Assembly (NCBI RefSeq): GCF_003293845.1
Contig: NZ_QLST01000008.1
Location: 1-64,000 of the forward strand
Source of the DNA: Flavobacterium tibetense
GTDB taxonomy: Bacteria; Bacteroidota; Bacteroidia; Flavobacteriales; Flavobacteriaceae
DNA: 64,000 bases
Reading direction: 5' to 3'
Shown here: in pieces, positions 1 to 64,000 of the stretch
Position numbering within the stretch: the stretch's first letter is position 1
Layout of the letters: each line of letters opens with the position of its first letter
Notes under the pieces: generated by a model
What the model was told of the DNA's origin: nothing
The model's input: only the letters and a program-made list of their open reading frames with translations
The model's database searches: none
Translations under genes and position numbers: made by a program

Positions 1-1
1 T

Positions 2-1147
2 GGCGCTACTGGTTCAGTAACCGTAACCTTCACCGCTACTGATGAGTGTGGAAATTCAGAATCAACTTCTGCTACTTTTACTATTCAAGATACAGAAAAC
101 CCATATTTTACCTCTGTACTTCCTGAAGATATTTCAGCTTCTTGTGATAATATCCCGAGACCAGGAATTTTGGAAGGATTAGACAATTGTTCTACAACAA
201 CTCATACTTTTAGTGAAGAAATTATTTCAGATGAAGAAAGTTGTGCAGGGAACTACATCTTGATTAGAACATGGACATTAACTGACGATTGTGGCAACAG
301 TATTTCTCATTCACAAACAATTACCGTTTATGACACAACACCTCCAGCATTAATTTCAAATTTAGATACTGAAGTAAATGTTAGATGTTCAGAGATTCCT
401 GAAATACCAAATTTAGAATTTAGTGATAATTGTTCTGAAATTGCAGAAGTGGAATTTTCAGAGGAAACCACAATTATTTCAATCTATGAATATATAATCA
501 TTCGTACTTGGATTGTGAGTGATACATGTGGTAATTTCGAAACATTTACCCAAACAATAAATGTAAGTGTTGATGAGCCATTTGATGCGATTCCATTTTC
601 TGTATGTAGTATTGAAGACCCTATTGATTTATTTACTATATTAGGGGCAGAAATCCCTACAAATGGAGAATGGGTAGATTTAAGTAATACTGGTGGTTTA
701 AATGGAAATATGTTTAATCCAATAAACATTCCAACAGGTTATTATACACTACAATATGTAGTAACTGTTGAAGATGATGCATGTCCGATGGTGTTTGAAA
801 TATACTTAAATGTTAATGATGATTGTATTGTTTTACCAGCTTGTACAGTAGAAGTATTTAATGCTGTCTCGCCTAACAATGATGGTTTAAATGACCTTTT
901 CTTAATTGATGGAATTGAATGTTATCCAGACAATTCAGTTGAAATTTATAACAGATGGGGCATACTAATTTATGAAACTAGAGGCTATGATAATAGTACA
1001 AAAGCTTTTAAAGGATATTCAGACGGACGTTCAACATTTAACCGAAATGAACTGGTACCAGATGGAACTTATTTTTATATCTTACGATACAAAGATGAAG
1101 ATAACAAATGGCACGATAGATCAGGTTACTTGTATGTAAACCGTTAA
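2..1147 (+). CDS. Gliding motility-associated C-terminal domain protein (3' part of a large T9SS-exported adhesin)
   Basis: The frame is open from base 2 to the stop, with no convincing start, so the gene begins before the window. The visible part holds repeated modules with a conserved 'D.CGN' motif (TATDECGNS, TLTDDCGNS, IVSDTCGNF), as in Ig-like/HYR adhesin repeats. The last ~95 residues start with SPNNDGLNDLF and contain EIYNRWGILIYE, the hallmark of the CHU_C/gliding-motility type C-terminal domain (type B T9SS sorting signal). Proteins with this domain are exported by the type IX system and usually need a PorP/SprF partner, and one follows directly. The likely role is a surface adhesin or motility-associated protein; its ligand is unknown. 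Confidence 0.9.
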   Translation, partial: GATGSVTVTFTATDECGNSESTSATFTIQDTENPYFTSVLPEDISASCDNIPRPGILEGLDNCSTTTHTFSEEIISDEESCAGNYILIRTWTLTDDCGNSISHSQTITVYDTTPPALISNLDTEVNVRCSEIPEIPNLEFSDNCSEIAEVEFSEETTIISIYEYIIIRTWIVSDTCGNFETFTQTINVSVDEPFDAIPFSVCSIEDPIDLFTILGAEIPTNGEWVDLSNTGGLNGNMFNPINIPTGYYTLQYVVTVEDDACPMVFEIYLNVNDDCIVLPACTVEVFNAVSPNNDGLNDLFLIDGIECYPDNSVEIYNRWGILIYETRGYDNSTKAFKGYSDGRSTFNRNELVPDGTYFYILRYKDEDNKWHDRSGYLYVNR

Positions 1148-1187
1148 ACTAAATATCCAATAAATTATTTAATTTAAAACTTGAATC

Positions 1188-2096
1188 ATGAAAACAATAT
1201 ATATATGCATAGCGTTAGTTTTATCATCGTTATATAGCTTCGCTCAACAAGACTCTCAGTATACACAATACATGTATAATACTGTAAACATAAATCCAGC
1301 TTATGCTGGCTCTAGAGATGCTCTAAGTATATTTCTTTTACATAGAACACAATGGGTTGGTTTAGACGGTGCACCAGTAACAAACAATGCTTCACTACAC
1401 ATGCCAATTGGCGACTCAAACTTTGGTGTTGGTTTATCGTTTGTTAATGATCGAATTGGTCCTGCAACAGAAAATATGATTTCAGCGGATTTAGCTTATT
1501 TCATTCAAATTTCTGCCAATTATAAACTTTCTGTTGGACTAAAAGGTACGGCTAATATTTTCAATATAGATGTCAATCGATTGAATATTTTTGATCAAAA
1601 TGACCCACAGTTTCAAAATTTGAATGCAGATTTCACTCCAAATATTGGTGCCGGATTGTATTTATTCTCCGATGCCACTTATGTAGGATTATCTATTCCA
1701 AACTTTTTTGAAACCAAACATTACAATGATAATGATGTAGCTATTACAAGAGAAAAAATGCACTTTTATTTAATTGCTGGACACGTTTTTGAATTAAGTC
1801 CGAGTATTAAATTCAAACCTGCATTTTTAAGTAAAATTGTAGAAGGAGCTCCATTCCAACTGGATGTTACTGCCAACTTTTTAATAAACGAAAAATTCAC
1901 AATTGGTGGCGCCTACAGATGGGATTCTGCTGTTAGTGGTTTAGTTGGTTTTCAAATTTCCAATAGCATGTTCATAGGATATGGTTATGATATGGAAACT
2001 ACTAAATTATCTAATTACAATTCAGGTTCTCATGAAATTTTCTTTCGTTTTGAACTATTTAATAACAATAGAGTCACTTCTCCAAGATTCTTTTAA
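1188..2096 (+). CDS. PorP/SprF family type IX secretion system membrane protein
   Basis: A 302-residue protein with a clear signal peptide (MKTIYICIALVLSSLYSFA) and the PorP/SprF start of the mature chain: QQDSQYTQYMYNTVNINPAYAGS. The rest reads as amphipathic strands of an outer-membrane beta barrel. Family members are paired with adhesins carrying type B C-terminal domains and are needed for their secretion or surface attachment. It lies 40 bases after such an adhesin and 6 bases before an OmpA-type gene, a common three-gene unit in Flavobacteria. The assignment is firm; the exact cargo (the upstream gene) is inferred from position. Confidence 0.92.
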   Translation: MKTIYICIALVLSSLYSFAQQDSQYTQYMYNTVNINPAYAGSRDALSIFLLHRTQWVGLDGAPVTNNASLHMPIGDSNFGVGLSFVNDRIGPATENMISADLAYFIQISANYKLSVGLKGTANIFNIDVNRLNIFDQNDPQFQNLNADFTPNIGAGLYLFSDATYVGLSIPNFFETKHYNDNDVAITREKMHFYLIAGHVFELSPSIKFKPAFLSKIVEGAPFQLDVTANFLINEKFTIGGAYRWDSAVSGLVGFQISNSMFIGYGYDMETTKLSNYNSGSHEIFFRFELFNNNRVTSPRFF

Positions 2097-2102
2097 ACTG
2101 AC

Positions 2103-4016
2103 ATGATTATGAAAACGCTATATACATTTTTACTAATAGGTTTTTATTTTGTGAGTTTTGGACAAACATCGCAATTAAAAACTGCTGATAAGAAATATGA
2201 AAAATATTCTTATATCGACGCTATTGAAATTTACGAAAAAGTGGCTGAAAAAGGACACAAATCAGCAGAACTATTTAAAAAACTTGGAAACTCTTATTAT
2301 TTCAATGCAGAACTAGATAAAGCTGCTCATTGGTATAAAGATTTATTCAATTTAAATGAGGAAGTTGAACCTGAATATTATTTCAGATATGCACAATGTC
2401 TAAAAGCAATAAAAGATTATGAGAATGCAAACAAATATCTCGAATTATTTGCAAAAAACTCGAATGACCCTAGAGGTGACGCATTTCTAAATAATCCAAA
2501 TTATCTCGAAAAAATTGAAGAAAATTCAGGTAAATACACTTTGGGAACTATAAATATAAATTCTGAATACTCCGATTTTAGTCCATCATTTTTTAATAAC
2601 CAAATAGTCTTTACTTCTGCAAGAAAAGAAGGAGCTATTTACAGTAAAATTCATAGTTGGACCAAACAAAATTTTACCGATTTATATGTAGCAACCAAGA
2701 ATGCTGATGGTAGTTTTTCTCCAGTTGAAAATTTCTCGAAAGAAATAAATACCAAATTCAACGAATCTTCACCTGTATTTACCAAAGATGGAAAAACCAT
2801 GTATTTCACTCGAAATAATTTCAATGATGGTAAAAAAGGAAAAGATGATGAAAAAACTATGTTGCTTAAAATCTATAAAGCTTCATTAGTTTATGGAAAA
2901 TGGGCAAACATTACCGAGTTACCTTTCAACAGTGACAATTACCAAGTGGCACATCCTGCTCTAAGTCCAGATGAAAAAACCTTGTATTTTGCTTCAGATA
3001 TGCCAGGCGGATTGGGTGGTTCAGATTTGTACAAAGTAAGTATTAAAGAAGATGGAACTTTTGGTAATCCTGAAAACCTTGGAAATATCATAAATACGCC
3101 AGCTAGAGAAAGTTTTCCGTTTGTTGGTCATGATAATACGCTGTATTTTGCATCAGATGGTCATTTAGGATTAGGTGGTTTGGATGTTTTTGAAACCAAA
3201 TTTAACAATGGTTCTTACTCGAAACCGTTGAATTTAGGAAAACCAATTAACAGCTCAATGGATGATTTTGGTTTTATTGTAAATGATAAAAATGCAGGTT
3301 ATCTTTCATCCAATCGCGAGGGCGGAAATGGTTTTGATGACATTTATACTTTTACCGTTTGTTCCCAAAAAATTCATGGTGTAATTACAGATTTGAAAAC
3401 AAAAGAAGTCTTACCAAATGCCAAAGTAGAACTTTATGATGAACAAATGAAAAAGCTATCTGAAGTTTTCGCAGATGATAAAGGCTATTATAGTTTTACA
3501 GCAGATTGTAATCATAAATACACTGTTCGCGCATCAAAAGAAGAATACGAGTCTAACGAAAAAATGGTTACAACAGCAAAAGAAACTGGAGAAACTAAAG
3601 TGGATATTGCTCTTGAAAGAACGGTGTTCCCAATTGATGAAGGAACAGATTTAGCTAAAATATTTGATATAAGTATGATTTACTTTGATTTGGACAAATG
3701 GAATATTCGTCCGGATGCTGCTAAAGATTTACAAAAAATCATAGAAGTTATGCAACAATATCCAAATATGACTGTAGATATTCGTTCGCATACCGATAGT
3801 CGTCAAACACATAAATACAACGAATTACTTTCTGATAGAAGAGCAAAATCTACGTTAGAATTTATGGTTAAAAACGGAATCGATAGAAAACGATTAACCG
3901 CAAAAGGTTATGGTGAAACACAATTAGTAAACGGTTGTTCTGATGGTGTTCCATGTTCTGAAGAAGAGCACCAAAAAAACCGAAGAAGTGAATTTATTAT
4001 TGTTAAAATGAATTAG
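2103..4016 (+). CDS. OmpA family protein with TPR, PD40 and carboxypeptidase-regulatory-like domains
   Basis: A 637-residue envelope protein. It has a signal peptide (residues ~1-20), TPR-like helices to ~120, PD40/WD40-type beta-propeller repeats (~150-420, e.g. SPDEKTLYFASDMPGGLGGSD), a CarboxypepD_reg-like domain (~425-505; KIHGVITDLKTKEVLPNA), and a C-terminal OmpA peptidoglycan-binding domain (YFDLDKWNIRPDA, LSDRRAKSTLEFMV, KGYGETQLV, NRRSEF). The second ATG at 2109 is an equally plausible start. It probably anchors the neighbouring SprF/adhesin assembly to peptidoglycan; this is inferred from context, while the domain order is read directly. Confidence 0.9.
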   Translation: MIMKTLYTFLLIGFYFVSFGQTSQLKTADKKYEKYSYIDAIEIYEKVAEKGHKSAELFKKLGNSYYFNAELDKAAHWYKDLFNLNEEVEPEYYFRYAQCLKAIKDYENANKYLELFAKNSNDPRGDAFLNNPNYLEKIEENSGKYTLGTININSEYSDFSPSFFNNQIVFTSARKEGAIYSKIHSWTKQNFTDLYVATKNADGSFSPVENFSKEINTKFNESSPVFTKDGKTMYFTRNNFNDGKKGKDDEKTMLLKIYKASLVYGKWANITELPFNSDNYQVAHPALSPDEKTLYFASDMPGGLGGSDLYKVSIKEDGTFGNPENLGNIINTPARESFPFVGHDNTLYFASDGHLGLGGLDVFETKFNNGSYSKPLNLGKPINSSMDDFGFIVNDKNAGYLSSNREGGNGFDDIYTFTVCSQKIHGVITDLKTKEVLPNAKVELYDEQMKKLSEVFADDKGYYSFTADCNHKYTVRASKEEYESNEKMVTTAKETGETKVDIALERTVFPIDEGTDLAKIFDISMIYFDLDKWNIRPDAAKDLQKIIEVMQQYPNMTVDIRSHTDSRQTHKYNELLSDRRAKSTLEFMVKNGIDRKRLTAKGYGETQLVNGCSDGVPCSEEEHQKNRRSEFIIVKMN

Positions 4017-4044
4017 TTTTTCCTCTACCTTCTAATTCATTAAT

Positions 4045-4079
4045 AAGAAGCCATTAGTTGTATTACTTAATGGCTTCTT
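4045..4079 (+). terminator. Terminator hairpin between convergent genes
   Basis: A 12-bp perfect stem (AAGAAGCCATTA / TAATGGCTTCTT) with an 11-base loop follows the OmpA gene. Its 3' arm lies inside the last codons of the convergent minus-strand gene. The T-tract is short and interrupted, so termination strength is uncertain. Confidence 0.6.
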
Positions 4080-5127
4080 TGCTTTTAAGAATTAATTTTA
4101 CAATCTTATTTTTTCCAGCAGCATAAGCTACCGAATCGTTTAAAAAACGAATGGTATACAAATCATCCATTGCATCTAAAAGTTTCCAATTTTCACCAAA
4201 ATCATTGGAATAATGAATTCCGGTTTTACCAACGCAAATCAGCGATTTCCCTTTGCTATTAGGAACAAATTGCACGCAAGAAGCATATCCAAAACCACTA
4301 CCATCAGCAACTAATTTCCAAGTTTTTCCTCCATCAAAAGTAATCGCTTTGTTTTGTTTATTACTCGATGGATTTTCATAATTTCCTCCAGCTATAAATC
4401 CGATTTTAGCATCATAAAAATCAGCGGTGAAAATTCCCGTCATTGATTCCCCTTGAATGATTGGCGTTTCATAAACTTGCCAAGAATTGCCTTTATCTAT
4501 ACTAACAAAACATCTCGATTTCTTTCCACCAGAAACCATAAAAATAGAATTTCCTCTTACTATTAAATTGGTATTACTTGCCGCAAAAGCAGCTTCTCCT
4601 TCAATAATTTTTGGTAAATTCTCACAAGGAATTTTGCTCCAAGAATTACCGCCATCTTTAGTTACAATTACATTCAAACAATTTTCTATTGGATCACCCA
4701 TTGCTATTCCAAAAGTAGCATCTAAAAATTGCATACTATCATAAAATACTTTTTCATGTGATTCGGTATAAACCAACTGAGTATGCGATTTATCATTTGA
4801 AATTTTATATAAATAAGCTGGATTTCCAACATTTAACACAAAAGTTGCGCTATCGGTTTTTGCCAAACTTCTAAACTCTAGTGCTAATGAATCTTTTATA
4901 ATTTTACCTTTAAACTTTTGGAAGTTTTCCAATTGAATAGCACCATATTTTCCATCATTTCCTGCGTACCAAAGTTCCTTCTCTCCTACCCAAATAGCTC
5001 TAATACTAATAGAATCTTCTAATATAGTTTCAATTTCAACAGATGAAATAATGGGTTCCGTTTGGATTTCATTCTTGCAGGAACAAAACAAAATCAATAC
5101 TAAATAAAGAGAAATATACTTTTTCAT
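4063..5127 (-). CDS. Asp-box (BNR/YCF48-like) beta-propeller lipoprotein
   Basis: 354 residues. The N-terminus is a lipoprotein signal with lipobox-like LFCSC (lipidation at about Cys17). Several Asp-box motifs (D-x-G-x-x-W) recur: DGGNSWSKI, DKGNSWQVY, DGGKTWKLV and DFGENWKLL, the signature of BNR/sialidase-like or YCF48-like propellers. No catalytic residues of a sialidase could be identified, so it is more likely a binding or scaffolding lipoprotein than an enzyme. It is convergent with the OmpA gene and divergent from the next gene, so probably monocistronic. Cellular role unknown. Confidence 0.75.
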   Translation of the reverse strand: MKKYISLYLVLILFCSCKNEIQTEPIISSVEIETILEDSISIRAIWVGEKELWYAGNDGKYGAIQLENFQKFKGKIIKDSLALEFRSLAKTDSATFVLNVGNPAYLYKISNDKSHTQLVYTESHEKVFYDSMQFLDATFGIAMGDPIENCLNVIVTKDGGNSWSKIPCENLPKIIEGEAAFAASNTNLIVRGNSIFMVSGGKKSRCFVSIDKGNSWQVYETPIIQGESMTGIFTADFYDAKIGFIAGGNYENPSSNKQNKAITFDGGKTWKLVADGSGFGYASCVQFVPNSKGKSLICVGKTGIHYSNDFGENWKLLDAMDDLYTIRFLNDSVAYAAGKNKIVKLILKSKEAIK

Positions 5128-5231
5128 AACACAAACTTTTTAAAATATCCTATTGAAAAACAACGGTTTATTATTTTGGCACAATAATTGGTTTTACAAA
5201 TATAAGTGAGTATTAACTTAAAACCATAGAA

Positions 5232-6536
5232 ATGATGAATGCAAGATATTTAACTTCGATTTTCTTTGCTCTATTGCTTTCGATTCCAGTAATAGCACAA
5301 GATAAAACTACTATTAGAGCCAATAGTTCTGATATTAGTGATAATTTAGATTTGAGGGCCGTTGCAACTATTTTTGGAGATTCTAGAGATTTAGAAGACT
5401 TCGAAAGACGTTTGAACGATCCAAAAAGTCAAATTTCAAATTTAGATTTGAACAACGACAATTATGTGGATTATTTACGAGTAATTGAAGTCGTAGAAGG
5501 AAATGCACACATCATTGTAATTCAGGCGGTTTTAGGAAAAGATTTGTTCCAAGACGTAGCTTCTGTTGAAGTTGAAAAAGATAGAAATAACAATGTAACC
5601 GTTCAAGTGGTTGGTGATGTTTATATGTATGGAACCAATTATATCTACGAACCCGTTTATGTGCATAGACCAATAATCTATACTACTTTTTGGGCACCAA
5701 TGTATCGTCCGTACTACTCTAGTTGGTATTGGGGTTATTATCCAAGTTATTATTCTTTTTGGCAACCATTTCCAATTTTTAGATATAGAAATCACATTGC
5801 ATTACATATCAATTTTGGTCACTCTTTTCATTACGTAAACCACAGAAGATGTCATTATGCCTACAACAGCTATTATGGACGAAGAGGAAATGCTTATGAA
5901 AGAATGCATCCAAATCGTTCGTTCACTAATAGAAATAGTGGTTATTCTAATAGAAGAGAATTAGATAACAATAGAGATATTCGCACAAGAGTTCCAGGTA
6001 GCAGAGAATTGGCTTCAAATAATGGTAATTCGCCAAGAAATAACGGAAATAATCCTAGAAAGAATGGAGTGACAACTTCTAATCCAAGAAACTCAGTAAA
6101 TGGAAATAGCGGTGTAAATCCAAGAAGTAATTCAAGTGCAACAGGAAATCCAAGAAGTTATTCGCAAAATTCACCAACACCTAGAGCTACTAGTTCGGGA
6201 ACAACAGTGAATCCGAGAAATAATTCAAATACAACTGGAAATCCGAGAACGTATTCTCAAAATTCACCAACGCCAAGAAATAACAATTCTGGCACAAATG
6301 TGAATCCAAGAACTAATTCTAATCCGAGAACAACAGCCGTAACAAGCAATTCACCGACTAGAAATAATGTAACACCAAGAAATTCGGCTACTAATTCTCC
6401 TAGAAGCACTGTTAATTCAGGAGGAAATTCTCGAAACTCAACAATGAGTGCGCCAAGTAGAGCATCAACTCCAAGACAAAGTGGAAATTCAGGAGGAAGT
6501 CGAGGAAATAGTTCCAATAGAAATGGTCGTTCGTAA
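5232..6536 (+). CDS. Secreted protein with aromatic-rich centre and low-complexity Asn/Ser/Pro/Arg tail
   Basis: 434 residues; start at 5232 or the next codon. It has a signal peptide (residues ~1-23, ending IAQD). Residues ~25-125 are an ordinary acidic globular segment, ~130-215 are rich in Tyr, Trp and His, and ~220-434 are a low-complexity tail made of repeating NPR-N-N-S/T and NSPTPR units with very high Asn, Ser and Arg. The tail is basic and probably disordered. No known enzymatic domain is recognised. An extracytoplasmic structural or polyanion-binding role is possible but unsupported. Confidence 0.75.
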   Translation: MMNARYLTSIFFALLLSIPVIAQDKTTIRANSSDISDNLDLRAVATIFGDSRDLEDFERRLNDPKSQISNLDLNNDNYVDYLRVIEVVEGNAHIIVIQAVLGKDLFQDVASVEVEKDRNNNVTVQVVGDVYMYGTNYIYEPVYVHRPIIYTTFWAPMYRPYYSSWYWGYYPSYYSFWQPFPIFRYRNHIALHINFGHSFHYVNHRRCHYAYNSYYGRRGNAYERMHPNRSFTNRNSGYSNRRELDNNRDIRTRVPGSRELASNNGNSPRNNGNNPRKNGVTTSNPRNSVNGNSGVNPRSNSSATGNPRSYSQNSPTPRATSSGTTVNPRNNSNTTGNPRTYSQNSPTPRNNNSGTNVNPRTNSNPRTTAVTSNSPTRNNVTPRNSATNSPRSTVNSGGNSRNSTMSAPSRASTPRQSGNSGGSRGNSSNRNGRS

Positions 6537-6544
6537 CACAAAAT

Positions 6545-6571
6545 AAAGCTGTCTTAACCGACAGCTTTTTT
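6545..6571 (+). terminator. Intrinsic terminator
   Basis: A 9-bp stem AAAGCTGTC / GACAGCTTT with a 6-base loop and a T-run, directly after the stop at 6536. Confidence 0.85.
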
Positions 6572-6611
6572 ATTTTAATTACTATCTTTGTAGGCTGATT
6601 TAAAAATAAAA

Positions 6612-7826
6612 ATGAGATTACACAGAAATTTAGTATTCACGGTTATAGATTCGCTAATGGCAATTTTTAACGAAGGTGAATACGCAGATAAAGCCGTTGC
6701 TAGAGCTTTAAAAAAAGATAAACGTTGGGGAAGTGCCGATAGAAAATTTGTTGCAGAAACCATATACGAAATTGTACGTTGGAAGCGATTATATGCAGAA
6801 ATTGCAGAAGTTAGAGAACCATATGACAGAGATAATGTATGGCGAATTTTTGCAGTTTGGGCAGTTTTAAGAGGTATTAATTTACCAGATTGGAAATATT
6901 TTGAAGATACACCATCACGAAAAATAAAAGGAAAATTCGACGAATTATCTAGAGTACGAAAATTCAAAGAATCTATTCCTGATTGGATGGATGAATTGGG
7001 AGTAAAAGAACTTGGAGAAGAAAAATGGTCTAAAGAATTGGCTGCTCAAAATCAACAAGCGCAAGTAATTCTTAGAGTAAATACATTAAAAACTACCAAA
7101 GAAAAACTAAGAGCACTTTTAATGGATTTAGATATTGAAACCAATCCAGTTAAAGATTATGAAGACGCTTTGGTTTTAAAAGAACGTGCCAATGTTTTCA
7201 TGACACAAGCTTTTAAAGACGGTTTATTTGAAGTACAAGATGCTTCTTCTCAATTAGTAGCTTATTTTCTTGATGTACAACCTGGCATGCGTGTGGTAGA
7301 TACTTGTGCTGGTGCTGGTGGAAAAACATTACACTTAGCTTCATTAATGCAAAATAAAGGCCAATTAATTGCCATGGATTTATACGAAAGTAAGCTAAAG
7401 CAATTGAAACTAAGAGCGAAAAGAAATGGTGCTTTCAACATCGAACCAAGAGTAATTGAAAGTTCAAAAACGATTAAAAAATTACACGAAAAAGCAGATA
7501 GAGTGCTAATTGACGCACCTTGTTCAGGCTTAGGTGTAATGAAAAGAAATCCGGATAGTAAGTGGAAATTACAACCCGAATTTATCGATAATATTAAAAA
7601 AGTTCAAGAAGAAGTTTTACAAAACTATTCTAAAATCGTAAAACCAGGTGGAAAATTAGTTTATGCTACTTGTTCGGTTTTACCATCAGAAAATGAAGAA
7701 CAAATTAAAAAATTCTTAAATACTGAAGCTGGAAAAGAATTCACCTTCGTAAAAGAGAAGAAAGTTTTAGCTCACGAAAGTGGTTTTGACGGATTTTACA
7801 TGGCGTTATTAGAAAGAAAAAATTAA
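6612..7826 (+). CDS. RsmB/NOP2 family RNA (cytosine-5-)methyltransferase
   Basis: 404 residues. The SAM-binding motif is VDTCAGAGGKTLHLAS. Catalytic motifs IV (DAPCSGLGVMKRNPD) and VI (YATCSVLPSENEEQI) each carry the conserved Cys of m5C RNA methyltransferases. The N-terminal ~150 residues form an RsmB-like helical region. The family methylates cytosine in rRNA or tRNA with SAM; which RNA is modified here cannot be told. A TATCTTTG -7-type box lies at 6583-6590. The gene is followed after 11 bases by an unrelated secreted nuclease. Confidence 0.9.
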   Translation: MRLHRNLVFTVIDSLMAIFNEGEYADKAVARALKKDKRWGSADRKFVAETIYEIVRWKRLYAEIAEVREPYDRDNVWRIFAVWAVLRGINLPDWKYFEDTPSRKIKGKFDELSRVRKFKESIPDWMDELGVKELGEEKWSKELAAQNQQAQVILRVNTLKTTKEKLRALLMDLDIETNPVKDYEDALVLKERANVFMTQAFKDGLFEVQDASSQLVAYFLDVQPGMRVVDTCAGAGGKTLHLASLMQNKGQLIAMDLYESKLKQLKLRAKRNGAFNIEPRVIESSKTIKKLHEKADRVLIDAPCSGLGVMKRNPDSKWKLQPEFIDNIKKVQEEVLQNYSKIVKPGGKLVYATCSVLPSENEEQIKKFLNTEAGKEFTFVKEKKVLAHESGFDGFYMALLERKN

Positions 7827-7837
7827 AACATATAAGA

Positions 7838-8932
7838 ATGAAAAAGAACTTTACATTAATTATTGGATTAGTCTCTTTATTGAGTTTTGGACAAATTCCA
7901 GCTGGTTATTATGATAGTGCAACTGGAACTGGTTATACATTGAAAACACAACTATTCAATATTATTTCTACAGGAACTATTGATCCAGGATACGGAGCAT
8001 TATATACTACCTATTTAACTTCTGATATTGATTTATATTACGAAAATAACGGAACAGTATTAGACATGTATACTGAAAATCCAACTGGTCCAGATTTATG
8101 TGAATACACTTATGGTATCAATCAAGATGATGGTACAGGAGGAACTTCTGAATGTCAGAAATACAACAGAGAACATATTATTCCACAATCTGTTTTTAGT
8201 TCAGCAACACCAATGCACTCCGATGCGCATTTCGTTGTACCATCTGACAAATATGTAAACGCACAAAGAGGAAATTTACCATTTGGAGTTGTAAACTCTG
8301 TTAATTGGACTTCATCAAATGGGTCTAAAAGAGGTTCAAATTTAAATTCAGGATATTCAGCCGGTTATACAGCAAACGTTTTTGAACCTATTGACGAATT
8401 TAAAGGCGATATTGCTAGAATGTATTTTTACTTTATTACAAGATACCAAGACCAAGTAGCAGGATGGAGTTATGATATGTTTAATGGAACTTCAAATCAA
8501 GTATTAACAAATACTTTTTTAAATATTTTATTAACTTGGCATTTAAATGATCCTGTATCGCAAAGAGAAATTGATAGAAATAATGCAATTTATACCTACC
8601 AAAATAATAGAAATCCTTTTATAGATAATCCTGATTTTGTTTGTGATATTTGGCCAACTCAATGCGCTACTCTATCGTCACAAGAATTTATATTAAACAA
8701 TGTAGCAGTTTTTCCAAATCCTTCTAAAAATGGAGAATTTTCAATTACAACAACTGCTGAATTAAAAAATATTGCGATTTATAATATAAACGGACAATTG
8801 GTTCAAGAAATTAAAAATCCGAATGCAATTGAAACTTCAACGTACAAAGTAAATAATTTGGCAACTGGTTTTTACATGCTGCAATTACAAACAGAAAATA
8901 CTTCTGTGACCAAAAAAGTTATTGTGAATTAA
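7838..8932 (+). CDS. Secreted endonuclease I family nuclease with T9SS sorting domain
   Basis: 364 residues: signal peptide (ending LLSFGQ), an endonuclease I (EndA) catalytic domain, and a C-terminal type A T9SS sorting domain of ~75 residues. The His-Me finger core is visible as NREHIIPQSVF followed by SDAHFVVPSD. The tail has the usual VFPNPSKNGEF start, a GQLVQEI middle and a KKVIVN end. The enzyme should be an extracellular, metal-dependent nuclease for scavenging nucleic acids. Function and export route are well supported by motifs; substrate preference is not. Confidence 0.92.
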   Translation: MKKNFTLIIGLVSLLSFGQIPAGYYDSATGTGYTLKTQLFNIISTGTIDPGYGALYTTYLTSDIDLYYENNGTVLDMYTENPTGPDLCEYTYGINQDDGTGGTSECQKYNREHIIPQSVFSSATPMHSDAHFVVPSDKYVNAQRGNLPFGVVNSVNWTSSNGSKRGSNLNSGYSAGYTANVFEPIDEFKGDIARMYFYFITRYQDQVAGWSYDMFNGTSNQVLTNTFLNILLTWHLNDPVSQREIDRNNAIYTYQNNRNPFIDNPDFVCDIWPTQCATLSSQEFILNNVAVFPNPSKNGEFSITTTAELKNIAIYNINGQLVQEIKNPNAIETSTYKVNNLATGFYMLQLQTENTSVTKKVIVN

Positions 8933-8954
8933 TCGTTCTCAAATACATAAATCA

Positions 8955-8988
8955 AAAAAGCATCATTTCTTTCGATTTGATGCTTTTT
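8955..8988 (+). terminator. Intrinsic terminator
   Basis: Inverted repeat AAAAAGCATCA / TGATGCTTTTT with a 12-base loop. The A/T-runs on both sides mean it could act for either strand: the endonuclease gene on plus, and the TauE-like gene ending at 9027 on minus. Confidence 0.75.
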
Positions 8989-9026
8989 CTTTAAAAAACC
9001 AATAAAACTAATTGAAAAACTATCTT

Positions 9027-9728
9027 TTAGTGACAATGCGCGTCACTTTGAACAAACAAACTAATATTACTTGGCGACAAATACGGAATATCTAATCCCA
9101 TGCCACGCATAATAAACAAAACCCCAATTACAACTGCCAAAACAGGAATCACCTTCTGAATTTTATTTCTTATTGGAATTGATAACACATTAGAAATTAG
9201 CACAACTGCACTCATCATTGGAATAGTTCCAATTCCAAAAAGCAACATATACAACACACTAACGGAAATATTTGGCATGGCTAAAGCTCCAAAAAGCGCT
9301 ACATAAACCATTCCGCATGGTAAATACCCATTTAATAATCCAATGGTAAAAAAAGATTTCAAACTTCTACTTTTGAATTGTTGGCCTAAACTTGATTTTA
9401 CTTTGGAAATTAATCGGTAAACGGGTTTTGAAAAATTATATTTTGCCAATTCTTTCTCAGGAACAACAGCAATTACAATCATTACAATTCCCACAAATAT
9501 GGAAAGTTGTTGTTGCCAACCCGCCAAATAAAATCCTTTCCCTAATAATCCAAGAAGCAATCCCATTGAACCATAAGCAGTTAATCTTCCCAAATGATAC
9601 AAGAACAATTGCAAAATTCTTTTCGTTTCGTTACTTCTATCCACAGGCAACATCATGGCAATAGGTCCACACATGCCAATGCAGTGAAAACTACTAATTA
9701 ATCCAAATATGATTGCCGTGTATAACAT
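9027..9728 (-). CDS. Sulfite exporter TauE/SafE (UreH-like) family membrane protein of the cbb3 locus
   Basis: 233 residues with about six hydrophobic segments. The first helix carries HCIGMCGP, and a second polar motif NGYLPCGMVYVAL sits mid-protein; these Cys/His-containing motifs are typical of the UreH/TauE-like proteins encoded beside cco genes. The C-terminus ends in a Cys/His-rich tail (SDAHCH). It is the last gene on the minus strand after ccoS-NO-Q-P-G-H. Its position suggests a role in oxidase assembly, perhaps metal or thiol handling, but the substrate is unknown. The gap to ccoH (233 bases) is filled with repeats. Confidence 0.8.
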   Translation of the reverse strand: MLYTAIIFGLISSFHCIGMCGPIAMMLPVDRSNETKRILQLFLYHLGRLTAYGSMGLLLGLLGKGFYLAGWQQQLSIFVGIVMIVIAVVPEKELAKYNFSKPVYRLISKVKSSLGQQFKSRSLKSFFTIGLLNGYLPCGMVYVALFGALAMPNISVSVLYMLLFGIGTIPMMSAVVLISNVLSIPIRNKIQKVIPVLAVVIGVLFIMRGMGLDIPYLSPSNISLFVQSDAHCH

Positions 9729-9732
9729 AATT

Positions 9733-9960
9733 AAGTTTAAAAGTCAAGTTCAAGTTCAAGCAAAAATTCCAATAGCAAAAATTCCAAATTCCAAAGTCAA
9801 GTTCAAGTTCAAGTTCAAAAACAATTACAAGTTTAAATTCTGAAAATCCGAAAATCAATTATAAAACCTTTGTGAACTTAGTGCCTTCTTAGTGCGCTTT
9901 GTGGTTAAAAATCAAAAATCAAGTCCATTCTCTAACTTCTAATCTCTAACTTCTAAAACA
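9733..9960. repeat. Low-complexity and dispersed repeats inside the cco operon
   Basis: The spacer holds three kinds of repeat: AAGTTCAAGTTCAAG hexamers (about 9735-9830), a CACAAAG/CACTAAG-type unit (about 9868-9907, AACCACAAAGCGCACTAAG on the minus strand), and TCTAACTTCTAATCTCTAAC (about 9930-9957). The same units recur near 32431-32552, 40032-40056, 41328-41370 and 45303-45328. No gene is seen here. Confidence 0.75.
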
Positions 9961-10407
9961 CTAATAATAAACCGATTCCTTATTTAAATAATTCACTTCG
10001 TTGTATTCCCATTCAATAGTAATGTCCCAAAGACCGCCCACCAAGTTACTTTTAGGTATGAGCAAATGTGAAGTTGACAATGAAATCGGAATTTCAAAAT
10101 CAAGTTTCTGGTTAGACGGTCGGTAAAGGGACACTTTTCCTTTTATCGTTTGAAAATCAAAATCGGCAGGAAATTGAACTACAATTCCTTCTGCTGATTT
10201 AGAAATTTTTACTTTTTGTTCTAAGGCATTGGCATTTTGCTTCTTTTCAATATTGCCTTGCACTTTCATTTCTTGTTGGTAATAGTCTTCTACTACCAAT
10301 TCGTTATCATATTTAGAGTCGGTTTGCACTTTAAACACGAAGTATAAAATAAACGTCATGAATAAGCCAAAAGCTATAACAATTCCTGTTCCCCAATTAA
10401 TTTTCAT
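9961..10407 (-). CDS. ccoH: FixH/CcoH family cbb3 oxidase assembly protein
   Basis: 148 residues: one N-terminal transmembrane helix (~6-26, GIVIAFGLFMTFILYFVF) and a periplasmic domain with the FixH pattern, including VEDYYQQEM just after the helix and GLWDITIEWEYN near the end. FixH/CcoH proteins are needed for stable assembly of cbb3 oxidase. It lies 11 bases downstream of ccoG in the same operon. Length and placement fit the family well. Confidence 0.87.
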   Translation of the reverse strand: MKINWGTGIVIAFGLFMTFILYFVFKVQTDSKYDNELVVEDYYQQEMKVQGNIEKKQNANALEQKVKISKSAEGIVVQFPADFDFQTIKGKVSLYRPSNQKLDFEIPISLSTSHLLIPKSNLVGGLWDITIEWEYNEVNYLNKESVYY

Positions 10408-10418
10408 AGTGTTTTTTT

Positions 10419-11837
10419 TTAGTTGAAACTTCTTGGACCTAAAAATGTGGTCTTCGTTGTTTCTATTAATTTACCATCGTTATAAACTCCAATTTTTATC
10501 TTCATTTTATCGCCTTCAATCAAACTTGGATTAATTTCGATGAACATGGTTCCTTTCAAAGTTCCTTCTTTTGGAATTCTTAATTTGGTATTTCCAACTA
10601 GTTTTATTGTTCCTTTTGGGTTTTCTAAAACAAGGGTTACATTTTCAAAATCAGCTACTGTTTTGTTAATGATTTTATAAGTGAAAACATTACTGATGTT
10701 CTCCCCTTTTTTCTCATACAATTGACCTGGAAGTCTTAAAATTGTAGCTTCTACATCATTTCTTAAAAATAAAAGTCCAACTAAAGCCACGATTAAAATG
10801 GTAAGTACAGCGATATACCCTTTCATTCTAAGTGTTAAAGTGAATTTTTCTTTTTTCACAATTTCATCTTCACTAGCATAACGAATCAATCCTCGTGGAA
10901 AACCAACTTTATCCATTATCGTATCACATTCATCAATACAAGCGGTGCAATTGATACACTCTAATTGTGTTCCGTTTCTGATATCAATTCCTGTTGGACA
11001 AACATGAATACATTGCTTACAATCGATACAATCGCCTTTTCCTGTTGTACTTCTGTCTTCTCTTTTATCAAATTTGGCTCTTCCGGCAGTTCCTTCCCCT
11101 CTAACGTGGTCGTAAGCAACATTTATAGATTTATTGTCCAATAAAACGCCTTGCATTCTACCATACGGACAAGCAATGATACAAACCTGTTCTCTGAACC
11201 AAGCAAATACAAAATAGAAAACTCCAGTAAAAATTAACAGCGGAATTAACGTTCCTAAATTAGCTGCTGGTCCTTCGGTTACTAATTTTAGTAGTTCATC
11301 ACTTCCAATTAAATACGCTAGAAAAACATTAGCAATTAAAAACGATAGAAAAAAGAAAATCGTAAGTTTTAAGGCTCGTTTTCTGATTTTTTCAGCATCC
11401 CATTTTTGTTTGGCTAAACGTATTTGGGAACCTCTATCGCCATCAATCCAATATTCTATTCTACGAAAAACCATTTCCATAAAAATCGTTTGCGGACAAA
11501 ACCAACCACAAAAAATTCTACCAAAAGCTACTGTAAACAAGGTTAGTCCTACTACTCCAATTATCATGGAAATGACAAACAAGTAGAAATCTTGTGGCCA
11601 AAAAGGAAATCCAAAAATGGAGAACTTCCTTTCTAAAACATTAAATAATAAAAACTGACTTCCATTAATTTTTATAAATGGAGCTGCAATTAAAAATACC
11701 AATAAAATATAGCTTAATACCTTTCGCCTGTCATAAAACTTCCCTACAGGTTTTTTGGGATAAATAAAATTTCTCTTACCCGATTCATCGATGGTGGCGA
11801 TGGTATCTCTAAAGCTTTCTTTTTCTGGAGTTTCCAT
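10419..11837 (-). CDS. ccoG: Cytochrome c oxidase accessory protein CcoG (FixG)
   Basis: 472 residues, a polyferredoxin-type membrane protein with about five transmembrane segments. A first Cys-rich site FCGWFCPQT and a second ACPYGRMQ are followed by two 4Fe-4S motifs, CIDCKQCIHVCP and CINCTACIDECD. The C-terminal ~110 residues form an Ig-like periplasmic domain, as in CcoG/RdxA. CcoG reduces copper for insertion into the cbb3 active site. It lies between ccoP and ccoH, the usual order. Well supported. Confidence 0.94.
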   Translation of the reverse strand: METPEKESFRDTIATIDESGKRNFIYPKKPVGKFYDRRKVLSYILLVFLIAAPFIKINGSQFLLFNVLERKFSIFGFPFWPQDFYLFVISMIIGVVGLTLFTVAFGRIFCGWFCPQTIFMEMVFRRIEYWIDGDRGSQIRLAKQKWDAEKIRKRALKLTIFFFLSFLIANVFLAYLIGSDELLKLVTEGPAANLGTLIPLLIFTGVFYFVFAWFREQVCIIACPYGRMQGVLLDNKSINVAYDHVRGEGTAGRAKFDKREDRSTTGKGDCIDCKQCIHVCPTGIDIRNGTQLECINCTACIDECDTIMDKVGFPRGLIRYASEDEIVKKEKFTLTLRMKGYIAVLTILIVALVGLLFLRNDVEATILRLPGQLYEKKGENISNVFTYKIINKTVADFENVTLVLENPKGTIKLVGNTKLRIPKEGTLKGTMFIEINPSLIEGDKMKIKIGVYNDGKLIETTKTTFLGPRSFN

Positions 11838-11893
11838 TGTTTATATTATTTTTAAAAGAGGTTCGAACGGATTCAAACCTCTTTTTTTTACTT

Positions 11894-12817
11894 TTATTCT
11901 ACTTTGGTAGAATCTGAAATTGTTGTTGCAGTTTCTGTTTCTGTTACAACTTCATCTACCCAAATTTCGCCTTCTGGATCTTTTGCATTAGCTGGATTTG
12001 TTCCGCCTAAAGAAACTATATAACTAGATAGTTTTTGAATATCAGACGGTTTAATAACATCTTTCCATGGCGCCATAACTGGATTATTTGTACTTCCTTC
12101 AGAAACTAATCTAAAGATATTTTTAACTCCACCTCCATTAATCCAATTGGCATCAACTAAATTTGGACCAATTCCTCCTTCAAGATTTTGTCCGTGGCAA
12201 GAAATACAATTATTAGCTTCATATACTTTCTTACCTTCAGCAATACTTGCTGCATCCGTTAACAATTCTACATTATCTACATTTACCAAATCTGGAGCTG
12301 TTAATAAGTATTTTGCATGTGCTTCTTCAGCTAACGCCACTTCTTTTTCATATTCTTCCGCTTGTGTGTAATCTCCAATAACATGGAATCTTACTAAATA
12401 AACTACAGCAAAGATGATACAACCGTAGAACAAATACACCCACCATGGTGGCAATACATTGTCTAATTCTTTGATGCCATCGTAGTCGTGGTCTAACATT
12501 ACATCAGCTTCTTCTTCTATGTCTTTTGAACGCGTTAGCATTTTCATCAATTTGCTATCCGCGAATGAAAAAGATTGTGCTTCTTCTAATTGTTTCTTTT
12601 GTTCGTCAGTTAGTAAATGGAAAGTGATTTTATCTACTGCACTAACTACAATTTCAATGGCAATTAATAAGAATAAAAATACACCAAGAAAAAGTGACAC
12701 CATTGGGTACTCAATAAAGGCTGGTTTTTCACCTGAATCGATAAAGTATTCCATAGCCGCAAACACCGCTGCGAAAATCACTGGAACTCTTACATATGAT
12801 GGAATAAGTTTTTTCAT
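11894..12817 (-). CDS. ccoP: cbb3-type cytochrome c oxidase subunit III (CcoP), apparently mono-haem
   Basis: 307 residues. Three hydrophobic segments (~8-27, ~38-60, ~126-146) precede a cytochrome c domain with a single haem motif, CISCH at 204-208, and a likely Met ligand in NPVMAPW. The PPWWVYLF segment at ~123-130 is the classic CcoP N-domain signature. Proteobacterial CcoP normally carries two CxxCH motifs in a similar length, and only one is present here. The extra N-terminal membrane segments are also unlike the proteobacterial form. It transfers electrons to the CcoNO catalytic subunit. Confidence 0.92.
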   Translation of the reverse strand: MKKLIPSYVRVPVIFAAVFAAMEYFIDSGEKPAFIEYPMVSLFLGVFLFLLIAIEIVVSAVDKITFHLLTDEQKKQLEEAQSFSFADSKLMKMLTRSKDIEEEADVMLDHDYDGIKELDNVLPPWWVYLFYGCIIFAVVYLVRFHVIGDYTQAEEYEKEVALAEEAHAKYLLTAPDLVNVDNVELLTDAASIAEGKKVYEANNCISCHGQNLEGGIGPNLVDANWINGGGVKNIFRLVSEGSTNNPVMAPWKDVIKPSDIQKLSSYIVSLGGTNPANAKDPEGEIWVDEVVTETETATTISDSTKVE

Positions 12818-12834
12818 ATAAAATAAGTTTGTAA

Positions 12835-13002
12835 TTAATCTTTAATTGGTAATTCACTTAATTCTTTAATTTTATCCTTCTTATAAGTAAATACCCAAAA
12901 GAATAGTCCAACAAAGAATGCAAAGAAGATAAGTAGCGAAATAATTGGAAATATCTCAATCCCTGAAATAGTTTCTAAATTGTGTTTAATGAACTTTAAC
13001 AT
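12835..13002 (-). CDS. ccoQ: Small CcoQ-like cbb3 oxidase membrane subunit
   Basis: A 55-residue ORF starting MLKFIKHNLETI and ending ELSELPIKD. One transmembrane helix (~17-38, FPIISLLIFFAFFVGLFFWV) is followed by a charged tail (YKKDKIKEL). It sits 7 bases after the ccoNO stop and 17 bases before ccoP, exactly where CcoQ belongs. CcoQ subunits share little sequence, so the call rests on size, topology and position. Confidence 0.83.
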   Translation of the reverse strand: MLKFIKHNLETISGIEIFPIISLLIFFAFFVGLFFWVFTYKKDKIKELSELPIKD

Positions 13003-13009
13003 GACGCAA

Positions 13010-15202
13010 TTATTTAGTGTTATCTTTAGTAATATCAGTACCTAATCGTTGTAAGTAAGCAATTAACGCCACTACTTCTCTATCTTTAACTGGAATAAAA
13101 TCAGCTCCTTGCGCCGCTTTTTGCTCTTCAAAAGATTTTCTGATGTCTTTATTCTTCATTAAGTTTTCCTCAATCTTAGTTGCTTGTTTATCCCAATGTA
13201 CCAAAGCATTTGCTACTTCTTCATCCGTATAAGGAACTCCTAATTTTTGCATTACTTGCATTTTAGACTGAATCATCGTTTTATCCACTTCATCCTTAAT
13301 CATCCATTTATAACCTGGCATAATAGAACCCGAAGAAGTACTTTGTGGATCCCACATGTGATTGAAATGCCAATCATCTGCTCTACCACCATTAAACGGT
13401 TTTCCTGTAACTCCTTCTCTAGCTAAATCTGGTCCGGTACGTTTAGAACCCCATAAGAAGGGATGATCGTATACAAACTCGCCTCCTTTAGAATACTCAC
13501 CATAACGCACCACTTCTGAACGGAACGGACGAATCATTTGAGAGTGACAGTTATTACATCCTTCTCTGATGTATAAATCTCTACCTTCTAATTCTAATGG
13601 TGTATAAGGTTTTACGCTTGCAATCGTTGGAATATTAGATTTTACCATAATCGTTGGGATAATCTGAATAATACCACCAATTAAAATAGCAACTGTTGCT
13701 AAAATGGTCAACTGAATTGGTCTTCTCTCTAACCAAGTATGCCATTTTTCCCCTTTCAATCTGTTAGCTGAAATAGTTGTTAAAGCTGGTGCTTCTGCTA
13801 ATTCATCTTCTACTGTTTGGCCTGCCATTACCGTTCTAATAATATTGTAAACCAATATCAATAAACCAATGAAGAACAATGTACCACCAATAGCACGCAT
13901 CGCATACATTGGCATGATTTCAGTTACTGTTTCAAGGAAGTTTCCATATTCTAAAGTTCCGTCTGGTTTGAATTGTTTCCACATAGAAGCTTGAGTAAAC
14001 CCAGCCACATACATTGGAAGTGCATATAAGATAATTCCTAATGTTCCAATCCAAAAATGGAAGTTAGCTAATGCCGTAGAATATAATTTGGTTTTAGTCA
14101 TTCTTGGTATTAACCAATAAATCATACCAAAAGTCATGAAACCATTCCAAGCCAATGCTCCCACGTGCACGTGAGCCACAATCCAATCTGTATAGTGCGC
14201 AATAGCATTTACATTTTTAAGTGATAACATTGGTCCTTCGAAAGTTGCCATACCATAACCTGTAATAGCTACAACAAAGAATTTCAAAACAGGATCCACA
14301 CGAACTTTATCCCAAACACCTCTTAAAGTTAACAATCCGTTAATCATACCACCCCAAGATGGAGCAATCAACATGATAGAGAATACAACTCCTAAGTTTT
14401 GAGCCCAATCTGGCAAAGCTGTGTATAATAAATGGTGAGGTCCAGCCCAAATGTAAATAAAAATCAATGACCAAAAGTGAATAATCGATAATCTATACGA
14501 GTAAACGGGTCTATTAGCAATTTTTGGTACAAAATAGTACATCAATCCAAGGAAAGGCGTTGTAAGGAAGAAAGCAACCGCATTATGTCCGTACCACCAT
14601 TGCACTAAGGCATCTTGAACACCAGCATAAACCGAATAACTTTTTAAAGCCGAAACTGGCAATGCCAAACTATTGAAAATATGCAAAACAGCAACCGTTA
14701 CAAACGTAGCTAAGTAAAACCAAATGGCTACATATAAGTGACGCTCTCTACGACGTAAAATGGTCATAATCATATTGATACCAAAAACTACCCAAACAAG
14801 AGCAATAGCAATATCAATAGGCCATTCTAGTTCCGCATATTCTTTTGATGTAGTTATTCCTAATGGAAGCGTAATTGCTGCGGCAACAATAATTAATTGC
14901 CATCCCCAAAAGTTAATATTACTTAATACATCGCTATACATACGCGCTTTAAGTAAACGTTGTAATGAGTAATAAACACCAGCAAAAATGGCGTTTCCTA
15001 CAAAGGCGAAAATTACTGCATTAGTGTGTAAAGGTCGTAAGCGTCCAAAGCTTAACCATGAAATTCCGTCTGTAAGATTTGGAAATAGGAACATAAATGC
15101 TACTATTAACCCTACTAACATACCAACAACTCCAAAGAGTATACTAGCATAAAGGAATTTCTTTACAATTTTGTTGTCGTAATAAAATTGCTGCATTTCC
15201 AT
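13010..15202 (-). CDS. ccoNO: Fused cbb3 cytochrome c oxidase subunits I and II (CcoN-CcoO)
   Basis: 730 residues. Residues ~1-460 are the CcoN haem-copper core: haem b ligand region HTNAV at 59-63, CuB/haem histidines in WWYGHNAV (H206) and GPHHLLYT (H256, H257), and AHVHVGALAWNG (H344, H346). Residues ~490-730 are CcoO with one transmembrane anchor and a haem c motif CNNCH at 549-553. The fusion into one chain is common in Bacteroidota; in proteobacteria the two are separate. It catalyses high-affinity oxygen reduction coupled to proton pumping. It starts 3 bases after the ccoS stop. Confidence 0.95.
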   Translation of the reverse strand: MEMQQFYYDNKIVKKFLYASILFGVVGMLVGLIVAFMFLFPNLTDGISWLSFGRLRPLHTNAVIFAFVGNAIFAGVYYSLQRLLKARMYSDVLSNINFWGWQLIIVAAAITLPLGITTSKEYAELEWPIDIAIALVWVVFGINMIMTILRRRERHLYVAIWFYLATFVTVAVLHIFNSLALPVSALKSYSVYAGVQDALVQWWYGHNAVAFFLTTPFLGLMYYFVPKIANRPVYSYRLSIIHFWSLIFIYIWAGPHHLLYTALPDWAQNLGVVFSIMLIAPSWGGMINGLLTLRGVWDKVRVDPVLKFFVVAITGYGMATFEGPMLSLKNVNAIAHYTDWIVAHVHVGALAWNGFMTFGMIYWLIPRMTKTKLYSTALANFHFWIGTLGIILYALPMYVAGFTQASMWKQFKPDGTLEYGNFLETVTEIMPMYAMRAIGGTLFFIGLLILVYNIIRTVMAGQTVEDELAEAPALTTISANRLKGEKWHTWLERRPIQLTILATVAILIGGIIQIIPTIMVKSNIPTIASVKPYTPLELEGRDLYIREGCNNCHSQMIRPFRSEVVRYGEYSKGGEFVYDHPFLWGSKRTGPDLAREGVTGKPFNGGRADDWHFNHMWDPQSTSSGSIMPGYKWMIKDEVDKTMIQSKMQVMQKLGVPYTDEEVANALVHWDKQATKIEENLMKNKDIRKSFEEQKAAQGADFIPVKDREVVALIAYLQRLGTDITKDNTK

Positions 15203-15205
15203 AAT

Positions 15206-15400
15206 TTAGATTGATTTTTGTTTTTCTGTTTGTATTAATTTATTTGATTTGTTTTTCACGAGTTCGTCGTCAAAAAGCATTCTGACAGACGGCGTATAAT
15301 CATCATCGTATTGACCGCCCTTTACCGCTTTAATAAAAGCAACTAAAAAAACAATCGCCACAACAATACTTATTACTATTAATATATAAATGACACTCAT
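15206..15400 (-). CDS. ccoS: cbb3 oxidase assembly protein CcoS
   Basis: 64 residues: one N-terminal transmembrane helix (MSVIYILIVISIVVAIVFLV), then the CcoS signature of a Gly-Gln-Tyr-Asp-Asp segment (VKGGQYDDDYTPSVRMLFDD). CcoS is required for cofactor insertion into cbb3 oxidase. It is the first gene of the minus-strand cco operon and starts just below a promoter with an Fnr-like palindrome at 15449-15462. Confidence 0.93.
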   Translation of the reverse strand: MSVIYILIVISIVVAIVFLVAFIKAVKGGQYDDDYTPSVRMLFDDELVKNKSNKLIQTEKQKSI

Positions 15401-15418
15401 ACCTTAAATTTGTGTTAA

Positions 15419-15426
15419 CAAAGTTA
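15419..15426 (-). promoter_or_regulatory. -7 promoter element of the cco operon
   Basis: On the minus strand this reads TAACTTTG, an exact TAnnTTTG Bacteroidota -7 box, 19 bases upstream of the ccoS start. No good -33 TTG is present at the usual spacing, which fits an activator-dependent promoter. Confidence 0.65.
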
Positions 15427-15448
15427 CTATTGGCTACTTTCATAAAAC

Positions 15449-15462
15449 ATGACATTTGTCAT
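15449..15462. promoter_or_regulatory. Crp/Fnr-type palindrome upstream of the cco operon
   Basis: ATGACATTTGTCAT is a perfect 6+2+6 inverted repeat. Its centre is about 43 bases upstream of the transcription start predicted from the -7 box at 15419-15426, the position typical of a class II activator. A near-identical copy lies next to the Fnr-like regulator gene. Confidence 0.7.
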
Positions 15463-15476
15463 ATCACTAAAAAAGT

Positions 15477-17855
15477 TTACTTTTTATTTCTCGCGTAATA
15501 ATTGGACATTATTGTCACAAAACTTACAATCGTAATCGTACTCAACGGCATGATGATAGCAGCTACCAATGGCGATAAATTCCCAGTAACGGCATAGCTT
15601 AATCCCACAATGTTGTACAAAATAGACAATCCAAAACTCATATAAATCGTTTTCATGGCATTTTTGGAATACTTCATGAAGAAACCAATTTTATCAAACT
15701 GACTCGCATCCATAATGCCATCACAAGCTGGAGAAAATACATTTACGTTTTCAGAAATCGATAATCCTACATTACTTTGTGCCAATGCGCCAGCGTCGTT
15801 TAAGCCATCGCCAATCATCATTACGTTTTTTCCTTTTTGCTGTAATTGTTCGATATAAGCTAATTTTTGTTCCGGTTTTTGATTGAAAACTAATGTAGTT
15901 TTGGAAGGCAACATTTTGGTTAAAATGGCTCTTTCTCCATCATTATCACCGGAAAGCACTACCAAATCATATTCTTTGGCTAGTGATTCAAAAAGTTGTT
16001 CTAATCCTTTTCTATATTGGTTATTGAACACATAACTTCCTTTGTAAATGCCATTAATTTCCACATGAACTTTTGTCTTTTTATGCGTGCTTTCGTTGAG
16101 ATTTTTTACAAAACTTGAAGAACCTAACTTCACATCATTTGTATCAAATTTAGCAAAAATTCCTTTACCAATCACTTCTTCAAATTCATCCACATTCATT
16201 CTTTCGAATTCAGGAAGAAAATCATACAATCGGCGACTCAACGGATGATTAGAACCTCGAAGCGTATTCTTTAGCAACTGGAGTTCATTGGAAGTTAAAG
16301 TTTCTCCTTCGTAAACAATCGCTGTTTTTTTATTGGTAGTAATCGTTCCTGTTTTATCAAATACCAAAGTATCTACTTGTGCCAATTGCTCTACTACCAA
16401 AGCATTTTTTAAGTAAAACTTTCTGTTTCCCATAATACGAAGCACATTTCCAAGTGTAAACGGAGCCGTTAGTGCCAAAGCACACGGACAAGCCACAATC
16501 AAAATTGCAGTAAATACATTGAAAGCCGTTGCGGTATCAATAAAAATCCAATAGAAAAAGGAAAGAAATGCCAATGCCAATAAAGCCGGAGTAAAATAGC
16601 GACTAATTTTATCCGTGATGGTTTTGTGATGTTGGTTCACTTTTTTCTGAAACACATCATTGCTCCACAATTGCGTCAAGTAACTTTGGGAAACCGAAAA
16701 AAGCACTTCCATTTCAATCACTTTTCCTTGTTGCTTTCCGCCAGCGTACAATTTATCGCCTGATTTTTTTTCAATCGGAACCGCTTCACCGGTAACAAAA
16801 CTGTAATCAATAGACGCCTTTTCGGAAATTAAAATCCCATCAACTGGAATCAATTCTTGGTTTCGAATCAATAATCTATCGCCTTTTTCAATATCGTAGA
16901 CTTGAACGGCAATTTCTTCTCCATTGGGCAATAATTTAGTAATGGCTATTGGAAAATAGGATTTATAATCGCGTTCAAAGGATAAGAAATCATAGGTTTT
17001 TTGTTGGAATAACTTACCTAAAAGCATAAAGAAAATCAATCCTGTCATACTATCGAAAAATCCTTGACCAAAATCAAAAATAATATCGACCGTACTTCTT
17101 AGGAACATGACTACAATTCCCAACGCAATTGGAATATCAATATTCAATAAACCCGATTTGATACTTTTCCAAGCGGAAACATAGTAACCAGAAGCCGAAT
17201 AAATAAAAGAAGGCAAAGCCAAAGCGAAAATCAACCAACGAAAAAATCCGCGGTATTGATTGATCCAAAATTCTTCTACTTCAAAATATTCTGGGAATGA
17301 CAATAGCATAATGTTTCCAAAACAGAAAAAAGCAATTCCTATCTTGTAAATTAAACTTCGATCTACTTTTTTCTTTCCTTCATCAAAATTCTCTAAACTA
17401 ATGTAAGGTTCGTAGCCAATGGAACTCAATAAATAGACAATTTCCTTTAAAGAAGTTTGTTCCGAATTAAACGTAATTCGGACTTTTTTTTCTGGAAAAT
17501 TAACTTGAGAAGTACCAATTCCTTCTTTTAATTTTTGTAAATTTTCCAAAATCCAAATACACGAACTACAGTGTATATGAGGAATGTAGAGTGAAACAAT
17601 ATGTGTTGTGTCTTCTTGGAATTCGAGAAGTTTGTCAATAATCTTTTCATCGTCTAAAAATTCATATTTTCCATTAATATCTTGTGGTGTAGCTCCTGGA
17701 GAAGCTTGAAAATCATAATAACACGTTAGGTCATTTTGACTAAAAATTTCATACACGGTTTTACAACCCGTACAACAAAACTTTTTTTCGTCAAAAACAA
17801 CCTCGTCTTTTTTATTAATTTCATTACCACAATGGAAACAATTTGTTGTAACCAT
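15477..17855 (-). CDS. ccoI: Copper-translocating P1B-type ATPase for cbb3 oxidase maturation (CcoI/FixI-like)
   Basis: The start is taken at 17855 (MVTTNCFHCGNEI) because family members begin just before the N-terminal Cys-rich domain; eight more codons upstream are open. Motifs in order: CFHCG and CCTGC (extra N-terminal metal-binding domain), CSSC of an HMA domain (HIHCSSCIWILEN), TGEAVP, CPCALALTAPF in the membrane ion site, DKTGTITTNK phosphorylation site, and MIGDGLNDAGALAQS hinge. About eight membrane helices are seen. CPC-type pumps next to cco genes export copper to the periplasm for oxidase assembly. It is transcribed away from the Fnr-like gene with a shared palindrome between them. 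Confidence 0.93.
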   Translation of the reverse strand: MVTTNCFHCGNEINKKDEVVFDEKKFCCTGCKTVYEIFSQNDLTCYYDFQASPGATPQDINGKYEFLDDEKIIDKLLEFQEDTTHIVSLYIPHIHCSSCIWILENLQKLKEGIGTSQVNFPEKKVRITFNSEQTSLKEIVYLLSSIGYEPYISLENFDEGKKKVDRSLIYKIGIAFFCFGNIMLLSFPEYFEVEEFWINQYRGFFRWLIFALALPSFIYSASGYYVSAWKSIKSGLLNIDIPIALGIVVMFLRSTVDIIFDFGQGFFDSMTGLIFFMLLGKLFQQKTYDFLSFERDYKSYFPIAITKLLPNGEEIAVQVYDIEKGDRLLIRNQELIPVDGILISEKASIDYSFVTGEAVPIEKKSGDKLYAGGKQQGKVIEMEVLFSVSQSYLTQLWSNDVFQKKVNQHHKTITDKISRYFTPALLALAFLSFFYWIFIDTATAFNVFTAILIVACPCALALTAPFTLGNVLRIMGNRKFYLKNALVVEQLAQVDTLVFDKTGTITTNKKTAIVYEGETLTSNELQLLKNTLRGSNHPLSRRLYDFLPEFERMNVDEFEEVIGKGIFAKFDTNDVKLGSSSFVKNLNESTHKKTKVHVEINGIYKGSYVFNNQYRKGLEQLFESLAKEYDLVVLSGDNDGERAILTKMLPSKTTLVFNQKPEQKLAYIEQLQQKGKNVMMIGDGLNDAGALAQSNVGLSISENVNVFSPACDGIMDASQFDKIGFFMKYSKNAMKTIYMSFGLSILYNIVGLSYAVTGNLSPLVAAIIMPLSTITIVSFVTIMSNYYARNKK

Positions 17856-17906
17856 AATTTGCTCATTTACCTGTAACAAAGGTCACAAAAGCTTTCAATT
17901 TAAAAT

Positions 17907-17920
17907 ATGATATTTGTCAT
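17907..17920. promoter_or_regulatory. Crp/Fnr-type palindrome between ccoI and the fnr-like gene
   Basis: ATGATATTTGTCAT is one mismatch from a perfect 6+2+6 palindrome and almost identical to the site at 15449-15462. Toward ccoI its centre is ~43 bases above a possible start site set by a weak GACCTTTG box (17877-17884, minus). Toward the regulator it overlaps the -33 region, suggesting activation of ccoI and repression of the regulator. Confidence 0.65.
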
Positions 17921-17928
17921 ACTTTAAT

Positions 17929-17936
17929 TATATTTG
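17929..17936 (+). promoter_or_regulatory. -7 promoter element of the Crp/Fnr-type regulator
   Basis: TATATTTG, an exact TAnnTTTG box 21 bases before the ATG at 17958. The expected -33 position (about 17907-17909) lies within the palindrome. Confidence 0.65.
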
Positions 17937-17957
17937 TAAAAACAAAAACAAAGCATA

Positions 17958-18635
17958 ATGAGCAAATGTGAACAATGCATTGTAAGGCAATTCAGTTCTC
18001 TTAAAGCCTTGAATAAAGAGGAATTATTGAGAATGGCTGATTGTAAAACCTCTTACACCATCAAAAAAGGCGAACCTATTTTTGAGGAAGGCGAAACCGT
18101 TAATGGGGTTTATTGTATTAAAGAAGGCGTTTGTAAAATGACCAAATTGAGCGATAATGGCAAAGACCAAATCGTAAAATTGGTAAAAAGTGGCGAACTT
18201 TTAGGTCAACGCTCCATGATTAGTGACGAGCCTGCCAATTTAAGTGCCGTTGCTTTAGAAGATATGGAGGTTTGTTTTATACCTCGATCAGAAGTTATGG
18301 GTTTCTTTAATAACAACAACCAGTTTTCTATGAATGTCATGAAAACGATTTGTGATGATTTGAAAGATTCCGATAGTCACATGGTAAACATGGCACAAAA
18401 AACAGTGAAACAACGCTTAGCCGATACTTTAATTTATTTGGAAGAGACTTTTGGTGTAAATGAAGATAAATCGTTGCACATCCAACTTTCTAGAGAAGAA
18501 TTAGCAGGCATGATTGGAACCGCTACAGAAAGTTGCATTCGTTTGCTTTCGGAGTTAAACAAATTAGGTTATATTGCTTTAACTGGGAAAAAAATTACAC
18601 TTCTAGACAAAAACAAATTAAAACGATTGCAATAA
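17958..18635 (+). CDS. Crp/Fnr family transcriptional regulator, probable oxygen-responsive regulator of cbb3 genes
   Basis: 225 residues. An N-terminal cyclic-nucleotide-like sensor domain (~10-125) is followed by a long dimer helix and a Crp-type HTH with recognition segment SREELAGMIGTATESCIRLL (178-197). Cysteines at 4, 7 and 29 at the N-terminus plus C53, C59 and C106 could form an Fnr-like iron-sulfur site, though the spacing differs from E. coli Fnr. In the recognition helix E191 and R195 match the Crp/Fnr E-xxx-R pattern, while Fnr's Ser is replaced by Ile. It is divergent from ccoI. Oxygen or redox sensing is inferred from context and cysteines. Confidence 0.85.
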   Translation: MSKCEQCIVRQFSSLKALNKEELLRMADCKTSYTIKKGEPIFEEGETVNGVYCIKEGVCKMTKLSDNGKDQIVKLVKSGELLGQRSMISDEPANLSAVALEDMEVCFIPRSEVMGFFNNNNQFSMNVMKTICDDLKDSDSHMVNMAQKTVKQRLADTLIYLEETFGVNEDKSLHIQLSREELAGMIGTATESCIRLLSELNKLGYIALTGKKITLLDKNKLKRLQ

Positions 18636-18636
18636 G

Positions 18637-18662
18637 AAAATCCGCGACAAGCGGATTTTTTG
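18637..18662 (+). terminator. Intrinsic terminator
   Basis: Stem AAAATCCGC / GCGGATTTT with a 5-base loop and a T-tract, immediately after the Fnr-like gene. Confidence 0.88.
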
Positions 18663-18762
18663 TTGGATGAAAGTGTAAATGTTTTTATATTTACGGAAAA
18701 ACTAGTTTTGATATAGATAACCAAGTTAGCGACAATTATACACCCTTAAAAATAAAAAACCA

Positions 18763-19353
18763 ATGAAAAAGTATTTCCTTCCTTTTTTTATAATTACATT
18801 GAATTTATCGGCTCAGAATATTAATAAAGAGACAAAATTTGTAAATAAAATAATTAATTACTTTGTTGATCGTGATTCTACACTTATCATAAAAGATATA
18901 CAAATAGTAGATGGTTTCAACTCTCAAATTCAAGCACCGCCTGAATTTTATATCCATAAAGATATTTTTTCAAAAATCGAGCCTTTTTTTAATCTTGCCG
19001 ATTCAACTTATTATTTTGATCAAATTAACAAATATAAAAATGTAAAATTAATTTTAACTCAAAATAAAAAAGACTATAAATTTATTGACAAAAAAAAGAT
19101 TGATGATTTTGTAATAAAGAGTGAAGAAGATTATGAGAAAGGTATAAAATATGATTTCTATGAAGAATTTGACAAAGAAATAGGAACTATTCAAGAGTTC
19201 GGATTACCAATAATATCAAAAGATAAAAAATATTTACTTTTAAGAAAGATAACATCTGGTCCGGGAAGAAAAGCCAGTGCATACTTAAAACTTTATAAAC
19301 GAAAAGGGAAGGATTGGATTTATGTAAAAACAATCATGGAAATGATAAAATAA
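18763..19353 (+). CDS. Hypothetical secreted protein
   Basis: 196 residues, not recognised. It has a signal peptide (MKKYFLPFFIITLNLSAQ) and a Lys/Asp-rich alpha/beta mature chain ending in a segment with SGPGRKASAYLKLYKRKGKDWIYVK. It stands alone, with 127 and 186 bases of AT-rich DNA on either side. No catalytic motif is visible. It lies at the start of a run of small accessory genes (18.7-22.0 kb). Confidence 0.65.
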   Translation: MKKYFLPFFIITLNLSAQNINKETKFVNKIINYFVDRDSTLIIKDIQIVDGFNSQIQAPPEFYIHKDIFSKIEPFFNLADSTYYFDQINKYKNVKLILTQNKKDYKFIDKKKIDDFVIKSEEDYEKGIKYDFYEEFDKEIGTIQEFGLPIISKDKKYLLLRKITSGPGRKASAYLKLYKRKGKDWIYVKTIMEMIK

Positions 19354-19539
19354 TCACTTTCGCTAACAAGTATTTTTTACTATTTTAGGCAAGTATTTTA
19401 TTTGTAAAGTTTAATTAATCTTTTTTCTTTACGTTTTTTCTTTCAAAAATTTAAATATATTTGATAATGTTAATCTTGAAATTAGACAACAGTCATATGT
19501 TCTGAGGACGTTAGTTAAAATATACATACACAAAAAACT

Positions 19540-20340
19540 ATGAGACAGATTATAATTCTATTTTTCTTAACTACATTTTTTCATAATGCATATTCACAAG
19601 ATGAAAGTCTGCAGTTAAAACTAGATTCAATAATTTCAGAAGCTGATTTAATGTACAAATATGAGAAAGCAGTTTGGAATTCTACAGATTTATTAATGGG
19701 TAACATAAGACTAAAAAAGAAATATGACGGTTATGTAGTTAGACATTCTGGTGATTCAATTTTTGTAACCTACTATGGAAAAAATCAGAAAGAGAGTATC
19801 GCAAGGTATACATACATTGCTACAAACTTAAATAAACCTTTACTTGTAAGTATGGAATCTTCTCCTTTAAAGATTTCAGAAAAAGAACTACTTGATATTA
19901 AGATTAAAATGATTAATCAACTTTCCGATAGCAAATATAATGTAACTATTCAAGAAGGATATAGCCCAAATTTGATTCTGTTTAAAGAAAATACAGGATT
20001 TAAACTCTATATAGTAATGGGTACAACAGAATCTGGAGTTATTCCGTTTGGGAATGATTATCTTTTCTGGGCAGATTCTGAAGGAATTATCATTAGATGG
20101 AAAAAATTTCACTCAAGAATGATTCCTGCATACTCAAAAGGATCAAATGGCGAAAAAGTGGTTACATCATTTCACTCACATTTAAAGACAACTCCACACA
20201 TAACAGCAACTGATATTTGCACATTTAGACTCTATGGAGAACTATGTAAAATGGAAGTTTTTGGTGTGTTATGTACTGCAACGGGAAAATACTACAAGTA
20301 CAATTTAAAGACAAATAAAATTGAAATTGAAGAACAATAA
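19540..20340 (+). CDS. Hypothetical secreted protein with JAMM-like His-x-His...Asp motif (paralogue A)
   Basis: 266 residues, signal peptide to ~20 (HNAYSQ). It shares clear similarity with the minus-strand gene at 43499-44302: both have GNDYL near the middle, a conserved MIP/IIP segment, and a C-terminal block around TDIC. In this copy the block reads HSHLKTTPHITATDICTF: H212-x-H214, seven residues, T222-x2-D225. This fits the metal-binding spacing of JAB/JAMM peptidases (H-x-H-x7-S/T-x2-D). The upstream catalytic Glu is not assigned, so peptidase activity is only a hypothesis. No gene symbol is justified. Confidence 0.7.
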   Translation: MRQIIILFFLTTFFHNAYSQDESLQLKLDSIISEADLMYKYEKAVWNSTDLLMGNIRLKKKYDGYVVRHSGDSIFVTYYGKNQKESIARYTYIATNLNKPLLVSMESSPLKISEKELLDIKIKMINQLSDSKYNVTIQEGYSPNLILFKENTGFKLYIVMGTTESGVIPFGNDYLFWADSEGIIIRWKKFHSRMIPAYSKGSNGEKVVTSFHSHLKTTPHITATDICTFRLYGELCKMEVFGVLCTATGKYYKYNLKTNKIEIEEQ

Positions 20341-20477
20341 ACGTTTACTAATGTACATTTAAAAAATTACGCTTATGCAAATCTTTCTACCCGTACTAGT
20401 TTTTGTAACGGCAGTCAGATATGATATCCATAATCTCCAATATTTCATGTATGCCATCATAAATAATGTTATAAAAA

Positions 20478-20870
20478 ATGAATACTAATTACGCATCTGT
20501 AATCGATAGGGTGAAGTCAACAACAATTGATACTTTGTTATTAATTGCTTGTTTTTATTTATTAAGTGATATCCTTAACTCGATGAATAATGTTTCTGAA
20601 TCATTAAGAATTTTACTTTTCATTTGCATATTAATGTATGAGCCTATTTTTATTTCATTAAATGGTACATTCGGAAATCATAAAAATTCAATTAGAGTTA
20701 GACAAAATAAAGACACAACTAAAAAGCTTAATTTTTTTCAATCCTTATTGAGATACTTTTTGAAAATTTCTTTAGGCTGGATTTCACTTATTTTTATTTT
20801 AATGAACCAGAAAGGAAGAGCACTTCATGATATTATTAGTGGAAGTATCATGATTAAAGTTGATGATTAA
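20478..20870 (+). CDS. RDD family membrane protein
   Basis: 130 residues with three hydrophobic helices. The N-terminal segment ASVIDRVKSTTIDTLLLIA carries the Arg...Asp pattern of the first RDD helix, and the C-terminal GRALHDIISGSIMIK is the typical RDD end with the second Asp. The QSLLRYFLK segment is also usual. RDD proteins are small inner-membrane proteins, some linked to sodium/proton exchange; function here is unknown. Confidence 0.78.
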   Translation: MNTNYASVIDRVKSTTIDTLLLIACFYLLSDILNSMNNVSESLRILLFICILMYEPIFISLNGTFGNHKNSIRVRQNKDTTKKLNFFQSLLRYFLKISLGWISLIFILMNQKGRALHDIISGSIMIKVDD

Positions 20871-20943
20871 ACACTACTTACAATCAAGTAGACTGCTCAG
20901 CCAGAAAACAAAAAAAACCATTCCTACAAACTAAAAATCAATA

Positions 20944-21486
20944 ATGAAGAAAATAATTACTATATGTGTCTTACTTTTTGCAATTTATAGCTGCAAAGAA
21001 GATGTGCAATTTGATTTGAAAAAACAGAATCAAATGGTTGAGTTAAGTGATAAAATTTTTGCGATTAAAAAAATCGATTCTAAAAAAGTTCTTAAATTAA
21101 TTGAAAAAAATTCAACAGAAATTTTCGAGGATACTGCAAAAACAGATTTTAATCCAAAACCTCTTATTTATTCGAATTTAGCTGGAAAAACTTTTTTTAA
21201 AGTTTATGAAAGACCAAAAGGAACAGTATATGCAATTTCATTTTATAAAAATAACACTGAAATAAATACAGCTGAATATTTCGATAATGGACAAGTTCAA
21301 TGTCTATTTAAGATTGATAAGAAAGGAATTAAAAATGGAAAATACAATTGCTTCCATAGAAATGGGAAAATCAGGAAAAGTGGTGAATATTTAAACAATA
21401 AAAATATCGGAATCGAAATTGGTTACGATTCTATTGGAAATAAATCTCACGAATTTGACTACAGTACCTTTAAATATATTAAATAA
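20944..21486 (+). CDS. Lipoprotein with YwqK/MORN-like repeat region
   Basis: 180 residues. Lipoprotein signal peptide MKKIITICVLLFAIYSCKE with lipobox Cys17. The C-terminal half carries MORN/YwqK-type repeats: TAEYFDNGQVQCLFKIDKKG followed by GKYNCFHRNGKIRKSGEYL. Such antitoxin-like (YwqK) repeats are widespread in Bacteroidota surface proteins with no agreed function. It is flanked by AT-rich gaps, so probably its own transcript. Confidence 0.72.
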   Translation: MKKIITICVLLFAIYSCKEDVQFDLKKQNQMVELSDKIFAIKKIDSKKVLKLIEKNSTEIFEDTAKTDFNPKPLIYSNLAGKTFFKVYERPKGTVYAISFYKNNTEINTAEYFDNGQVQCLFKIDKKGIKNGKYNCFHRNGKIRKSGEYLNNKNIGIEIGYDSIGNKSHEFDYSTFKYIK

Positions 21487-21558
21487 ATATTACACACAAA
21501 AGCGGTAACTGTTACCAACCATTAACTTAAAATAAACAATAATAGAAATTATCAAGAA

Positions 21559-21993
21559 ATGATAAAAGAAATTTGGAATTATATTCGAGTTCATAAAACT
21601 ATAAATCTGTTAAATCTATTAATAGTAATTATTTTATTCGTCCCTTTTACCTATTCCTTAAACAACACAAGCGAAACAGAAAAATTATTTTGGGTTCCAA
21701 ACTTCATTTTTAAAGAACTGGAATTGGTAATTTTCTATATCTCACTTGTAATTTTTACTGTTGGATTTCAAGTATCAAAAAGAACAATCAACAAAAAAAT
21801 ATTTATATTATTTAACTTAGTAATTTGTTTCTTTTTCTTTTTACATGGAATAATTTTATTAATTTTTCCAATCTTAGACTTTGCTGTTGGCTTGGGTAGT
21901 GCACTTTCAATAATTATTTTCCCATTGTCATTAATTATTTTTAAATCTAAAAATTATATGCAAATAGATATCACCAATAAATATATTAATTAA
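21559..21993 (+). CDS. Hypothetical four-helix membrane protein
   Basis: 144 residues with four predicted membrane helices (~17-35, ~52-70, ~80-103, ~107-127) and short polar loops. No family recognised. Highly AT-rich codon use, as in the neighbouring small genes. Last gene of the accessory stretch before the convergent rhodanese operon. Confidence 0.6.
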   Translation: MIKEIWNYIRVHKTINLLNLLIVIILFVPFTYSLNNTSETEKLFWVPNFIFKELELVIFYISLVIFTVGFQVSKRTINKKIFILFNLVICFFFFLHGIILLIFPILDFAVGLGSALSIIIFPLSLIIFKSKNYMQIDITNKYIN

Positions 21994-22033
21994 ATAAAGT
22001 ATTTGTAGTGTTAAAAACACAAAATTCAACCCA

Positions 22034-22060
22034 CAAAAAAACCTCTTTTTCAAGAGGTTT
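22034..22060 (-). terminator. Intrinsic terminator
   Basis: Stem AAACCTCTT / AAGAGGTTT with a 4-base loop (TTTC). The A-run at 22034-22041 gives a T-tract on the minus strand, just after the rhodanese stop. Confidence 0.82.
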
Positions 22061-22065
22061 CTTTT

Positions 22066-22374
22066 CTATTCCGTTGGGCCTTCCCAATTCGAAAAACCAC
22101 CAACTAAGTTATACGTCTTTTCAAAACCCATTTGCTGCATTACGCCACAAGCATTAGCACTTCGTACTCCAGCGGCACAATACACATAATAGTTTTTGGT
22201 TTTGTCAAGTTCGTCTACTTGATAAACAAACCCTTGACCTTTGTAAATATCAATGTTAATTGCTCCTGGTATTTTTCCATTGGCAACTTCATCTTCGGTT
22301 CTAACATCTAAAATAACTGCATTAGCATCACCAAGATATTGCGACCACCATTCGTTTTGACTCAAATTCATCAT
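22066..22374 (-). CDS. Rhodanese-like domain protein
   Basis: 102 residues, one rhodanese domain without signal peptide. The substrate-entry motif AVILDVRTEDEVANGKIPGA and the active-site loop YCAAGVRSANA (Cys present) are both intact, so sulfurtransferase activity is plausible. The start could be the first or second Met. It ends a three-gene minus-strand unit with two thioredoxin-fold genes (gap 19 bases), suggesting a shared role in thiol or persulfide chemistry. Confidence 0.9.
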   Translation of the reverse strand: MMNLSQNEWWSQYLGDANAVILDVRTEDEVANGKIPGAINIDIYKGQGFVYQVDELDKTKNYYVYCAAGVRSANACGVMQQMGFEKTYNLVGGFSNWEGPTE

Positions 22375-22393
22375 TTATTTTTTGCCAAAAATA

Positions 22394-23005
22394 CTAAGCT
22401 TTAATGGAACAACCAATTGCTTTGGTAGTTTTTGTTGCCACTTCTTGGTTTTTCAATAACGCATCAACGGCTGCTTCCACATATTTGGTCTTTACCGCTT
22501 TTTCATCGCTGTGGTTGTCGTCTATAGCTCCAATATATTTTACTTCATTTCCAGCTTTCGTTTTTTGTAACACGTAAACATGAGGCGTTTTGGTAGCACC
22601 ATATTGCGGATAAATATGCTGACCTTCATCAAACAAATACGGAAAGGTAAACTTTTTCTCTTTGGCACGCACTTGCATCAATTCAAAACTGTCTTGCGGC
22701 TGCACTTCTGGATTGTTAGGATTTATAGCGATAACAGGATAACCTAGTTTCTTGTATTTCTTGTCCAATGCTATAATTCTATCTTCATAAGCCACCGCAT
22801 ACGGACAATGGTTACAAGTGAAAATTACAATAAATCCTTTAGCATCCTTGTAATCTGCCATAGAAACCATCTTGCTGTCCACATTTTTCAGTTTGAAATC
22901 AGTAGCCATATCGCCAATTTGATAACCTGAAACCGCATTTTTAACCCCAAAAGCAGTTAATAACCCAAACAAAACAACCGTAGCTGCCATTTTAAAATTT
23001 CTCAT
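22394..23005 (-). CDS. Thioredoxin family (AhpC/TSA-like) periplasmic protein
   Basis: 203 residues. Signal or anchor segment at the N-terminus (MAATVVLFGLLTAFGVKNAV), then a thioredoxin-fold domain with an active site FTCNHCPYAVAYEDRI (CNHC), and conserved NPNNPEVQPQDSFE and cis-Pro region TKTPHVYVL. This subfamily resembles peroxiredoxin/thiol-reductase hybrids common in Bacteroidota. It lies 15 bases after the TlpA-like gene. A periplasmic thiol redox role is probable; the partner is unknown. Confidence 0.87.
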   Translation of the reverse strand: MRNFKMAATVVLFGLLTAFGVKNAVSGYQIGDMATDFKLKNVDSKMVSMADYKDAKGFIVIFTCNHCPYAVAYEDRIIALDKKYKKLGYPVIAINPNNPEVQPQDSFELMQVRAKEKKFTFPYLFDEGQHIYPQYGATKTPHVYVLQKTKAGNEVKYIGAIDDNHSDEKAVKTKYVEAAVDALLKNQEVATKTTKAIGCSIKA

Positions 23006-23020
23006 AGTATTCCTTTTTAA

Positions 23021-23542
23021 TTAATTGGTTTTTAATAGAAGTTGCAATGCATTTTCCAATTCTTCATAAGTAAACGCTTGCTCATAAAATTTTTTTTGGT
23101 TCTTATCATATATTAGAGTTGCCGGAATAGCTCCACTCCACTCACTCGCCACTTTTTCAATCCACGAATTGGCATCAGGATCATCCAAATGAACTACAGT
23201 AGCTTTTAATTTCTTTCTCTTGATGAATGAAAGTAAATTCGATTGGGCTTTCTTTGGAAAATCTAAGCTTACCAAAATGACTTTTACGTTTTTATCTTTG
23301 TAATTTTCATGTAATTGCTCAAAATAGGGCAACTCTTTAATACAAGGCGCACACCAAGTCGCCCAAAAATTCACAACATAAACCGTTTCGTCCTTCGGTT
23401 GAAGTAAAAGTGCTAAATTTTGGTAATCATACGACTTTACTTCAATTGATCCCTCTTTATAGACTTGTTTTTCCTTAGGAACTTCCTGTGCAAACATGGA
23501 AATACCAACAAAAAATAATAGTACTAACTTTCTCAACATCAT
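23021..23542 (-). CDS. TlpA-like thiol:disulfide oxidoreductase
   Basis: The start is taken at 23542 (MMLRKLVLLFFVGISMFAQE), giving a clean signal peptide; an upstream ATG at 23584 would add 14 residues ahead of it. A thioredoxin-fold domain follows with active site VNFWATWCAPCIKELPYF and cis-Pro segment GAIPATLIYD. TlpA/ResA-type proteins reduce periplasmic disulfides, often for cytochrome c maturation. It is the first gene of the minus-strand trio and is divergent from a MarR regulator. Confidence 0.88.
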   Translation of the reverse strand: MMLRKLVLLFFVGISMFAQEVPKEKQVYKEGSIEVKSYDYQNLALLLQPKDETVYVVNFWATWCAPCIKELPYFEQLHENYKDKNVKVILVSLDFPKKAQSNLLSFIKRKKLKATVVHLDDPDANSWIEKVASEWSGAIPATLIYDKNQKKFYEQAFTYEELENALQLLLKTN

Positions 23543-23610
23543 TACTTTTTTGTTAAAATTAAGCATTCCAAAAACCAACTTCAATTATTTAATAAAAATT
23601 TAACACATAG

Positions 23611-23622
23611 TTGTATATACAA
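23611..23622. promoter_or_regulatory. Upstream MarR operator candidate
   Basis: TTGTATATACAA, a perfect 12-base palindrome that starts with the -33 TTG of the marR promoter. It pairs with the second copy at 23642-23653. Confidence 0.65.
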
Positions 23623-23644
23623 ATAAAAACATTTACTACATTTG
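23611..23644 (+). promoter_or_regulatory. Promoter of the marR-nitroreductase-yceI operon
   Basis: -33 TTG at 23611-23613, 23-base spacer, exact -7 box TACATTTG at 23637-23644. Both elements are overlapped by TTGTAnnTACAA palindromes. Confidence 0.7.
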
Positions 23645-23653
23645 TACATACAA
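23642..23653. promoter_or_regulatory. Downstream MarR operator candidate
   Basis: TTGTACATACAA, a 5+2+5 inverted repeat overlapping the end of the -7 box. It matches the form TTGTAnnTACAA of the upstream site, spaced 31 bases apart (about three helix turns). Confidence 0.65.
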
Positions 23654-23668
23654 ATTTTGTAACGGAAA

Positions 23669-24124
23669 ATGAAGATTGAAGAAATTATAAAAACAACCAG
23701 CGAAATGTCTTTAGCAAAAAAGGCATTATTAAACGTGCTCTTTACTCAAAATGTAGTAGCAGACAAATTTAATGAAATTTTGAAACCTCATGATTTGTCT
23801 TCTGAACAATTTAACGTTTTACGTATTTTAAGAGGTCAGAAAGGAAAACCGGCTAATATGTGTATGATTCAAGAGCGCATGATTGCTAAAACTAGTAATA
23901 CCACGAGATTGGTTGATAAATTACTATTAAAAGAACTCGTTACAAGAGAAGTTTGTTCGGAAAATCGCAGAAAGATGGAAATCACTATTACAGAAAAAGG
24001 ACAAAAACTTTTGGAAGTTTTAGATCCAATTGTAATTGAACATGAAATGAGTTTTGCCAAAAACCTGACTTCAGAAGAATTAGAAATCTTCAACACTTTA
24101 TTAGAAAAATTTAGAACTATATAA
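23669..24124 (+). CDS. MarR family transcriptional regulator
   Basis: 151 residues with winged-helix MarR organisation: LSSEQFNVLRILRGQKGKP, recognition helix region SNTTRLVDKLLLKELVTRE, wing ENRRKMEITITEKG, and C-terminal dimer helix. It heads an operon with a nitroreductase-type oxidoreductase (gap 4 bases) and a YceI protein, a set often seen in Flavobacteria. Two TTGTAnnTACAA palindromes overlap its promoter, so it probably represses itself and the operon. The ligand is unknown; redox-active or electrophilic compounds are a guess from the operon content. Confidence 0.9.
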   Translation: MKIEEIIKTTSEMSLAKKALLNVLFTQNVVADKFNEILKPHDLSSEQFNVLRILRGQKGKPANMCMIQERMIAKTSNTTRLVDKLLLKELVTREVCSENRRKMEITITEKGQKLLEVLDPIVIEHEMSFAKNLTSEELEIFNTLLEKFRTI

Positions 24125-24128
24125 ACAC

Positions 24129-24764
24129 ATGAATAATTTTATTGAAAATCAAAATTGGCGCTACGCCACTAAAAAATTTGATGCTACAAAAAAAGTATCA
24201 GATGCTGATTTAGCTGTCTTGAAAGAAGCTATTCGTTTAAGTACATCTTCATACGGATTACAACCTTATAAAGTATTAATCATTGAAAACGAAGAAATCA
24301 GAAAACAATTACAACCTGTTTCTTGGGGACAATCGCAAATTGTAGATGCTTCTCACCTATTCGTTTTTGCTAATTATACCGATATCGATGATGCGCACAT
24401 TGACACTTACATGGAAAATATCGCTGCAACGAGAGGCTTAAATGTTACTGATTTACAAGGTTACAGCGATTTCATGAAATCAAAAATTGTCCCAATGCCA
24501 AAAGACAAAAAAGCGATTTGGACATCAAAACAAACCTATTTAGCTTTGGCCAACCTAATGAATGCCGCTGCCGAATTGAAAATTGATGTAACGCCAATGG
24601 AAGGCTTTGAACCAGAAAAATACAACGAAATTCTTGGTTTAAATGCACTTGGTTTAAACGCAACTTTAGTGGCAACTGTTGGTTACCGTCATGAAGAAGA
24701 TGTTAATCAATTTGCCAAAAAGGTAAGAAAATCAGAAGCTGATTTATTCGAAATTGTAAAATAA
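24129..24764 (+). CDS. NAD(P)H-dependent oxidoreductase, nitroreductase family
   Basis: 211 residues, FMN-binding nitroreductase fold. It begins NWRYATKKFDATKKV and continues with STSSYGLQPYKVLII, the typical FMN-contact region, then a QTYLALANLMNAAAEL helix and PMEGFEPEKYNEILGL, all standard for NfsB-like dihydropteridine or nitroreductases. It reduces quinones, nitro compounds or flavins with NAD(P)H; the natural substrate is unknown. It sits in an operon between marR and yceI. Confidence 0.92.
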   Translation: MNNFIENQNWRYATKKFDATKKVSDADLAVLKEAIRLSTSSYGLQPYKVLIIENEEIRKQLQPVSWGQSQIVDASHLFVFANYTDIDDAHIDTYMENIAATRGLNVTDLQGYSDFMKSKIVPMPKDKKAIWTSKQTYLALANLMNAAAELKIDVTPMEGFEPEKYNEILGLNALGLNATLVATVGYRHEEDVNQFAKKVRKSEADLFEIVK

Positions 24765-24787
24765 CTAATAACAAATAAATAATTAAA

Positions 24788-25351
24788 ATGAAAAATTTAA
24801 AATCAATTGCATTAGCTGTAGTAGCTTTAGTATCGTTTACTGTAAACGCCCAAACTAAAAAAATAAACGTAGAAAAAAGTAACATTCACTGGATTGGAAA
24901 AAAAGTAAGTGGTCAACACGATGGAACTATCAAAATCAAAGATGGTGCTTTGGTAATGAAAGGAGACAAAGTAACTGGTGGAAAATTCACAGTGGATATG
25001 ACTACTATCAACACTACAGATTTAACTGGTGACATGAAAGGAAAATTAGACGGTCACTTAAAAGCAGATGATTTCTTTGGTGTTGAAAAATTCCCAACAG
25101 CTACTTTAGAATTCAAAAAAATTGGTGATAAAGGAAACGGAACATACTCAGTAACTGCTGATTTAACTATCAAAGGAATTACTAATCCTGTAACTTTTGA
25201 CTTAGTAGTAAACGGTTCAACTGCAACTACTAAAGTAATCATCGACAGAACAAAATATGACATTAAATACAAGTCAAAAAGCTTCTTCGATAGTTTAGGT
25301 GACAACTTCATCTACGACGACTTCGAATTAGAAGTAAGTTTAGTAATGTAA
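24788..25351 (+). CDS. YceI family periplasmic protein
   Basis: 187 residues. Signal peptide MKNLKSIALAVVALVSFTVNA, then a YceI lipocalin-like domain: INVEKSNIHWIGKKVSGQHD start, GKLDGHLKADDFFGVEKFPTA and TADLTIKGITNPVTFDL in the middle. YceI proteins bind isoprenoid-type lipids such as polyprenols or quinones. The gap to the nitroreductase is 23 bases, so it is likely co-transcribed. A strong terminator follows. Confidence 0.93.
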   Translation: MKNLKSIALAVVALVSFTVNAQTKKINVEKSNIHWIGKKVSGQHDGTIKIKDGALVMKGDKVTGGKFTVDMTTINTTDLTGDMKGKLDGHLKADDFFGVEKFPTATLEFKKIGDKGNGTYSVTADLTIKGITNPVTFDLVVNGSTATTKVIIDRTKYDIKYKSKSFFDSLGDNFIYDDFELEVSLVM

Positions 25352-25377
25352 ATCACAAAAAAGGGAAAAATTGCTAT

Positions 25378-25410
25378 AATAAGTCTGAAGAAATTCAGGC
25401 TTATTTTTTT
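25378..25410 (+). terminator. Intrinsic terminator
   Basis: 12-bp stem AATAAGTCTGAA / TTCAGGCTTATT (one G-U), 4-base loop GAAA and a T-tract, closing the marR-yceI operon. Confidence 0.88.
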
Positions 25411-25428
25411 ATATTCGTAGAAAAAAAT

Positions 25429-26091
25429 ATGAACTTTCTAAACCAATTACCCAAAACGCAAGTCATTCAATCAACTTTTGAAAAAGACAATTATGTTTTT
25501 TTGGATTTGTCTGTAACCAATGAAGAACTCGCTAAAATTGACGTTAGTAACGTTAGTGCTTTTCAAGACTATTTGAACGCTTTATACCAAAAAAACAATG
25601 CTAACATTGCGTACGGCGGTTACAACGAAAAACGAAATTTATATCGAAAAAGCAATGTTTTCAAACAAAATGAAGCCAAAGAACGTGACATTCACATTGG
25701 TTTAGATTTGTGGATTGAAGCCGAAACACCCATTTTAGCCGCTTACGATGGCGAAATTCACAGCTTCCAAAACAACGAAGGTTATGGCAATTACGGCCCA
25801 ACCATCATCATAAAACACGAACACAACGGAGAAATTTTTCATACCTTATACGGACATTTATCAGTAAAAAGTTTGGAGAATAAAACCATTGGTCAAAAAG
25901 TAAAAAAAGGAGAAATCATCGCAACGCTAGGCGACGAATCCGTGAATGGAAACTATGCACCACATCTTCATTTTCAACTAATTAAAGACATGCAATCGCA
26001 TCACGGAGATTATCCCGGCGTTTGCCACGAAGACGATTTAGAATACTATTTAAACAATTGCCCAAATCCTGAACAAATATTAATTTTTTAA
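25429..26091 (+). CDS. M23 family metallopeptidase domain protein without signal peptide
   Basis: 220 residues. The LytM/M23 core is intact: HIGLDLWIEAETPILAAYDG (zinc His and Asp), HTLYGHLSV and APHLHFQLI. No signal peptide or membrane anchor is seen at the N-terminus (MNFLNQLPKTQVIQSTF), unusual for a murein hydrolase. The C-terminus has a YPGVCHEDD segment; similar M23 domains occur fused to aminotransferases and kinases, so a cytoplasmic non-murein role is possible. It has its own transcript between two terminators. Confidence 0.82.
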   Translation: MNFLNQLPKTQVIQSTFEKDNYVFLDLSVTNEELAKIDVSNVSAFQDYLNALYQKNNANIAYGGYNEKRNLYRKSNVFKQNEAKERDIHIGLDLWIEAETPILAAYDGEIHSFQNNEGYGNYGPTIIIKHEHNGEIFHTLYGHLSVKSLENKTIGQKVKKGEIIATLGDESVNGNYAPHLHFQLIKDMQSHHGDYPGVCHEDDLEYYLNNCPNPEQILIF

Positions 26092-26097
26092 AATAAT

Positions 26098-26129
26098 TTG
26101 GTTATTCAAAAATTAATTAGCAATATTTG
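26098..26129 (+). promoter_or_regulatory. Promoter of the trp operon leader
   Basis: -33 TTG at 26098-26100, 21-base spacer, -7 box AATATTTG at 26122-26129 (one mismatch to TAnnTTTG). A start near 26136 would leave a short untranslated stretch before the leader ATG at 26149. Confidence 0.6.
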
Positions 26130-26148
26130 CATCATACAATAGTAAAAA

Positions 26149-26205
26149 ATGATTTCAATTTTAAACAATACTTGGTGGTGGTCTAACTTACGTCAAACGT
26201 CGTGA
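26149..26205 (+). CDS. trpL: trp operon leader peptide (attenuator)
   Basis: An 18-codon ORF: MISILNNTWWWSNLRQTS. Three consecutive Trp codons (TGG at 26173-26181) sit mid-peptide, and an intrinsic terminator follows 41 bases after its stop, ahead of trpE. This is the layout of a ribosome-mediated attenuator: low charged tRNA-Trp stalls the ribosome at the TGG run. Seven bases at the end of the ORF (GTCGTGA, 26199-26205) are complementary to TCACGAC (26260-26266) in the terminator loop and 3' arm, giving a candidate antiterminator that a stalled ribosome leaves free and a terminating ribosome covers. Confidence 0.9.
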   Translation: MISILNNTWWWSNLRQTS

Positions 26206-26246
26206 GCGAAACCTGCTATAGTATCATTTAAAACCAAATACATAGA

Positions 26247-26278
26247 AAAGGCTTGTCAATCACGACAAGCCTTTTTTT
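26247..26278 (+). terminator. trp attenuator terminator
   Basis: 11-bp stem AAAGGCTTGTC / GACAAGCCTTT with a 6-base loop (AATCAC) and a 7-base T-run, between the leader peptide and trpE. The loop and start of the 3' arm can instead pair with the end of the leader ORF. Confidence 0.92.
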
Positions 26279-26299
26279 ATTGCTAAAAATTAAAAAATT

Positions 26300-27700
26300 A
26301 TGAAAAAATATAAATTAAATACCAACTTCAAACAAATTCTAGCCGACACCATTACGCCAGTGAGTGTTTATTTAAAAATTCGCGATAAATTTCCAAATAG
26401 TATTTTATTGGAAAGTTCTGATTATCATGCGAATGACAACAGTTTTTCGTACATCTGTTTCAATCCGATTGCTTCCATAAAAGTGGAAAATCAAAAAATT
26501 GAAACGAATTTTCCAGATGGTTTTTCAGAAATCATTCCAATTGATTCCGATGTTAATGTTGCCAAAGAAATCGAGAATTTCGCTAATCAATTCCAAACCG
26601 AAAAATCTGATTTTAAATTCATTACGCAAGGATTATTTGGTTATTTAGCTTATGATGCCATTCAATATTTTGAGAAAGTTACGATTGCTGAAAAGTCATT
26701 AGAAAACAAAATTCCTGAAATCTTTTACGCTGTTTATCAAAACATTATCGCAATTAATCATTTCAAAAATGAAGCGTATTTGTTCTGTCATAGCTTTAAT
26801 GGTAACAACAATATCGCTGAAATCGAGCAATTATTACAAGCAAAAAACTTTGCTTCTTTTTCCTTCCAAAAATCAGGAAATGGAACATCCAACTTAACTG
26901 ATGACGAATTCAAAAACTACGTTTCGTTAGCCAAAAGACATTGTTTACGTGGCGATGTATTCCAATTGGTATTGTCTAGAAGATTTTCACAAGGTTTCAA
27001 AGGCGATGAATTCAATGTATATCGCGCTTTACGAAGCATCAATCCATCTCCATATTTATTCTATTTCGATTATGGAAATTTCAAAATATTCGGCTCATCA
27101 CCTGAAGCGCAATTGGTAATCAAAAATAATTTGGCAGAAATTCACCCAATAGCAGGAACATTCAAACGCACAGGAAACGACGAACAAGATGCTGAATTAG
27201 CCAAAAAACTAGGAGAAGACGCCAAAGAAAATAGCGAACACGTCATGCTAGTCGATTTAGCAAGAAACGATTTAAGCAGAAGTTGCCACGAAGTAAAAGT
27301 AGAAAAATACAAAGAAGTGCAGTTTTTCTCGCACGTGATTCATTTGGTCTCAAAAGTCACTGGGAAATTAAAAGAAAAGCATACTTTTATGGAATTAGTA
27401 GCCAAAACCTTCCCAGCAGGAACATTAACCGGAGCACCAAAAGTAAAAGCTATGCAATTGATTGAAAACATTGAAAAAACCAACAGAAGTTTCTACGGTG
27501 GCGCCATCGGAGTATTAGATTTTGAAGGCAATTTCAATCACGCGATTATGATTCGTTCCTTTTTGAGCAAAAATCATACCCTACATTTTCAAGCCGGAGC
27601 CGGAATTGTAGAAAGTTCCTCCGAAGAAAACGAAATGCAAGAAGTATACAACAAATTAGGCGCTTTACAAAAAGCACTAGATTTAGCAGAAAATATTTAA
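26300..27700 (+). CDS. trpE: Anthranilate synthase component I
   Basis: 466 residues. The N-terminal half carries the Trp feedback site SILLESSDYH (LLES motif). The C-terminal chorismate-binding domain is complete: DVFQLVLSRRFSQGF, PSPYLFYFDYGNFKIFGSSP, HPIAGTFKRTG, DLARNDLSR, TFPAGTLTGAPKVKAM and GGAIGVLDFEGNFNHAIMIR. It converts chorismate with ammonia, supplied by TrpG from glutamine, to anthranilate. First structural gene of the operon, controlled by the attenuator 22 bases upstream. Confidence 0.97.
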   Translation: MKKYKLNTNFKQILADTITPVSVYLKIRDKFPNSILLESSDYHANDNSFSYICFNPIASIKVENQKIETNFPDGFSEIIPIDSDVNVAKEIENFANQFQTEKSDFKFITQGLFGYLAYDAIQYFEKVTIAEKSLENKIPEIFYAVYQNIIAINHFKNEAYLFCHSFNGNNNIAEIEQLLQAKNFASFSFQKSGNGTSNLTDDEFKNYVSLAKRHCLRGDVFQLVLSRRFSQGFKGDEFNVYRALRSINPSPYLFYFDYGNFKIFGSSPEAQLVIKNNLAEIHPIAGTFKRTGNDEQDAELAKKLGEDAKENSEHVMLVDLARNDLSRSCHEVKVEKYKEVQFFSHVIHLVSKVTGKLKEKHTFMELVAKTFPAGTLTGAPKVKAMQLIENIEKTNRSFYGGAIGVLDFEGNFNHAIMIRSFLSKNHTLHFQAGAGIVESSSEENEMQEVYNKLGALQKALDLAENI

Positions 27701-27716
27701 ACGTTTCAACTAACCT

Positions 27717-27735
27717 GAAACTTGAAACTTGAAAC
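27717..27735. repeat. GAAACTT short tandem repeat between trpE and trpG
   Basis: GAAACTTGAAACTTGAAAC, 2.7 units of a 7-base repeat just before trpG. The same motif recurs at about 41533-41546. Confidence 0.8.
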
Positions 27736-27742
27736 AAAAATT

Positions 27743-28306
27743 ATGAAAATAGCAGTTATAGACAATTACGACAGTTTTACCTACAATTTAGTCCACTATT
27801 TAGAGGATTTGAATGCCAATGTAACCGTTTTTAGAAACGACGAATTTGAATTGAATGAACTAGAAAAATTTGATAAAATTCTACTTTCGCCAGGATCAGG
27901 AATTCCAGATGAAGCGGGATTGTTGAAAGACGTTATCAAAAAATATGCTTCAAGCAAAAGTATTTTTGGCGTTTGTTTGGGTTTACAAGCTATTGGAGAA
28001 GTTTTTGGCGGACAATTAACCAACTTAGAAAAAGTTTATCACGGAGTCGCTACCAAAGTCACAAAAACCGAAGACGACTTCATTTTCAACAATTTACCAA
28101 ACGAATTTGAAGTGGGTCGTTACCATTCTTGGGTGGTTTCCAATGAAAACCTTCCAGCCGATTTAATCGTAACTTCAACTGATGAAAACGGTCAAATTAT
28201 GTCGATGAAACATGCTCATTTTGATATTCGAGGTGTGCAATACCATCCTGAAAGTGTCTTAACGCCTTTTGGAAAAAAAATCTTAGAAAATTGGCTTCAG
28301 AATTAG
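27743..28306 (+). CDS. trpG: Anthranilate synthase component II (glutamine amidotransferase)
   Basis: The start is taken at 27743 (MKIAVIDNYDSFTYNLVHYL), the usual TrpG N-terminus; the in-frame ATG at 27722 lies in repeat sequence. About 187 residues. Class I glutamine amidotransferase triad: Cys in FGVCLGLQAIGE, and His/Glu in VQYHPESVLTPFG. The oxyanion segment LLSPGSGIPDEAG is also present. It supplies ammonia to TrpE. Not fused to TrpD, unlike in some enterics. Confidence 0.96.
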   Translation: MKIAVIDNYDSFTYNLVHYLEDLNANVTVFRNDEFELNELEKFDKILLSPGSGIPDEAGLLKDVIKKYASSKSIFGVCLGLQAIGEVFGGQLTNLEKVYHGVATKVTKTEDDFIFNNLPNEFEVGRYHSWVVSNENLPADLIVTSTDENGQIMSMKHAHFDIRGVQYHPESVLTPFGKKILENWLQN

Positions 28307-28307
28307 T

Positions 28308-28340
28308 GTTCAGAAGTCAGTTAGAAGTGTTCAGTCAATA
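28308..28340. repeat. Short repeat remnant between trpG and trpD
   Basis: TGTTCAGAAGTCAGTTAGAAGTGTTCAG-like sequence (TGTTCAG twice, with an AGAAGT unit repeated between). Related AGAAGTTAG units occur at 9930-9957 and 41328-41370. Confidence 0.55.
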
Positions 28341-28349
28341 AAAAATCAA

Positions 28350-29342
28350 ATGAAAAATATATTAAATCGATTAATCAATCACGAAATTTTAACCAAAGAA
28401 GAAGCCAAAGACGTTTTGGTAAACATTTCCTCAGGAAGTTACAATCCAAGTCAAATTGCGGCTTTTATGACGGTTTACATGATGCGAAGCATTACCATTG
28501 AAGAGTTATCAGGTTTCCGTGAAGCTTTGTTGGAATTGTGTATTCCAGTTGATTTTTCTGCTTACAATACCATCGATTTGTGTGGAACAGGTGGCGATGG
28601 AAAAGATACGTTCAACATTTCCACTTTAGCTTCTTTCATCGTAGCGGGTGCTGGAATTAAAGTCGCCAAACACGGAAATTACGGCGTTTCTTCGATTTCA
28701 GGATCAAGTAATGTAATGGAAAAAATGGGTGTAAAATTCACTAATAATCAAGATTTTCTAACCAAATCCATCGAGGAAACCAATATTGCCATTTTGCACG
28801 CACCACTTTTTCACCCTGCTATGAAAAATGTGGGTCCGATTCGAAAAGAATTAGGCGTGAAAACGTTTTTTAATATGTTGGGACCAATGGTAAATCCTTC
28901 CTTTCCACAAAATCAAATGGTGGGTGTTTTTAGTTTGGAATTGGCCAGAATGTATGCGTATTTGTACCAAAACACTACTACCAACTACTCTATTTTACAC
29001 GGATTAAGCGGTTTTGATGAAGTGTCTTTGACAGATGAAGTAAAAATCATTTCCAATGCAACCGAACAAATTTTAAAACCAATAGATTTCAAATTACCCG
29101 AATGTAAATTGGAAGCCATCAAAGGCGGAACAACCATTGATAAAGCTGCAAAAATTTTCTACGATGTCATTTCTAGAAAAGGAACAATCGCTCAAAATAA
29201 TGTGGTTTGTGTCAATGCAGCGATTGCTATTCAAACCATTGAAAAATCAAGTTATGACGAAGCTCTAGCCAAAGCACAAGAAAGTTTAACTAACGGAAAA
29301 GCATTGGAAAAATTGAAAAAATTAATTGAAATAAGTAATTAA
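28350..29342 (+). CDS. trpD: Anthranilate phosphoribosyltransferase
   Basis: 330 residues, full length. Glycine-rich PRPP loop CGTGGDGKDTFNIST, anthranilate/PRPP contact KHGNYGVSSISGSSNVME, and GPIRKELGVKTFFNMLGPM, all conserved. It transfers the phosphoribosyl group from PRPP to anthranilate. It is separated from trpC by an 80-base palindromic repeat. Confidence 0.97.
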   Translation: MKNILNRLINHEILTKEEAKDVLVNISSGSYNPSQIAAFMTVYMMRSITIEELSGFREALLELCIPVDFSAYNTIDLCGTGGDGKDTFNISTLASFIVAGAGIKVAKHGNYGVSSISGSSNVMEKMGVKFTNNQDFLTKSIEETNIAILHAPLFHPAMKNVGPIRKELGVKTFFNMLGPMVNPSFPQNQMVGVFSLELARMYAYLYQNTTTNYSILHGLSGFDEVSLTDEVKIISNATEQILKPIDFKLPECKLEAIKGGTTIDKAAKIFYDVISRKGTIAQNNVVCVNAAIAIQTIEKSSYDEALAKAQESLTNGKALEKLKKLIEISN

Positions 29343-29345
29343 TAG

Positions 29346-29425
29346 TTGTCAATTCGAGCGAATGCCTGTTCCGAATTATCGGAATTGAGAACTTATGAAC
29401 ATCTCAACTCCGCTCGATGTGACAA
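29346..29425. repeat. Palindromic dispersed repeat between trpD and trpC
   Basis: The ends TTGTCAATTCGAGCG (29346-29360) and CGCTCGATGTGACAA (29411-29425) are inverted repeats with two mismatches. Inner inverted repeats (TTCCGA/TCGGAA, TTGAGA/TCTCAA) would extend a long hairpin. The right end ACTCCGCTCGATGTGAC resembles the segment within purL at 49393-49422. The frame is open through it into trpC, which explains a spurious N-terminal extension. Confidence 0.8.
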
Positions 29426-29438
29426 AAAAATAATAGCT

Positions 29439-30224
29439 ATGAATATTTTAGATAAAATCATCATCGACAAAAAACGAGAAGTCGAATTAAAGAAAAGCAT
29501 CATTCCAGTTTCACAATTGGAAGCTTCAGTTTTGTTCAACTCTCGAACGTATTCCATGAGTAAATTATTAAGAAACAGCGTTTCAGGAATTATTGCGGAA
29601 CACAAACGTCGTTCGCCATCAAAATTGGTGATTAACAACAATCATTCGTTGGAAGATGTGGTTTTGGGTTACCAAAATGCTGGCGTTTGCGGGATTTCGG
29701 TATTAACGGATGGCAAATATTTTGGTGGCAGTTTAGACGATTTGTTATTGGCAAAAGCTTCGGTAAATGTTCCGTTGTTACGAAAAGAATTCATTGTTGA
29801 CGAGTATCAAATTTTGGAAGCCAAAGCACACGGAGCCGATGTAATTTTACTTATTGCCGCGGTTTTAACCCGAGAAGAAATCAAACAGTTATCTGAATTT
29901 GCTCAAAGTTTAGCATTGGAAGTATTATTGGAAGTCCACAATTTGGAAGAATTAGAAAAGTCGATTATGCCAAGTTTAGACATGATTGGCGTAAACAATC
30001 GCAATTTGAAAACATTTGAAGTGAGTTTGGATTACAGCAAACAATTAGCAGCTAAAATTCCAGACGAATTTGTAAAAGTTTCCGAAAGTGGTATTAGTTC
30101 GGTTGAAGCGGTAAAAGAATTACAACCTTTTGGTTACCAAGGTTTTTTAATGGGTGAACATTTCATGAAAACCGAAAATCCAGGTTTGGAAGCTAAAAGA
30201 TTTATAACCAACTTAATTTTTTAA
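29439..30224 (+). CDS. trpC: Indole-3-glycerol-phosphate synthase
   Basis: The start is set at 29439 (MNILDKIIIDKKREVELKK), the standard TrpC N-terminus. The longer in-frame extension to 29346 is encoded by a palindromic repeat and is rejected. 261 residues, TIM barrel: IIAEHKRRSPSK (catalytic Lys), ISVLTDGKYFGGSLDDL, LLRKEFIVDEYQI, GVNNRNLKTFEV and SESGISSVE. Closes the indole ring from CdRP. Monofunctional; trpF is separate. Confidence 0.96.
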   Translation: MNILDKIIIDKKREVELKKSIIPVSQLEASVLFNSRTYSMSKLLRNSVSGIIAEHKRRSPSKLVINNNHSLEDVVLGYQNAGVCGISVLTDGKYFGGSLDDLLLAKASVNVPLLRKEFIVDEYQILEAKAHGADVILLIAAVLTREEIKQLSEFAQSLALEVLLEVHNLEELEKSIMPSLDMIGVNNRNLKTFEVSLDYSKQLAAKIPDEFVKVSESGISSVEAVKELQPFGYQGFLMGEHFMKTENPGLEAKRFITNLIF

Positions 30225-30250
30225 AAATGATCCACTTAATTTTTGAAATT

Positions 30251-30588
30251 AACCACATAGAAACATAGATTAAAAATGTAAGAGGAATTCTCAGTAAACA
30301 TAGACTATGAAAACTTAAAAAAGTGAAACGCCTCAACTAAGTAAACCAAAAACTATGTTTCTATGTGGTAAAAAAGGTAAAATATAATGATGTTATTAAA
30401 GATAAACATAGACTATGAAAACTTAAAAAAGGGAAACGCCTCAATTATGTAAACCATAAAACTATGTTTCCATGTGGTGAAAAAGGTAAAATATAATGAT
30501 GTTTTTAAAGATAAACATAGACTATGAAAACTTAAAAAAGGGAAACGCCTCAATTAAGTAAACCAAAAACTATGTTTCTATGTGGTAA
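30251..30588. repeat. Repeat element with terminal inverted repeats and partial tandem amplification (trpC-trpF spacer)
   Basis: AACCACATAGAAACATAG (30251-30268) is inverted as CTATGTTTCTATGTGGT (30353-30369), bounding a ~119-base element. Its right part is then repeated: units start at 30295, 30403 and 30512 (periods 108 and 109), the last ending at about 30588. Units are nearly identical and AT-rich with no ORF. The same terminal repeat bounds an element at 37581-37709. Together with flanks this fills the whole 377-base gap. Confidence 0.88.
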
Positions 30589-30601
30589 TAAATAAAAGAA
30601 A

Positions 30602-31237
30602 ATGAAAAAATTAAAAATCTGCGGCATGAAATATCCAGAAAACATTACAGAAATTGCCGCGTTACAACCAGATTACTTGGGTTTTATTTTCTGGGAAAAA
30701 TCGAGTCGGATGATGGATGTTGGATTGCTTCCTGAACTTCCTGAAACTACCAAAAAAGTTGGGGTTTTTGTAGATGCTACGGCGACAGAAATTCGATCGA
30801 AAATTAATCAATATCAATTGGATATCGTACAATTACACGGCAACGAATCCGCAAATTTTTGTACCGAAATCAAACAACTGAATGTCGAAATTATCAAAGT
30901 ATTTTCCATTGGTACTAATTTTGATTTCAGCGTTTTAGAACAATTTCTTCCAATGGTTGATTATTTTCTTTTTGATACCAAAGGAAAACTGCCTGGCGGA
31001 AACGGCGTTACTTTCGATTGGAATGTATTGGAAAATTATCCATTTGAAAAACCGTTTTTCTTGAGTGGTGGCATTGGAATAAATGAAATAGAAGCGATTA
31101 TAGAGTTCCAAAAAACCAAAGTGGCTGAAAAATGTATCGCTATCGACGTAAATAGTCAATTTGAAACAAAACCCGGCTTGAAAAATACAATTGAATTAGA
31201 AAAATTTAAAAAATTGCTTTATGAACACGAAATATAA
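30602..31237 (+). CDS. trpF: Phosphoribosylanthranilate isomerase
   Basis: 211 residues. Starts [15 protein letters not shown] with the catalytic Cys (CGMK). [43 protein letters not shown] (general acid Asp) and FFLSGGIG follow in normal order. It isomerises PRA to CdRP. It overlaps trpB by 17 bases, suggesting translational coupling. Confidence 0.96.
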
Positions 31238-32408
31238 CGTAGACGAAAACGGCTTTTACGGCCAATTTGGAGGCGCTTTCATTCCTGAAATGTTGTATCC
31301 GAATGTAGAAGATTTAAAAGAGAATTACCTAAAAATCATGGCAGAACCTTCTTTTCAAGAAGAATTTAATGAGTTGTTGCAACAGTTTGTAGGACGACCA
31401 ACGCCTTTGTATTTTGCCAAAAGATTATCGGAAAAATACAATACAAAAATCTACTTAAAACGAGAAGATTTGTGTCATACTGGCGCGCACAAAATCAACA
31501 ACACGATTGGTCAAATTTTAGTTGCCAAACGCTTAGGAAAAACCCGAATAATCGCAGAAACTGGCGCTGGTCAACACGGCGTAGCAACAGCAACGGTTTG
31601 CGCTTTAATGGGATTGGAATGCATTGTTTATATGGGTGAAGTCGACATCAAAAGACAAGCGCCAAATGTGGCTCGCATGAAAATGTTGGGCGCAGAAGTT
31701 CGTCCAGCCACTTCGGGTTCGAAAACCTTGAAAGATGCCACAAATGAAGCGATTCGCGATTGGATAAACAATCCGATTGATACGTTTTATATCATTGGTT
31801 CGGTGGTTGGACCGCATCCTTATCCCGATATGGTAGCGCGTTTTCAAAGTGTGATTTCCAAAGAAATTAAGTCCCAACTCCTAACGCAAGAAGGCAGAGA
31901 AAATCCAGATTATGTAATTGCTTGTGTTGGTGGCGGAAGTAATGCTGCTGGTGCTTTTTACGAGTTTTTAGATGAAGAATCCGTAAAGTTAATTGCTGTA
32001 GAAGCGGCTGGACATGGCGTAGATTCTGGTGAAAGCGCTGCGACATCTGTTTTGGGGAAAATTGGCATTATTCACGGAAGCAAAACCTTATTAATGCAAA
32101 CCGAAGACGGACAAATCACCGAACCGTACTCCATTTCCGCTGGATTAGATTATCCTGGTGTTGGGCCACTTCACGCGCATTTACACGATACCAAACGTGC
32201 AGAATTTATTGCTATAACCGATTCAGAAGCCATGCAATCTGGATTGGAAATTTCAAAAACAGAAGGCATTATTCCTGCCATAGAAACGGCTCACGCTTTC
32301 TCAGTTTTGGATAAAAAACAATTTGAACCCAACGAAATTGTAGTCATCAACTTATCAGGAAGAGGCGACAAAGATTTGAATACGTATATTGATTATTTTA
32401 AATTTTAA
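31221..32408 (+). CDS. trpB: Tryptophan synthase beta chain
   Basis: 395 residues, standard TrpB1 type. The PLP lysine is in [18 protein letters not shown], the COMM-domain/tunnel segment is normal, the phosphate-binding loop [12 protein letters not shown] and the C-terminal [13 protein letters not shown] are intact. It condenses indole with serine. It starts inside the end of trpF. The gap to trpA (165 bases) holds a dispersed repeat. Confidence 0.97.
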
Positions 32409-32430
32409 TTTATTAAGACACAATTTTTTT

Positions 32431-32552
32431 AAACCACAAAGACACAAAGAAGGCACAAAGCTCACAAAATATTATAAATCTTCATGTTAAAAGCTTTGCG
32501 GTTTAATTTAGTAAAACATAAAAAAAACTTTGTGTCTTTGTGCCTTCGTGGC
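32431..32552. repeat. CACAAAG-family palindromic repeat between trpB and trpA
   Basis: Left end AAACCACAAAGACACAAAG with AAGGCACAAAG (32431-32460) faces a right end CTTTGTGTCTTTGTG followed by CCTTCGTGGC (32528-32552): an imperfect long inverted repeat built from CACAAAG units. Related units occur at ~9868-9907 and 45303-45328. Confidence 0.8.
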
Positions 32553-32573
32553 ATAAACTTAGCATCTTAAAAA

Positions 32574-33335
32574 ATGAACAGAATAAACCAAAAATTACAA
32601 GAAAACAAAAAATTGCTTTCGATTTATTTCACAGCAGGATTTCCGAAATTGAACGATACCGTTTCCATTATTCAGGAATTGGAAAAAAACGGTGTGGAAA
32701 TGATTGAAATTGGCTTACCATTTTCCGATCCATTAGCGGATGGTCCAACCATTCAAGAAAGTTCGACACAAGCTATTGAAAACGGCATGACGACTTCGCT
32801 CCTATTTGAGCAGCTGAAAGACATTCGTAAAAGTGTAAAAATTCCTTTGATTATCATGGGCTATTTTAATCCGATGATGCAATTTGGTATAGAGAAATTT
32901 TGTCAACAATGTGCGGAAGTTGGCATTGATGGCTTGATTATTCCTGATTTGCCTTTGTACGTTTACGAAACCGAATACCAAGCGATTTTCGAAAAATACA
33001 ACTTGAAAAACATCTTTTTGATTTCGCCACAAACTTCAGTAGAACGCATTCAGCAGATTGATGCGGTTTCGGATAGTTTTATTTACATGGTGAGTTCGGC
33101 TGCGGTAACGGGAAGTCAATCGGGTTTTGGTTTGGAGCAAATGGAGTATTTCCAAAGAATTGTTGATTTGAACTTAAAAAATCCTCAAATTGTAGGTTTT
33201 GGTATCAAAGACCAAGAAACTTTTCAACAAGCCACAAAACACCAAAAAGGCGCCATTATTGGAAGTGCGTTTATCAATTTCTTAAAAGAAAACCCGATTA
33301 GTGAAATTCCAAAATTCATTGAAAACATCAGGTAA
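32574..33335 (+). CDS. trpA: Tryptophan synthase alpha chain
   Basis: 253 residues, full TIM barrel. Catalytic Glu and Asp are in EMIEIGLPFSDPLADGPTIQ. YFNPMMQFG, GLIIPDLP, SFIYMVSSAAVTG and VGFGIKDQETF (phosphate loop) are conserved. It cleaves indole-glycerol phosphate and passes indole to TrpB. Last gene of the operon, followed by a terminator. Confidence 0.96.
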   Translation: MNRINQKLQENKKLLSIYFTAGFPKLNDTVSIIQELEKNGVEMIEIGLPFSDPLADGPTIQESSTQAIENGMTTSLLFEQLKDIRKSVKIPLIIMGYFNPMMQFGIEKFCQQCAEVGIDGLIIPDLPLYVYETEYQAIFEKYNLKNIFLISPQTSVERIQQIDAVSDSFIYMVSSAAVTGSQSGFGLEQMEYFQRIVDLNLKNPQIVGFGIKDQETFQQATKHQKGAIIGSAFINFLKENPISEIPKFIENIR

Positions 33336-33359
33336 AAAAAATAAACCTTAAAAAGACTC

Positions 33360-33400
33360 AAATCCCAAATTCCAAAAAATACTGGACTTGGGATTTTTTT
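33360..33400 (+). terminator. Intrinsic terminator of the trp operon
   Basis: Stem AAATCCCAA / TTGGGATTT (33360-33368 with 33388-33396), 19-base loop, T-run to 33400, 25 bases after the trpA stop. Confidence 0.82.
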
Positions 33401-33471
33401 GTAGGGGAATTTGGTTGTTTTGATTATATTTGATTTTTTGTAATTATTTTAAACTTATGTTAATTAATTAA

Positions 33472-33906
33472 ATGAGAAATTATATTAAAGTAGCAATTCT
33501 GATTTTATTTTTCGGAATTTCAAATACTACTTTTGCTAAAGTAGAAACTGACACATTAACGACTTGGAAATTAACGAAAGATTCAGAGTTATTAATTCAA
33601 AGTAATTATTTTAATTCAAAAATTTACACAATCGAATTGAATATTACAGATGAATATGAGAATTTGAATTTATTTGTTTTTTACGACTATAATTCTAGAA
33701 TTATAAAACGGGAAGTAAAATTTATAACTGAAAATAAAATTATAGCCGAATTTCAAGATGAAAATGATAGTAGATTAGCTTTCAAATTACCCAAAAAGAA
33801 AATTGATAAATTAGTTTCAAAATACTTGAATGAACCTATTGCAATTATCTATCATGACCATTTAAACAAAAATGGAATTTTAATAGGTTTTATATTATTT
33901 AAATAA
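33472..33906 (+). CDS. Hypothetical secreted protein
   Basis: 144 residues with a signal peptide (MRNYIKVAILILFFGISNTTFA). The mature part is a small beta-rich domain with no recognised motif. Two bases before the next gene, so co-transcribed with it. Both precede the Abi module and have the AT-rich codon use of accessory genes. Confidence 0.62.
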   Translation: MRNYIKVAILILFFGISNTTFAKVETDTLTTWKLTKDSELLIQSNYFNSKIYTIELNITDEYENLNLFVFYDYNSRIIKREVKFITENKIIAEFQDENDSRLAFKLPKKKIDKLVSKYLNEPIAIIYHDHLNKNGILIGFILFK

Positions 33907-33908
33907 AA

Positions 33909-34448
33909 ATGACCAAATCAGAGAAAAACATAATCATTATTGCTTTTCTAATAATACTAGTCGATATTTTTCTAATGAAATATTGGATCAGTATAATTAA
34001 ACCTTATCCTTTCATGTCATTAGGTGTGGAGTCTTATAGATTGGAAATAATTGGGGCAAATATTCTTATTGCTTGCCTTGTTTTCTTTTTTAATAAAAAG
34101 TATTCTGTTGTGTTCTTAATTAATTCTTTTATCAGTTATTGGATATTTTCATTTTTTTTGAATTCTTGGATAGAAAATCATCCTTACACAAAAACCAACT
34201 ATGAATTTAAAATTGAAAACAGGAATTTTAAATTAGAAATCTCTGAAAACCCAAATTATTATTCAATTTATGAACTAAAATCAAAGGATAGCATTCAAAA
34301 AATGGAAATGGGTATGAATGAAAGAATTGGAGATAGTATTTTACTTCAAGGGGTCAAAAAAGGTTTAATTTATAATATGTATTTTTATAATAATGAACTT
34401 ATCGGATTTCCTGAGAATCCAAAACCTATTGAGGTATTTAAAAAATAA
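33909..34448 (+). CDS. Hypothetical membrane protein
   Basis: 179 residues, not recognised. Three hydrophobic helices in the first ~90 residues (~8-27, ~46-63, ~69-87), then a soluble beta-rich domain of ~85 residues. Paired with the secreted protein upstream (2-base gap). No motif suggests immunity or toxin function, so none is claimed. Confidence 0.6.
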   Translation: MTKSEKNIIIIAFLIILVDIFLMKYWISIIKPYPFMSLGVESYRLEIIGANILIACLVFFFNKKYSVVFLINSFISYWIFSFFLNSWIENHPYTKTNYEFKIENRNFKLEISENPNYYSIYELKSKDSIQKMEMGMNERIGDSILLQGVKKGLIYNMYFYNNELIGFPENPKPIEVFKK

Positions 34449-34512
34449 AATAACTTACCTAGCTATTTCAATTTTTAATAACCTAAAGACGCTATAAAAA
34501 AACATAAAAAAT

Positions 34513-34542
34513 TTGGTACATTTAAAAAAAGTTGTATTTTTG
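34513..34542 (+). promoter_or_regulatory. Promoter of the small RNA upstream of the Abi gene
   Basis: -33 TTG at 34513-34515, 19-base spacer, exact -7 box TATTTTTG at 34535-34542. Spacing and sequence match the Bacteroidota consensus. The predicted start is about 34549, just before the structured RNA, and not near the Abi ATG at 34615. Confidence 0.78.
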
Positions 34543-34548
34543 TACTAA

Positions 34549-34606
34549 TCGAACTCGCCACGCTTCATTACTTTATTGTAACGCGTACCCAGGCGGGTCT
34601 TTTTTT
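34549..34606 (+). ncRNA. Putative structured RNA upstream of the abiF-like gene (candidate antitoxin RNA)
   Basis: An approximately 58-base RNA. The outer stem ACTCGCC (34553-34559) pairs with GGCGGGT (34592-34598, one G-U). The next stem ACGC (34560-34563) pairs with GCGT (34583-34586). An inner TTAC/GTAA (34568-34571 / 34578-34581) closes the loop. A bulge ACCCA (34587-34591) sits on the 3' side, and a run of nine T follows the stem, so the RNA ends in its own intrinsic terminator 8 bases before the Abi start codon. Its relative GC richness stands out from the AT-rich surroundings. From memory, structured 'abiF RNAs' are described upstream of Abi_2/AbiF genes; identity with that family was not checked. 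Confidence 0.75.
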
Positions 34607-34614
34607 TATAGTAT

Positions 34615-35520
34615 ATGCCAAACAGAAAAGATTACCCAAAAAAGATACTCTCTTTTGATAAACAAATTGAGTTACTTCAAGAAAGAGGAATGATTATTAA
34701 TGATGTTGAAACCGCAAAGAGTTTTCTCAAAAACATCAGCTATTTCAGATTACAAGGATTTTGGTGGGAATTTCAGATTGATAAAAACAATCATACATTT
34801 AAACCAAATACTACTTTTGAAAGTGTCATTGACTTATACACTTTTGACCGCAAATTAAGACTTCTTCTATTTGATGCTCTGGAACGAATCGAAATTGCAC
34901 TTCGAACAAAGATGATTTATTATTTGTCTATTGAAAAAGAACAATGGTGGTTTGAAGACAAAAATATATTCTTTAATGAAAGCTTTTTTATTGATTCATT
35001 AGATGATATTGATAAAGAATTAGCAAGAACTAAAGAAATTTTCATTGAAAGCCATTACAACAAATACAGCAATGAAAACAGACCACCAGCCTACAAAACT
35101 TTAGAAGTGGTTTCATTCGGTTGTTTGTCAAAAATATACAGTAATCTTAAAAACGATATTACAGCAAAAGACCGAATTGCAAAAGAATTCAACTTACCAA
35201 ATGCTAGTTTCTTAAAAAGTTGGCTTCAATCTTTTAATACCATACGAAATATTATTGCTCATCATAGCAGATTATGGAATAGAAACATAGATTTCCCTCC
35301 AAAAAGTTTACACAAGACGGAATTTAACTTCATCGAAATTCCATCAAATTTAAATTCTGTTTTTCATTGCATTTCTTGTATAGTATTTGTTTTAAATAAG
35401 GTTTCAGAAGGTCACACCGTAAAAGAAAAAATTATAGAATTATTAAATGAAAATCCTTCAATCGCACTTGATGAAATGGGATTTCCAAAAAATTGGAAAG
35501 AACAACCTTTATGGAGCTAA
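34615..35520 (+). CDS. Abi family (Abi_2 / AbiF-AbiD type) HEPN abortive-infection protein
   Basis: 301 residues, the usual Abi_2 length. N-terminal family block: LSFDKQIELLQERGMIIND then YFRLQGFWW; a middle block TFDRKLRLLLFDALERIEIALRT; and the HEPN signature FNTIRNIIAHHSRLWNR with R211-x4-H216 (Rx4-6H), expected to form an RNase active site in a dimer. Proteins of this family act in phage abortive infection or as toxins; recent work (from memory) links AbiF-type proteins with an upstream RNA partner and with the ancestry of Cas13. Here a terminator-ended small RNA with its own promoter precedes the gene by 8 bases. RNase activity and phage defence are inferred. Confidence 0.9.
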   Translation: MPNRKDYPKKILSFDKQIELLQERGMIINDVETAKSFLKNISYFRLQGFWWEFQIDKNNHTFKPNTTFESVIDLYTFDRKLRLLLFDALERIEIALRTKMIYYLSIEKEQWWFEDKNIFFNESFFIDSLDDIDKELARTKEIFIESHYNKYSNENRPPAYKTLEVVSFGCLSKIYSNLKNDITAKDRIAKEFNLPNASFLKSWLQSFNTIRNIIAHHSRLWNRNIDFPPKSLHKTEFNFIEIPSNLNSVFHCISCIVFVLNKVSEGHTVKEKIIELLNENPSIALDEMGFPKNWKEQPLWS

Positions 35521-35622
35521 AATAATTGGTAGTAGAATAAGATAATTATTTGTTTAACTTTGAAGGAAATTGGTATATTTGGAATTGTTAAGACATGTCA
35601 TTAATTCATCAAAATTAAGAAA

Positions 35623-36123
35623 ATGAAAATATTACCAAGTGAAAAGTTAACCCTTATTACCGAATTTTCAAAAACAGAAGTAATAGAAAAATTAAAATCT
35701 AGTAGTATACCAAAACAAAGTTTCAGTCATAGGAATAAAATTATTTTAACCGATAAAAAATTTGAAGGAAGTATCATTGGTGATTGTTTTAATGTAACAA
35801 GAATTATAAATTATAGAAATTCATTTCTTCCTGTAATTAATGGAAAAATTATTGATAAATTTAGTGGTACTGAAATTGAAATTGAATTGAAACCAGCATC
35901 ATTTGTGAAAGGATTAATGACACTTTGGTTTGCAGGAGTTTCATTCGCATTCATTTCGACTTTGTTCGGTGCAATTTTCGGAGAGACACCAATTCACGTT
36001 GTTATATTCCCATTGTTTATGTTATTAATGGGATTTGGAATATTGAAATTTGGATTTTCAACAGAAAGTGAAAATTCAAAAAAAGATTTGATAGAGGTTT
36101 TACAAGCTAAGGTAAAGAAATAA
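35623..36123 (+). CDS. Hypothetical membrane protein
   Basis: 166 residues, not recognised. A soluble N-terminal domain (~1-105, with RNKIILTDKKFEGSIIG) is followed by two close membrane helices (~107-125, ~130-148) and a short Lys-rich tail. The arrangement resembles small membrane-anchored proteins common in Flavobacteria. It follows the Abi gene by 102 bases and may have its own promoter (a TATATTTG box is at 35573-35580), so it need not belong to the Abi module. Confidence 0.62.
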   Translation: MKILPSEKLTLITEFSKTEVIEKLKSSSIPKQSFSHRNKIILTDKKFEGSIIGDCFNVTRIINYRNSFLPVINGKIIDKFSGTEIEIELKPASFVKGLMTLWFAGVSFAFISTLFGAIFGETPIHVVIFPLFMLLMGFGILKFGFSTESENSKKDLIEVLQAKVKK

Positions 36124-36149
36124 ATTAGCTTAAAACTTTTCATCAAACC

Positions 36150-37496
36150 CTACTCCTCTTCCTTCTTAATCACTTTCCTTGCTACTTCAATTTTGTATTT
36201 CTTGCCTTTCATTTTTTCGTCTTTGATGTTTTGCAGCAAGGTTTTTACTTTAGCATATTTTACCGCTACAAACGAAATGAAATCTTTCACTTCAATCAAA
36301 CCGATGTCGTCTTTTTCTAGTTGGCCTTTTTGAGAAAAGAAACCTACAATGTCAATTTTATTCAGCTTATTTTTCTTGCCGCCGCTAATGTATAGCGTTT
36401 GATACAAAGGTGCTTTGGGTAACGATTTCGCATTGGAAACATCTAATCTTCGTTTGCCATAATCAAAATAATCGGCTTTCTTTTCGGTTTCGTGGATGAT
36501 AACGTAGGCGGTTCCTGTGGCTAACATACGAGCGGTTCTTCCGTTACGGTGCGTGAATTCGTCTTCTTTGGCTGGTAAATGGTAATGAATTACGTGTTTC
36601 ATTTCAGGAATATCCAATCCTCTTGCGCCTAAATCGGTTGTAATCAAATACGAAACACTACCATTTCTAAACTGAATCAACGCTCGTTCGCGCTCGTCTT
36701 GGTCTAATCCGCCGTGGTAGTACGTGGAAATAATTCCTTTGGCAGTTAACATTTCATGAATGCGTTCCACTGCTTCTCTATGGTTGCAAAAAATTAGCGC
36801 TGCTTCCGAATTCAACGAACAAATCAACTGAAAAAGCGAGTCAATTTTATCTTTCGATTTCGAGAATACAATACGAATATCTAAATTCTCATTCTGTTTT
36901 TCTTTGGGAATAAAATCGACAACTTTTGGGTTAATCACTTTGGTATATTTCGGAATCTCAACACCTGAAGTCGCAGAAACTAAAACGCGTTTGTTAGCTC
37001 TAGTAATTTTCCCAATGATATACGACATTTCTTCATGAAAACCCAATTGCAACGACTTATCAAATTCGTCTAAAACATAGGTTTTGATATTTTCGGTAGC
37101 AAAACTGCCACGGTCTAAATGATCGGCAATTCTTCCAGGTGTTCCAATTAAAATGGCTGGTGGATTACTTAAATTATTGATTTCAATATCAATCGAATGG
37201 CCGCCATAACACGTATTGACTTTGTAATGCGTGCCCATTTTTTTCCAAACTTGTTCAATTTGCAACCCTAATTCACGCGAAGGAACTAAAATTATACATT
37301 GCACGCCTTTTATGTCTTCTTCCAATAATTGGAAAATAGGCAATAAAAACGCCAAAGTTTTCCCCGAACCTGTTGGAGAAAGCAATAAAACATTATCTTC
37401 ATTTAAAATAGCATGTTGCGCTACTTCTTGCATTTTGTTTAAACTTGGAATACCAAGATTCAAAAGAACATTGTTGGAAAACGGATTTCGACTCAT
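36150..37496 (-). CDS. DEAD-box RNA helicase with DbpA-type RNA-binding domain
   Basis: 448 residues. Motifs: I SPTGSGKT, II LDEFD (DEFD instead of DEAD), III SATSG, Ib GTPGRIADHL, V TTDLGARGLDIP, VI HRNGRTARM. The C-terminal ~75 residues (NKIDIVGFFSQKGQLEKDDIG onward) match the DbpA RNA-binding fold, which in E. coli recognises 23S rRNA hairpin 92, so a ribosome assembly role is likely. The Ala-to-Phe change in motif II is unusual, but the Asp/Glu pair needed for catalysis is kept. Monocistronic. Confidence 0.9.
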   Translation of the reverse strand: MSRNPFSNNVLLNLGIPSLNKMQEVAQHAILNEDNVLLLSPTGSGKTLAFLLPIFQLLEEDIKGVQCIILVPSRELGLQIEQVWKKMGTHYKVNTCYGGHSIDIEINNLSNPPAILIGTPGRIADHLDRGSFATENIKTYVLDEFDKSLQLGFHEEMSYIIGKITRANKRVLVSATSGVEIPKYTKVINPKVVDFIPKEKQNENLDIRIVFSKSKDKIDSLFQLICSLNSEAALIFCNHREAVERIHEMLTAKGIISTYYHGGLDQDERERALIQFRNGSVSYLITTDLGARGLDIPEMKHVIHYHLPAKEDEFTHRNGRTARMLATGTAYVIIHETEKKADYFDYGKRRLDVSNAKSLPKAPLYQTLYISGGKKNKLNKIDIVGFFSQKGQLEKDDIGLIEVKDFISFVAVKYAKVKTLLQNIKDEKMKGKKYKIEVARKVIKKEEE

Positions 37497-37580
37497 ACGG
37501 CAAAGATAGTGATGATTGTTGATTTAAGCTATTTCATTCTTAAATTAACCTATTTAATGATTTTAAATGAGTAAAGATTT

Positions 37581-37709
37581 AACCACATAGAAACATAAGG
37601 GAAAAAGAATAAAATAGCCCAAAGTTGGGTTACAGATAGCCTATGTGAACTAAAAGAGAGTAAAAACGACTTTTTTCAACTAACAATTAACCTATGTTTC
37701 TATGTGGTT
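37581..37709. repeat. MITE-like element with 17-base terminal inverted repeats
   Basis: AACCACATAGAAACATA (37581-37597) and TATGTTTCTATGTGGTT (37693-37709) are perfect 17-base inverted repeats bounding a 129-base non-coding element. The termini are the same as those of the element between trpC and trpF. The interior differs, and no transposase or target-site duplication is evident. Confidence 0.82.
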
Positions 37710-37752
37710 CAAGTAAAAAACTTTATTTTTGAAACTCAAATTTCCTTTCAAT

Positions 37753-39468
37753 ATGCGATTACTAAAATTCAGTTTGTTTTTCTTTTCAATAGTAACATTG
37801 GCACAAAATAAATTGGTAACCCCTTATGAAACAGGCAACGGCAATCAAACCACTACATACGAACAATGTATTGCTTTCTACCAAAAATTAGACGCTGCTT
37901 TTCCAACCATCCAAATGATAGAAAAAGGCAAAACCGACAGCGGAAAACCCTTGCATTTGGTCTTGTTTTCAGCCGATGCCAATTTTGAATCAAATGCCAA
38001 TAAAACCGTAATTCTAATCAACAATGGTATTCATCCTGGAGAACCTGACGGAATTGATGCTACTATGATACTACTTCGCAATTTAGCCACTGGAAAAGTA
38101 AAAGCGCCAAAAAACGTATTGTTTGCAGCGATTCCAGTATATAACATTGGCGGTATGTTGAACCGAAATTCCTATTCAAGAGCCAATCAAAACGGTCCAG
38201 AAGCTTACGGTTTCAGAGGAAATGCAAGAAATTTTGACTTAAACCGCGATTTCATCAAATCGGATTCTAAAAATTCAAGAAGTTTTCAAGCCATTTTTTC
38301 AGAATTACAACCTGATATTTTCCTAGACAATCACGTTTCCAACGGAGCGGATTACCAATATACCTTTACTTGCATTGCAACCCAACATGAACGTTTGGGC
38401 GGCGCATTGGGAGAATTTTTCATTAATGAAATGTATCCCGAAATGGTGAAAGACATGCAAAAAAAGAAAATTGATGTGGTACCGTATGTGAATGTTTACG
38501 GCACTACGCCAGAAAAAAACGGTTTCAATCAATTTCCAGATACGCCAAGATATGCAACAGGTTACACCACTTTATTCAACACTTTAGGATTCGTTCCCGA
38601 AACACACATGTTGAAAGCCTACAACAAACGCGTGAAAGTAACTTACGAATTCATGGTAAGTGCGATTTCTTATGCTGAAAAAAATCATGCTAAAATTAAA
38701 TCGGTTCGAGCTGCTGCTGCGACTACTTATAAAGCGGGTGATTCGTATCCAATTGATTGGGCGATTGATTCTTCCAAAGTTTCGTATATCGATTTCAAAG
38801 GATTTGAAGCGGGTTATAAACCAAGCGACGTTTCAGGAAAAAACCGTTTGTATTATGATAGAAGTCGCCCTTTTACGAAGAAAATTCCGTTTTATGGCAA
38901 GTACAAAGCGACTCAATTTGTGACCGTTCCAAAAGCATATATGATTCCACAATCGCAATGGCCAGTTTTAGATGTATTGCTATTGAACAAAATGGAATAT
39001 TCCCAATTGAAAAAAGATACGATTATTGAAGTAGAAACCTATAAAATTGCGCAATACGAAACGGCAAAATCGCCTTACGAAGGACATTACGGACATTACA
39101 ATACCAAAGTAGAGCGTCAAACGGAAAAAATACAGTTTTTCGCTGGTGATTATGTGTTTTCAACCGAACAAAAAGGTATTAAATATTTATTGGAAACACT
39201 AGAACCCGAAGCCGTTGACAGTTATTTCAATTGGAATTTCTTTGATGCGATTTTACAACAAAAAGAATATTTTTCGAGTTATGTTTTTGAAGATTTAGCT
39301 AAAGAATTTCTGGATAAAAACCCAAAAATCAAAGCCGAATTGGAACAGAAAAAACAAGAAGATAAAAAGTTCGCAGAAAACGGCGCCGCTCAATTAGACT
39401 GGGTGTACAAAAAATCACCGCATTACGAAAAAGCGCATTTGTTGTATCCGGTTTTTAGGGTGAATTAG
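37753..39468 (+). CDS. M14 family zinc carboxypeptidase, secreted
   Basis: The start is chosen at ATG 37753 (MRLLKFSLFFFSIVTLAQ), giving a clean signal peptide; a TTG at 37729 would only add residues in front of it. ~571 residues. The zinc site is NNGIHPGEPDGIDATM (HxxE), with later His in FLDNHVSNGADYQY and the catalytic Glu probably in GFVPETHML. The NFDLNRDF and substrate Arg segments are present. A C-terminal ~200-residue domain has no recognised fold. Secreted peptidase or amidase; substrate unknown. Confidence 0.88.
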   Translation: MRLLKFSLFFFSIVTLAQNKLVTPYETGNGNQTTTYEQCIAFYQKLDAAFPTIQMIEKGKTDSGKPLHLVLFSADANFESNANKTVILINNGIHPGEPDGIDATMILLRNLATGKVKAPKNVLFAAIPVYNIGGMLNRNSYSRANQNGPEAYGFRGNARNFDLNRDFIKSDSKNSRSFQAIFSELQPDIFLDNHVSNGADYQYTFTCIATQHERLGGALGEFFINEMYPEMVKDMQKKKIDVVPYVNVYGTTPEKNGFNQFPDTPRYATGYTTLFNTLGFVPETHMLKAYNKRVKVTYEFMVSAISYAEKNHAKIKSVRAAAATTYKAGDSYPIDWAIDSSKVSYIDFKGFEAGYKPSDVSGKNRLYYDRSRPFTKKIPFYGKYKATQFVTVPKAYMIPQSQWPVLDVLLLNKMEYSQLKKDTIIEVETYKIAQYETAKSPYEGHYGHYNTKVERQTEKIQFFAGDYVFSTEQKGIKYLLETLEPEAVDSYFNWNFFDAILQQKEYFSSYVFEDLAKEFLDKNPKIKAELEQKKQEDKKFAENGAAQLDWVYKKSPHYEKAHLLYPVFRVN

Positions 39469-39469
39469 A

Positions 39470-39976
39470 CTAAAAATAAAAATTATAAGTAAAAAATAAA
39501 ATTGTCAGATACATCATTGACAAAATCAATCCAATATGAATAATTTTATTTTCTAAAAATTGAAAACTAAAAATTGATAATATTATTGAAAGTATAAAAG
39601 GAAATAAAACAGCATAGTTTCTTAAGAGTCCACAGTAATATTTTTCCCAACTATCATCATAGATTTCAATAAAGTTTACATTATTGGATATAAATGATTT
39701 ATAAACTTTAATTTTTATTCCCTTTTCGAATTTTTCATTTTCTGGATTAAAACCCAATCTATATTTTTTATCATCCGTTAGCTCAAGTATAATCTTAAAA
39801 TCAATAGCTGGTCTTTTATTTGAAACTCTAACATAGCTACTTTTCTCAGAAAAACCATAAATTGAATTCAAATAAGAAACTTCAGATTTATAATTTGGTA
39901 TAAGATTATCTAATATTAAAAATAAAATTATTATTAGATTGAAAATTGATATTCTGAAAGCTACCTTACTTGACAA
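39470..39976 (-). CDS. Hypothetical membrane protein
   Basis: 168 residues, not recognised. One N-terminal helix (~9-26) and two C-terminal helices (~115-135, ~143-165) flank an extracytoplasmic beta-rich segment. Its stop lies two bases beyond the stop of the convergent M14 gene. Very AT-rich codon use. Confidence 0.58.
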   Translation of the reverse strand: MSSKVAFRISIFNLIIILFLILDNLIPNYKSEVSYLNSIYGFSEKSSYVRVSNKRPAIDFKIILELTDDKKYRLGFNPENEKFEKGIKIKVYKSFISNNVNFIEIYDDSWEKYYCGLLRNYAVLFPFILSIILSIFSFQFLENKIIHIGLILSMMYLTILFFTYNFYF

Positions 39977-40031
39977 TCTACTAATTTTTTATTATTATTC
40001 GATATTTTTTCCTCTAAACTCATAATCTATT

Positions 40032-40056
40032 TTCTAACCTCTAACCTCTAACTTCT
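40032..40056. repeat. CTAAC-type low-complexity repeat
   Basis: Repeating TCTAACC/TCTAACT units, the complement of the AGAAGTTAG units at 41328-41370. Lies just after the Nudix stop. Confidence 0.65.
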
Positions 40057-40060
40057 CAAA

Positions 40061-40660
40061 TCAAACCACTTTCTCTCCTTCAAACAACAACTTGATATTT
40101 TCGTACGAATTGGCTAAAACCGTTGGAATTTCTTCTGGTTTAATCCAGGCTACTTTTTCAATGCCTTCTTCTTCTTGTGCTTGTGGCGTTCCATTAAAAT
40201 CGGTTTGCATTTCGTACCAATACGTAACTTTTAGCTTGTAGCGACCGTTGCGTTTGAAAATATGATAGGTTTTTTGGAGTTTATTGGTGATTTTTAAACC
40301 TGTAACGCCAGTTTCTTCTTCCACTTCCCGAATGGCGGTTTCTTCCATGGTTTCGTTTTTTTCGGTGCCGCCTTTGGGTAAATCCCATTTGCCGTTTCTA
40401 AAAATGAATAAGACTTCGCCTTTGGTATTATAAACCAATCCACCGCCGGCTTTCACTACTGGAAGTTTGGCTTTCAAAGTTTTCATGATTAATTTCTCAT
40501 CGGGATGATATAAAAATGCTTGCTGAATTTTATTCTGAAACATTTTCACTATCAACTTCTTGATATCAATGCTTTCCAATAAGAAAAGTTTGAAATCAGT
40601 CTCTTTTTGTACTTGATTTGTCAAAAAAAGTGGTCTATCGTTCACAAAAACTTTATACAT
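40061..40660 (-). CDS. Nudix hydrolase
   Basis: The start is taken at 40660 (MYKVFVNDRPLFLTN). The longer form from 40687 would overlap the divergent pyrE by 20 bases. About 199 residues, with an N-terminal ~70-residue extension before the Nudix domain. The Nudix box GGTEKNETMEETAIREVEEE fits G-x5-E-x7-REU-x-EE fully (TG follows). Substrate is not predictable from sequence. It sits head-to-head with pyrE, an arrangement that recurs in Flavobacteria. Confidence 0.9.
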   Translation of the reverse strand: MYKVFVNDRPLFLTNQVQKETDFKLFLLESIDIKKLIVKMFQNKIQQAFLYHPDEKLIMKTLKAKLPVVKAGGGLVYNTKGEVLFIFRNGKWDLPKGGTEKNETMEETAIREVEEETGVTGLKITNKLQKTYHIFKRNGRYKLKVTYWYEMQTDFNGTPQAQEEEGIEKVAWIKPEEIPTVLANSYENIKLLFEGEKVV

Positions 40661-40667
40661 TTGCAAT

Positions 40668-41315
40668 ATGATTTTTAATACCAACACAGCACAACAAACA
40701 GCCGAATTGCTTTTACAAATAAACGCAATTAAATTAAATTCTAAAAATCCTTTTACGTGGGCTTCAGGCTGGAAGTCTCCGATTTATTGTGATAACCGTA
40801 TAATTCTGTCATTTCCAGCGGTTAGAAATTACATTCGTGATGAATTTGCCAAACAAATTGAAGACAAATTTGGCAAACCCGATGTAATTGCTGGTGTAGC
40901 CACTGGTGCTATTGGAATAGGAATTTTGGTTGCAGAAGCGATGGGATTACCATTTGTATACGTTCGTCCGGAACCAAAAAAACACGGTCGCCAAAACCAA
41001 GTGGAAGGTTATTTACAAAAAGGACAAAATGTAATCGTAGTAGAAGATTTAATTTCAACTGGCGGAAGTAGTCTATTAGCGGTTGAAGCTTTACGCAATG
41101 AAGGTGCCAATGTAAAAGGAATGGCAGCCATTTTCACGTACGGATTTCCAATTTCGAAAGAGAAATTTCAAGCTGCGAATTTAGATGTTTACACATTAAG
41201 TAATTACGAAAACTTAATTAAAAAAGCCGTTGACAAACAATACGTTTCAGAAAACGAAATGGAAACTTTAGCTGCTTGGAACGCCAATCCAGCGGAGTGG
41301 AATGTGGAAGTTTAG
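40668..41315 (+). CDS. pyrE: Orotate phosphoribosyltransferase
   Basis: 215 residues. The PRPP-binding motif VIVVEDLISTGGSS and the flexible-loop segment RPEPKKHGRQNQVEG are both present, with GVATGAIGIGILVAEAM in between. It makes OMP from orotate and PRPP in pyrimidine synthesis. Only 7 bases separate its start from the divergent Nudix start. A TACATTTG -7-type box at 40656-40663 would place the transcript start on or near the start codon. Confidence 0.96.
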   Translation: MIFNTNTAQQTAELLLQINAIKLNSKNPFTWASGWKSPIYCDNRIILSFPAVRNYIRDEFAKQIEDKFGKPDVIAGVATGAIGIGILVAEAMGLPFVYVRPEPKKHGRQNQVEGYLQKGQNVIVVEDLISTGGSSLLAVEALRNEGANVKGMAAIFTYGFPISKEKFQAANLDVYTLSNYENLIKKAVDKQYVSENEMETLAAWNANPAEWNVEV

Positions 41316-41327
41316 TTTGGAAAAGAA

Positions 41328-41560
41328 GATAGAAGTTAGAGATTAGAAGTTAGAAGTTAGACAACATAGTTTGAAACAAAAAACAAGTTCAAGTACAAGC
41401 TCAAAAATCAAGTGAAACGTCTCTGTGACCCGAGCAATAGCGAACTGACGAAGTAAACTCTCTCAAAACAATCCAGTTAAAAAAACTCCGTGCATCTCTG
41501 TGTAAAACTTCGTGAAACTTTGTGTTACAAAATTGAAACTTGAAACAATAAATAATAAAC
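41328..41560. repeat. Mosaic of dispersed low-complexity repeats
   Basis: The 262-base gap after pyrE holds AGAAGTTAGAGATTAGAAGT units (41328-41360), AAGTTCAAGTACAAG units (~41385-41400), CTCTGTG/CTTCGTGAAACTTTGTG units (~41487-41527) and GAAACTTGAAAC (41535-41546). Each kind also occurs elsewhere in this window. No gene is seen. Confidence 0.7.
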
Positions 41561-41577
41561 TACAAACAAAAAAACAT

Positions 41578-41967
41578 ATGAACTTAGAAAGTCCAAAGGT
41601 AAACGTAGCCAAATCAGCGGAATATTTATTCAACGCGTTGACTGACGTAAAGAATTTTGAAAAATTAATGCCTGAAAACATTGCAAAATTTGAAGTAATT
41701 GATGAAAATTGTTTTGAATTTGGTTTAAAAGGAATGCCAGAAATTAAATTGGTAAAAAAAGGAGCTACACCACATTCACAAGTAGTTTTGGGTGCGGCTT
41801 CAAGTAAATTACCTTTTACTTTAACTGCTAATTTAACTGCAGTTAACGACACAACTGATGTGCAATTGGATTTTCAAGGCGAATTCAATCCAATGATGGC
41901 GATGATGATCAAAGGACCAATTACCAAATTTATTGAGACATTGGCTCAAAATATGGATAAATTATAA
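41578..41967 (+). CDS. SRPBCC (START-like) family protein
   Basis: The start is set at 41578 (MNLESPKVNVAKSAEYLFNA); the upstream extension to 41512 is repeat-derived. 129 residues with a SRPBCC-like pattern: early SAEYLFNALTDVKNFEKLMPENI, strands through the middle, and a C-terminal helix MAMMIKGPITKFIETLAQNM. It probably binds a small hydrophobic ligand; function unknown. It follows pyrE and may be read with it through the repeat-filled gap. Confidence 0.78.
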   Translation: MNLESPKVNVAKSAEYLFNALTDVKNFEKLMPENIAKFEVIDENCFEFGLKGMPEIKLVKKGATPHSQVVLGAASSKLPFTLTANLTAVNDTTDVQLDFQGEFNPMMAMMIKGPITKFIETLAQNMDKL

Positions 41968-41990
41968 TTCAGTAAAACAACTGAAATAAC

Positions 41991-42020
41991 AAACTCCTGC
42001 ATAACTTGTAGGAGTTTTTT
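41991..42020 (+). terminator. Intrinsic terminator
   Basis: Stem AAACTCCTGC / GTAGGAGTTT (one G-U), 7-base loop, T-run, 23 bases after the SRPBCC gene. Confidence 0.85.
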
Positions 42021-42044
42021 GTTTATATTTGGTAAAACAATGAT

Positions 42045-42779
42045 ATGTTCGAGAGAATTAGTTGGCTTTTTTTACTCTTGTCTTTAGTAGCTGAAGTTAT
42101 TGGAACCATTGGTGGTTTTGGTTCTTCCGTATTTTTTGTTCCCATTGCTAGTTTTTTCTTTACTTTTCAATCGGTTCTCGGATTAACGGCGATTTTCCAT
42201 TTGTCGAGTAATTTGAGTAAAATTGCTTTATTCAGAAAAGGTTTGGATAAAAAACTATTGCTTCAAATTGGTGTTCCATCAGTGATTTTTGTAATTATTG
42301 GTGGCATACTTTCCAATTATTTGGATTCTTTTTTCTTAGAAATAGCTTTGGGAATTTTTCTGATTTTTTTCAGTTTGTTGTTCTTGATTAAAAAGAATTT
42401 GGTAGTCAAACCTGAACTAAAACAATCTTTAATTGGTGGTTCACTTTCTGGATTTACTGCTGGACTTCTAGGAACTGGCGGAGCAATTAGAGGAATTACG
42501 ATGGCGGCTTTTAATTTGGAAAAAAGTGTTTTTATCGCTACATCAGCAGCAATTGATTTTTTTATCGACTTTACCCGAACTATTGTTTATTTCCAAAGTG
42601 GTTACATTGGTAAAGACGAATTGCTTTATGTTCCGTTTTTGTTTGTAATTGGGTTAATTGGAACTTACATTGGAAAAAGAATTTTAAAATTTGTTCCACA
42701 AGATCGTTTCAAACAATTGTCATTGGTATTAATACTTTTTATTGGAGTTGTTATGTTAGTTCAAGTTGGGCTGAAATAA
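42045..42779 (+). CDS. TauE/SafE family membrane transporter
   Basis: 244 residues with about eight hydrophobic helices. Starts with FERISWLFLLLSLVAEVIGTIGGFGSS, where the glycine-rich GTIGGFGSS is the usual TauE first-repeat motif, matched by GFTAGLLGTGGAIRG in the second repeat. The family exports sulfite or organosulfonates, or imports other anions; the substrate here is unknown. It is a different branch from the HCIGMCGP-type protein in the cco locus. Confidence 0.85.
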   Translation: MFERISWLFLLLSLVAEVIGTIGGFGSSVFFVPIASFFFTFQSVLGLTAIFHLSSNLSKIALFRKGLDKKLLLQIGVPSVIFVIIGGILSNYLDSFFLEIALGIFLIFFSLLFLIKKNLVVKPELKQSLIGGSLSGFTAGLLGTGGAIRGITMAAFNLEKSVFIATSAAIDFFIDFTRTIVYFQSGYIGKDELLYVPFLFVIGLIGTYIGKRILKFVPQDRFKQLSLVLILFIGVVMLVQVGLK

Positions 42780-42781
42780 AA

Positions 42782-43369
42782 TCAATTGAAGTGAAAATCA
42801 TACGACAATCGCAATCCGGCTCTAAAAATCCAGTTGTCAAAATCTTGGTTATCAACATCTCTAGTTCCTTTTGTTTCCAATTGCCATTGGGTTCCCAAAT
42901 TGAAACCAACGCGAAGTTTTTTAACCATCAGAAAATCGTAACCTAATTCTGGAGAAAAAACAGAAAAATAGCTGTATTTCCCGTTATAATTGGAATTAAC
43001 GAAAATGGAATTATTGTTTTCATCGAAGTTTATAGTACCGTAAACCAAACTTGATTTCAAATAAAATCCAGTAAATCGCTGTTTGACAAGATACATTTTA
43101 TAGCCAATTCTAGCTTCTAAACCGTTTCCATAAGAAAATCCATTTTGAGGAACTTCAGCCACTAAACTGTTTATTTCCAATCCAAGAGCTTTCACATAAT
43201 TGGAACACGATTCCCAATAATGTTCGTAGAAAACACCAACACTTCCTATTTTTCCAACATACAAACTGGAACCCAAAGAACCTATTTGAATGTTATTTTC
43301 TGCTTCTTTTTCTTGTCCGAAAACAAATGAAAAACAGAACAAAACAAAAATTACAATTCCTTTTTTCAT
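42782..43369 (-). CDS. Putative outer-membrane beta-barrel protein
   Basis: 195 residues with a signal peptide (MKKGIVIFVLFCFSFVFGQ). The mature part alternates aromatic and polar residues (GYKMYLVKQRFTGFYLKSSL; LRVGFNLGTQWQLETKG) and ends in an aromatic residue-rich strand (LRLSYDFHFN), as in small porin-like barrels. Convergent with the TauE gene, stops 2 bases apart. Role unknown. Confidence 0.7.
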   Translation of the reverse strand: MKKGIVIFVLFCFSFVFGQEKEAENNIQIGSLGSSLYVGKIGSVGVFYEHYWESCSNYVKALGLEINSLVAEVPQNGFSYGNGLEARIGYKMYLVKQRFTGFYLKSSLVYGTINFDENNNSIFVNSNYNGKYSYFSVFSPELGYDFLMVKKLRVGFNLGTQWQLETKGTRDVDNQDFDNWIFRAGLRLSYDFHFN

Positions 43370-43457
43370 ACCCCTACGATTTAATTAGACATTAACTTAG
43401 GGCAACTATAAAGTTACGGAATTTTATTGAGAATTATAAATGCTACTTTGCATAAAT

Positions 43458-43487
43458 AAAAAGCTCCGAAATAATTCGGAGCTTTTT
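43458..43487 (-). terminator. Intrinsic terminator
   Basis: 13-bp stem AAAAAGCTCCGAA / TTCGGAGCTTTTT with a 4-base loop. It serves the minus-strand gene ending at 43499. Confidence 0.88.
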
Positions 43488-43498
43488 ATTTTTATATT

Positions 43499-44302
43499 CT
43501 ACTTTGCCATTTTCTCGAATGCTTCTGTTGTCATAACATTCAAAGTATCTGTTTCACAATTCCAAATAGAGACATATTTTTCTGAAATAACAAAATGCTG
43601 TTTCATATTGTATATTTTTCCATATAACATTAATGTACAAATATCAGTTGATGTTATCAAATCACCCGTTTCATGAAGATGATTATGCATCGTAGCTTCA
43701 AGCTCTTTATCTTCATCAATTTGAATTGGTATTATATTTTTATGTAAAGCTCTACGATTTAATAACTTATTATTTTTATCAAAATTCAATAAGTAATCAT
43801 TTCCTAGAATAACTATATTATTAATTTTTGGTCCTGTTAAAACAAAAACTTTTTTCTGATTTTTGTTAATTATTGGAATTACATTAAAATTTGTATTTGA
43901 ATACGTTTTAAAAATCGTGTCCGAATAAATAATAGTTAGAGCCTCTTTTCTTAATTTATAAAGTTCAAGTTCATTTTTAGTAAATTCTCTAACTTTCAAA
44001 TCAGCTTTAGCTGTTTCTAATTTAATAGTTGATTCAAAATTAATTGCACCAATAACTTTTGGCTTATCTTCTTTTGAAAAAAATATACACTTCGAAAGAT
44101 TATTTGAATCTGTATATGAGAAATACCCTCCTATTTTTTCTCTTTCTTTATAAACTTCTAAAAAAATATCTGTTCCATACCACGACGCTATTTCAGAATT
44201 ATAAAGTAATTTTCCTTCTTCTAAAATTATTGCTATTTCTTTATCTAGTTTCGATTGAGCAAAAGTGGTAATACTAATAAATAGAATAAGTATTTGTTTC
44301 AT
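43499..44302 (-). CDS. Hypothetical secreted protein with JAMM-like motif (paralogue B)
   Basis: 267 residues, signal peptide MKQILILFISITTFAQ. It aligns over most of its length with the gene at 19540-20340: same size, GNDYLL, NIIP, and the C-terminal block HNHLHETGDLITSTDICTLM. Here H206-x-H208 is followed by eight residues, then T217-x2-D220, one residue longer than in paralogue A and than the JAMM consensus. The HNH...T-x2-D-I-x-T form resembles the metal site of RadC-type JAB domains. Activity is unproven. The copies are 23 kb apart on opposite strands, so any duplication is old or dispersed. Confidence 0.7.
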   Translation of the reverse strand: MKQILILFISITTFAQSKLDKEIAIILEEGKLLYNSEIASWYGTDIFLEVYKEREKIGGYFSYTDSNNLSKCIFFSKEDKPKVIGAINFESTIKLETAKADLKVREFTKNELELYKLRKEALTIIYSDTIFKTYSNTNFNVIPIINKNQKKVFVLTGPKINNIVILGNDYLLNFDKNNKLLNRRALHKNIIPIQIDEDKELEATMHNHLHETGDLITSTDICTLMLYGKIYNMKQHFVISEKYVSIWNCETDTLNVMTTEAFEKMAK

Positions 44303-44381
44303 TATTAATGATGTATTTGTTTCTCCAAATATATAAAAAATCCAAAAAGTACGAAAACCCTTAAATCATAAATTAGTAAAT

Positions 44382-44411
44382 AAAAAAAGCCCTGAATTTC
44401 TTCAGGGCTTT
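44382..44411 (-). terminator. Intrinsic terminator after tRNA-His
   Basis: Stem AAAGCCCTGAA / TTCAGGGCTTT with a 4-base loop and an A-run (44382-44388) that becomes the T-tract on the minus strand, just beyond the tRNA 3' end. Confidence 0.87.
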
Positions 44412-44422
44412 CCAATGTTAAG

Positions 44423-44497
<75 letters not shown>

Positions 44498-44572
44498 ATT
44501 TGTTTTGCGAGTGCAAATATAGTGCAATTCTAAACTTTTACAAACATTTTTTATAAAAAATTTACAGCAATT

Positions 44573-45289
44573 TTATTTCAAATCACTTAAACTATTGACA
44601 GCCAAATATCTTTCAACCGTAAAACCTTCAGCATACTCCACTCCTACTAATCTTCCAAAGTCTTGCGCACGGTATTTGATGCTATCTAAAAAGTTCTTTG
44701 AGGCAATTGGCGTTACAGGTTCATTGGATTTTGGATCATAAAATTGCGAACTATATGCCAAAACCGATTGCATTTTGGTTTCCATAAATGCTGAAATATC
44801 CACAACAAAATCAGGTTCTATGTTTTTCCATTGGATGTAATGATACACTACTTTTGGTCGCCAAGCTTCTTGAACTTCTCCATTAAGTTCCGTTTTGATT
44901 TGACGTAAACCCGATAAAAAACAAGCATCGCTTACTAATTTACTCCCTTTTCCGTGGTCAATATGGCGGTCATCAATAGCATTGCACAACACAATTTCAG
45001 GTTGGTATTTTCGAATCATTTGAATGACTTTCAATTGGTGTGCTTCGTCATTCACAAAAAAACCATCACGCATGTCTAAGTTCTCCCGAACAGAAACGCC
45101 TAAAATCTCAGAAGCTTTAGCCGATTCCGAATTACGAGTTTCCACTGAGCCACGAGTACCTAATTCACCTCGAGTTAAATCGATAATTCCGATCTTCTTT
45201 CCTAAATTCACTTCTTTGGCAATCGTTCCGCTGCAACCTAATTCCACATCATCGGGATGCGCTCCAAAAGCTAGTATGTCTAATTTCAT
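44573..45289 (-). CDS. bshB1: Bacillithiol biosynthesis deacetylase BshB1
   Basis: The start is taken at 45289 (MKLDILAFGAHPDDVELGCS), the usual N-terminus; a further ATG at 45307 lies in repeat-like sequence. ~238 residues, PIG-L/LmbE fold. Zinc site AHPDD, DLTRGELGTRGS, NLDMRDGFF, and DDRHIDHGKGSKLV with the catalytic His pair. BshB1 removes the acetyl group from GlcNAc-malate in bacillithiol synthesis. Bacillithiol is used by Bacteroidota as well as Firmicutes. Confidence 0.93.
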   Translation of the reverse strand: MKLDILAFGAHPDDVELGCSGTIAKEVNLGKKIGIIDLTRGELGTRGSVETRNSESAKASEILGVSVRENLDMRDGFFVNDEAHQLKVIQMIRKYQPEIVLCNAIDDRHIDHGKGSKLVSDACFLSGLRQIKTELNGEVQEAWRPKVVYHYIQWKNIEPDFVVDISAFMETKMQSVLAYSSQFYDPKSNEPVTPIASKNFLDSIKYRAQDFGRLVGVEYAEGFTVERYLAVNSLSDLK

Positions 45290-45302
45290 ATTTTTATATT
45301 TT

Positions 45303-45328
45303 GCCACGAAGGCGCTAAGTCACTAAGT
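45303..45328. repeat. CACTAAG-family repeat fragment
   Basis: GCCACGAAGGCGCTAAGTCA followed by CTAAGT, a single half-unit of the repeat family seen at 32431-32552 and 9868-9907. It sits at the 5' end of bshB1. Confidence 0.6.
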
Positions 45329-45347
45329 TATTTTGTCTGAACACTAT

Positions 45348-46385
45348 TTACTGAGCACTGAAAACTAAAATATTACGCATCGTCATTGATTTATTTTCAG
45401 TTTCAATAAATTCTTTTTCTGGAATGCTATCTTTAGTAATACCACAACCTACGTAAATATTTGTAGTATTCTTTTCTACTTCCAAACAGCGTAAATTTAC
45501 AAATAAATCGGTTTGATTGTTCATTTGGAATTCACCTAAAAACCCAGTATAATATTTTCTGTCATACCCTTCATTTTTGGAAATGAAATCAATCGCATTT
45601 TCTTTAGGTAAACCACAAACTGCTGGTGTTGGATGTAAACTTTCAATCAATTCCAATGCTTGAAAATCACTCGTTAGTTCGCCCGAAATTAATGATTGTA
45701 AATGAGCTAAATTTCCAGCTTTAACTGTTTGAAATTCAGAAACCTTTACCATATTAGCTTTATTTTTCACTTTAGCTAAAATATAATTGGTTACAAATTG
45801 TTGTTCTTCGATTTCTTTGGTTTCCCAAATTACATTTTCTGAATACAATTGGGTTCCAGCCAAAGCCATAGTTTCAAAACGATTGTCTTTAATTTTTACC
45901 AATTGCTCTGGCGTTGCTCCTAACCAAATACCCACTTTCGGATGAAAAAACAAATAACGAAACGCCGTTGGATAAGAAGAAATTAAATTCTGAAATGTTT
46001 CTATAATAGTAATTTCTTTGGTAATTTCTATTTTTCTTGAAAGCACTACTTTTTCGAAATTTCCATTGGTAATCGCTTGAATGCCATTGGTTACTAATTG
46101 TTCAAAAGCTTCTTTTTGATTGGTCACCAAAACATCTAAATTGATTGATTTATTTGCTTTGATTTCTTCCAAAATTCCTGTTGATAAATCAGCTTCAGTG
46201 ATTGGAATTACAACCTTTAAACCAGCATCAAACGGCGCAAAAACAAAACCCGATTGCCCCGAAAACGGAATAATTTCATCGTTGTTTTGTATGAGTAAAT
46301 TCCATTTGGTTTCATTTGGTTTTATATAACAAACGAACGGGTTTTCTTTGGCTAAAAGCGCTTGTATTTCTTTGAAAATTGGCAT
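45348..46385 (-). CDS. menF: Isochorismate synthase (chorismate-binding family)
   Basis: 345 residues. A short N-terminal domain is followed by the chorismate-binding fold: NGNFEKVVLSRKIEI, FRYLFFHPKVGIWLGATPEQ, MALAGTQLYS, LHPTPAVCGLPKENAIDFI, DRKYYTGFLGEF and YVGCGITKDSIPEKEF. The AVCGLPK motif marks isochorismate synthases, distinguishing it from TrpE here. It should make isochorismate for menaquinone synthesis. Its ATG overlaps by one base the stop of the thioesterase upstream, a pairing that fits a menaquinone unit. Confidence 0.91.
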   Translation of the reverse strand: MPIFKEIQALLAKENPFVCYIKPNETKWNLLIQNNDEIIPFSGQSGFVFAPFDAGLKVVIPITEADLSTGILEEIKANKSINLDVLVTNQKEAFEQLVTNGIQAITNGNFEKVVLSRKIEITKEITIIETFQNLISSYPTAFRYLFFHPKVGIWLGATPEQLVKIKDNRFETMALAGTQLYSENVIWETKEIEEQQFVTNYILAKVKNKANMVKVSEFQTVKAGNLAHLQSLISGELTSDFQALELIESLHPTPAVCGLPKENAIDFISKNEGYDRKYYTGFLGEFQMNNQTDLFVNLRCLEVEKNTTNIYVGCGITKDSIPEKEFIETENKSMTMRNILVFSAQ

Positions 46386-46807
46386 TATTTTTTTCTTGGT
46401 AAAACCATATTTGTTAACTTACACAACGAAATCAAAGCACCTTCTTCATCCGTGATTTTAATTTCCCACAAATGAATGCTTCTGCCTTTATGAATGATTC
46501 TGGCGGTTCCATAAACCATTCCTTCGCGTTTGCTTTTTAAGTGATTGGCGCTAATTTCAATTCCTCTAACTTCTTCTTCATCCGTATTGACAAACATGGC
46601 TGAAGCAGCACTTCCCACACTTTCTGCCAAAGCCACCGAAGCACCACCGTGAAGCAATCCCATTGGTTGGTGAACTCTCGGATTCACAGGCATTTTAGCT
46701 TGTAGCATGCCTTCTGCTGCATCTGTAAATTCTATTTCTAAAGTTTCCATTAAAGTGTTTTTACTGAACTGCTTGCACATTTCCAAAACACGAGCTTTAT
46801 CGAACAT
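46385..46807 (-). CDS. PaaI-type hotdog thioesterase, probable DHNA-CoA thioesterase
   Basis: 140 residues, hotdog fold. Active-site segment HQPMGLLHGGASVALAES (acid/base Asn/Glu region in LLHGGASV...AES) and GIEISANHLKSKREGMVYG are the usual 4HBT/PaaI landmarks. Hotdog enzymes next to menF often hydrolyse 1,4-dihydroxy-2-naphthoyl-CoA (MenI). Function by context: menaquinone pathway, not proven. Confidence 0.88.
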   Translation of the reverse strand: MFDKARVLEMCKQFSKNTLMETLEIEFTDAAEGMLQAKMPVNPRVHQPMGLLHGGASVALAESVGSAASAMFVNTDEEEVRGIEISANHLKSKREGMVYGTARIIHKGRSIHLWEIKITDEEGALISLCKLTNMVLPRKK

Positions 46808-46923
46808 AAACTATATTTTTTTACAAAAATACAAATTTCAAATGGGTAATTTATCATAAGAAAACGCTAATAATTGCGTTTATTAATTAGAAAAAATACT
46901 TACTTTTACACAAAATAGCATAC

Positions 46924-48432
46924 ATGAAAACATATCTATATATAGTCTTGGGTTTCTTTTTAGTTCTAACTTCTTGCAGAGAAGATTTTACCTTTGAACC
47001 TAGTAATGGTAATCTTGGTTTCTCAAGAGATACTATTTATTTAGATACCGTTTTTACAGATATTGGTTCTAGTACTTATACCTTAAAAGTTTACAACAGA
47101 AGTAATAAAAACATATCCATTCCATCTATTCGTTTAGGAAAAGGCGCTGGTTCCAAATACCAATTGATGGTAGATGGAATGCCAGGAAAAGAATTTTTGA
47201 ATGTTGAAATGTTAGCCAAAGACAGTATGTTTATTTTTGTTTCAGTGAATGCCGATGTTGCAAGTTCAAATCCTACTGATTTTTTATATACGGATCAATT
47301 ATTATTTGGTGTTGGTACCAATTTTCAAAAAGTGGAATTAGTAACATTAATCCAAGATGCTTACTTCCTTTATCCAGAACGTTTTGGTGATGGAACAACA
47401 GAAACATTGCCCATTGGTGATGATGAAATTTATGGATTCTTTTTAGATGATAATGACCCCATAAACGGCAACGAACTCCATTGGAACAATTCCAAACCCT
47501 ATGTTGTTTATGGCTATGCTGCTGTTCCGCCTAACGAAACTTTAACCGTTGATGCAGGTGCAAGAATTCATTTTCATGCCGAATCAGGATTAATTGTGGC
47601 TAATAATGCTTCATTACAGGTAAATGGTACTATTGAAAATCAAGTAATTTTTGAAGGTGATCGACTAGAACCCGGATTTTCAGAAACGCCTGGACAATGG
47701 GGAACGATTTGGTTTACACAAGGAAGTACGAATAATATACTTTCCAACTTAACCGTGAAAAATGCCACCGTTGGTATGCTCGTAACAGGAAATGACGGAA
47801 CAGCAAACCCTTCATTAACCTTGAATAATGTTCAAGTTTACAACTGTTCCAATGTGGGAATTTTGGCAAGAACAGGAAAAATAACAGGACAAAATGTAGT
47901 GATTAACAATTGTGGTGAAACCGCTTTTGCAGGAACTTTTGGCGGTGCTTATGATTTTACGCATTGTACGTTTGCCAATTATTGGCCAAGACCGAATCAA
48001 ACTTGTGTAGTTTTAAGTGACGACCCAATAAACAATGTTCCAACACCTTTAGAAAGTGCTAATTTTAAAAATTGTATTATTTACGGTTCCAGTAATTTAG
48101 GAATTTCATTAAAAAAAGAAGGAACAACATTCAATTATTCTTTTGAAAATTGTTTGATTAAATTCGCTGATTTTAGTAACCAATTCCAAAACAATCCTTT
48201 ATACCAATTTACTTCGAGTGCTAATTATACCAATTGTTTAATTGCAACTAACTCAACTGTAAACCGACCAGAATTTAAAAATCCAAATCAAAACCAATTG
48301 CAAATTGGAGAAAATTCAGCGGCAAGAGGAACAGCAAATTTCACCTTTTCAAACGGAACATTTGATATATTAAACTTATCAAGAACTAATCCATCTGATA
48401 TAGGAGCTTACAATTGGACAACTTTTGATTAA
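46924..48432 (+). CDS. Surface lipoprotein with right-handed beta-helix repeats
   Basis: 502 residues. Lipoprotein signal MKTYLYIVLGFFLVLTSCRE (Cys18). An N-terminal Ig-like beta domain (~25-130) precedes a parallel beta-helix (~200-450) with pectate-lyase-like ladder repeats rich in Asn (NNVQVYNCSNVGILARTGKI; NVVINNCGETAF). No catalytic residues of a polysaccharide lyase are identified, so a binding or structural function is as likely as an enzyme. Confidence 0.78.
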   Translation: MKTYLYIVLGFFLVLTSCREDFTFEPSNGNLGFSRDTIYLDTVFTDIGSSTYTLKVYNRSNKNISIPSIRLGKGAGSKYQLMVDGMPGKEFLNVEMLAKDSMFIFVSVNADVASSNPTDFLYTDQLLFGVGTNFQKVELVTLIQDAYFLYPERFGDGTTETLPIGDDEIYGFFLDDNDPINGNELHWNNSKPYVVYGYAAVPPNETLTVDAGARIHFHAESGLIVANNASLQVNGTIENQVIFEGDRLEPGFSETPGQWGTIWFTQGSTNNILSNLTVKNATVGMLVTGNDGTANPSLTLNNVQVYNCSNVGILARTGKITGQNVVINNCGETAFAGTFGGAYDFTHCTFANYWPRPNQTCVVLSDDPINNVPTPLESANFKNCIIYGSSNLGISLKKEGTTFNYSFENCLIKFADFSNQFQNNPLYQFTSSANYTNCLIATNSTVNRPEFKNPNQNQLQIGENSAARGTANFTFSNGTFDILNLSRTNPSDIGAYNWTTFD

Positions 48433-48444
48433 TTAAATATAATT

Positions 48445-48474
48445 TTGATTGTTCTTTTTTTTAGAATAAATTTG
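48445..48474 (+). promoter_or_regulatory. purL promoter
   Basis: -33 TTG at 48445-48447, 19-base spacer, exact -7 box TAAATTTG at 48467-48474, 32 bases before the purL ATG. Confidence 0.75.
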
Positions 48475-48506
48475 CATTTTAAAACAACACACAAACAACA
48501 ACTACA

Positions 48507-51500
48507 ATGATTCATTTCTTCGGAAACCAATCCAACACGGTTTTTGCGGTACAAACGCAAAACGAGATTTCATCAGAAGACAGCAACAAATTAAATTGGC
48601 TTTTTGGCAACGCACATAAAATAGAAAAATCCGTATTGTCGGATTTTTTTGTTGGACCTCGTGCCGCAATGGTTACGCCTTGGAGTACAAATGCCGTTGA
48701 AATTACTCAGAATATGGGAATTTCAGGCATTATCAGAATTGAAGAATTCCAAAAAGTAACTGCTGATTATACTGATTTCGATCCAATGCTTTCACAAAAG
48801 TATTCGGAATTAAATCAAGAAATTTATACGATAAATATCCAACCAGAACCAATAATAGATATCGAGGATATTGATGTATATAACAAATCAGAAGGTTTAG
48901 CATTAAGTCCAGAAGAAGTGGATTATTTGAATAACCTTTCAACGAAATTAGGAAGAAAGTTAACCGATTCTGAAATTTTTGCTTTCTCACAAGCGAATTC
49001 TGAACACTGCCGTCACAAAATTTTCAATGGAACCTTTGTGATTGATGGCGAAGAAAAACCAACTTCTCTATTCAAATTAATCAAGAAAACATCAGAAACC
49101 AATCCAAACGATATTGTTTCGGCATATAAAGATAACGTAGCTTTTGTAAAAGGTCCTAAAGTAACCCAATTTGCTCCAAAAAGCGCTGACAAACCTGATT
49201 TTTACCAAGAAAAGGAATTCGAATCAGTACTTTCTTTAAAAGCAGAAACACATAACTTCCCTACAACGGTTGAACCATTCAACGGAGCTGCAACAGGTTC
49301 AGGTGGAGAAATTCGAGACCGTTTAGCAGGAGGACAAGGTTCGTTGCCGCTAGCAGGAACTGCAGTTTACATGACTTCTTATTCTCGTTTAGCACCTTTC
49401 GACTCCGCTCAAGATGACAAACGTCCATGGGAAAACGGAATGGCAGAAAGACCTTGGTTGTACCAAACTCCTATGGATATTTTAATTAAGGCTTCGAACG
49501 GAGCTTCTGATTTTGGAAATAAATTTGGACAGCCTTTAATCACAGGTTCTATTTTAACGTTCGAGCATGAAGAAAATACTTCGACAGGCTCAGCACAGGC
49601 TAGAAAATTAGGTTACGATAAGGTAATCATGCAAGCGGGTGGAATTGGTTACGGAAAATTAGATCAAGCGATTAAAAAGAAACCACAAGAAGGAGATAAA
49701 ATCGTTATTTTAGGTGGCGAAAATTATAGAATTGGAATGGGCGGAGCTGCGGTTTCTTCAGCAGATACTGGAGCTTTTGGTTCAGGAATTGAATTAAATG
49801 CCATCCAACGTTCGAATCCAGAAATGCAAAAACGTGCTGCAAATGCTATTCGTGGTTTGGTAGAAAGTGATAACAATCCAATCGTATCGATTCACGATCA
49901 TGGCGCTGGGGGACATTTGAATTGTCTTTCTGAATTAGTAGAAGAAACTGGAGGATTAATCGATTTAGATAAATTACCTGTTGGCGATCCAACACTTTCG
50001 GCAAAAGAAATTATCGGAAACGAATCACAAGAACGAATGGGATTGGTTATTGGTGAAAAAGACATCGAAACCTTACAAAGAATTGCTGACAGAGAACGTT
50101 CACCAATGTATCAAGTAGGTGATGTTACCAATGATCATAGATTTACATTCGAATCCAAATCGACAGGTGAAAAACCAATGGATTATGCTTTGGAAGATTT
50201 CTTCGGAAGTTCACCAAAAACAGTAATGACAGATAAAACAATTGCTACTAATTATAGCGATTTAGCATATTCAACAGAAGAAATTCCAACGTATTTACAT
50301 CATGTTTTACAATTAGAAGCTGTTGCTTGTAAAGATTGGTTAACCAATAAAGTGGATCGTTGTGTTGGCGGACGAGTTGCCAAACAACAATGCGTAGGTC
50401 CATTACAGTTGCCTTTAAATAATGTTGGTGTAATGGCATTGGATTTCAAAGGAAAAGAAGGAATTGCAACTTCTATTGGGCACTCACCTATTGCGGCTTT
50501 GGTAAATCCAGTTTCTGGTTCACGCACAGCTATTGGTGAAGCGTTATCCAATTTAGTGTGGGCACCATTGAAAGATGGTTTAGCTTCGGTTTCATTATCT
50601 GCCAACTGGATGTGGGCTTGTAAAAATGAAGGCGAAGACGCTCGTTTATATGAAGCAGTTAAAGGATGTTCAGATTTTGCTATTGAATTGGGAATCAATA
50701 TTCCAACAGGAAAAGATTCGCTTTCGATGAAACAAAAATATCCAAATGATGAAGTAATTGCACCTGGAACGGTTATTATTTCAGCTGCTGGAAATTGTTC
50801 CAATATTACCAAAGTGGTTGAGCCTGTTTTACAGCGAAATGGCGGCAATATTTACTATTTGAATTTATCGCAAGATAGTTTCAAATTAGGCGGAAGTTCA
50901 TTGGGTCAGGTTTTGAATAAAATTGGGAATGATGTTCCAACGATTCAAAATTCAGAATTCTTCAAAAAAGCATTCAATGTTTTACAAGATTTAATTAAAG
51001 ACAGAAAAATTAAAGCGGGACACGATATTGGAAGTGGTGGTTTAATCACAACTTTATTGGAAATGTGTTTTGCTGATACCAAATTAGGCGCTTTTATTGA
51101 CTTAACTTCTTTCGGAGAGAAAGACACCGTTAAAGCCTTATTCAACGAAAATATTGCAGTAGTTTTCCAAGCGGATGAAGCTGTAGAGAAAGAATTTGCT
51201 GCACAAAACGTCGAAATTTTCAAAATTGGTTCCGTAGTTGAAGGAGATATTTTCACTGTAATTAATCATGAAGATAGTTTCACTTTTAATCCAGCTACGT
51301 TAAGAGATACTTGGTTTGAAACTTCGTTCTTATTGGATTCCAAACAATCTAAAAACGGAATGGCTCAAGAACGTTTTGATAATTACAAAAATCAACCTTT
51401 ACAATTCACTTTCCCATCGCATTTTACTGGTAAATTACCTGTGATTGATGCTTCAAAACCAAAACCAAAAGCAGCTATCATTCGTGAAAAAGGAAGTAAT

Positions 51501-52214
51501 TCGGAACGTGAAATGGCAAATGCTATGTTTTTGGCAGGATTTGACGTAAAAGATGTACACATGACCGATTTAATTTCGGGAAGAGAAACATTGGAAGACA
51601 TTCAATTCATTGGAGCTGTTGGAGGATTTTCGAATTCAGATGTTCTAGGTTCGGCTAAAGGTTGGGCTGGAGCGTTTTTATACAACGAAAAAGCGAATAC
51701 CGCTTTAAAAAACTTCTTCAAACGCGAAGACACACTTTCTGTTGGGATTTGTAATGGTTGTCAATTGTTAATGGAATTGGAATTAATCAATCCAGAACAT
51801 GATGTTCATGGAAAAATGCATCACAATACTTCGAACAAACACGAAAGCGGCTTTACTTCGGTAACGGTTCAGAAGAATAATTCGGTGATGTTATCTACAT
51901 TGGAAGGAACAACTTTAGGCGTTTGGATTTCGCATGGAGAAGGAAAATTCAAGTTACCTTATTCAGAAGAGAAATATAATATTGTAGCCAAATATGCTTA
52001 CGAAAGTTATCCAGCCAATCCAAATGGTTCTGATTTTAACACCGCTATGATGTGTGATACAACTGGAAGACATTTGGTAATGATGCCACACATTGAGCGT
52101 TCTACTTTTCCTTGGAACTGGGCACATTATCCAGAAAGAGGACAAAAAGACGAAGTTTCGCCATGGCTAGAAGCTTTTGTGAATGCTAGAAAATGGATTG
52201 AAAATAAAAAATAA
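48507..52214 (+). CDS. purL: Phosphoribosylformylglycinamidine synthase, single-chain (PurL)
   Basis: 1235 residues, the large single-polypeptide form with N-terminal PurS-like domain, two AIRS-type repeats and a C-terminal glutamine amidotransferase ([16 protein letters not shown] nucleophile Cys; WISHGEGKF; His/Glu in the ...HIERSTFP tail). ATP/FGAR site motifs [25 protein letters not shown] and [12 protein letters not shown] are intact. Two stretches, residues ~296-305 ([10 protein letters not shown]) and ~357-365 (NTSTGSAQA), look like in-frame repeat insertions in otherwise conserved loops, absent from PurL sequences I recall. They do not break the frame. It makes FGAM in purine synthesis. 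Confidence 0.95.
49393..49422. repeat. Dispersed repeat fragment inserted in purL (A)
   Basis: CACCTTTCGACTCCGCTCAA followed by GATGACAAAC, encoding PFDSAQDDK. It shares ACTCCGCTC and TGAC at the same spacing with the right end of the palindromic repeat at 29346-29425. It is in frame and contains no stop. Confidence 0.7.
49578..49600. repeat. Dispersed repeat fragment inserted in purL (B)
   Basis: ACTTCGACAGGCTCAGCACA(GGC), encoding TSTGSAQA. This is the wording of a repeat motif I recall from Bacteroidota intergenic DNA. It is in frame, between EHEEN and RKLGYDK. Confidence 0.65.
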
Positions 52215-52221
52215 TACAAGA

Positions 52222-52252
52222 AAAGCTCTCAATAAAATGAGAGCTTTTTTTA
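52222..52252 (+). terminator. Intrinsic terminator of purL
   Basis: 10-bp stem AAAAGCTCTC / GAGAGCTTTT with an 8-base loop and T-run, 7 bases after the stop. Confidence 0.9.
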
Positions 52253-52279
52253 ATAAAAAAAACTGCCCGAAGGCAGTTT
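52253..52279 (-). terminator. Intrinsic terminator of the 52300 gene
   Basis: Stem AAACTGCC / GGCAGTTT with tetraloop CGAA; the A-run at 52254-52262 forms the T-tract on the minus strand. Confidence 0.85.
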
Positions 52280-52299
52280 CCCCAAATTAACCCCCCAAA

Positions 52300-52725
52300 C
52301 TAAAACTTATCTGTTTCCAAAACAACATAACGACTTGGATATTGTGTTGTTACATCGTCTTCTGCGGTGACGAAAATTCTTTTTGGCTTTGATGATGAAA
52401 CACTTTCAAACTTAACGTGAAGTTTAGAAGTTCCAACAATTTGACCAATATTTAATGGTATTTGATTTTGTTCAGAAGACAACCAAACTACATAATATTT
52501 TTTTGGCGGTTGTAAACGCTCAGGCTCAGCTAAATAAGAAATATCTAACCTAATACTATAGTTGTTATTATTGTCTTTCTTTACCGTTACTTCACCTCGA
52601 GCTGCTGGTACAATATTTGAATTTTCAAATTGAATTTTCTTAGAACAAGAGATAAATGTTACTAAACTAACAAATAAAAATGCTAGCAAATAAAAATGTC
52701 TTGGCAATAGTAAAATTGATTTCAT
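52300..52725 (-). CDS. Hypothetical lipoprotein
   Basis: 141 residues, lipoprotein signal with TFISC at ~23-27 (Cys27). The mature part is a small beta-sandwich-like domain (VTVKKDNNNNYSIRLDISYL; KLHVKFESVSSSKPKRIFV), no recognised family. Last gene of a minus-strand group of small envelope proteins. Function unknown. Confidence 0.65.
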   Translation of the reverse strand: MKSILLLPRHFYLLAFLFVSLVTFISCSKKIQFENSNIVPAARGEVTVKKDNNNNYSIRLDISYLAEPERLQPPKKYYVVWLSSEQNQIPLNIGQIVGTSKLHVKFESVSSSKPKRIFVTAEDDVTTQYPSRYVVLETDKF

Positions 52726-52730
52726 ATTAA

Positions 52731-53186
52731 TTATTTTTTCTGGTTACGTTCTGCCATACTTGATATAGATTTTCCTAAATCATCCAATTCATTATTCAAA
52801 TCTACTTTAAATAATGCCCATCGTTGTTCTGGGCCCAACTCATAGTTTTCAATTTTAAGTTTTAATTCTGCATTTCTGCTTTCCAACTTATTAATTTCAA
52901 CTTGATCGATGTCTCTTTCAACTTTTACTTTGGAACTAATCTTCATTTTTAAGTCTCTTATTAGTTCTTGGTTTTCAACTAATTTCAATTGAATACTTTT
53001 TTTATAGGTGTTGAAATTACTAATAGAATCATTTTCAGCCTGATCTAATTCTGCCTGAGCATCTATTACGTCTTGTTTCGCTTGCTCTAAATTACTTTCT
53101 TTTGCAGTAGGTGAATTGTTGCAACTTGTCATAAAAAAACCAATTATACTAGCAGTTAAAACTGTCTTTAAAATAAATGTTTTCAT
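52731..53186 (-). CDS. Coiled-coil lipoprotein
   Basis: The start is set at 53186 (MKTFILKTVLTASIIGFFMTSC), which gives a clean lipoprotein signal with Cys22; upstream codons to 53240 run through a terminator hairpin. 151 residues. The mature chain is a long coiled coil rich in Glu, Lys, Asn and Gln. It probably spans or spaces the periplasm; no known family. It lies 5 bases before the next lipoprotein gene. Confidence 0.7.
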   Translation of the reverse strand: MKTFILKTVLTASIIGFFMTSCNNSPTAKESNLEQAKQDVIDAQAELDQAENDSISNFNTYKKSIQLKLVENQELIRDLKMKISSKVKVERDIDQVEINKLESRNAELKLKIENYELGPEQRWALFKVDLNNELDDLGKSISSMAERNQKK

Positions 53187-53207
53187 CTTTTTCTTGTTTA
53201 ATGTTAA

Positions 53208-53243
53208 TAAAACCATGATTTCTATAAAAAAAGAAATCATGGT
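53208..53243 (-). terminator. Intrinsic terminator of the YtxH-like gene
   Basis: On the minus strand ACCATGATTTCT pairs with AGAAATCATGGT (8-base loop) and TTTTATT follows. It lies 9 bases after the stop of the gene at 53253. Confidence 0.78.
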
Positions 53244-53252
53244 CTTTCTTTA

Positions 53253-53564
53253 TTATTTTTTATTCATTTGATGGTCTGAACCATTATGAAGTAATTCATT
53301 GGCTTTATCTTTGAAAGAAGTTGCCGCAGTACTAATTTTGCTCTCTATAAGATTGCCAAAATCTGATGCTTTGTCTTTTAAATATTGACCATCTTCATTA
53401 ATTTCACTCTTAATTTTTTTGGCTGTTTTCTTTACACTGTTAGCAATGTTTTTTCTTGTTTTTTTTCCTTTGTGAGGTGCGAACAATACTCCAACAGTAG
53501 CGCCTACTAAAGCTCCTACTAACAAGCTGCCAACAATTATTTTTCCGTTATTTTGATTTTCCAT
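53253..53564 (-). CDS. YtxH domain protein
   Basis: 103 residues. N-terminal glycine-rich membrane helix GKIIVGSLLVGALVGATVGV followed by LFAPHKGKKTRKNI, the YtxH signature, then a Lys/Ala-rich amphipathic helix. YtxH proteins are stress-induced and membrane-associated. Grouped with other small envelope/stress genes. Confidence 0.85.
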   Translation of the reverse strand: MENQNNGKIIVGSLLVGALVGATVGVLFAPHKGKKTRKNIANSVKKTAKKIKSEINEDGQYLKDKASDFGNLIESKISTAATSFKDKANELLHNGSDHQMNKK

Positions 53565-53582
53565 TGTTTGTTTTTTTTAAAA

Positions 53583-54224
53583 TTAAAATCTGTAACCAAC
53601 TGTTGCTTGATACCACATATTTTTATAACGTGGTGTGTTTGATGATCCATCTCCTTGATTGTTCTTCAAATCCCATCCACTTCTTAGTCCAATAACGAAA
53701 TTATTAAAATTCAAATCGGCACCACCAATTAGTGAAAAAGTGTTTTTACGAATATTGTCGTTAGTAAACTCCTCTTCTTCAGAAGAAGAAAAACTACCAC
53801 TTGTAAATTCATCTTTCTGTTTCATTAAATAAGAATATTGAGGTCCAAATAAAATGGTTATAAACTCAACTGGCTTAACCGCTAATAACAAAGGAACATC
53901 AATATAATTAGTAGTTCTAGTAGCTTTGTATTCTGTTCCTAGAAATGTACCAGAAGACTTGAATCCTTTTTGAGAAAATAAAACTTCGGGTTGAACTCCA
54001 ATAAACTTTCCTAATGGAATAGAAACAAAAGCTCCAGCTACTAAACCAAATTTACTATCTGCAACAAAATCTTCGCTTTCAGAATCATACACATTGGAAT
54101 AATTAGCTCCTACTTTTAATCCAAAAAATAATTTTTCTCTATTATCTGTTGAAGTTGATTCTTGTGCAACAGAATTTGAAACTGATAATGTAATTAATGC
54201 GATCGTTAGGATTGCTTTTTTCAT
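53583..54224 (-). CDS. PorT-like outer-membrane beta-barrel protein
   Basis: 213 residues with signal peptide MKKAILTIALITLSVSNSVAQ. The start of the mature chain, LFFGLKVGANYSNVYDSESE, and the strands GLVAGAFVSIPLGKFIGVQPE, NYIDVPLLLAVKP and the aromatic C-terminus (YQATVGYRF) fit the outer-membrane beta-barrel (OMP_b-brl_2/PorT) family. Role unknown; 18 bases upstream of the YtxH gene. Confidence 0.83.
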   Translation of the reverse strand: MKKAILTIALITLSVSNSVAQESTSTDNREKLFFGLKVGANYSNVYDSESEDFVADSKFGLVAGAFVSIPLGKFIGVQPEVLFSQKGFKSSGTFLGTEYKATRTTNYIDVPLLLAVKPVEFITILFGPQYSYLMKQKDEFTSGSFSSSEEEEFTNDNIRKNTFSLIGGADLNFNNFVIGLRSGWDLKNNQGDGSSNTPRYKNMWYQATVGYRF

Positions 54225-54381
54225 GTTTTTTTTATTTAAGTTAAATGCGTATTATTGATTAACAAATTACTTTAACTCTTTATCATAATGCATTATAATA
54301 TTTTGTTACTAATTTATATTACAAAGGTGCGGTTGTATGACTTAAAATGTGTTACACAATACGTAATTTAAGTTACATGAT

Positions 54382-56769
54382 TCACTTATTTTGAAAAACT
54401 TCTTCATGGTATCCCATTACTTTTGCCGTGTTCATTACCTTTTCCAGAGCTAAACGGGATAATAAATAACTAATTGTGGATTCTGCTCCTTGGTTGAGAT
54501 TGATATGATTTTCTTCTAAACCATCATAACATCCTCCTGTTTTTGGGTTATAAACTATTTGGCGCAAATGATTTTTACCTAAGAACCAATCAAAAGCTAT
54601 TTTCATTTTTTCTTTATAAGCTTCTTCTTCATATACTTGATAAAATGTGTGTAAAGCTAAAATGGTATACGCTACATCTATTGGTTGTTCTCCATATTGG
54701 TTAACCTTTTTCCCTTTTTGATACCAACCTTGATTTGAGATAACTTTAATTTGGTCTTCTTTAAAAGTAAGATCAAGCAAAAAATCAAATGAAGTTTTAG
54801 CAATGTTTTTATACAATTCACTTCCTGTGCTTAATCCTGCAAAAAGCATTGCTTCTGGTAGTATACTGTTTGCATAGGTTAAATAATCTTCAAACCATTT
54901 CCATTTTTTATCTGAAATTCCGCGGTATTTTGAAACTAAATTATCTGCTAATGAAGTAATTATGTAATTTATTCTTGGACTTTGAGTATCTAAATTGTAA
55001 AAATACAATCCTTTGATAGCAAATGAAACTGCTCTTGGAGAACGAAATTTATGAATGTTTATTAAAGCTTTTTCAATTGAAAATTTTGCTTTTCTAATTA
55101 AGTTATTGGGAATAATTTCTTGTAATGAAATAAATTCTCCTAAAGCCCAAATAGCTCTACCATTAGCATCTTCTAAATTTTCATTAGAATTATTAGGTGT
55201 GAAATTTCCATCTTTATCTACATAATTTAGAAAACTTCCATTTTCCTGTTGACACAAAAGAATGAACTTTAAATAAATATCTATCAATTCTAAATCAGTT
55301 TCTTCATTCGTTAGCTGATAGTGTTTGGTAACAGCAATTAATGCTCTTGCATTATCATCTAAAGTATAACCCGATTGAATATTTGGTGTAGCAATTGCTG
55401 AAAACTGAATTAATCCATCTTCAGTTGTCATTCTTTTAATATGATTTAATGAAATTTCTGGTATTTCATATTGTAGCTCAATTTTTAACTTATTGCTATT
55501 ATTTTTAACTAAATCGATATGAGCAATAGCCGAATTTTGCCAAGACGTTGGACTAATTTTATGCAAAGCATTCAAACGCATTTCTTTTAACAGCTTTGGA
55601 TTGTTAAGTAATTCAATTGTTTTTTGGGCAAGTTGATTGGCGTTTTGAAAATCATAATTTACTCCAGCTCCATTTAAAAATTCTTTGGCATGTGGAATTG
55701 GGGTTGCAATTACAGGACAACCGCAAGCCATTGCATAAGCTAATGTGCCACTTACCGCTTGGTTTGGATCTTTAGAGGTAAACAAATAGATCTTTGTTCG
55801 TTGTAAATAATCCATTAATTCTTCTAATGATAAATACTTATTAATGAATCGAACATTATTTTCCAAATGCAATTCTTGTACTTTTTCGTATAGAAAATTT
55901 CGGTATTTTTCACCTTCCCATTTTAGTACTTCTGGATGCGTTTTTCCAATGATTAAATAAATGACATTGGGAAATTTTTTAATGATTTGAGGTAGCGCTT
56001 CTAAAGCCGTTTCTATACTTTTTCCTTGATTCAACAAACCAAAGGTTGTTAGTACTATTCTATCACTAAATAGGTTTTTAATTTTGTATTGTAAATCATC
56101 AAATGAAGCTACTAAATGAGTTCCATGAGAGATTACGATAATTTTTCGTTCGGCAATACCATAATCTCTTATCAAAATAGACTTTGAAATACTAGTCATT
56201 ACCACTAAAAAATTTGAATAATCAGCAATTTTTCGAACTACTTTTTTTAATTTTTGATCTGGATTGGGTAAAACAGAATGAAAAGTAGTCGCTATTGGTC
56301 GCTTTAGATGCTTCATGAACTTCAACAAATAATTTCCGTAAATACCGCCAAAAAGGCCAAATTCATGTTGCAAAAAAACCATAGCTATATTTTTATCTGC
56401 ATTGATTTTTGTTGATAATGCTGTAAAATGTGCTTCAAGTTGAGTGTTTATTCTGTATTTAACTTCTTTGGGATATTCATAATCTGCTTCTGTAGTTTCT
56501 AAAGCACAAATTTTTAAAGAAAAAGAATTTCCAAATTTCTCTTGAATAGCATTTTTCAAATCTTGAGTATAAGTTGCGATACCGCATTCTCTTGGTGGAT
56601 ACGATGAAATAAAGACAATTTCTGGCAGTTTGTTTTCTTTATCAGTAGAAATTGTTTCGGATTTAGAATTCATTATGAGTATCATTAAATCACTTTCATT
56701 CAAGTTCCTTTTGGCTTCATTATAAACTAAAAAGGAATTATTATACGTTGGAAATAAATTAGCTTTCAT
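54382..56769 (-). CDS. Two-domain protein: GT4 glycosyltransferase plus C-terminal (alpha/alpha) toroid domain
   Basis: 795 residues. Residues ~48-425 are a GT-B glycosyltransferase family 4 domain: SYPPRECGIATYTQDL acceptor loop, LTTFGLLNQGKSIETAL, FTSKDPNQAVSGTLAYAMAC and CPVIATPIPHAKEF with the donor-binding ExxxxA-like site. Residues ~430-795 are a helical domain with repeated GRAIWALGE, WFEDYLTYANSILPEAM and QPIDVAYTILALHTFYQ segments, as in (alpha/alpha)6 glycosidase-like folds. Its ATG overlaps the GH130 stop (ATGAAAGCTAA), so the two are co-translated. A role in making or remodelling a mannoside is inferred from the GH130 partner. Confidence 0.85.
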   Translation of the reverse strand: MKANLFPTYNNSFLVYNEAKRNLNESDLMILIMNSKSETISTDKENKLPEIVFISSYPPRECGIATYTQDLKNAIQEKFGNSFSLKICALETTEADYEYPKEVKYRINTQLEAHFTALSTKINADKNIAMVFLQHEFGLFGGIYGNYLLKFMKHLKRPIATTFHSVLPNPDQKLKKVVRKIADYSNFLVVMTSISKSILIRDYGIAERKIIVISHGTHLVASFDDLQYKIKNLFSDRIVLTTFGLLNQGKSIETALEALPQIIKKFPNVIYLIIGKTHPEVLKWEGEKYRNFLYEKVQELHLENNVRFINKYLSLEELMDYLQRTKIYLFTSKDPNQAVSGTLAYAMACGCPVIATPIPHAKEFLNGAGVNYDFQNANQLAQKTIELLNNPKLLKEMRLNALHKISPTSWQNSAIAHIDLVKNNSNKLKIELQYEIPEISLNHIKRMTTEDGLIQFSAIATPNIQSGYTLDDNARALIAVTKHYQLTNEETDLELIDIYLKFILLCQQENGSFLNYVDKDGNFTPNNSNENLEDANGRAIWALGEFISLQEIIPNNLIRKAKFSIEKALINIHKFRSPRAVSFAIKGLYFYNLDTQSPRINYIITSLADNLVSKYRGISDKKWKWFEDYLTYANSILPEAMLFAGLSTGSELYKNIAKTSFDFLLDLTFKEDQIKVISNQGWYQKGKKVNQYGEQPIDVAYTILALHTFYQVYEEEAYKEKMKIAFDWFLGKNHLRQIVYNPKTGGCYDGLEENHINLNQGAESTISYLLSRLALEKVMNTAKVMGYHEEVFQNK

Positions 56770-57793
56770 ATGGAGTTGGATTTAGTAATAATTCTTGCAA
56801 TAATGCTTTTAAACTTAACGAAGCACAAGCAATACATTTGTCTGCCGCACCATAATAGATATAAAGTGTATCATCAAATAAAGCAGTTCCTGTTGGAAAT
56901 ACTACATTAGAAACGACTCCATTTTTTTCATAATCAAGTTCGGGTTCAAATAAAGGATCTTTCAATCTTGCAATTACTTTTGTAGGATTATCGATGTCTA
57001 ATAAAGCAGCCGCAGCTGTATAAATATAGCCTTCAGAAGTATCAAAAACGCCGTGATAAATGAGTAACCAGCCCAGTTCCGTTTCTATAGGAGGACAACC
57101 ACCGCCAATAAAACCAGATTCATGATTAGTTCCTACGGGATCTAAAATAATATGCTCATTAAAGTGTAAGAAATAGTCATTCCAAAACTCTTTAGTTAAT
57201 TCATCTAAACTATTGATTAAAACCAATTGAATACCAGGGCGAATTCGATGTAAAAAAGCTAATTTTCCATTTATCTTTCTTGGAAAGAAAATTACATCTT
57301 TATCCCAAAGGAATATTTCTTCATTAGGTTCAAAATGGCGAACGTGACGAAAATATTTTGCATTTACCAAATTGTTACATTCGGCTAGTAGTTTGAACTC
57401 GTCAAAAGTGAATTTGGGAACAATAATTCCTTGTTGTTCAAAAGTCTGTAAATCAGTTGACGTGACTAGAGCTCCTAAGGCATTAATTCCATTGTAAGCA
57501 GTGTAAGTAATATAGTAAACACCCTCTATTTTGACAATTCTTGGATCTTCAATTCCTTTTGAATCTTCATCTGAAAATGGAATTAGTAAGGGCGTATCAT
57601 TACGCTGAACTATTTTTAAAGGTCCTTCAAACTTACAATATCCTATGGTTGAATAGTTACCGCTTCTTACAGCACGATACAACATATGAACCGTAGTTCC
57701 TTCTTGCATAATTGCAGGATTTAAAACACTGTCATTTTCAAAAGAAAGTTCGGTTTTTGTAAGAAGGATTCCTTCTTTTTTGATTGGTATCAT
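56759..57793 (-). CDS. GH130 family glycoside phosphorylase/hydrolase
   Basis: The start is taken at 57793 (MIPIKKEGILLTKTELSFEN); an in-frame ATG at 57841 adds 16 unlikely residues. ~344 residues, five-bladed propeller. GH130 landmarks: SKGIEDPRIVKIEGVYYITY (catalytic Asp region), FPRKINGKLAFLHRIRPG, GGGCPPIETELGWLLIYHGV and YYGAADKCIACAS. The family cleaves beta-mannosides by phosphorolysis or hydrolysis. It overlaps by 11 bases the glycosyltransferase gene that follows. Confidence 0.9.
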   Translation of the reverse strand: MIPIKKEGILLTKTELSFENDSVLNPAIMQEGTTVHMLYRAVRSGNYSTIGYCKFEGPLKIVQRNDTPLLIPFSDEDSKGIEDPRIVKIEGVYYITYTAYNGINALGALVTSTDLQTFEQQGIIVPKFTFDEFKLLAECNNLVNAKYFRHVRHFEPNEEIFLWDKDVIFFPRKINGKLAFLHRIRPGIQLVLINSLDELTKEFWNDYFLHFNEHIILDPVGTNHESGFIGGGCPPIETELGWLLIYHGVFDTSEGYIYTAAAALLDIDNPTKVIARLKDPLFEPELDYEKNGVVSNVVFPTGTALFDDTLYIYYGAADKCIACASLSLKALLQELLLNPTPYES

Positions 57794-57916
57794 TTTTGGA
57801 TAGTAGTTAGATGAACAAAAAAAGCGTAGATGAAAACTCACCTACGCCCTTTATTGGCAATTTTGTGTATTCTTAGCATTTTTCAGTTACTAAGTTGCCC
57901 ACAAAAAAAGTCAATT

Positions 57917-58138
57917 TTATTTTGTAGGTTGCCCTTTTTTGATAATATTAATTACCTCTTCTCGTTTTTTATGCAAACGAGTTTCCACTCTCTTAATTAA
58001 ATCATCTTCTCTTCCACTTTCAAATTTCAAATCTGAATCTGTTAGTTGTGGAAATTCTTCTTTCAGTCTAACTGCTTGTGGTTTCCAATCACCAGAAATT
58101 TTAAAAACGTCTGTCCCTTTGTTTTCTTTTGATTCCAT
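57917..58138 (-). CDS. CsbD-like small stress protein
   Basis: 73 residues, highly charged. ISGDWKPQAVRLKEEFPQLT and DSDLKFESGREDDLIKRVE match the CsbD/YjbJ pattern (W..K...LK..W..LTD.DL....G..D.L). CsbD-like proteins are induced by general stress. A 75-base gap separates it from the GH130 gene. Confidence 0.85.
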   Translation of the reverse strand: MESKENKGTDVFKISGDWKPQAVRLKEEFPQLTDSDLKFESGREDDLIKRVETRLHKKREEVINIIKKGQPTK

Positions 58139-58256
58139 TTTTAATTGTTTTTAAATGTTATAATCTTATTAAACAAAGGTGGTTTATATAAAACTAAAAA
58201 AGTTATAGCATTAAAAAACAATATTATATAAATCACACATTTACAAATATTTAACT

Positions 58257-58829
58257 CTAAATACTCTCTAAATTTTCTCTAAGTTTTGATTTTCTTTTCT
58301 TTTTTAGCTGTTTGAAGTAAGACGGAGATAAACCTGTGACTTTTTTAAACTGTCCTGATAAGTGAGCTACACTACTATAGTTTAACAAATAGGCTATTTC
58401 GGTTAAGTTCAACTCATCATACAATAACAACTCTTTGACACGTTCAATTTTGTGATTGATGATAAATTTTTGAATGGTAATTCCTTTTACTTCGGAAAAG
58501 ATATTGGAAAGGTAAGTATAATCTTGGTTCAGCTTTTCACTAATGTAATCGGAGTAATTTACTTTGGGTAGTTCATCGGTATAGTGAACCATTTCAATAA
58601 TTACATCTTTTATTTTTTCAATTAAGATTGATTTTTTATCATCTAGTAATTCCAGACCTGACTTGGCTAAATTATTTTTTAATAATTCAAATTTGACAGG
58701 TGTTATGTCTTCCATAATCTCAACCACACCTAAATCAACATTAACATGGTGCAACCCAATTTTTTTTAATTCTTCTTTGACCATCATTTTACAGCGAAGA
58801 CTAACCATGTATTTAATGTAGAGTATCAT
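58257..58829 (-). CDS. AraC family helix-turn-helix regulator
   Basis: The start is placed at 58829 (MILYIKYMVSLRCKMMVKEE), matching the usual N-terminus of this Bacteroidota subfamily; the ATG at 58856 adds 9 residues. ~190 residues. A short N-terminal domain is followed by an AraC DNA-binding domain: YISEKLNQDYTYLSNIFSEV, GITIQKFIINHKIERVKELL, LNLTEIAYLLNYSSVAHLS and QFKKVTGLSPSYFKQLKKKR. Signal unknown. The cupin gene lies 49 bases upstream. Confidence 0.87.
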   Translation of the reverse strand: MILYIKYMVSLRCKMMVKEELKKIGLHHVNVDLGVVEIMEDITPVKFELLKNNLAKSGLELLDDKKSILIEKIKDVIIEMVHYTDELPKVNYSDYISEKLNQDYTYLSNIFSEVKGITIQKFIINHKIERVKELLLYDELNLTEIAYLLNYSSVAHLSGQFKKVTGLSPSYFKQLKKKRKSKLRENLESI

Positions 58830-58878
58830 ACTGTTTTTTTTGGTATTTAAAAGCAAATTAATTTTTGCTCTGTATTAT

Positions 58879-59232
58879 TTAATCTTCATAACCACTTTTA
58901 ATTACTGTTGAAATCATTTTGAATTGTTGATTAGCACTAAATTGATGATTGGAATGCGCTGGAATAACCATACCATCACCTAATTTTAACTTGAATTTCT
59001 TTTTGTCAATGGAAAGTTCTGCTACACCGTCAATTATTTGAATGTAGGTGTCGAAAGGAGATTTTTTTTCATCCAGCTCTTCTCCAGCATCAAAGGAAGA
59101 TGCTGTAACATTTCCAGTTACTTTTTTTATAATTGTTTTACTCACCACTGCATTGGGTATGTATTCAATTAGTTCCACAACAATGTGGATTTTTCCTTTT
59201 TCAACTTCAATAAACTCGTTTACTTTTTTCAT
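58879..59232 (-). CDS. Cupin domain protein
   Basis: 117 residues, single cupin barrel. DTYIQIIDGVAELSIDKKKFKLKLGDGMVIPAHSNHQFSA holds the second cupin motif G(D)...P...H.H. The first motif is partly degraded: the usual H-x-H-x3-4-E is not evident (KSPFDTYIQIIDG), so metal binding may be lost. It probably binds a small ligand, or shares a signal with the AraC-type gene downstream. Confidence 0.8.
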   Translation of the reverse strand: MKKVNEFIEVEKGKIHIVVELIEYIPNAVVSKTIIKKVTGNVTASSFDAGEELDEKKSPFDTYIQIIDGVAELSIDKKKFKLKLGDGMVIPAHSNHQFSANQQFKMISTVIKSGYED

Positions 59233-59430
59233 TTTTTGTCAAGCAATTAATTTTAAATAGATAAACCTATTAGCTGCTGTATACAAATATCGACTAATAA
59301 TATCTAATAAAATTACATTCTACGATTTAATGTTTGCATAATTCACATATTGTGAACTTTTAATGAAGATAAAGTTGTTTTTTAGCTTATATTCTAATTC
59401 ACACCTATATTTTCTTCGAGAAAAAACATC

Positions 59431-59448
59431 TATTATGCTTGCATAATA
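59431..59448. promoter_or_regulatory. MarR operator candidate upstream of the fatty-acid CoA ligase
   Basis: TATTATGCTTGCATAATA, perfect 8+2+8 inverted repeat. It matches the palindrome at 61393-61410 (TACTATGCATGCATAGTA) except at the third base pair and the central two bases. Confidence 0.68.
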
Positions 59449-59497
59449 AATTAATAATCAAATTAGTAAAACCAGAAAATAGGAAAACAATAAAAAA

Positions 59498-59527
59498 TTG
59501 GTTAATTAATTATATTTTCTTAATTTG
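59498..59527 (+). promoter_or_regulatory. Promoter of the fatty-acid CoA ligase gene
   Basis: -33 TTG (59498-59500), 19-base spacer, -7 box TTAATTTG (59520-59527, one mismatch). 22 bases before the start codon. Confidence 0.62.
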
Positions 59528-59549
59528 CAACATTATAAAACTGTAAATT

Positions 59550-61322
59550 ATGAACCAAATTACACGATTATTTGAATTTCCATATTACCAATTAGAAAAG
59601 TACAAACTTTCAGATGCATTGGTAACCAAATACAATGGAGAATGGATTAAAACTTCTACTCAAGAATATCTTGATAAAGCTAATGCGCTTTCAAGAGGTT
59701 TACTTCGATTGGGTGTTAATAGAAACGACAAAATAGCGATTATTTCCTCAAACAATAGAACCGAATGGCACATAACAGATATTGGTGCATTACAAACAGG
59801 AGCACAAACGGTTCCAATGTATCCAACCATTTCTGCGGAAGATTATGAGTACATTTTAAACCATTCAGAGTCAAAATATGTTTTCGTTTCAGATAGTGAA
59901 GTGTACGACAAATTAATTTCAATTAAAGCCAATGTTCCTTCGTTAAAAGAAATTTTCTCCTACAACGAAATTCCAGGTTGTAAAAATTGGAAAGAAATTT
60001 TAGAACTAGGAGCTGATACTTCCAACCAAGAAGATGTTGAAAAAAGAAAAGACGAAATTGCAACAACTGATCTAGCAACAATCATCTATACTTCTGGAAC
60101 AACAGGTCGACCAAAAGGCGTAATGTTAACGCATCAAAATATCGTTTCCGACGTATTAATGAGTGCTCCAAGAGTTCCATTACGTGCTGGTGATACAAGA
60201 GCATTGAGCTTCTTACCTATTTGTCACATCTTCGAAAGAATGTTGACCTATTTATACCAATATTATGGTATTTCGATTTACTTCGCTGAAAGCATTGAAA
60301 AAATTTCAGACAACTTAAAAGAAGTACATCCACACGTAATGTCGGTTGTACCAAGATTATTAGAAAAAGTTTACGATAAAATTTATGCCAAAGGAGCAGA
60401 TTTAACAGGAATCAAGAAAAAATTATTCTTTTGGGCTTTAGATTTAGGAATGAACTACAAACCTTACAATGAAAATGGAGGTTGGTACGAATTCAAATTA
60501 AAAATTGCTAGAAAACTAATCTTCTCCAAATGGCAAGAAGCTCTTGGAGGCGAACTAGAATTATTAGTTTGTGGAAGTGCAGCTTTACAAACGCGTTTAT
60601 CAAAAGTATTTTGCGCAGCAGGAATTCCAGTTATGGAAGGTTATGGCTTAACGGAAACATCACCTGTTATCTCTGTTAATGACATGAGAAATAAAGGTTT
60701 TAGAGTTGGTACTGTTGGTAAAGTATTAGAAGGTGTTAAAGTAAAAATAGCTGAAGATGGCGAAATTCTTTGCAAAGGACCAAATGTTATGATTGGTTAC
60801 TATAAAGACGAAGCACAAACAAACGATGTAATCAAAGGTGGCTATTTTCATACGGGTGATATCGGAGAAATTGATGCTGATGGGTTCTTAAAAATTACCG
60901 ATCGTAAGAAAGAAATGTTCAAAACTTCTGGTGGAAAATATATTGCGCCACAGATGTTAGAAAACCATTTCAAGCAGTCTCGTTTCATTGAACAAATTAT
61001 GGTTATTGGTGATGGAGAAAAAATGCCAGGAGCATTTATCCAACCAAGTTTTGAATTCTTAGCAGAATGGTCACAAAGAAAAGGAATTAACTTAGGGGCT
61101 ACTAATGAAGAAATTGTGCAAAACGAACGCGTTATCAAACGTATCCAAAGAGAAGTTGATGAAATCAACGAACGTTTTGGTAACTGGGAAAAAGTAAAAC
61201 GTTTTGAACTTACCCCTGATGTTTGGTCAATTGACGCTGGACATTTAACTCCAACCATGAAATTAAAACGTAAAATAATTAAAGAAAAATACAACGATTT
61301 ATATCAAAAAATTTATAGTTAA
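59550..61322 (+). CDS. Long-chain fatty acid--CoA ligase (AMP-forming)
   Basis: 590 residues. AMP-binding motifs: TIIYTSGTTGRPKGVMLTH, LPICHIFERM, VMEGYGLTETSPVIS, YFHTGDIGEIDADGFLKITD and DRKKEMFKTSGGKYIAPQ. The length and the LPICHIFERMLTYLYQYYGI segment match FadD15-type long-chain ligases. It activates fatty acids with ATP and CoA. It lies upstream of a MarR regulator and a beta-oxidation gene, and shares a palindrome with that regulator. Confidence 0.93.
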   Translation: MNQITRLFEFPYYQLEKYKLSDALVTKYNGEWIKTSTQEYLDKANALSRGLLRLGVNRNDKIAIISSNNRTEWHITDIGALQTGAQTVPMYPTISAEDYEYILNHSESKYVFVSDSEVYDKLISIKANVPSLKEIFSYNEIPGCKNWKEILELGADTSNQEDVEKRKDEIATTDLATIIYTSGTTGRPKGVMLTHQNIVSDVLMSAPRVPLRAGDTRALSFLPICHIFERMLTYLYQYYGISIYFAESIEKISDNLKEVHPHVMSVVPRLLEKVYDKIYAKGADLTGIKKKLFFWALDLGMNYKPYNENGGWYEFKLKIARKLIFSKWQEALGGELELLVCGSAALQTRLSKVFCAAGIPVMEGYGLTETSPVISVNDMRNKGFRVGTVGKVLEGVKVKIAEDGEILCKGPNVMIGYYKDEAQTNDVIKGGYFHTGDIGEIDADGFLKITDRKKEMFKTSGGKYIAPQMLENHFKQSRFIEQIMVIGDGEKMPGAFIQPSFEFLAEWSQRKGINLGATNEEIVQNERVIKRIQREVDEINERFGNWEKVKRFELTPDVWSIDAGHLTPTMKLKRKIIKEKYNDLYQKIYS

Positions 61323-61328
61323 ACCTAA

Positions 61329-61352
61329 TGAAGCCCACTTTTTGTGGGTTTC
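61329..61352 (+). terminator. Probable terminator of the CoA ligase gene
   Basis: Stem GAAGCCCAC / GTGGGTTTC (one G-U) with a 5-base T loop. No clear T-tract follows, so it may be weak. Confidence 0.6.
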
Positions 61353-61392
61353 ATGTTTATAAAATGTTAATTTTTGTAAAAAAATGAAAAAA

Positions 61393-61410
61393 TACTATGC
61401 ATGCATAGTA
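61393..61410. promoter_or_regulatory. MarR autoregulatory operator candidate
   Basis: TACTATGCATGCATAGTA, perfect palindrome (8+2+8). Symmetry extends two further bases on each side to 61391-61412. It lies just upstream of the -7 box at 61419-61426, over the -33 region. Confidence 0.72.
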
Positions 61411-61418
61411 TTTTTTTT

Positions 61419-61426
61419 TATATTTG
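61419..61426 (+). promoter_or_regulatory. -7 promoter element of the marR-fadN operon
   Basis: TATATTTG, an exact TAnnTTTG box, 22 bases before the ATG at 61449. Confidence 0.65.
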
Positions 61427-61448
61427 AAAAAGTTTAGAATTCAATCCA

Positions 61449-61889
61449 ATGAAAGATAAAACAATAGATTATATATTAAGAGCAACTTGGCAAGCTGTTG
61501 CAAGAATGTACAACGAAGAAGCTGCCAAATACGGGGCTACTATGGCTACAGGTTTTGCTCTGTTGAGTATTGACAGAGAAAAAGGAACACCATCAACCGC
61601 ACTAGGTCCGAAAATGGGAATGGAAGCAACTAGCTTAACAAGAACCTTAAAATCAATGGAAGACAGAGGTTTAATTAGTAAAAAGAAAAATCCAATTGAC
61701 GGTCGAGGCGTTTTGATTCATCTTACCAAAGAAGGTCAAGATAAAAGGGAACTTTCTAAAACAACGGTACTGAAATTCAACGAAACCATAAAACAACATG
61801 TTTCAGAAGAAAAATTACAACACTTTATGGAAGTTGCCGAAATTATAAACGAATTAATTGCAGATAAAAAAATCTATAACGACAAATAA
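61449..61889 (+). CDS. MarR family regulator of fatty-acid degradation
   Basis: 146 residues with MarR winged helix: LSIDREKGTPSTALGPKMGM, recognition helix EATSLTRTLKSMEDRGLISKK, wing NPIDGRGVLIHLTKEG, C-terminal dimer helix. It starts 15 bases before the beta-oxidation gene, so co-transcribed. Palindromes at 61393-61410 and 59431-59448 suggest it represses its own operon and the CoA ligase; acyl-CoA as ligand is a guess from gene content. Confidence 0.9.
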   Translation: MKDKTIDYILRATWQAVARMYNEEAAKYGATMATGFALLSIDREKGTPSTALGPKMGMEATSLTRTLKSMEDRGLISKKKNPIDGRGVLIHLTKEGQDKRELSKTTVLKFNETIKQHVSEEKLQHFMEVAEIINELIADKKIYNDK

Positions 61890-61903
61890 CCAACCTATAT
61901 AAT

Positions 61904-64000
61904 ATGAAACGTAATATTAAAAAAGTGGCTGTTATCGGTTCCGGAATTATGGGAAGTGGCATTGCCTGCCATTTCGCCAATATTGGTGTCGAAGTCTTAT
62001 TATTAGACATTGCACCAAACGAACTAACCGAAGCAGAGCAGAAAAAAGGATTGACTTTAGAAAACAAAATGGTTAGAAATCGATTAGTAAACGATCATTT
62101 AGCCAATGCTTTAAAATCAAAACCTTCTCCTATTTATCATCCAAGTTTTGCCAATAGAATTACAACAGGTAACACAACAGATGATATGTCAAAAATTGCA
62201 ACTGCAGATTGGATTATCGAAGTGGTTGTGGAACGATTAGACATCAAGAAAATTGTTTTTGAACAAGTTGACAAATATAGAAAACCAGGAACTTTAGTAA
62301 CCTCAAATACGTCTGGTATTCCAATCCAATTCATGAGCGAAGGAAGAAGCGACGATTTTCAACAACATTTCTGTGGAACACACTTTTTCAATCCAGCACG
62401 TTACTTAAAATTATTTGAAATCATTCCTGGACCAAAAACATCCAACGAAGTATTAGATTTCTTAAATGGATATGGTGAAAAATTCTTAGGAAAAACTTCA
62501 GTTGTAGCAAAAGATACTCCAGCTTTTATCGGAAATAGAATTGGAATCTTCGGAATTCAAAGTTTATTCCACCAAGTAAAAGAAATGGGATTAACGGTTG
62601 AAGAAGTGGATAAATTAACTGGACCAGTTATTGGTCGTCCAAAATCCGCAACTTTCAGAACAGTTGATGTGGTTGGTTTAGATACTTTAGTTCACGTAGC
62701 TAACGGAATTTATGAGAATTGTCCAAACGACGAAGCGCATGAATTATTCAAGCTTCCAGAATTTGTTAACAAAATGATGGAAAACAAATGGTTAGGAAGC
62801 AAAACAGGACAAGGTTTCTACAAAAAAGAAGGAAAAGACATTCTAACTTTAGATTTAGATACATTAGAATATAGAGCCAATAAAAAAGCATCATTCGCTA
62901 CTTTAGAATTAACTAAAACGATTGAAAAACCAATCGATAGATTCAAAGTTTTAGTCACAGGAAAAGACAAAGCTGGAGATTTTTACAGAAAAAACTTCGC
63001 TTCTATGTTCCAATATTGTTCAAACAGAATTCCTGAAATCACAGACGCTTTCTACAAAATCGACGATGCCATGAAAGCTGGTTTCGGTTGGGAAAACGGT
63101 CCATTCGAAATTTGGGATGCCATTGGAGTGGAAAAAGGAATCGAATTAATGAAAGCGGAAGGTTATCAACCTGCTTCTTGGGTAACCGATATGTTAGCTT
63201 CTGGAAATACTTCTTTTTATTCGATTAAAGATGGAGCAACACACTTCTACTCTATCACAAACAAAAAAGTAGAGAAAATTCCTGGTCAAGATGCCTTCAT
63301 TATCTTAAATAACATTCGCGAAAGCAAAAAAATATGGAACAACAGCGATTCAATCATTACCGATTTAGGTGATGGAATCATCAATTTAGAATTTACTTCA
63401 AAAATGAATTCTATTGGCGCTGGTGTTTTACAAGGAATCAATAAAGCTATTGACATTGCTGAAAAAGATTACAATGGTTTAGTAATTGGAAATCAAGGCG
63501 CTAATTTCTCAGTTGGAGCCAATTTAGGAATGATTTTCATGATGGCTGTCGAACAAGAATATGACGAATTAAACATCGCTATCAAAATGTTCCAAGACAC
63601 GATGATGCGTTGTCGTTATTCTGCAATTCCAGTTATTGCTGCTCCTCACGGAATGACATTAGGTGGTGGTTGCGAATTAACTATGCACGCTGACAGAGCC
63701 GTTGCTGCTGCAGAAACTTATATCGGATTAGTAGAATTTGGTGTTGGAGTAATTCCTGGTGGTGGTGGTTCTAAAGAAATGGCTTTAAGAGCTTCTGATT
63801 TATTTCGTAAAAACGATGTGGAATTAAATGTTTTACAAGAATATTTCTTAACTGTAGGAATGGCAAAAGTAGCTACTTCAGCTTATGAAGGTTTTGATAC
63901 TGGCGTTTTACAAAAAGGAAGAGATATCGTAGTGGTAAACAAAGACCGTCAAATTGCAACTGCTAAACAAGTAGCTTTACAAATGGCAGAGCAAGGTTAC
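61904..64000 (+). CDS. 3-hydroxyacyl-CoA dehydrogenase/enoyl-CoA hydratase (FadN-like), 5' part
   Basis: ATG at 61904, open to the window end (699 codons so far). The N-terminal dehydrogenase has the NAD loop VAVIGSGIMGSGIACHFANI and the segment CGTHFFNPARYLKLFEIIPG. After ~residue 500 an enoyl-CoA hydratase domain starts, with GNQGANFSVGANLGMI, APHGMTLGGGCELTMHADR and GVGVIPGGGGSKEMALRA (catalytic Glu region). This order (dehydrogenase then hydratase) is that of FadN/YusL, not FadB. It catalyses two steps of beta-oxidation. The thiolase and acyl-CoA dehydrogenase probably follow outside the window. Confidence 0.93.
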   Translation, partial: MKRNIKKVAVIGSGIMGSGIACHFANIGVEVLLLDIAPNELTEAEQKKGLTLENKMVRNRLVNDHLANALKSKPSPIYHPSFANRITTGNTTDDMSKIATADWIIEVVVERLDIKKIVFEQVDKYRKPGTLVTSNTSGIPIQFMSEGRSDDFQQHFCGTHFFNPARYLKLFEIIPGPKTSNEVLDFLNGYGEKFLGKTSVVAKDTPAFIGNRIGIFGIQSLFHQVKEMGLTVEEVDKLTGPVIGRPKSATFRTVDVVGLDTLVHVANGIYENCPNDEAHELFKLPEFVNKMMENKWLGSKTGQGFYKKEGKDILTLDLDTLEYRANKKASFATLELTKTIEKPIDRFKVLVTGKDKAGDFYRKNFASMFQYCSNRIPEITDAFYKIDDAMKAGFGWENGPFEIWDAIGVEKGIELMKAEGYQPASWVTDMLASGNTSFYSIKDGATHFYSITNKKVEKIPGQDAFIILNNIRESKKIWNNSDSIITDLGDGIINLEFTSKMNSIGAGVLQGINKAIDIAEKDYNGLVIGNQGANFSVGANLGMIFMMAVEQEYDELNIAIKMFQDTMMRCRYSAIPVIAAPHGMTLGGGCELTMHADRAVAAAETYIGLVEFGVGVIPGGGGSKEMALRASDLFRKNDVELNVLQEYFLTVGMAKVATSAYEGFDTGVLQKGRDIVVVNKDRQIATAKQVALQMAEQGY

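Follow-up and report, generated by a model that had tools for sequence, protein, structure and literature searches.

Known intragenic and REP-like repeats

Palindromic repeats that lie in-frame within conserved protein genes, as well as between genes, have been described in Rickettsia, where RPE-4 and RPE-6 are examples (PMC3733652, PMC2229807). Palindromic elements of Wolbachia are cited beside them in the relevant passage of PMC2229807. A superfamily of REPs tagged with CGTC or TGTC has also been described (Di Nocera 2013, PMC3733652); in the sections of that paper on these repeats, CGTC repeats are reported in Bacteroidetes, no transposase is given for them, and intragenic REPs are recorded, including those of Rickettsia. 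The hairpin is given there as a stem of 8-9 bp with A/T first pairs, a loop of 4-5 nt and a short tail, mostly CCA. The passages on tagged REPs make no mention of PurL. Bacteroidetes also possess TnpA-REP genes (IS200-like, subclass 2.6) which, in the account of PMC6006769, are flanked by unusual repeats. PMC3686654 holds no match for Bacteroidetes or intragenic terms. Among the matches listed in literature searches on palindromic elements or REPs in Bacteroidetes or Flavobacterium, there was no paper on repeats inside Flavobacterium proteins; the nucleotide words of the repeat treated here gave no match, and its peptide words gave one unrelated plant paper.

The DNA considered here is a 64,000-nt stretch from Flavobacterium tibetense (the window), in which two short segments of purL had been proposed, in an initial annotation, to be in-frame palindromic repeats like those of Rickettsia. 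The likeness appears to be one of kind: the repeat lies in-frame in conserved genes, here those of PurL and LeuS, and is absent from the genes of relatives. On that count GltX and MetH differ, an insertion in them not being borne out by length. Further differences from the Rickettsia elements are the Bacteroidota host, the units of about 25 nt that add 6-7 residues, and the same loops being hit in many lineages. With the CGTC/TGTC REPs, as they are characterized in the sections cited, the repeat shares the TGTC tag, a hairpin of variable stem, pairs that lie mostly with tags outside, intragenic copies and the lack of a tied transposase. It differs from them in its covarying stem of 3-4 pairs around a core of 11-12 nt, with no common tail. 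As in REP/RAYT systems, the same genomes hold Y1_Tnp genes flanked by repeats, but the repeats beside those genes are other sequences.

REP-like repeats inside genes are already known as a kind; the degree of recurrence in PurL was unexpected. The described range of protein-coding palindromic repeats, which took in Rickettsia, Wolbachia and some other bacteria, hereby extends to free-living Bacteroidota.

The purL gene and its two inserts

The product of purL matches FGAR-AT domains and solved PurL structures in domain and structure comparisons. It has 1235 residues, versus 1221-1222 in near relatives without the inserts, and the frame is kept through both segments without stops. The segments had been delimited exactly to the base (Table 1). 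Insert 1 is oriented tag-first on the minus strand; its 27 nt replace the 6 nt of two codons (GAAGAR in relatives), a net gain of 21 nt. The 24 nt of insert 2 replace the 3 nt of one codon (AAT in relatives), again for a net gain of 21 nt.

Table 1. Positions in the window of purL, its two inserts and the intergenic repeat pair
Feature	Position	Strand	Description
purL, phosphoribosylformylglycinamidine synthase	48507..52214	+	1235 aa, open frame
Insert 1, PFDSAQDDK, residues 297-305	49395..49421	+	one whole TGTC-tagged hairpin repeat
Insert 2, TSTGSAQA, residues 358-365	49578..49601	+	core of 13-nt form, then GCACAGGC
Intergenic pair, sister subfamily TCRACTNCGCTCG	29347..29424	.	tags outside

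The word TTCGACN{2,3}GCTCA occurs in the window only at 49398-49411 and 49580-49592, both in purL. A pattern derived from the intergenic palindrome, CTCCGCTCGANNTGACA, is found exactly at 29408-29424 and with one mismatch at 49403-49419, which agrees with the wording that insert 1 had been said to have in common with that palindrome. The suggestion that both segments carry the same repeat wording stood in part: the core word is in both, but insert 2 is a different sub-form, in which GCACAGGC takes the place of the TGACA end.

When PurL is aligned with human PFAS, a gap contains place 1 and further gaps adjoin place 2, consistent with the proposed position of both inserts in loops between conserved blocks. 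The loop location is drawn from this alignment, since the structure predicted for PurL residues 160-620 (28 similar rows) has a mean pLDDT of 32. Folded as lone units, the inserts do no better than shuffles (z +1.21 for insert 1, -0.26 for insert 2).

The repeat family

In the genome (2.74 Mb, 56 contigs) the first word has 33 copies and the sister word TCRACTNCGCTCG has 31, with 0 and 0 for the reversed controls; the wording of the purL segments is that of dispersed repeats, as had been claimed. Within the genus the first word is present in 105 of 121 genomes, with 0 to 161 copies in each and 2536 in total, against 0 to 5 per genome for the word read backwards. At least one copy occurs in 279 of 296 genomes of the phylum; many of these counts are no higher than the control, so that abundance is patchy across the 296.

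Covariation was examined in 92 copies. The first form contributed 62 of them, made up of 32 of this genome's 33 and 30 loci of five further genus genomes; the sister form contributed 30 of its 31, L221 being left out because the pattern fixed pair 1. Stem pair 1 is dictated by the search word itself and so uninformative. Pairs 2, 3 and 4 form in 87, 88 and 54 of the 92 copies, against shuffle means of 47.5, 26.7 and 24.7 and maxima of 62, 41 and 38. For pair 5 (A-T) the count, 36 of 92, does not exceed that of shuffles, and the same holds beyond pair 4 generally. TGTC stands before the stem in 74 of the 92 copies and CGTC in 2 more, while 16 first-form copies have neither; all 31 copies of the sister subfamily have the TGTC tag. 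The words are the core of a small REP-like hairpin repeat, with the core GAGC-NNN-GTCGA, the tag TGTCA and a covarying stem. No common tail was seen in the copies listed.

A single unit is thermodynamically weak; the intergenic pair at 29344-29427 folds far better than shuffles (z -5.97). Pairs were also counted in one genome, G057, among 100 of its 128 places listed: 24 neighbours lie less than 100 nt apart, 19 with tags outside, 4 with tags inside and 1 in tandem. At G000:C23:21630-22504 six copies follow one another in strictly alternating orientation, with start-to-start distances of 87, 45, 87, 441 and 201 nt, in what looks like a duplicated intergenic array.

Recurrence at the PurL loops

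PurL was compared over 110 loci, a set leaning to near relatives: the 30 best-matching from genus genomes (an even draw of 121 genomes, 119 with a match; the window's own is among the 30) and the best 80 of 590 from a named collection. With the window the alignment has 111 rows, 100 of them different. The PurL of the sister, L086, is 96.8% identical to that of the window and has neither insert. Both are likewise absent from L063, L035, L036, L037 and L067, and all six rows read AEERPWE and EENNRKIGYDK at the two places. L034, L066 and L068, which are also close, have no insert 1 but hold different inserts at place 2. Where FDSAQ- or STGSAQ-like residues occur in other rows, the DNA there is that of the repeat or a decayed form of it.

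Two PurL loops and a domain linker have been occupied separately and repeatedly across Flavobacterium and some other Bacteroidota, which makes PurL a site where REP-like repeats land recurrently. At place 1 other rows show repeat-derived peptides of the FDSAQ type. The repeat-derived peptides at place 2 are STGSAQ, FDKLSG and ASSASAS, with SSGVEN from the other strand. The linker, near consensus residue 967, holds LRQAQGD, LSGVEG and others, and one more insert lies near the PurL N-terminus. Several frames are in use in PurL: FDSAQ, FDKLSG, STGSAQ and LRQAQGD, with LSGVE or LSAVE from the other strand.

The changes were counted on a maximum-likelihood tree (insert columns left out, quick search; 22 of 97 inner branches below 80), in which gains and losses are not told apart. 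With a widened word there are at least 12 state changes at place 1 (16 carriers, 82 rows without), at least 15 at place 2 (16 and 77) and at least 7 at the linker (8 and 90). For this count 2, 7 and 2 rows with unascribed inserts were left out at place 1, place 2 and the linker; by hand, L089, L092 and L111 were also left out and the decayed L060, L061 and L140 taken as carriers. Exact words only give 7, 10 and 5 changes (9, 10 and 5 carriers; 9, 13 and 5 rows left out), and one mismatch gives 10, 11 and 8. The widened count at place 2 takes in the variant TTCGAGTGCCTCA, the ASSASAS form, which is a repeat but a much rarer one: in the search of the 121 genus genomes it has matches in 32, at most 11 in each (G067, home of L034), with a control of 0 and none in this genome. 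In the clade L055-L141, carriers and non-carriers alternate at place 1, where loss or exchange is likely.

Other palindromes occur in the same PurL loops: L131 has AACCCTGCCAGAG... there, and L098 an element with CTCCCCCGAAGGAGG. L085 and L094 have inserts of 25 and 16 residues at place 1, beginning EQEHADYQ, and that of L085 is partly palindromic (CCCCGATGAAAATCGGGG). Near consensus residue 535, L066 (F. sasangense) and L069 (a MAG) have an identical insert of 27 residues, TRNEKYFTDEYRNRVLDFQNLNNTEEK, which differs from the hairpin repeat in the window's PurL.

The frames are constrained by the repeat itself. When the 14-nt form is tagged, its TGA stops one frame on either strand; with the 13-nt form the frames stopped are the STGSAQ frame and one in reverse. 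The STGSAQ-frame copies in the window and in L042, L050, L052, L112, L132, L100, L029, L177 and L192 are without the TGACA end. Survival in an open frame requires this of them, and it is no independent test. The lack of tagged copies in closed frames is similarly in part built in, because a frame-breaking copy goes uncounted.

Repeats inside other genes

Of the 64 genome copies, 20 fall within open frames of 150 codons or more, in 16 genes, and, with several near relatives empty at both PurL places, the interpretation of the initial annotation is supported. The genes are rmlD, a nucleotide-sugar dehydrogenase, a polysaccharide deacetylase, pabB, a 424-aa frame (L029) with no NCBIfam match, purL (twice), gltX, a lycopene-cyclase-like gene, an epimerase (twice), leuS, hemW, a glycosyltransferase (one pair), a radical SAM gene (twice), metH, icmF and hisA. 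Four of these genes do not reach the curated NCBIfam cut-off: pabB, the lycopene cyclase, the epimerase and metH, which is partial. One radical SAM copy (L223) stands just 23 residues past the first Met and could lie ahead of the true start. Three genes have two separate copies; the average expected is 0.10 under a rough model (19 events, 2400 model genes).

LeuS is a second enzyme with recurrent insertion. It reads LVNSSGVENQ in this genome, and 22 of 24 rows have neither repeat there; in G013 (L234) a different TGTC-tagged palindrome, encoding CHAELDSASHN, occupies the same place. In GltX the repeat is present in this genome and in G006, and decayed in G012, with no net length gain versus near relatives. 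MetH with the repeat equals its nearest relative in length. Extra residues had been expected in both proteins and are not seen; the case for insertion in GltX and MetH is one of DNA likeness. Proteins of these bacteria that contain FDSAQDD, STGSAQA, LRQAQGD or LSGVE can be flagged as possibly repeat-derived at those residues.

Origin of the inserts

The two inserts are very probably copies of the genome-wide REP-like family whose entry into purL was recent, later than the split from the sister L086, and which are tolerated as passengers in loops. Insert 1 would be a complete copy; insert 2, also a single copy, would be trimmed or of the long form. Such repeats may land widely, with most hits in genes being lost. 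Survivors would be those that leave the reading frame intact, do not bring the repeat's own TGA into it and lie in tolerant loops, which might take about 6-9 extra residues; PurL would offer two such loops and a domain linker. The inserts themselves are best described as putative passive passenger peptides, with no new function. Repeats have gone into the same loops of an essential enzyme many times and in different frames, near relatives being empty, and this amounts to a natural replicate experiment. It makes testable how REPs move without a known transposase, what determines the survival of an insertion and whether new protein loops are seeded in this way.

A different origin, in which exchange of purL alleles or short tracts between species brought in the inserts instead of fresh insertion, seems fairly unlikely. 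The STGSAQA inserts are near-identical in the window, L052, L132, L042 and L112, and AGAAAATT(A/G)GG just downstream is common to the window, L052 and L132 and differs from the sister; AGAAAATTAGG, however, is also present in the non-carriers L080 and L107. Over 12 codons on each side of place 2 the rows nearest the window are L118, L066, L043 and L136 rather than the sister, but at 30 and 60 codons the sister L086 is nearest. At place 1, L063 and not the sister is nearest at 12, 30 and 60 codons, yet the four nearest rows are without insert 1 at every flank length tried, and carriers at one place differ in frame, orientation and sub-form. Ordinary variation in loop length, with the repeat likeness due to chance, is scarcely credible: loop lengths do vary anyway, in human PFAS too, and some rows (e.g., L051) have unascribed inserts, but the two word matches in the window compare with 0.02 expected from shuffles, and insert 1, beyond the search word, also shows the tag and a stem that is mostly paired. 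Retention for some use to PurL, such as stability or regulation, is very improbable. In the L061, L140 clade the peptide has stayed FDSAQDD-like though the DNA has drifted; against this, the sequence, frame and even presence of the inserts differ among near relatives. It is also doubtful that the PurL loops are preferred targets entered by a sequence-guided route, rather than merely tolerant ones. Single-strand hairpins might, for example, join at short homology during replication and swap out a few native bases. Guided entry, if true, would explain why the same codons are hit by different repeat families and why one or two codons were lost at each of the window's two entries.

Mobilisation of the repeat by the RAYT (Y1_Tnp) transposases of these genomes is improbable. 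Copy number does correlate with Y1_Tnp count over the 121 genus genomes (rho 0.43), weakly so as a partial correlation on genome size (0.22, p 0.015, kinship ignored), and both of this genome's own Y1_Tnp candidates are flanked by inverted or palindromic repeats. But a RAYT flanked by the hairpin repeat was found at 0 of 32 Y1_Tnp loci (the 2 of this genome and 30 others, drawn from 30 of 87 matching genomes), with flanks of up to 1.5 kb searched on each side, and the six loci inspected have other repeats in their flanks. Moreover, 9 of 34 genomes without Y1_Tnp have at least 10 copies, up to 65, and L032, the second candidate of this genome, is a weak one (23.1 bits for a cut-off of 23, with no Pfam match at E 1e-4).

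The repeats that do flank the two own genes are distinct. A 35-nt inverted repeat with GGCACGGAATGCAATTCCGCGC, its arms 97% complementary, stands on both sides of the Y1_Tnp gene at L031:1298-1991 (G000:C1). The weak candidate at L032:1260-1979 (G000:C45) lies between two identical 37-nt palindromes, AAACCTGACAGGTTTCAAAAACCTGTCAGGTTTAAAT (also as AAACCTGACAGGTTT...), and together with them is a REP/RAYT-like unit. The palindrome in the PurL of L131 looks related to AAACCTGACAGGTTTCAAAAACCTGTCAGGTTTAAAT.
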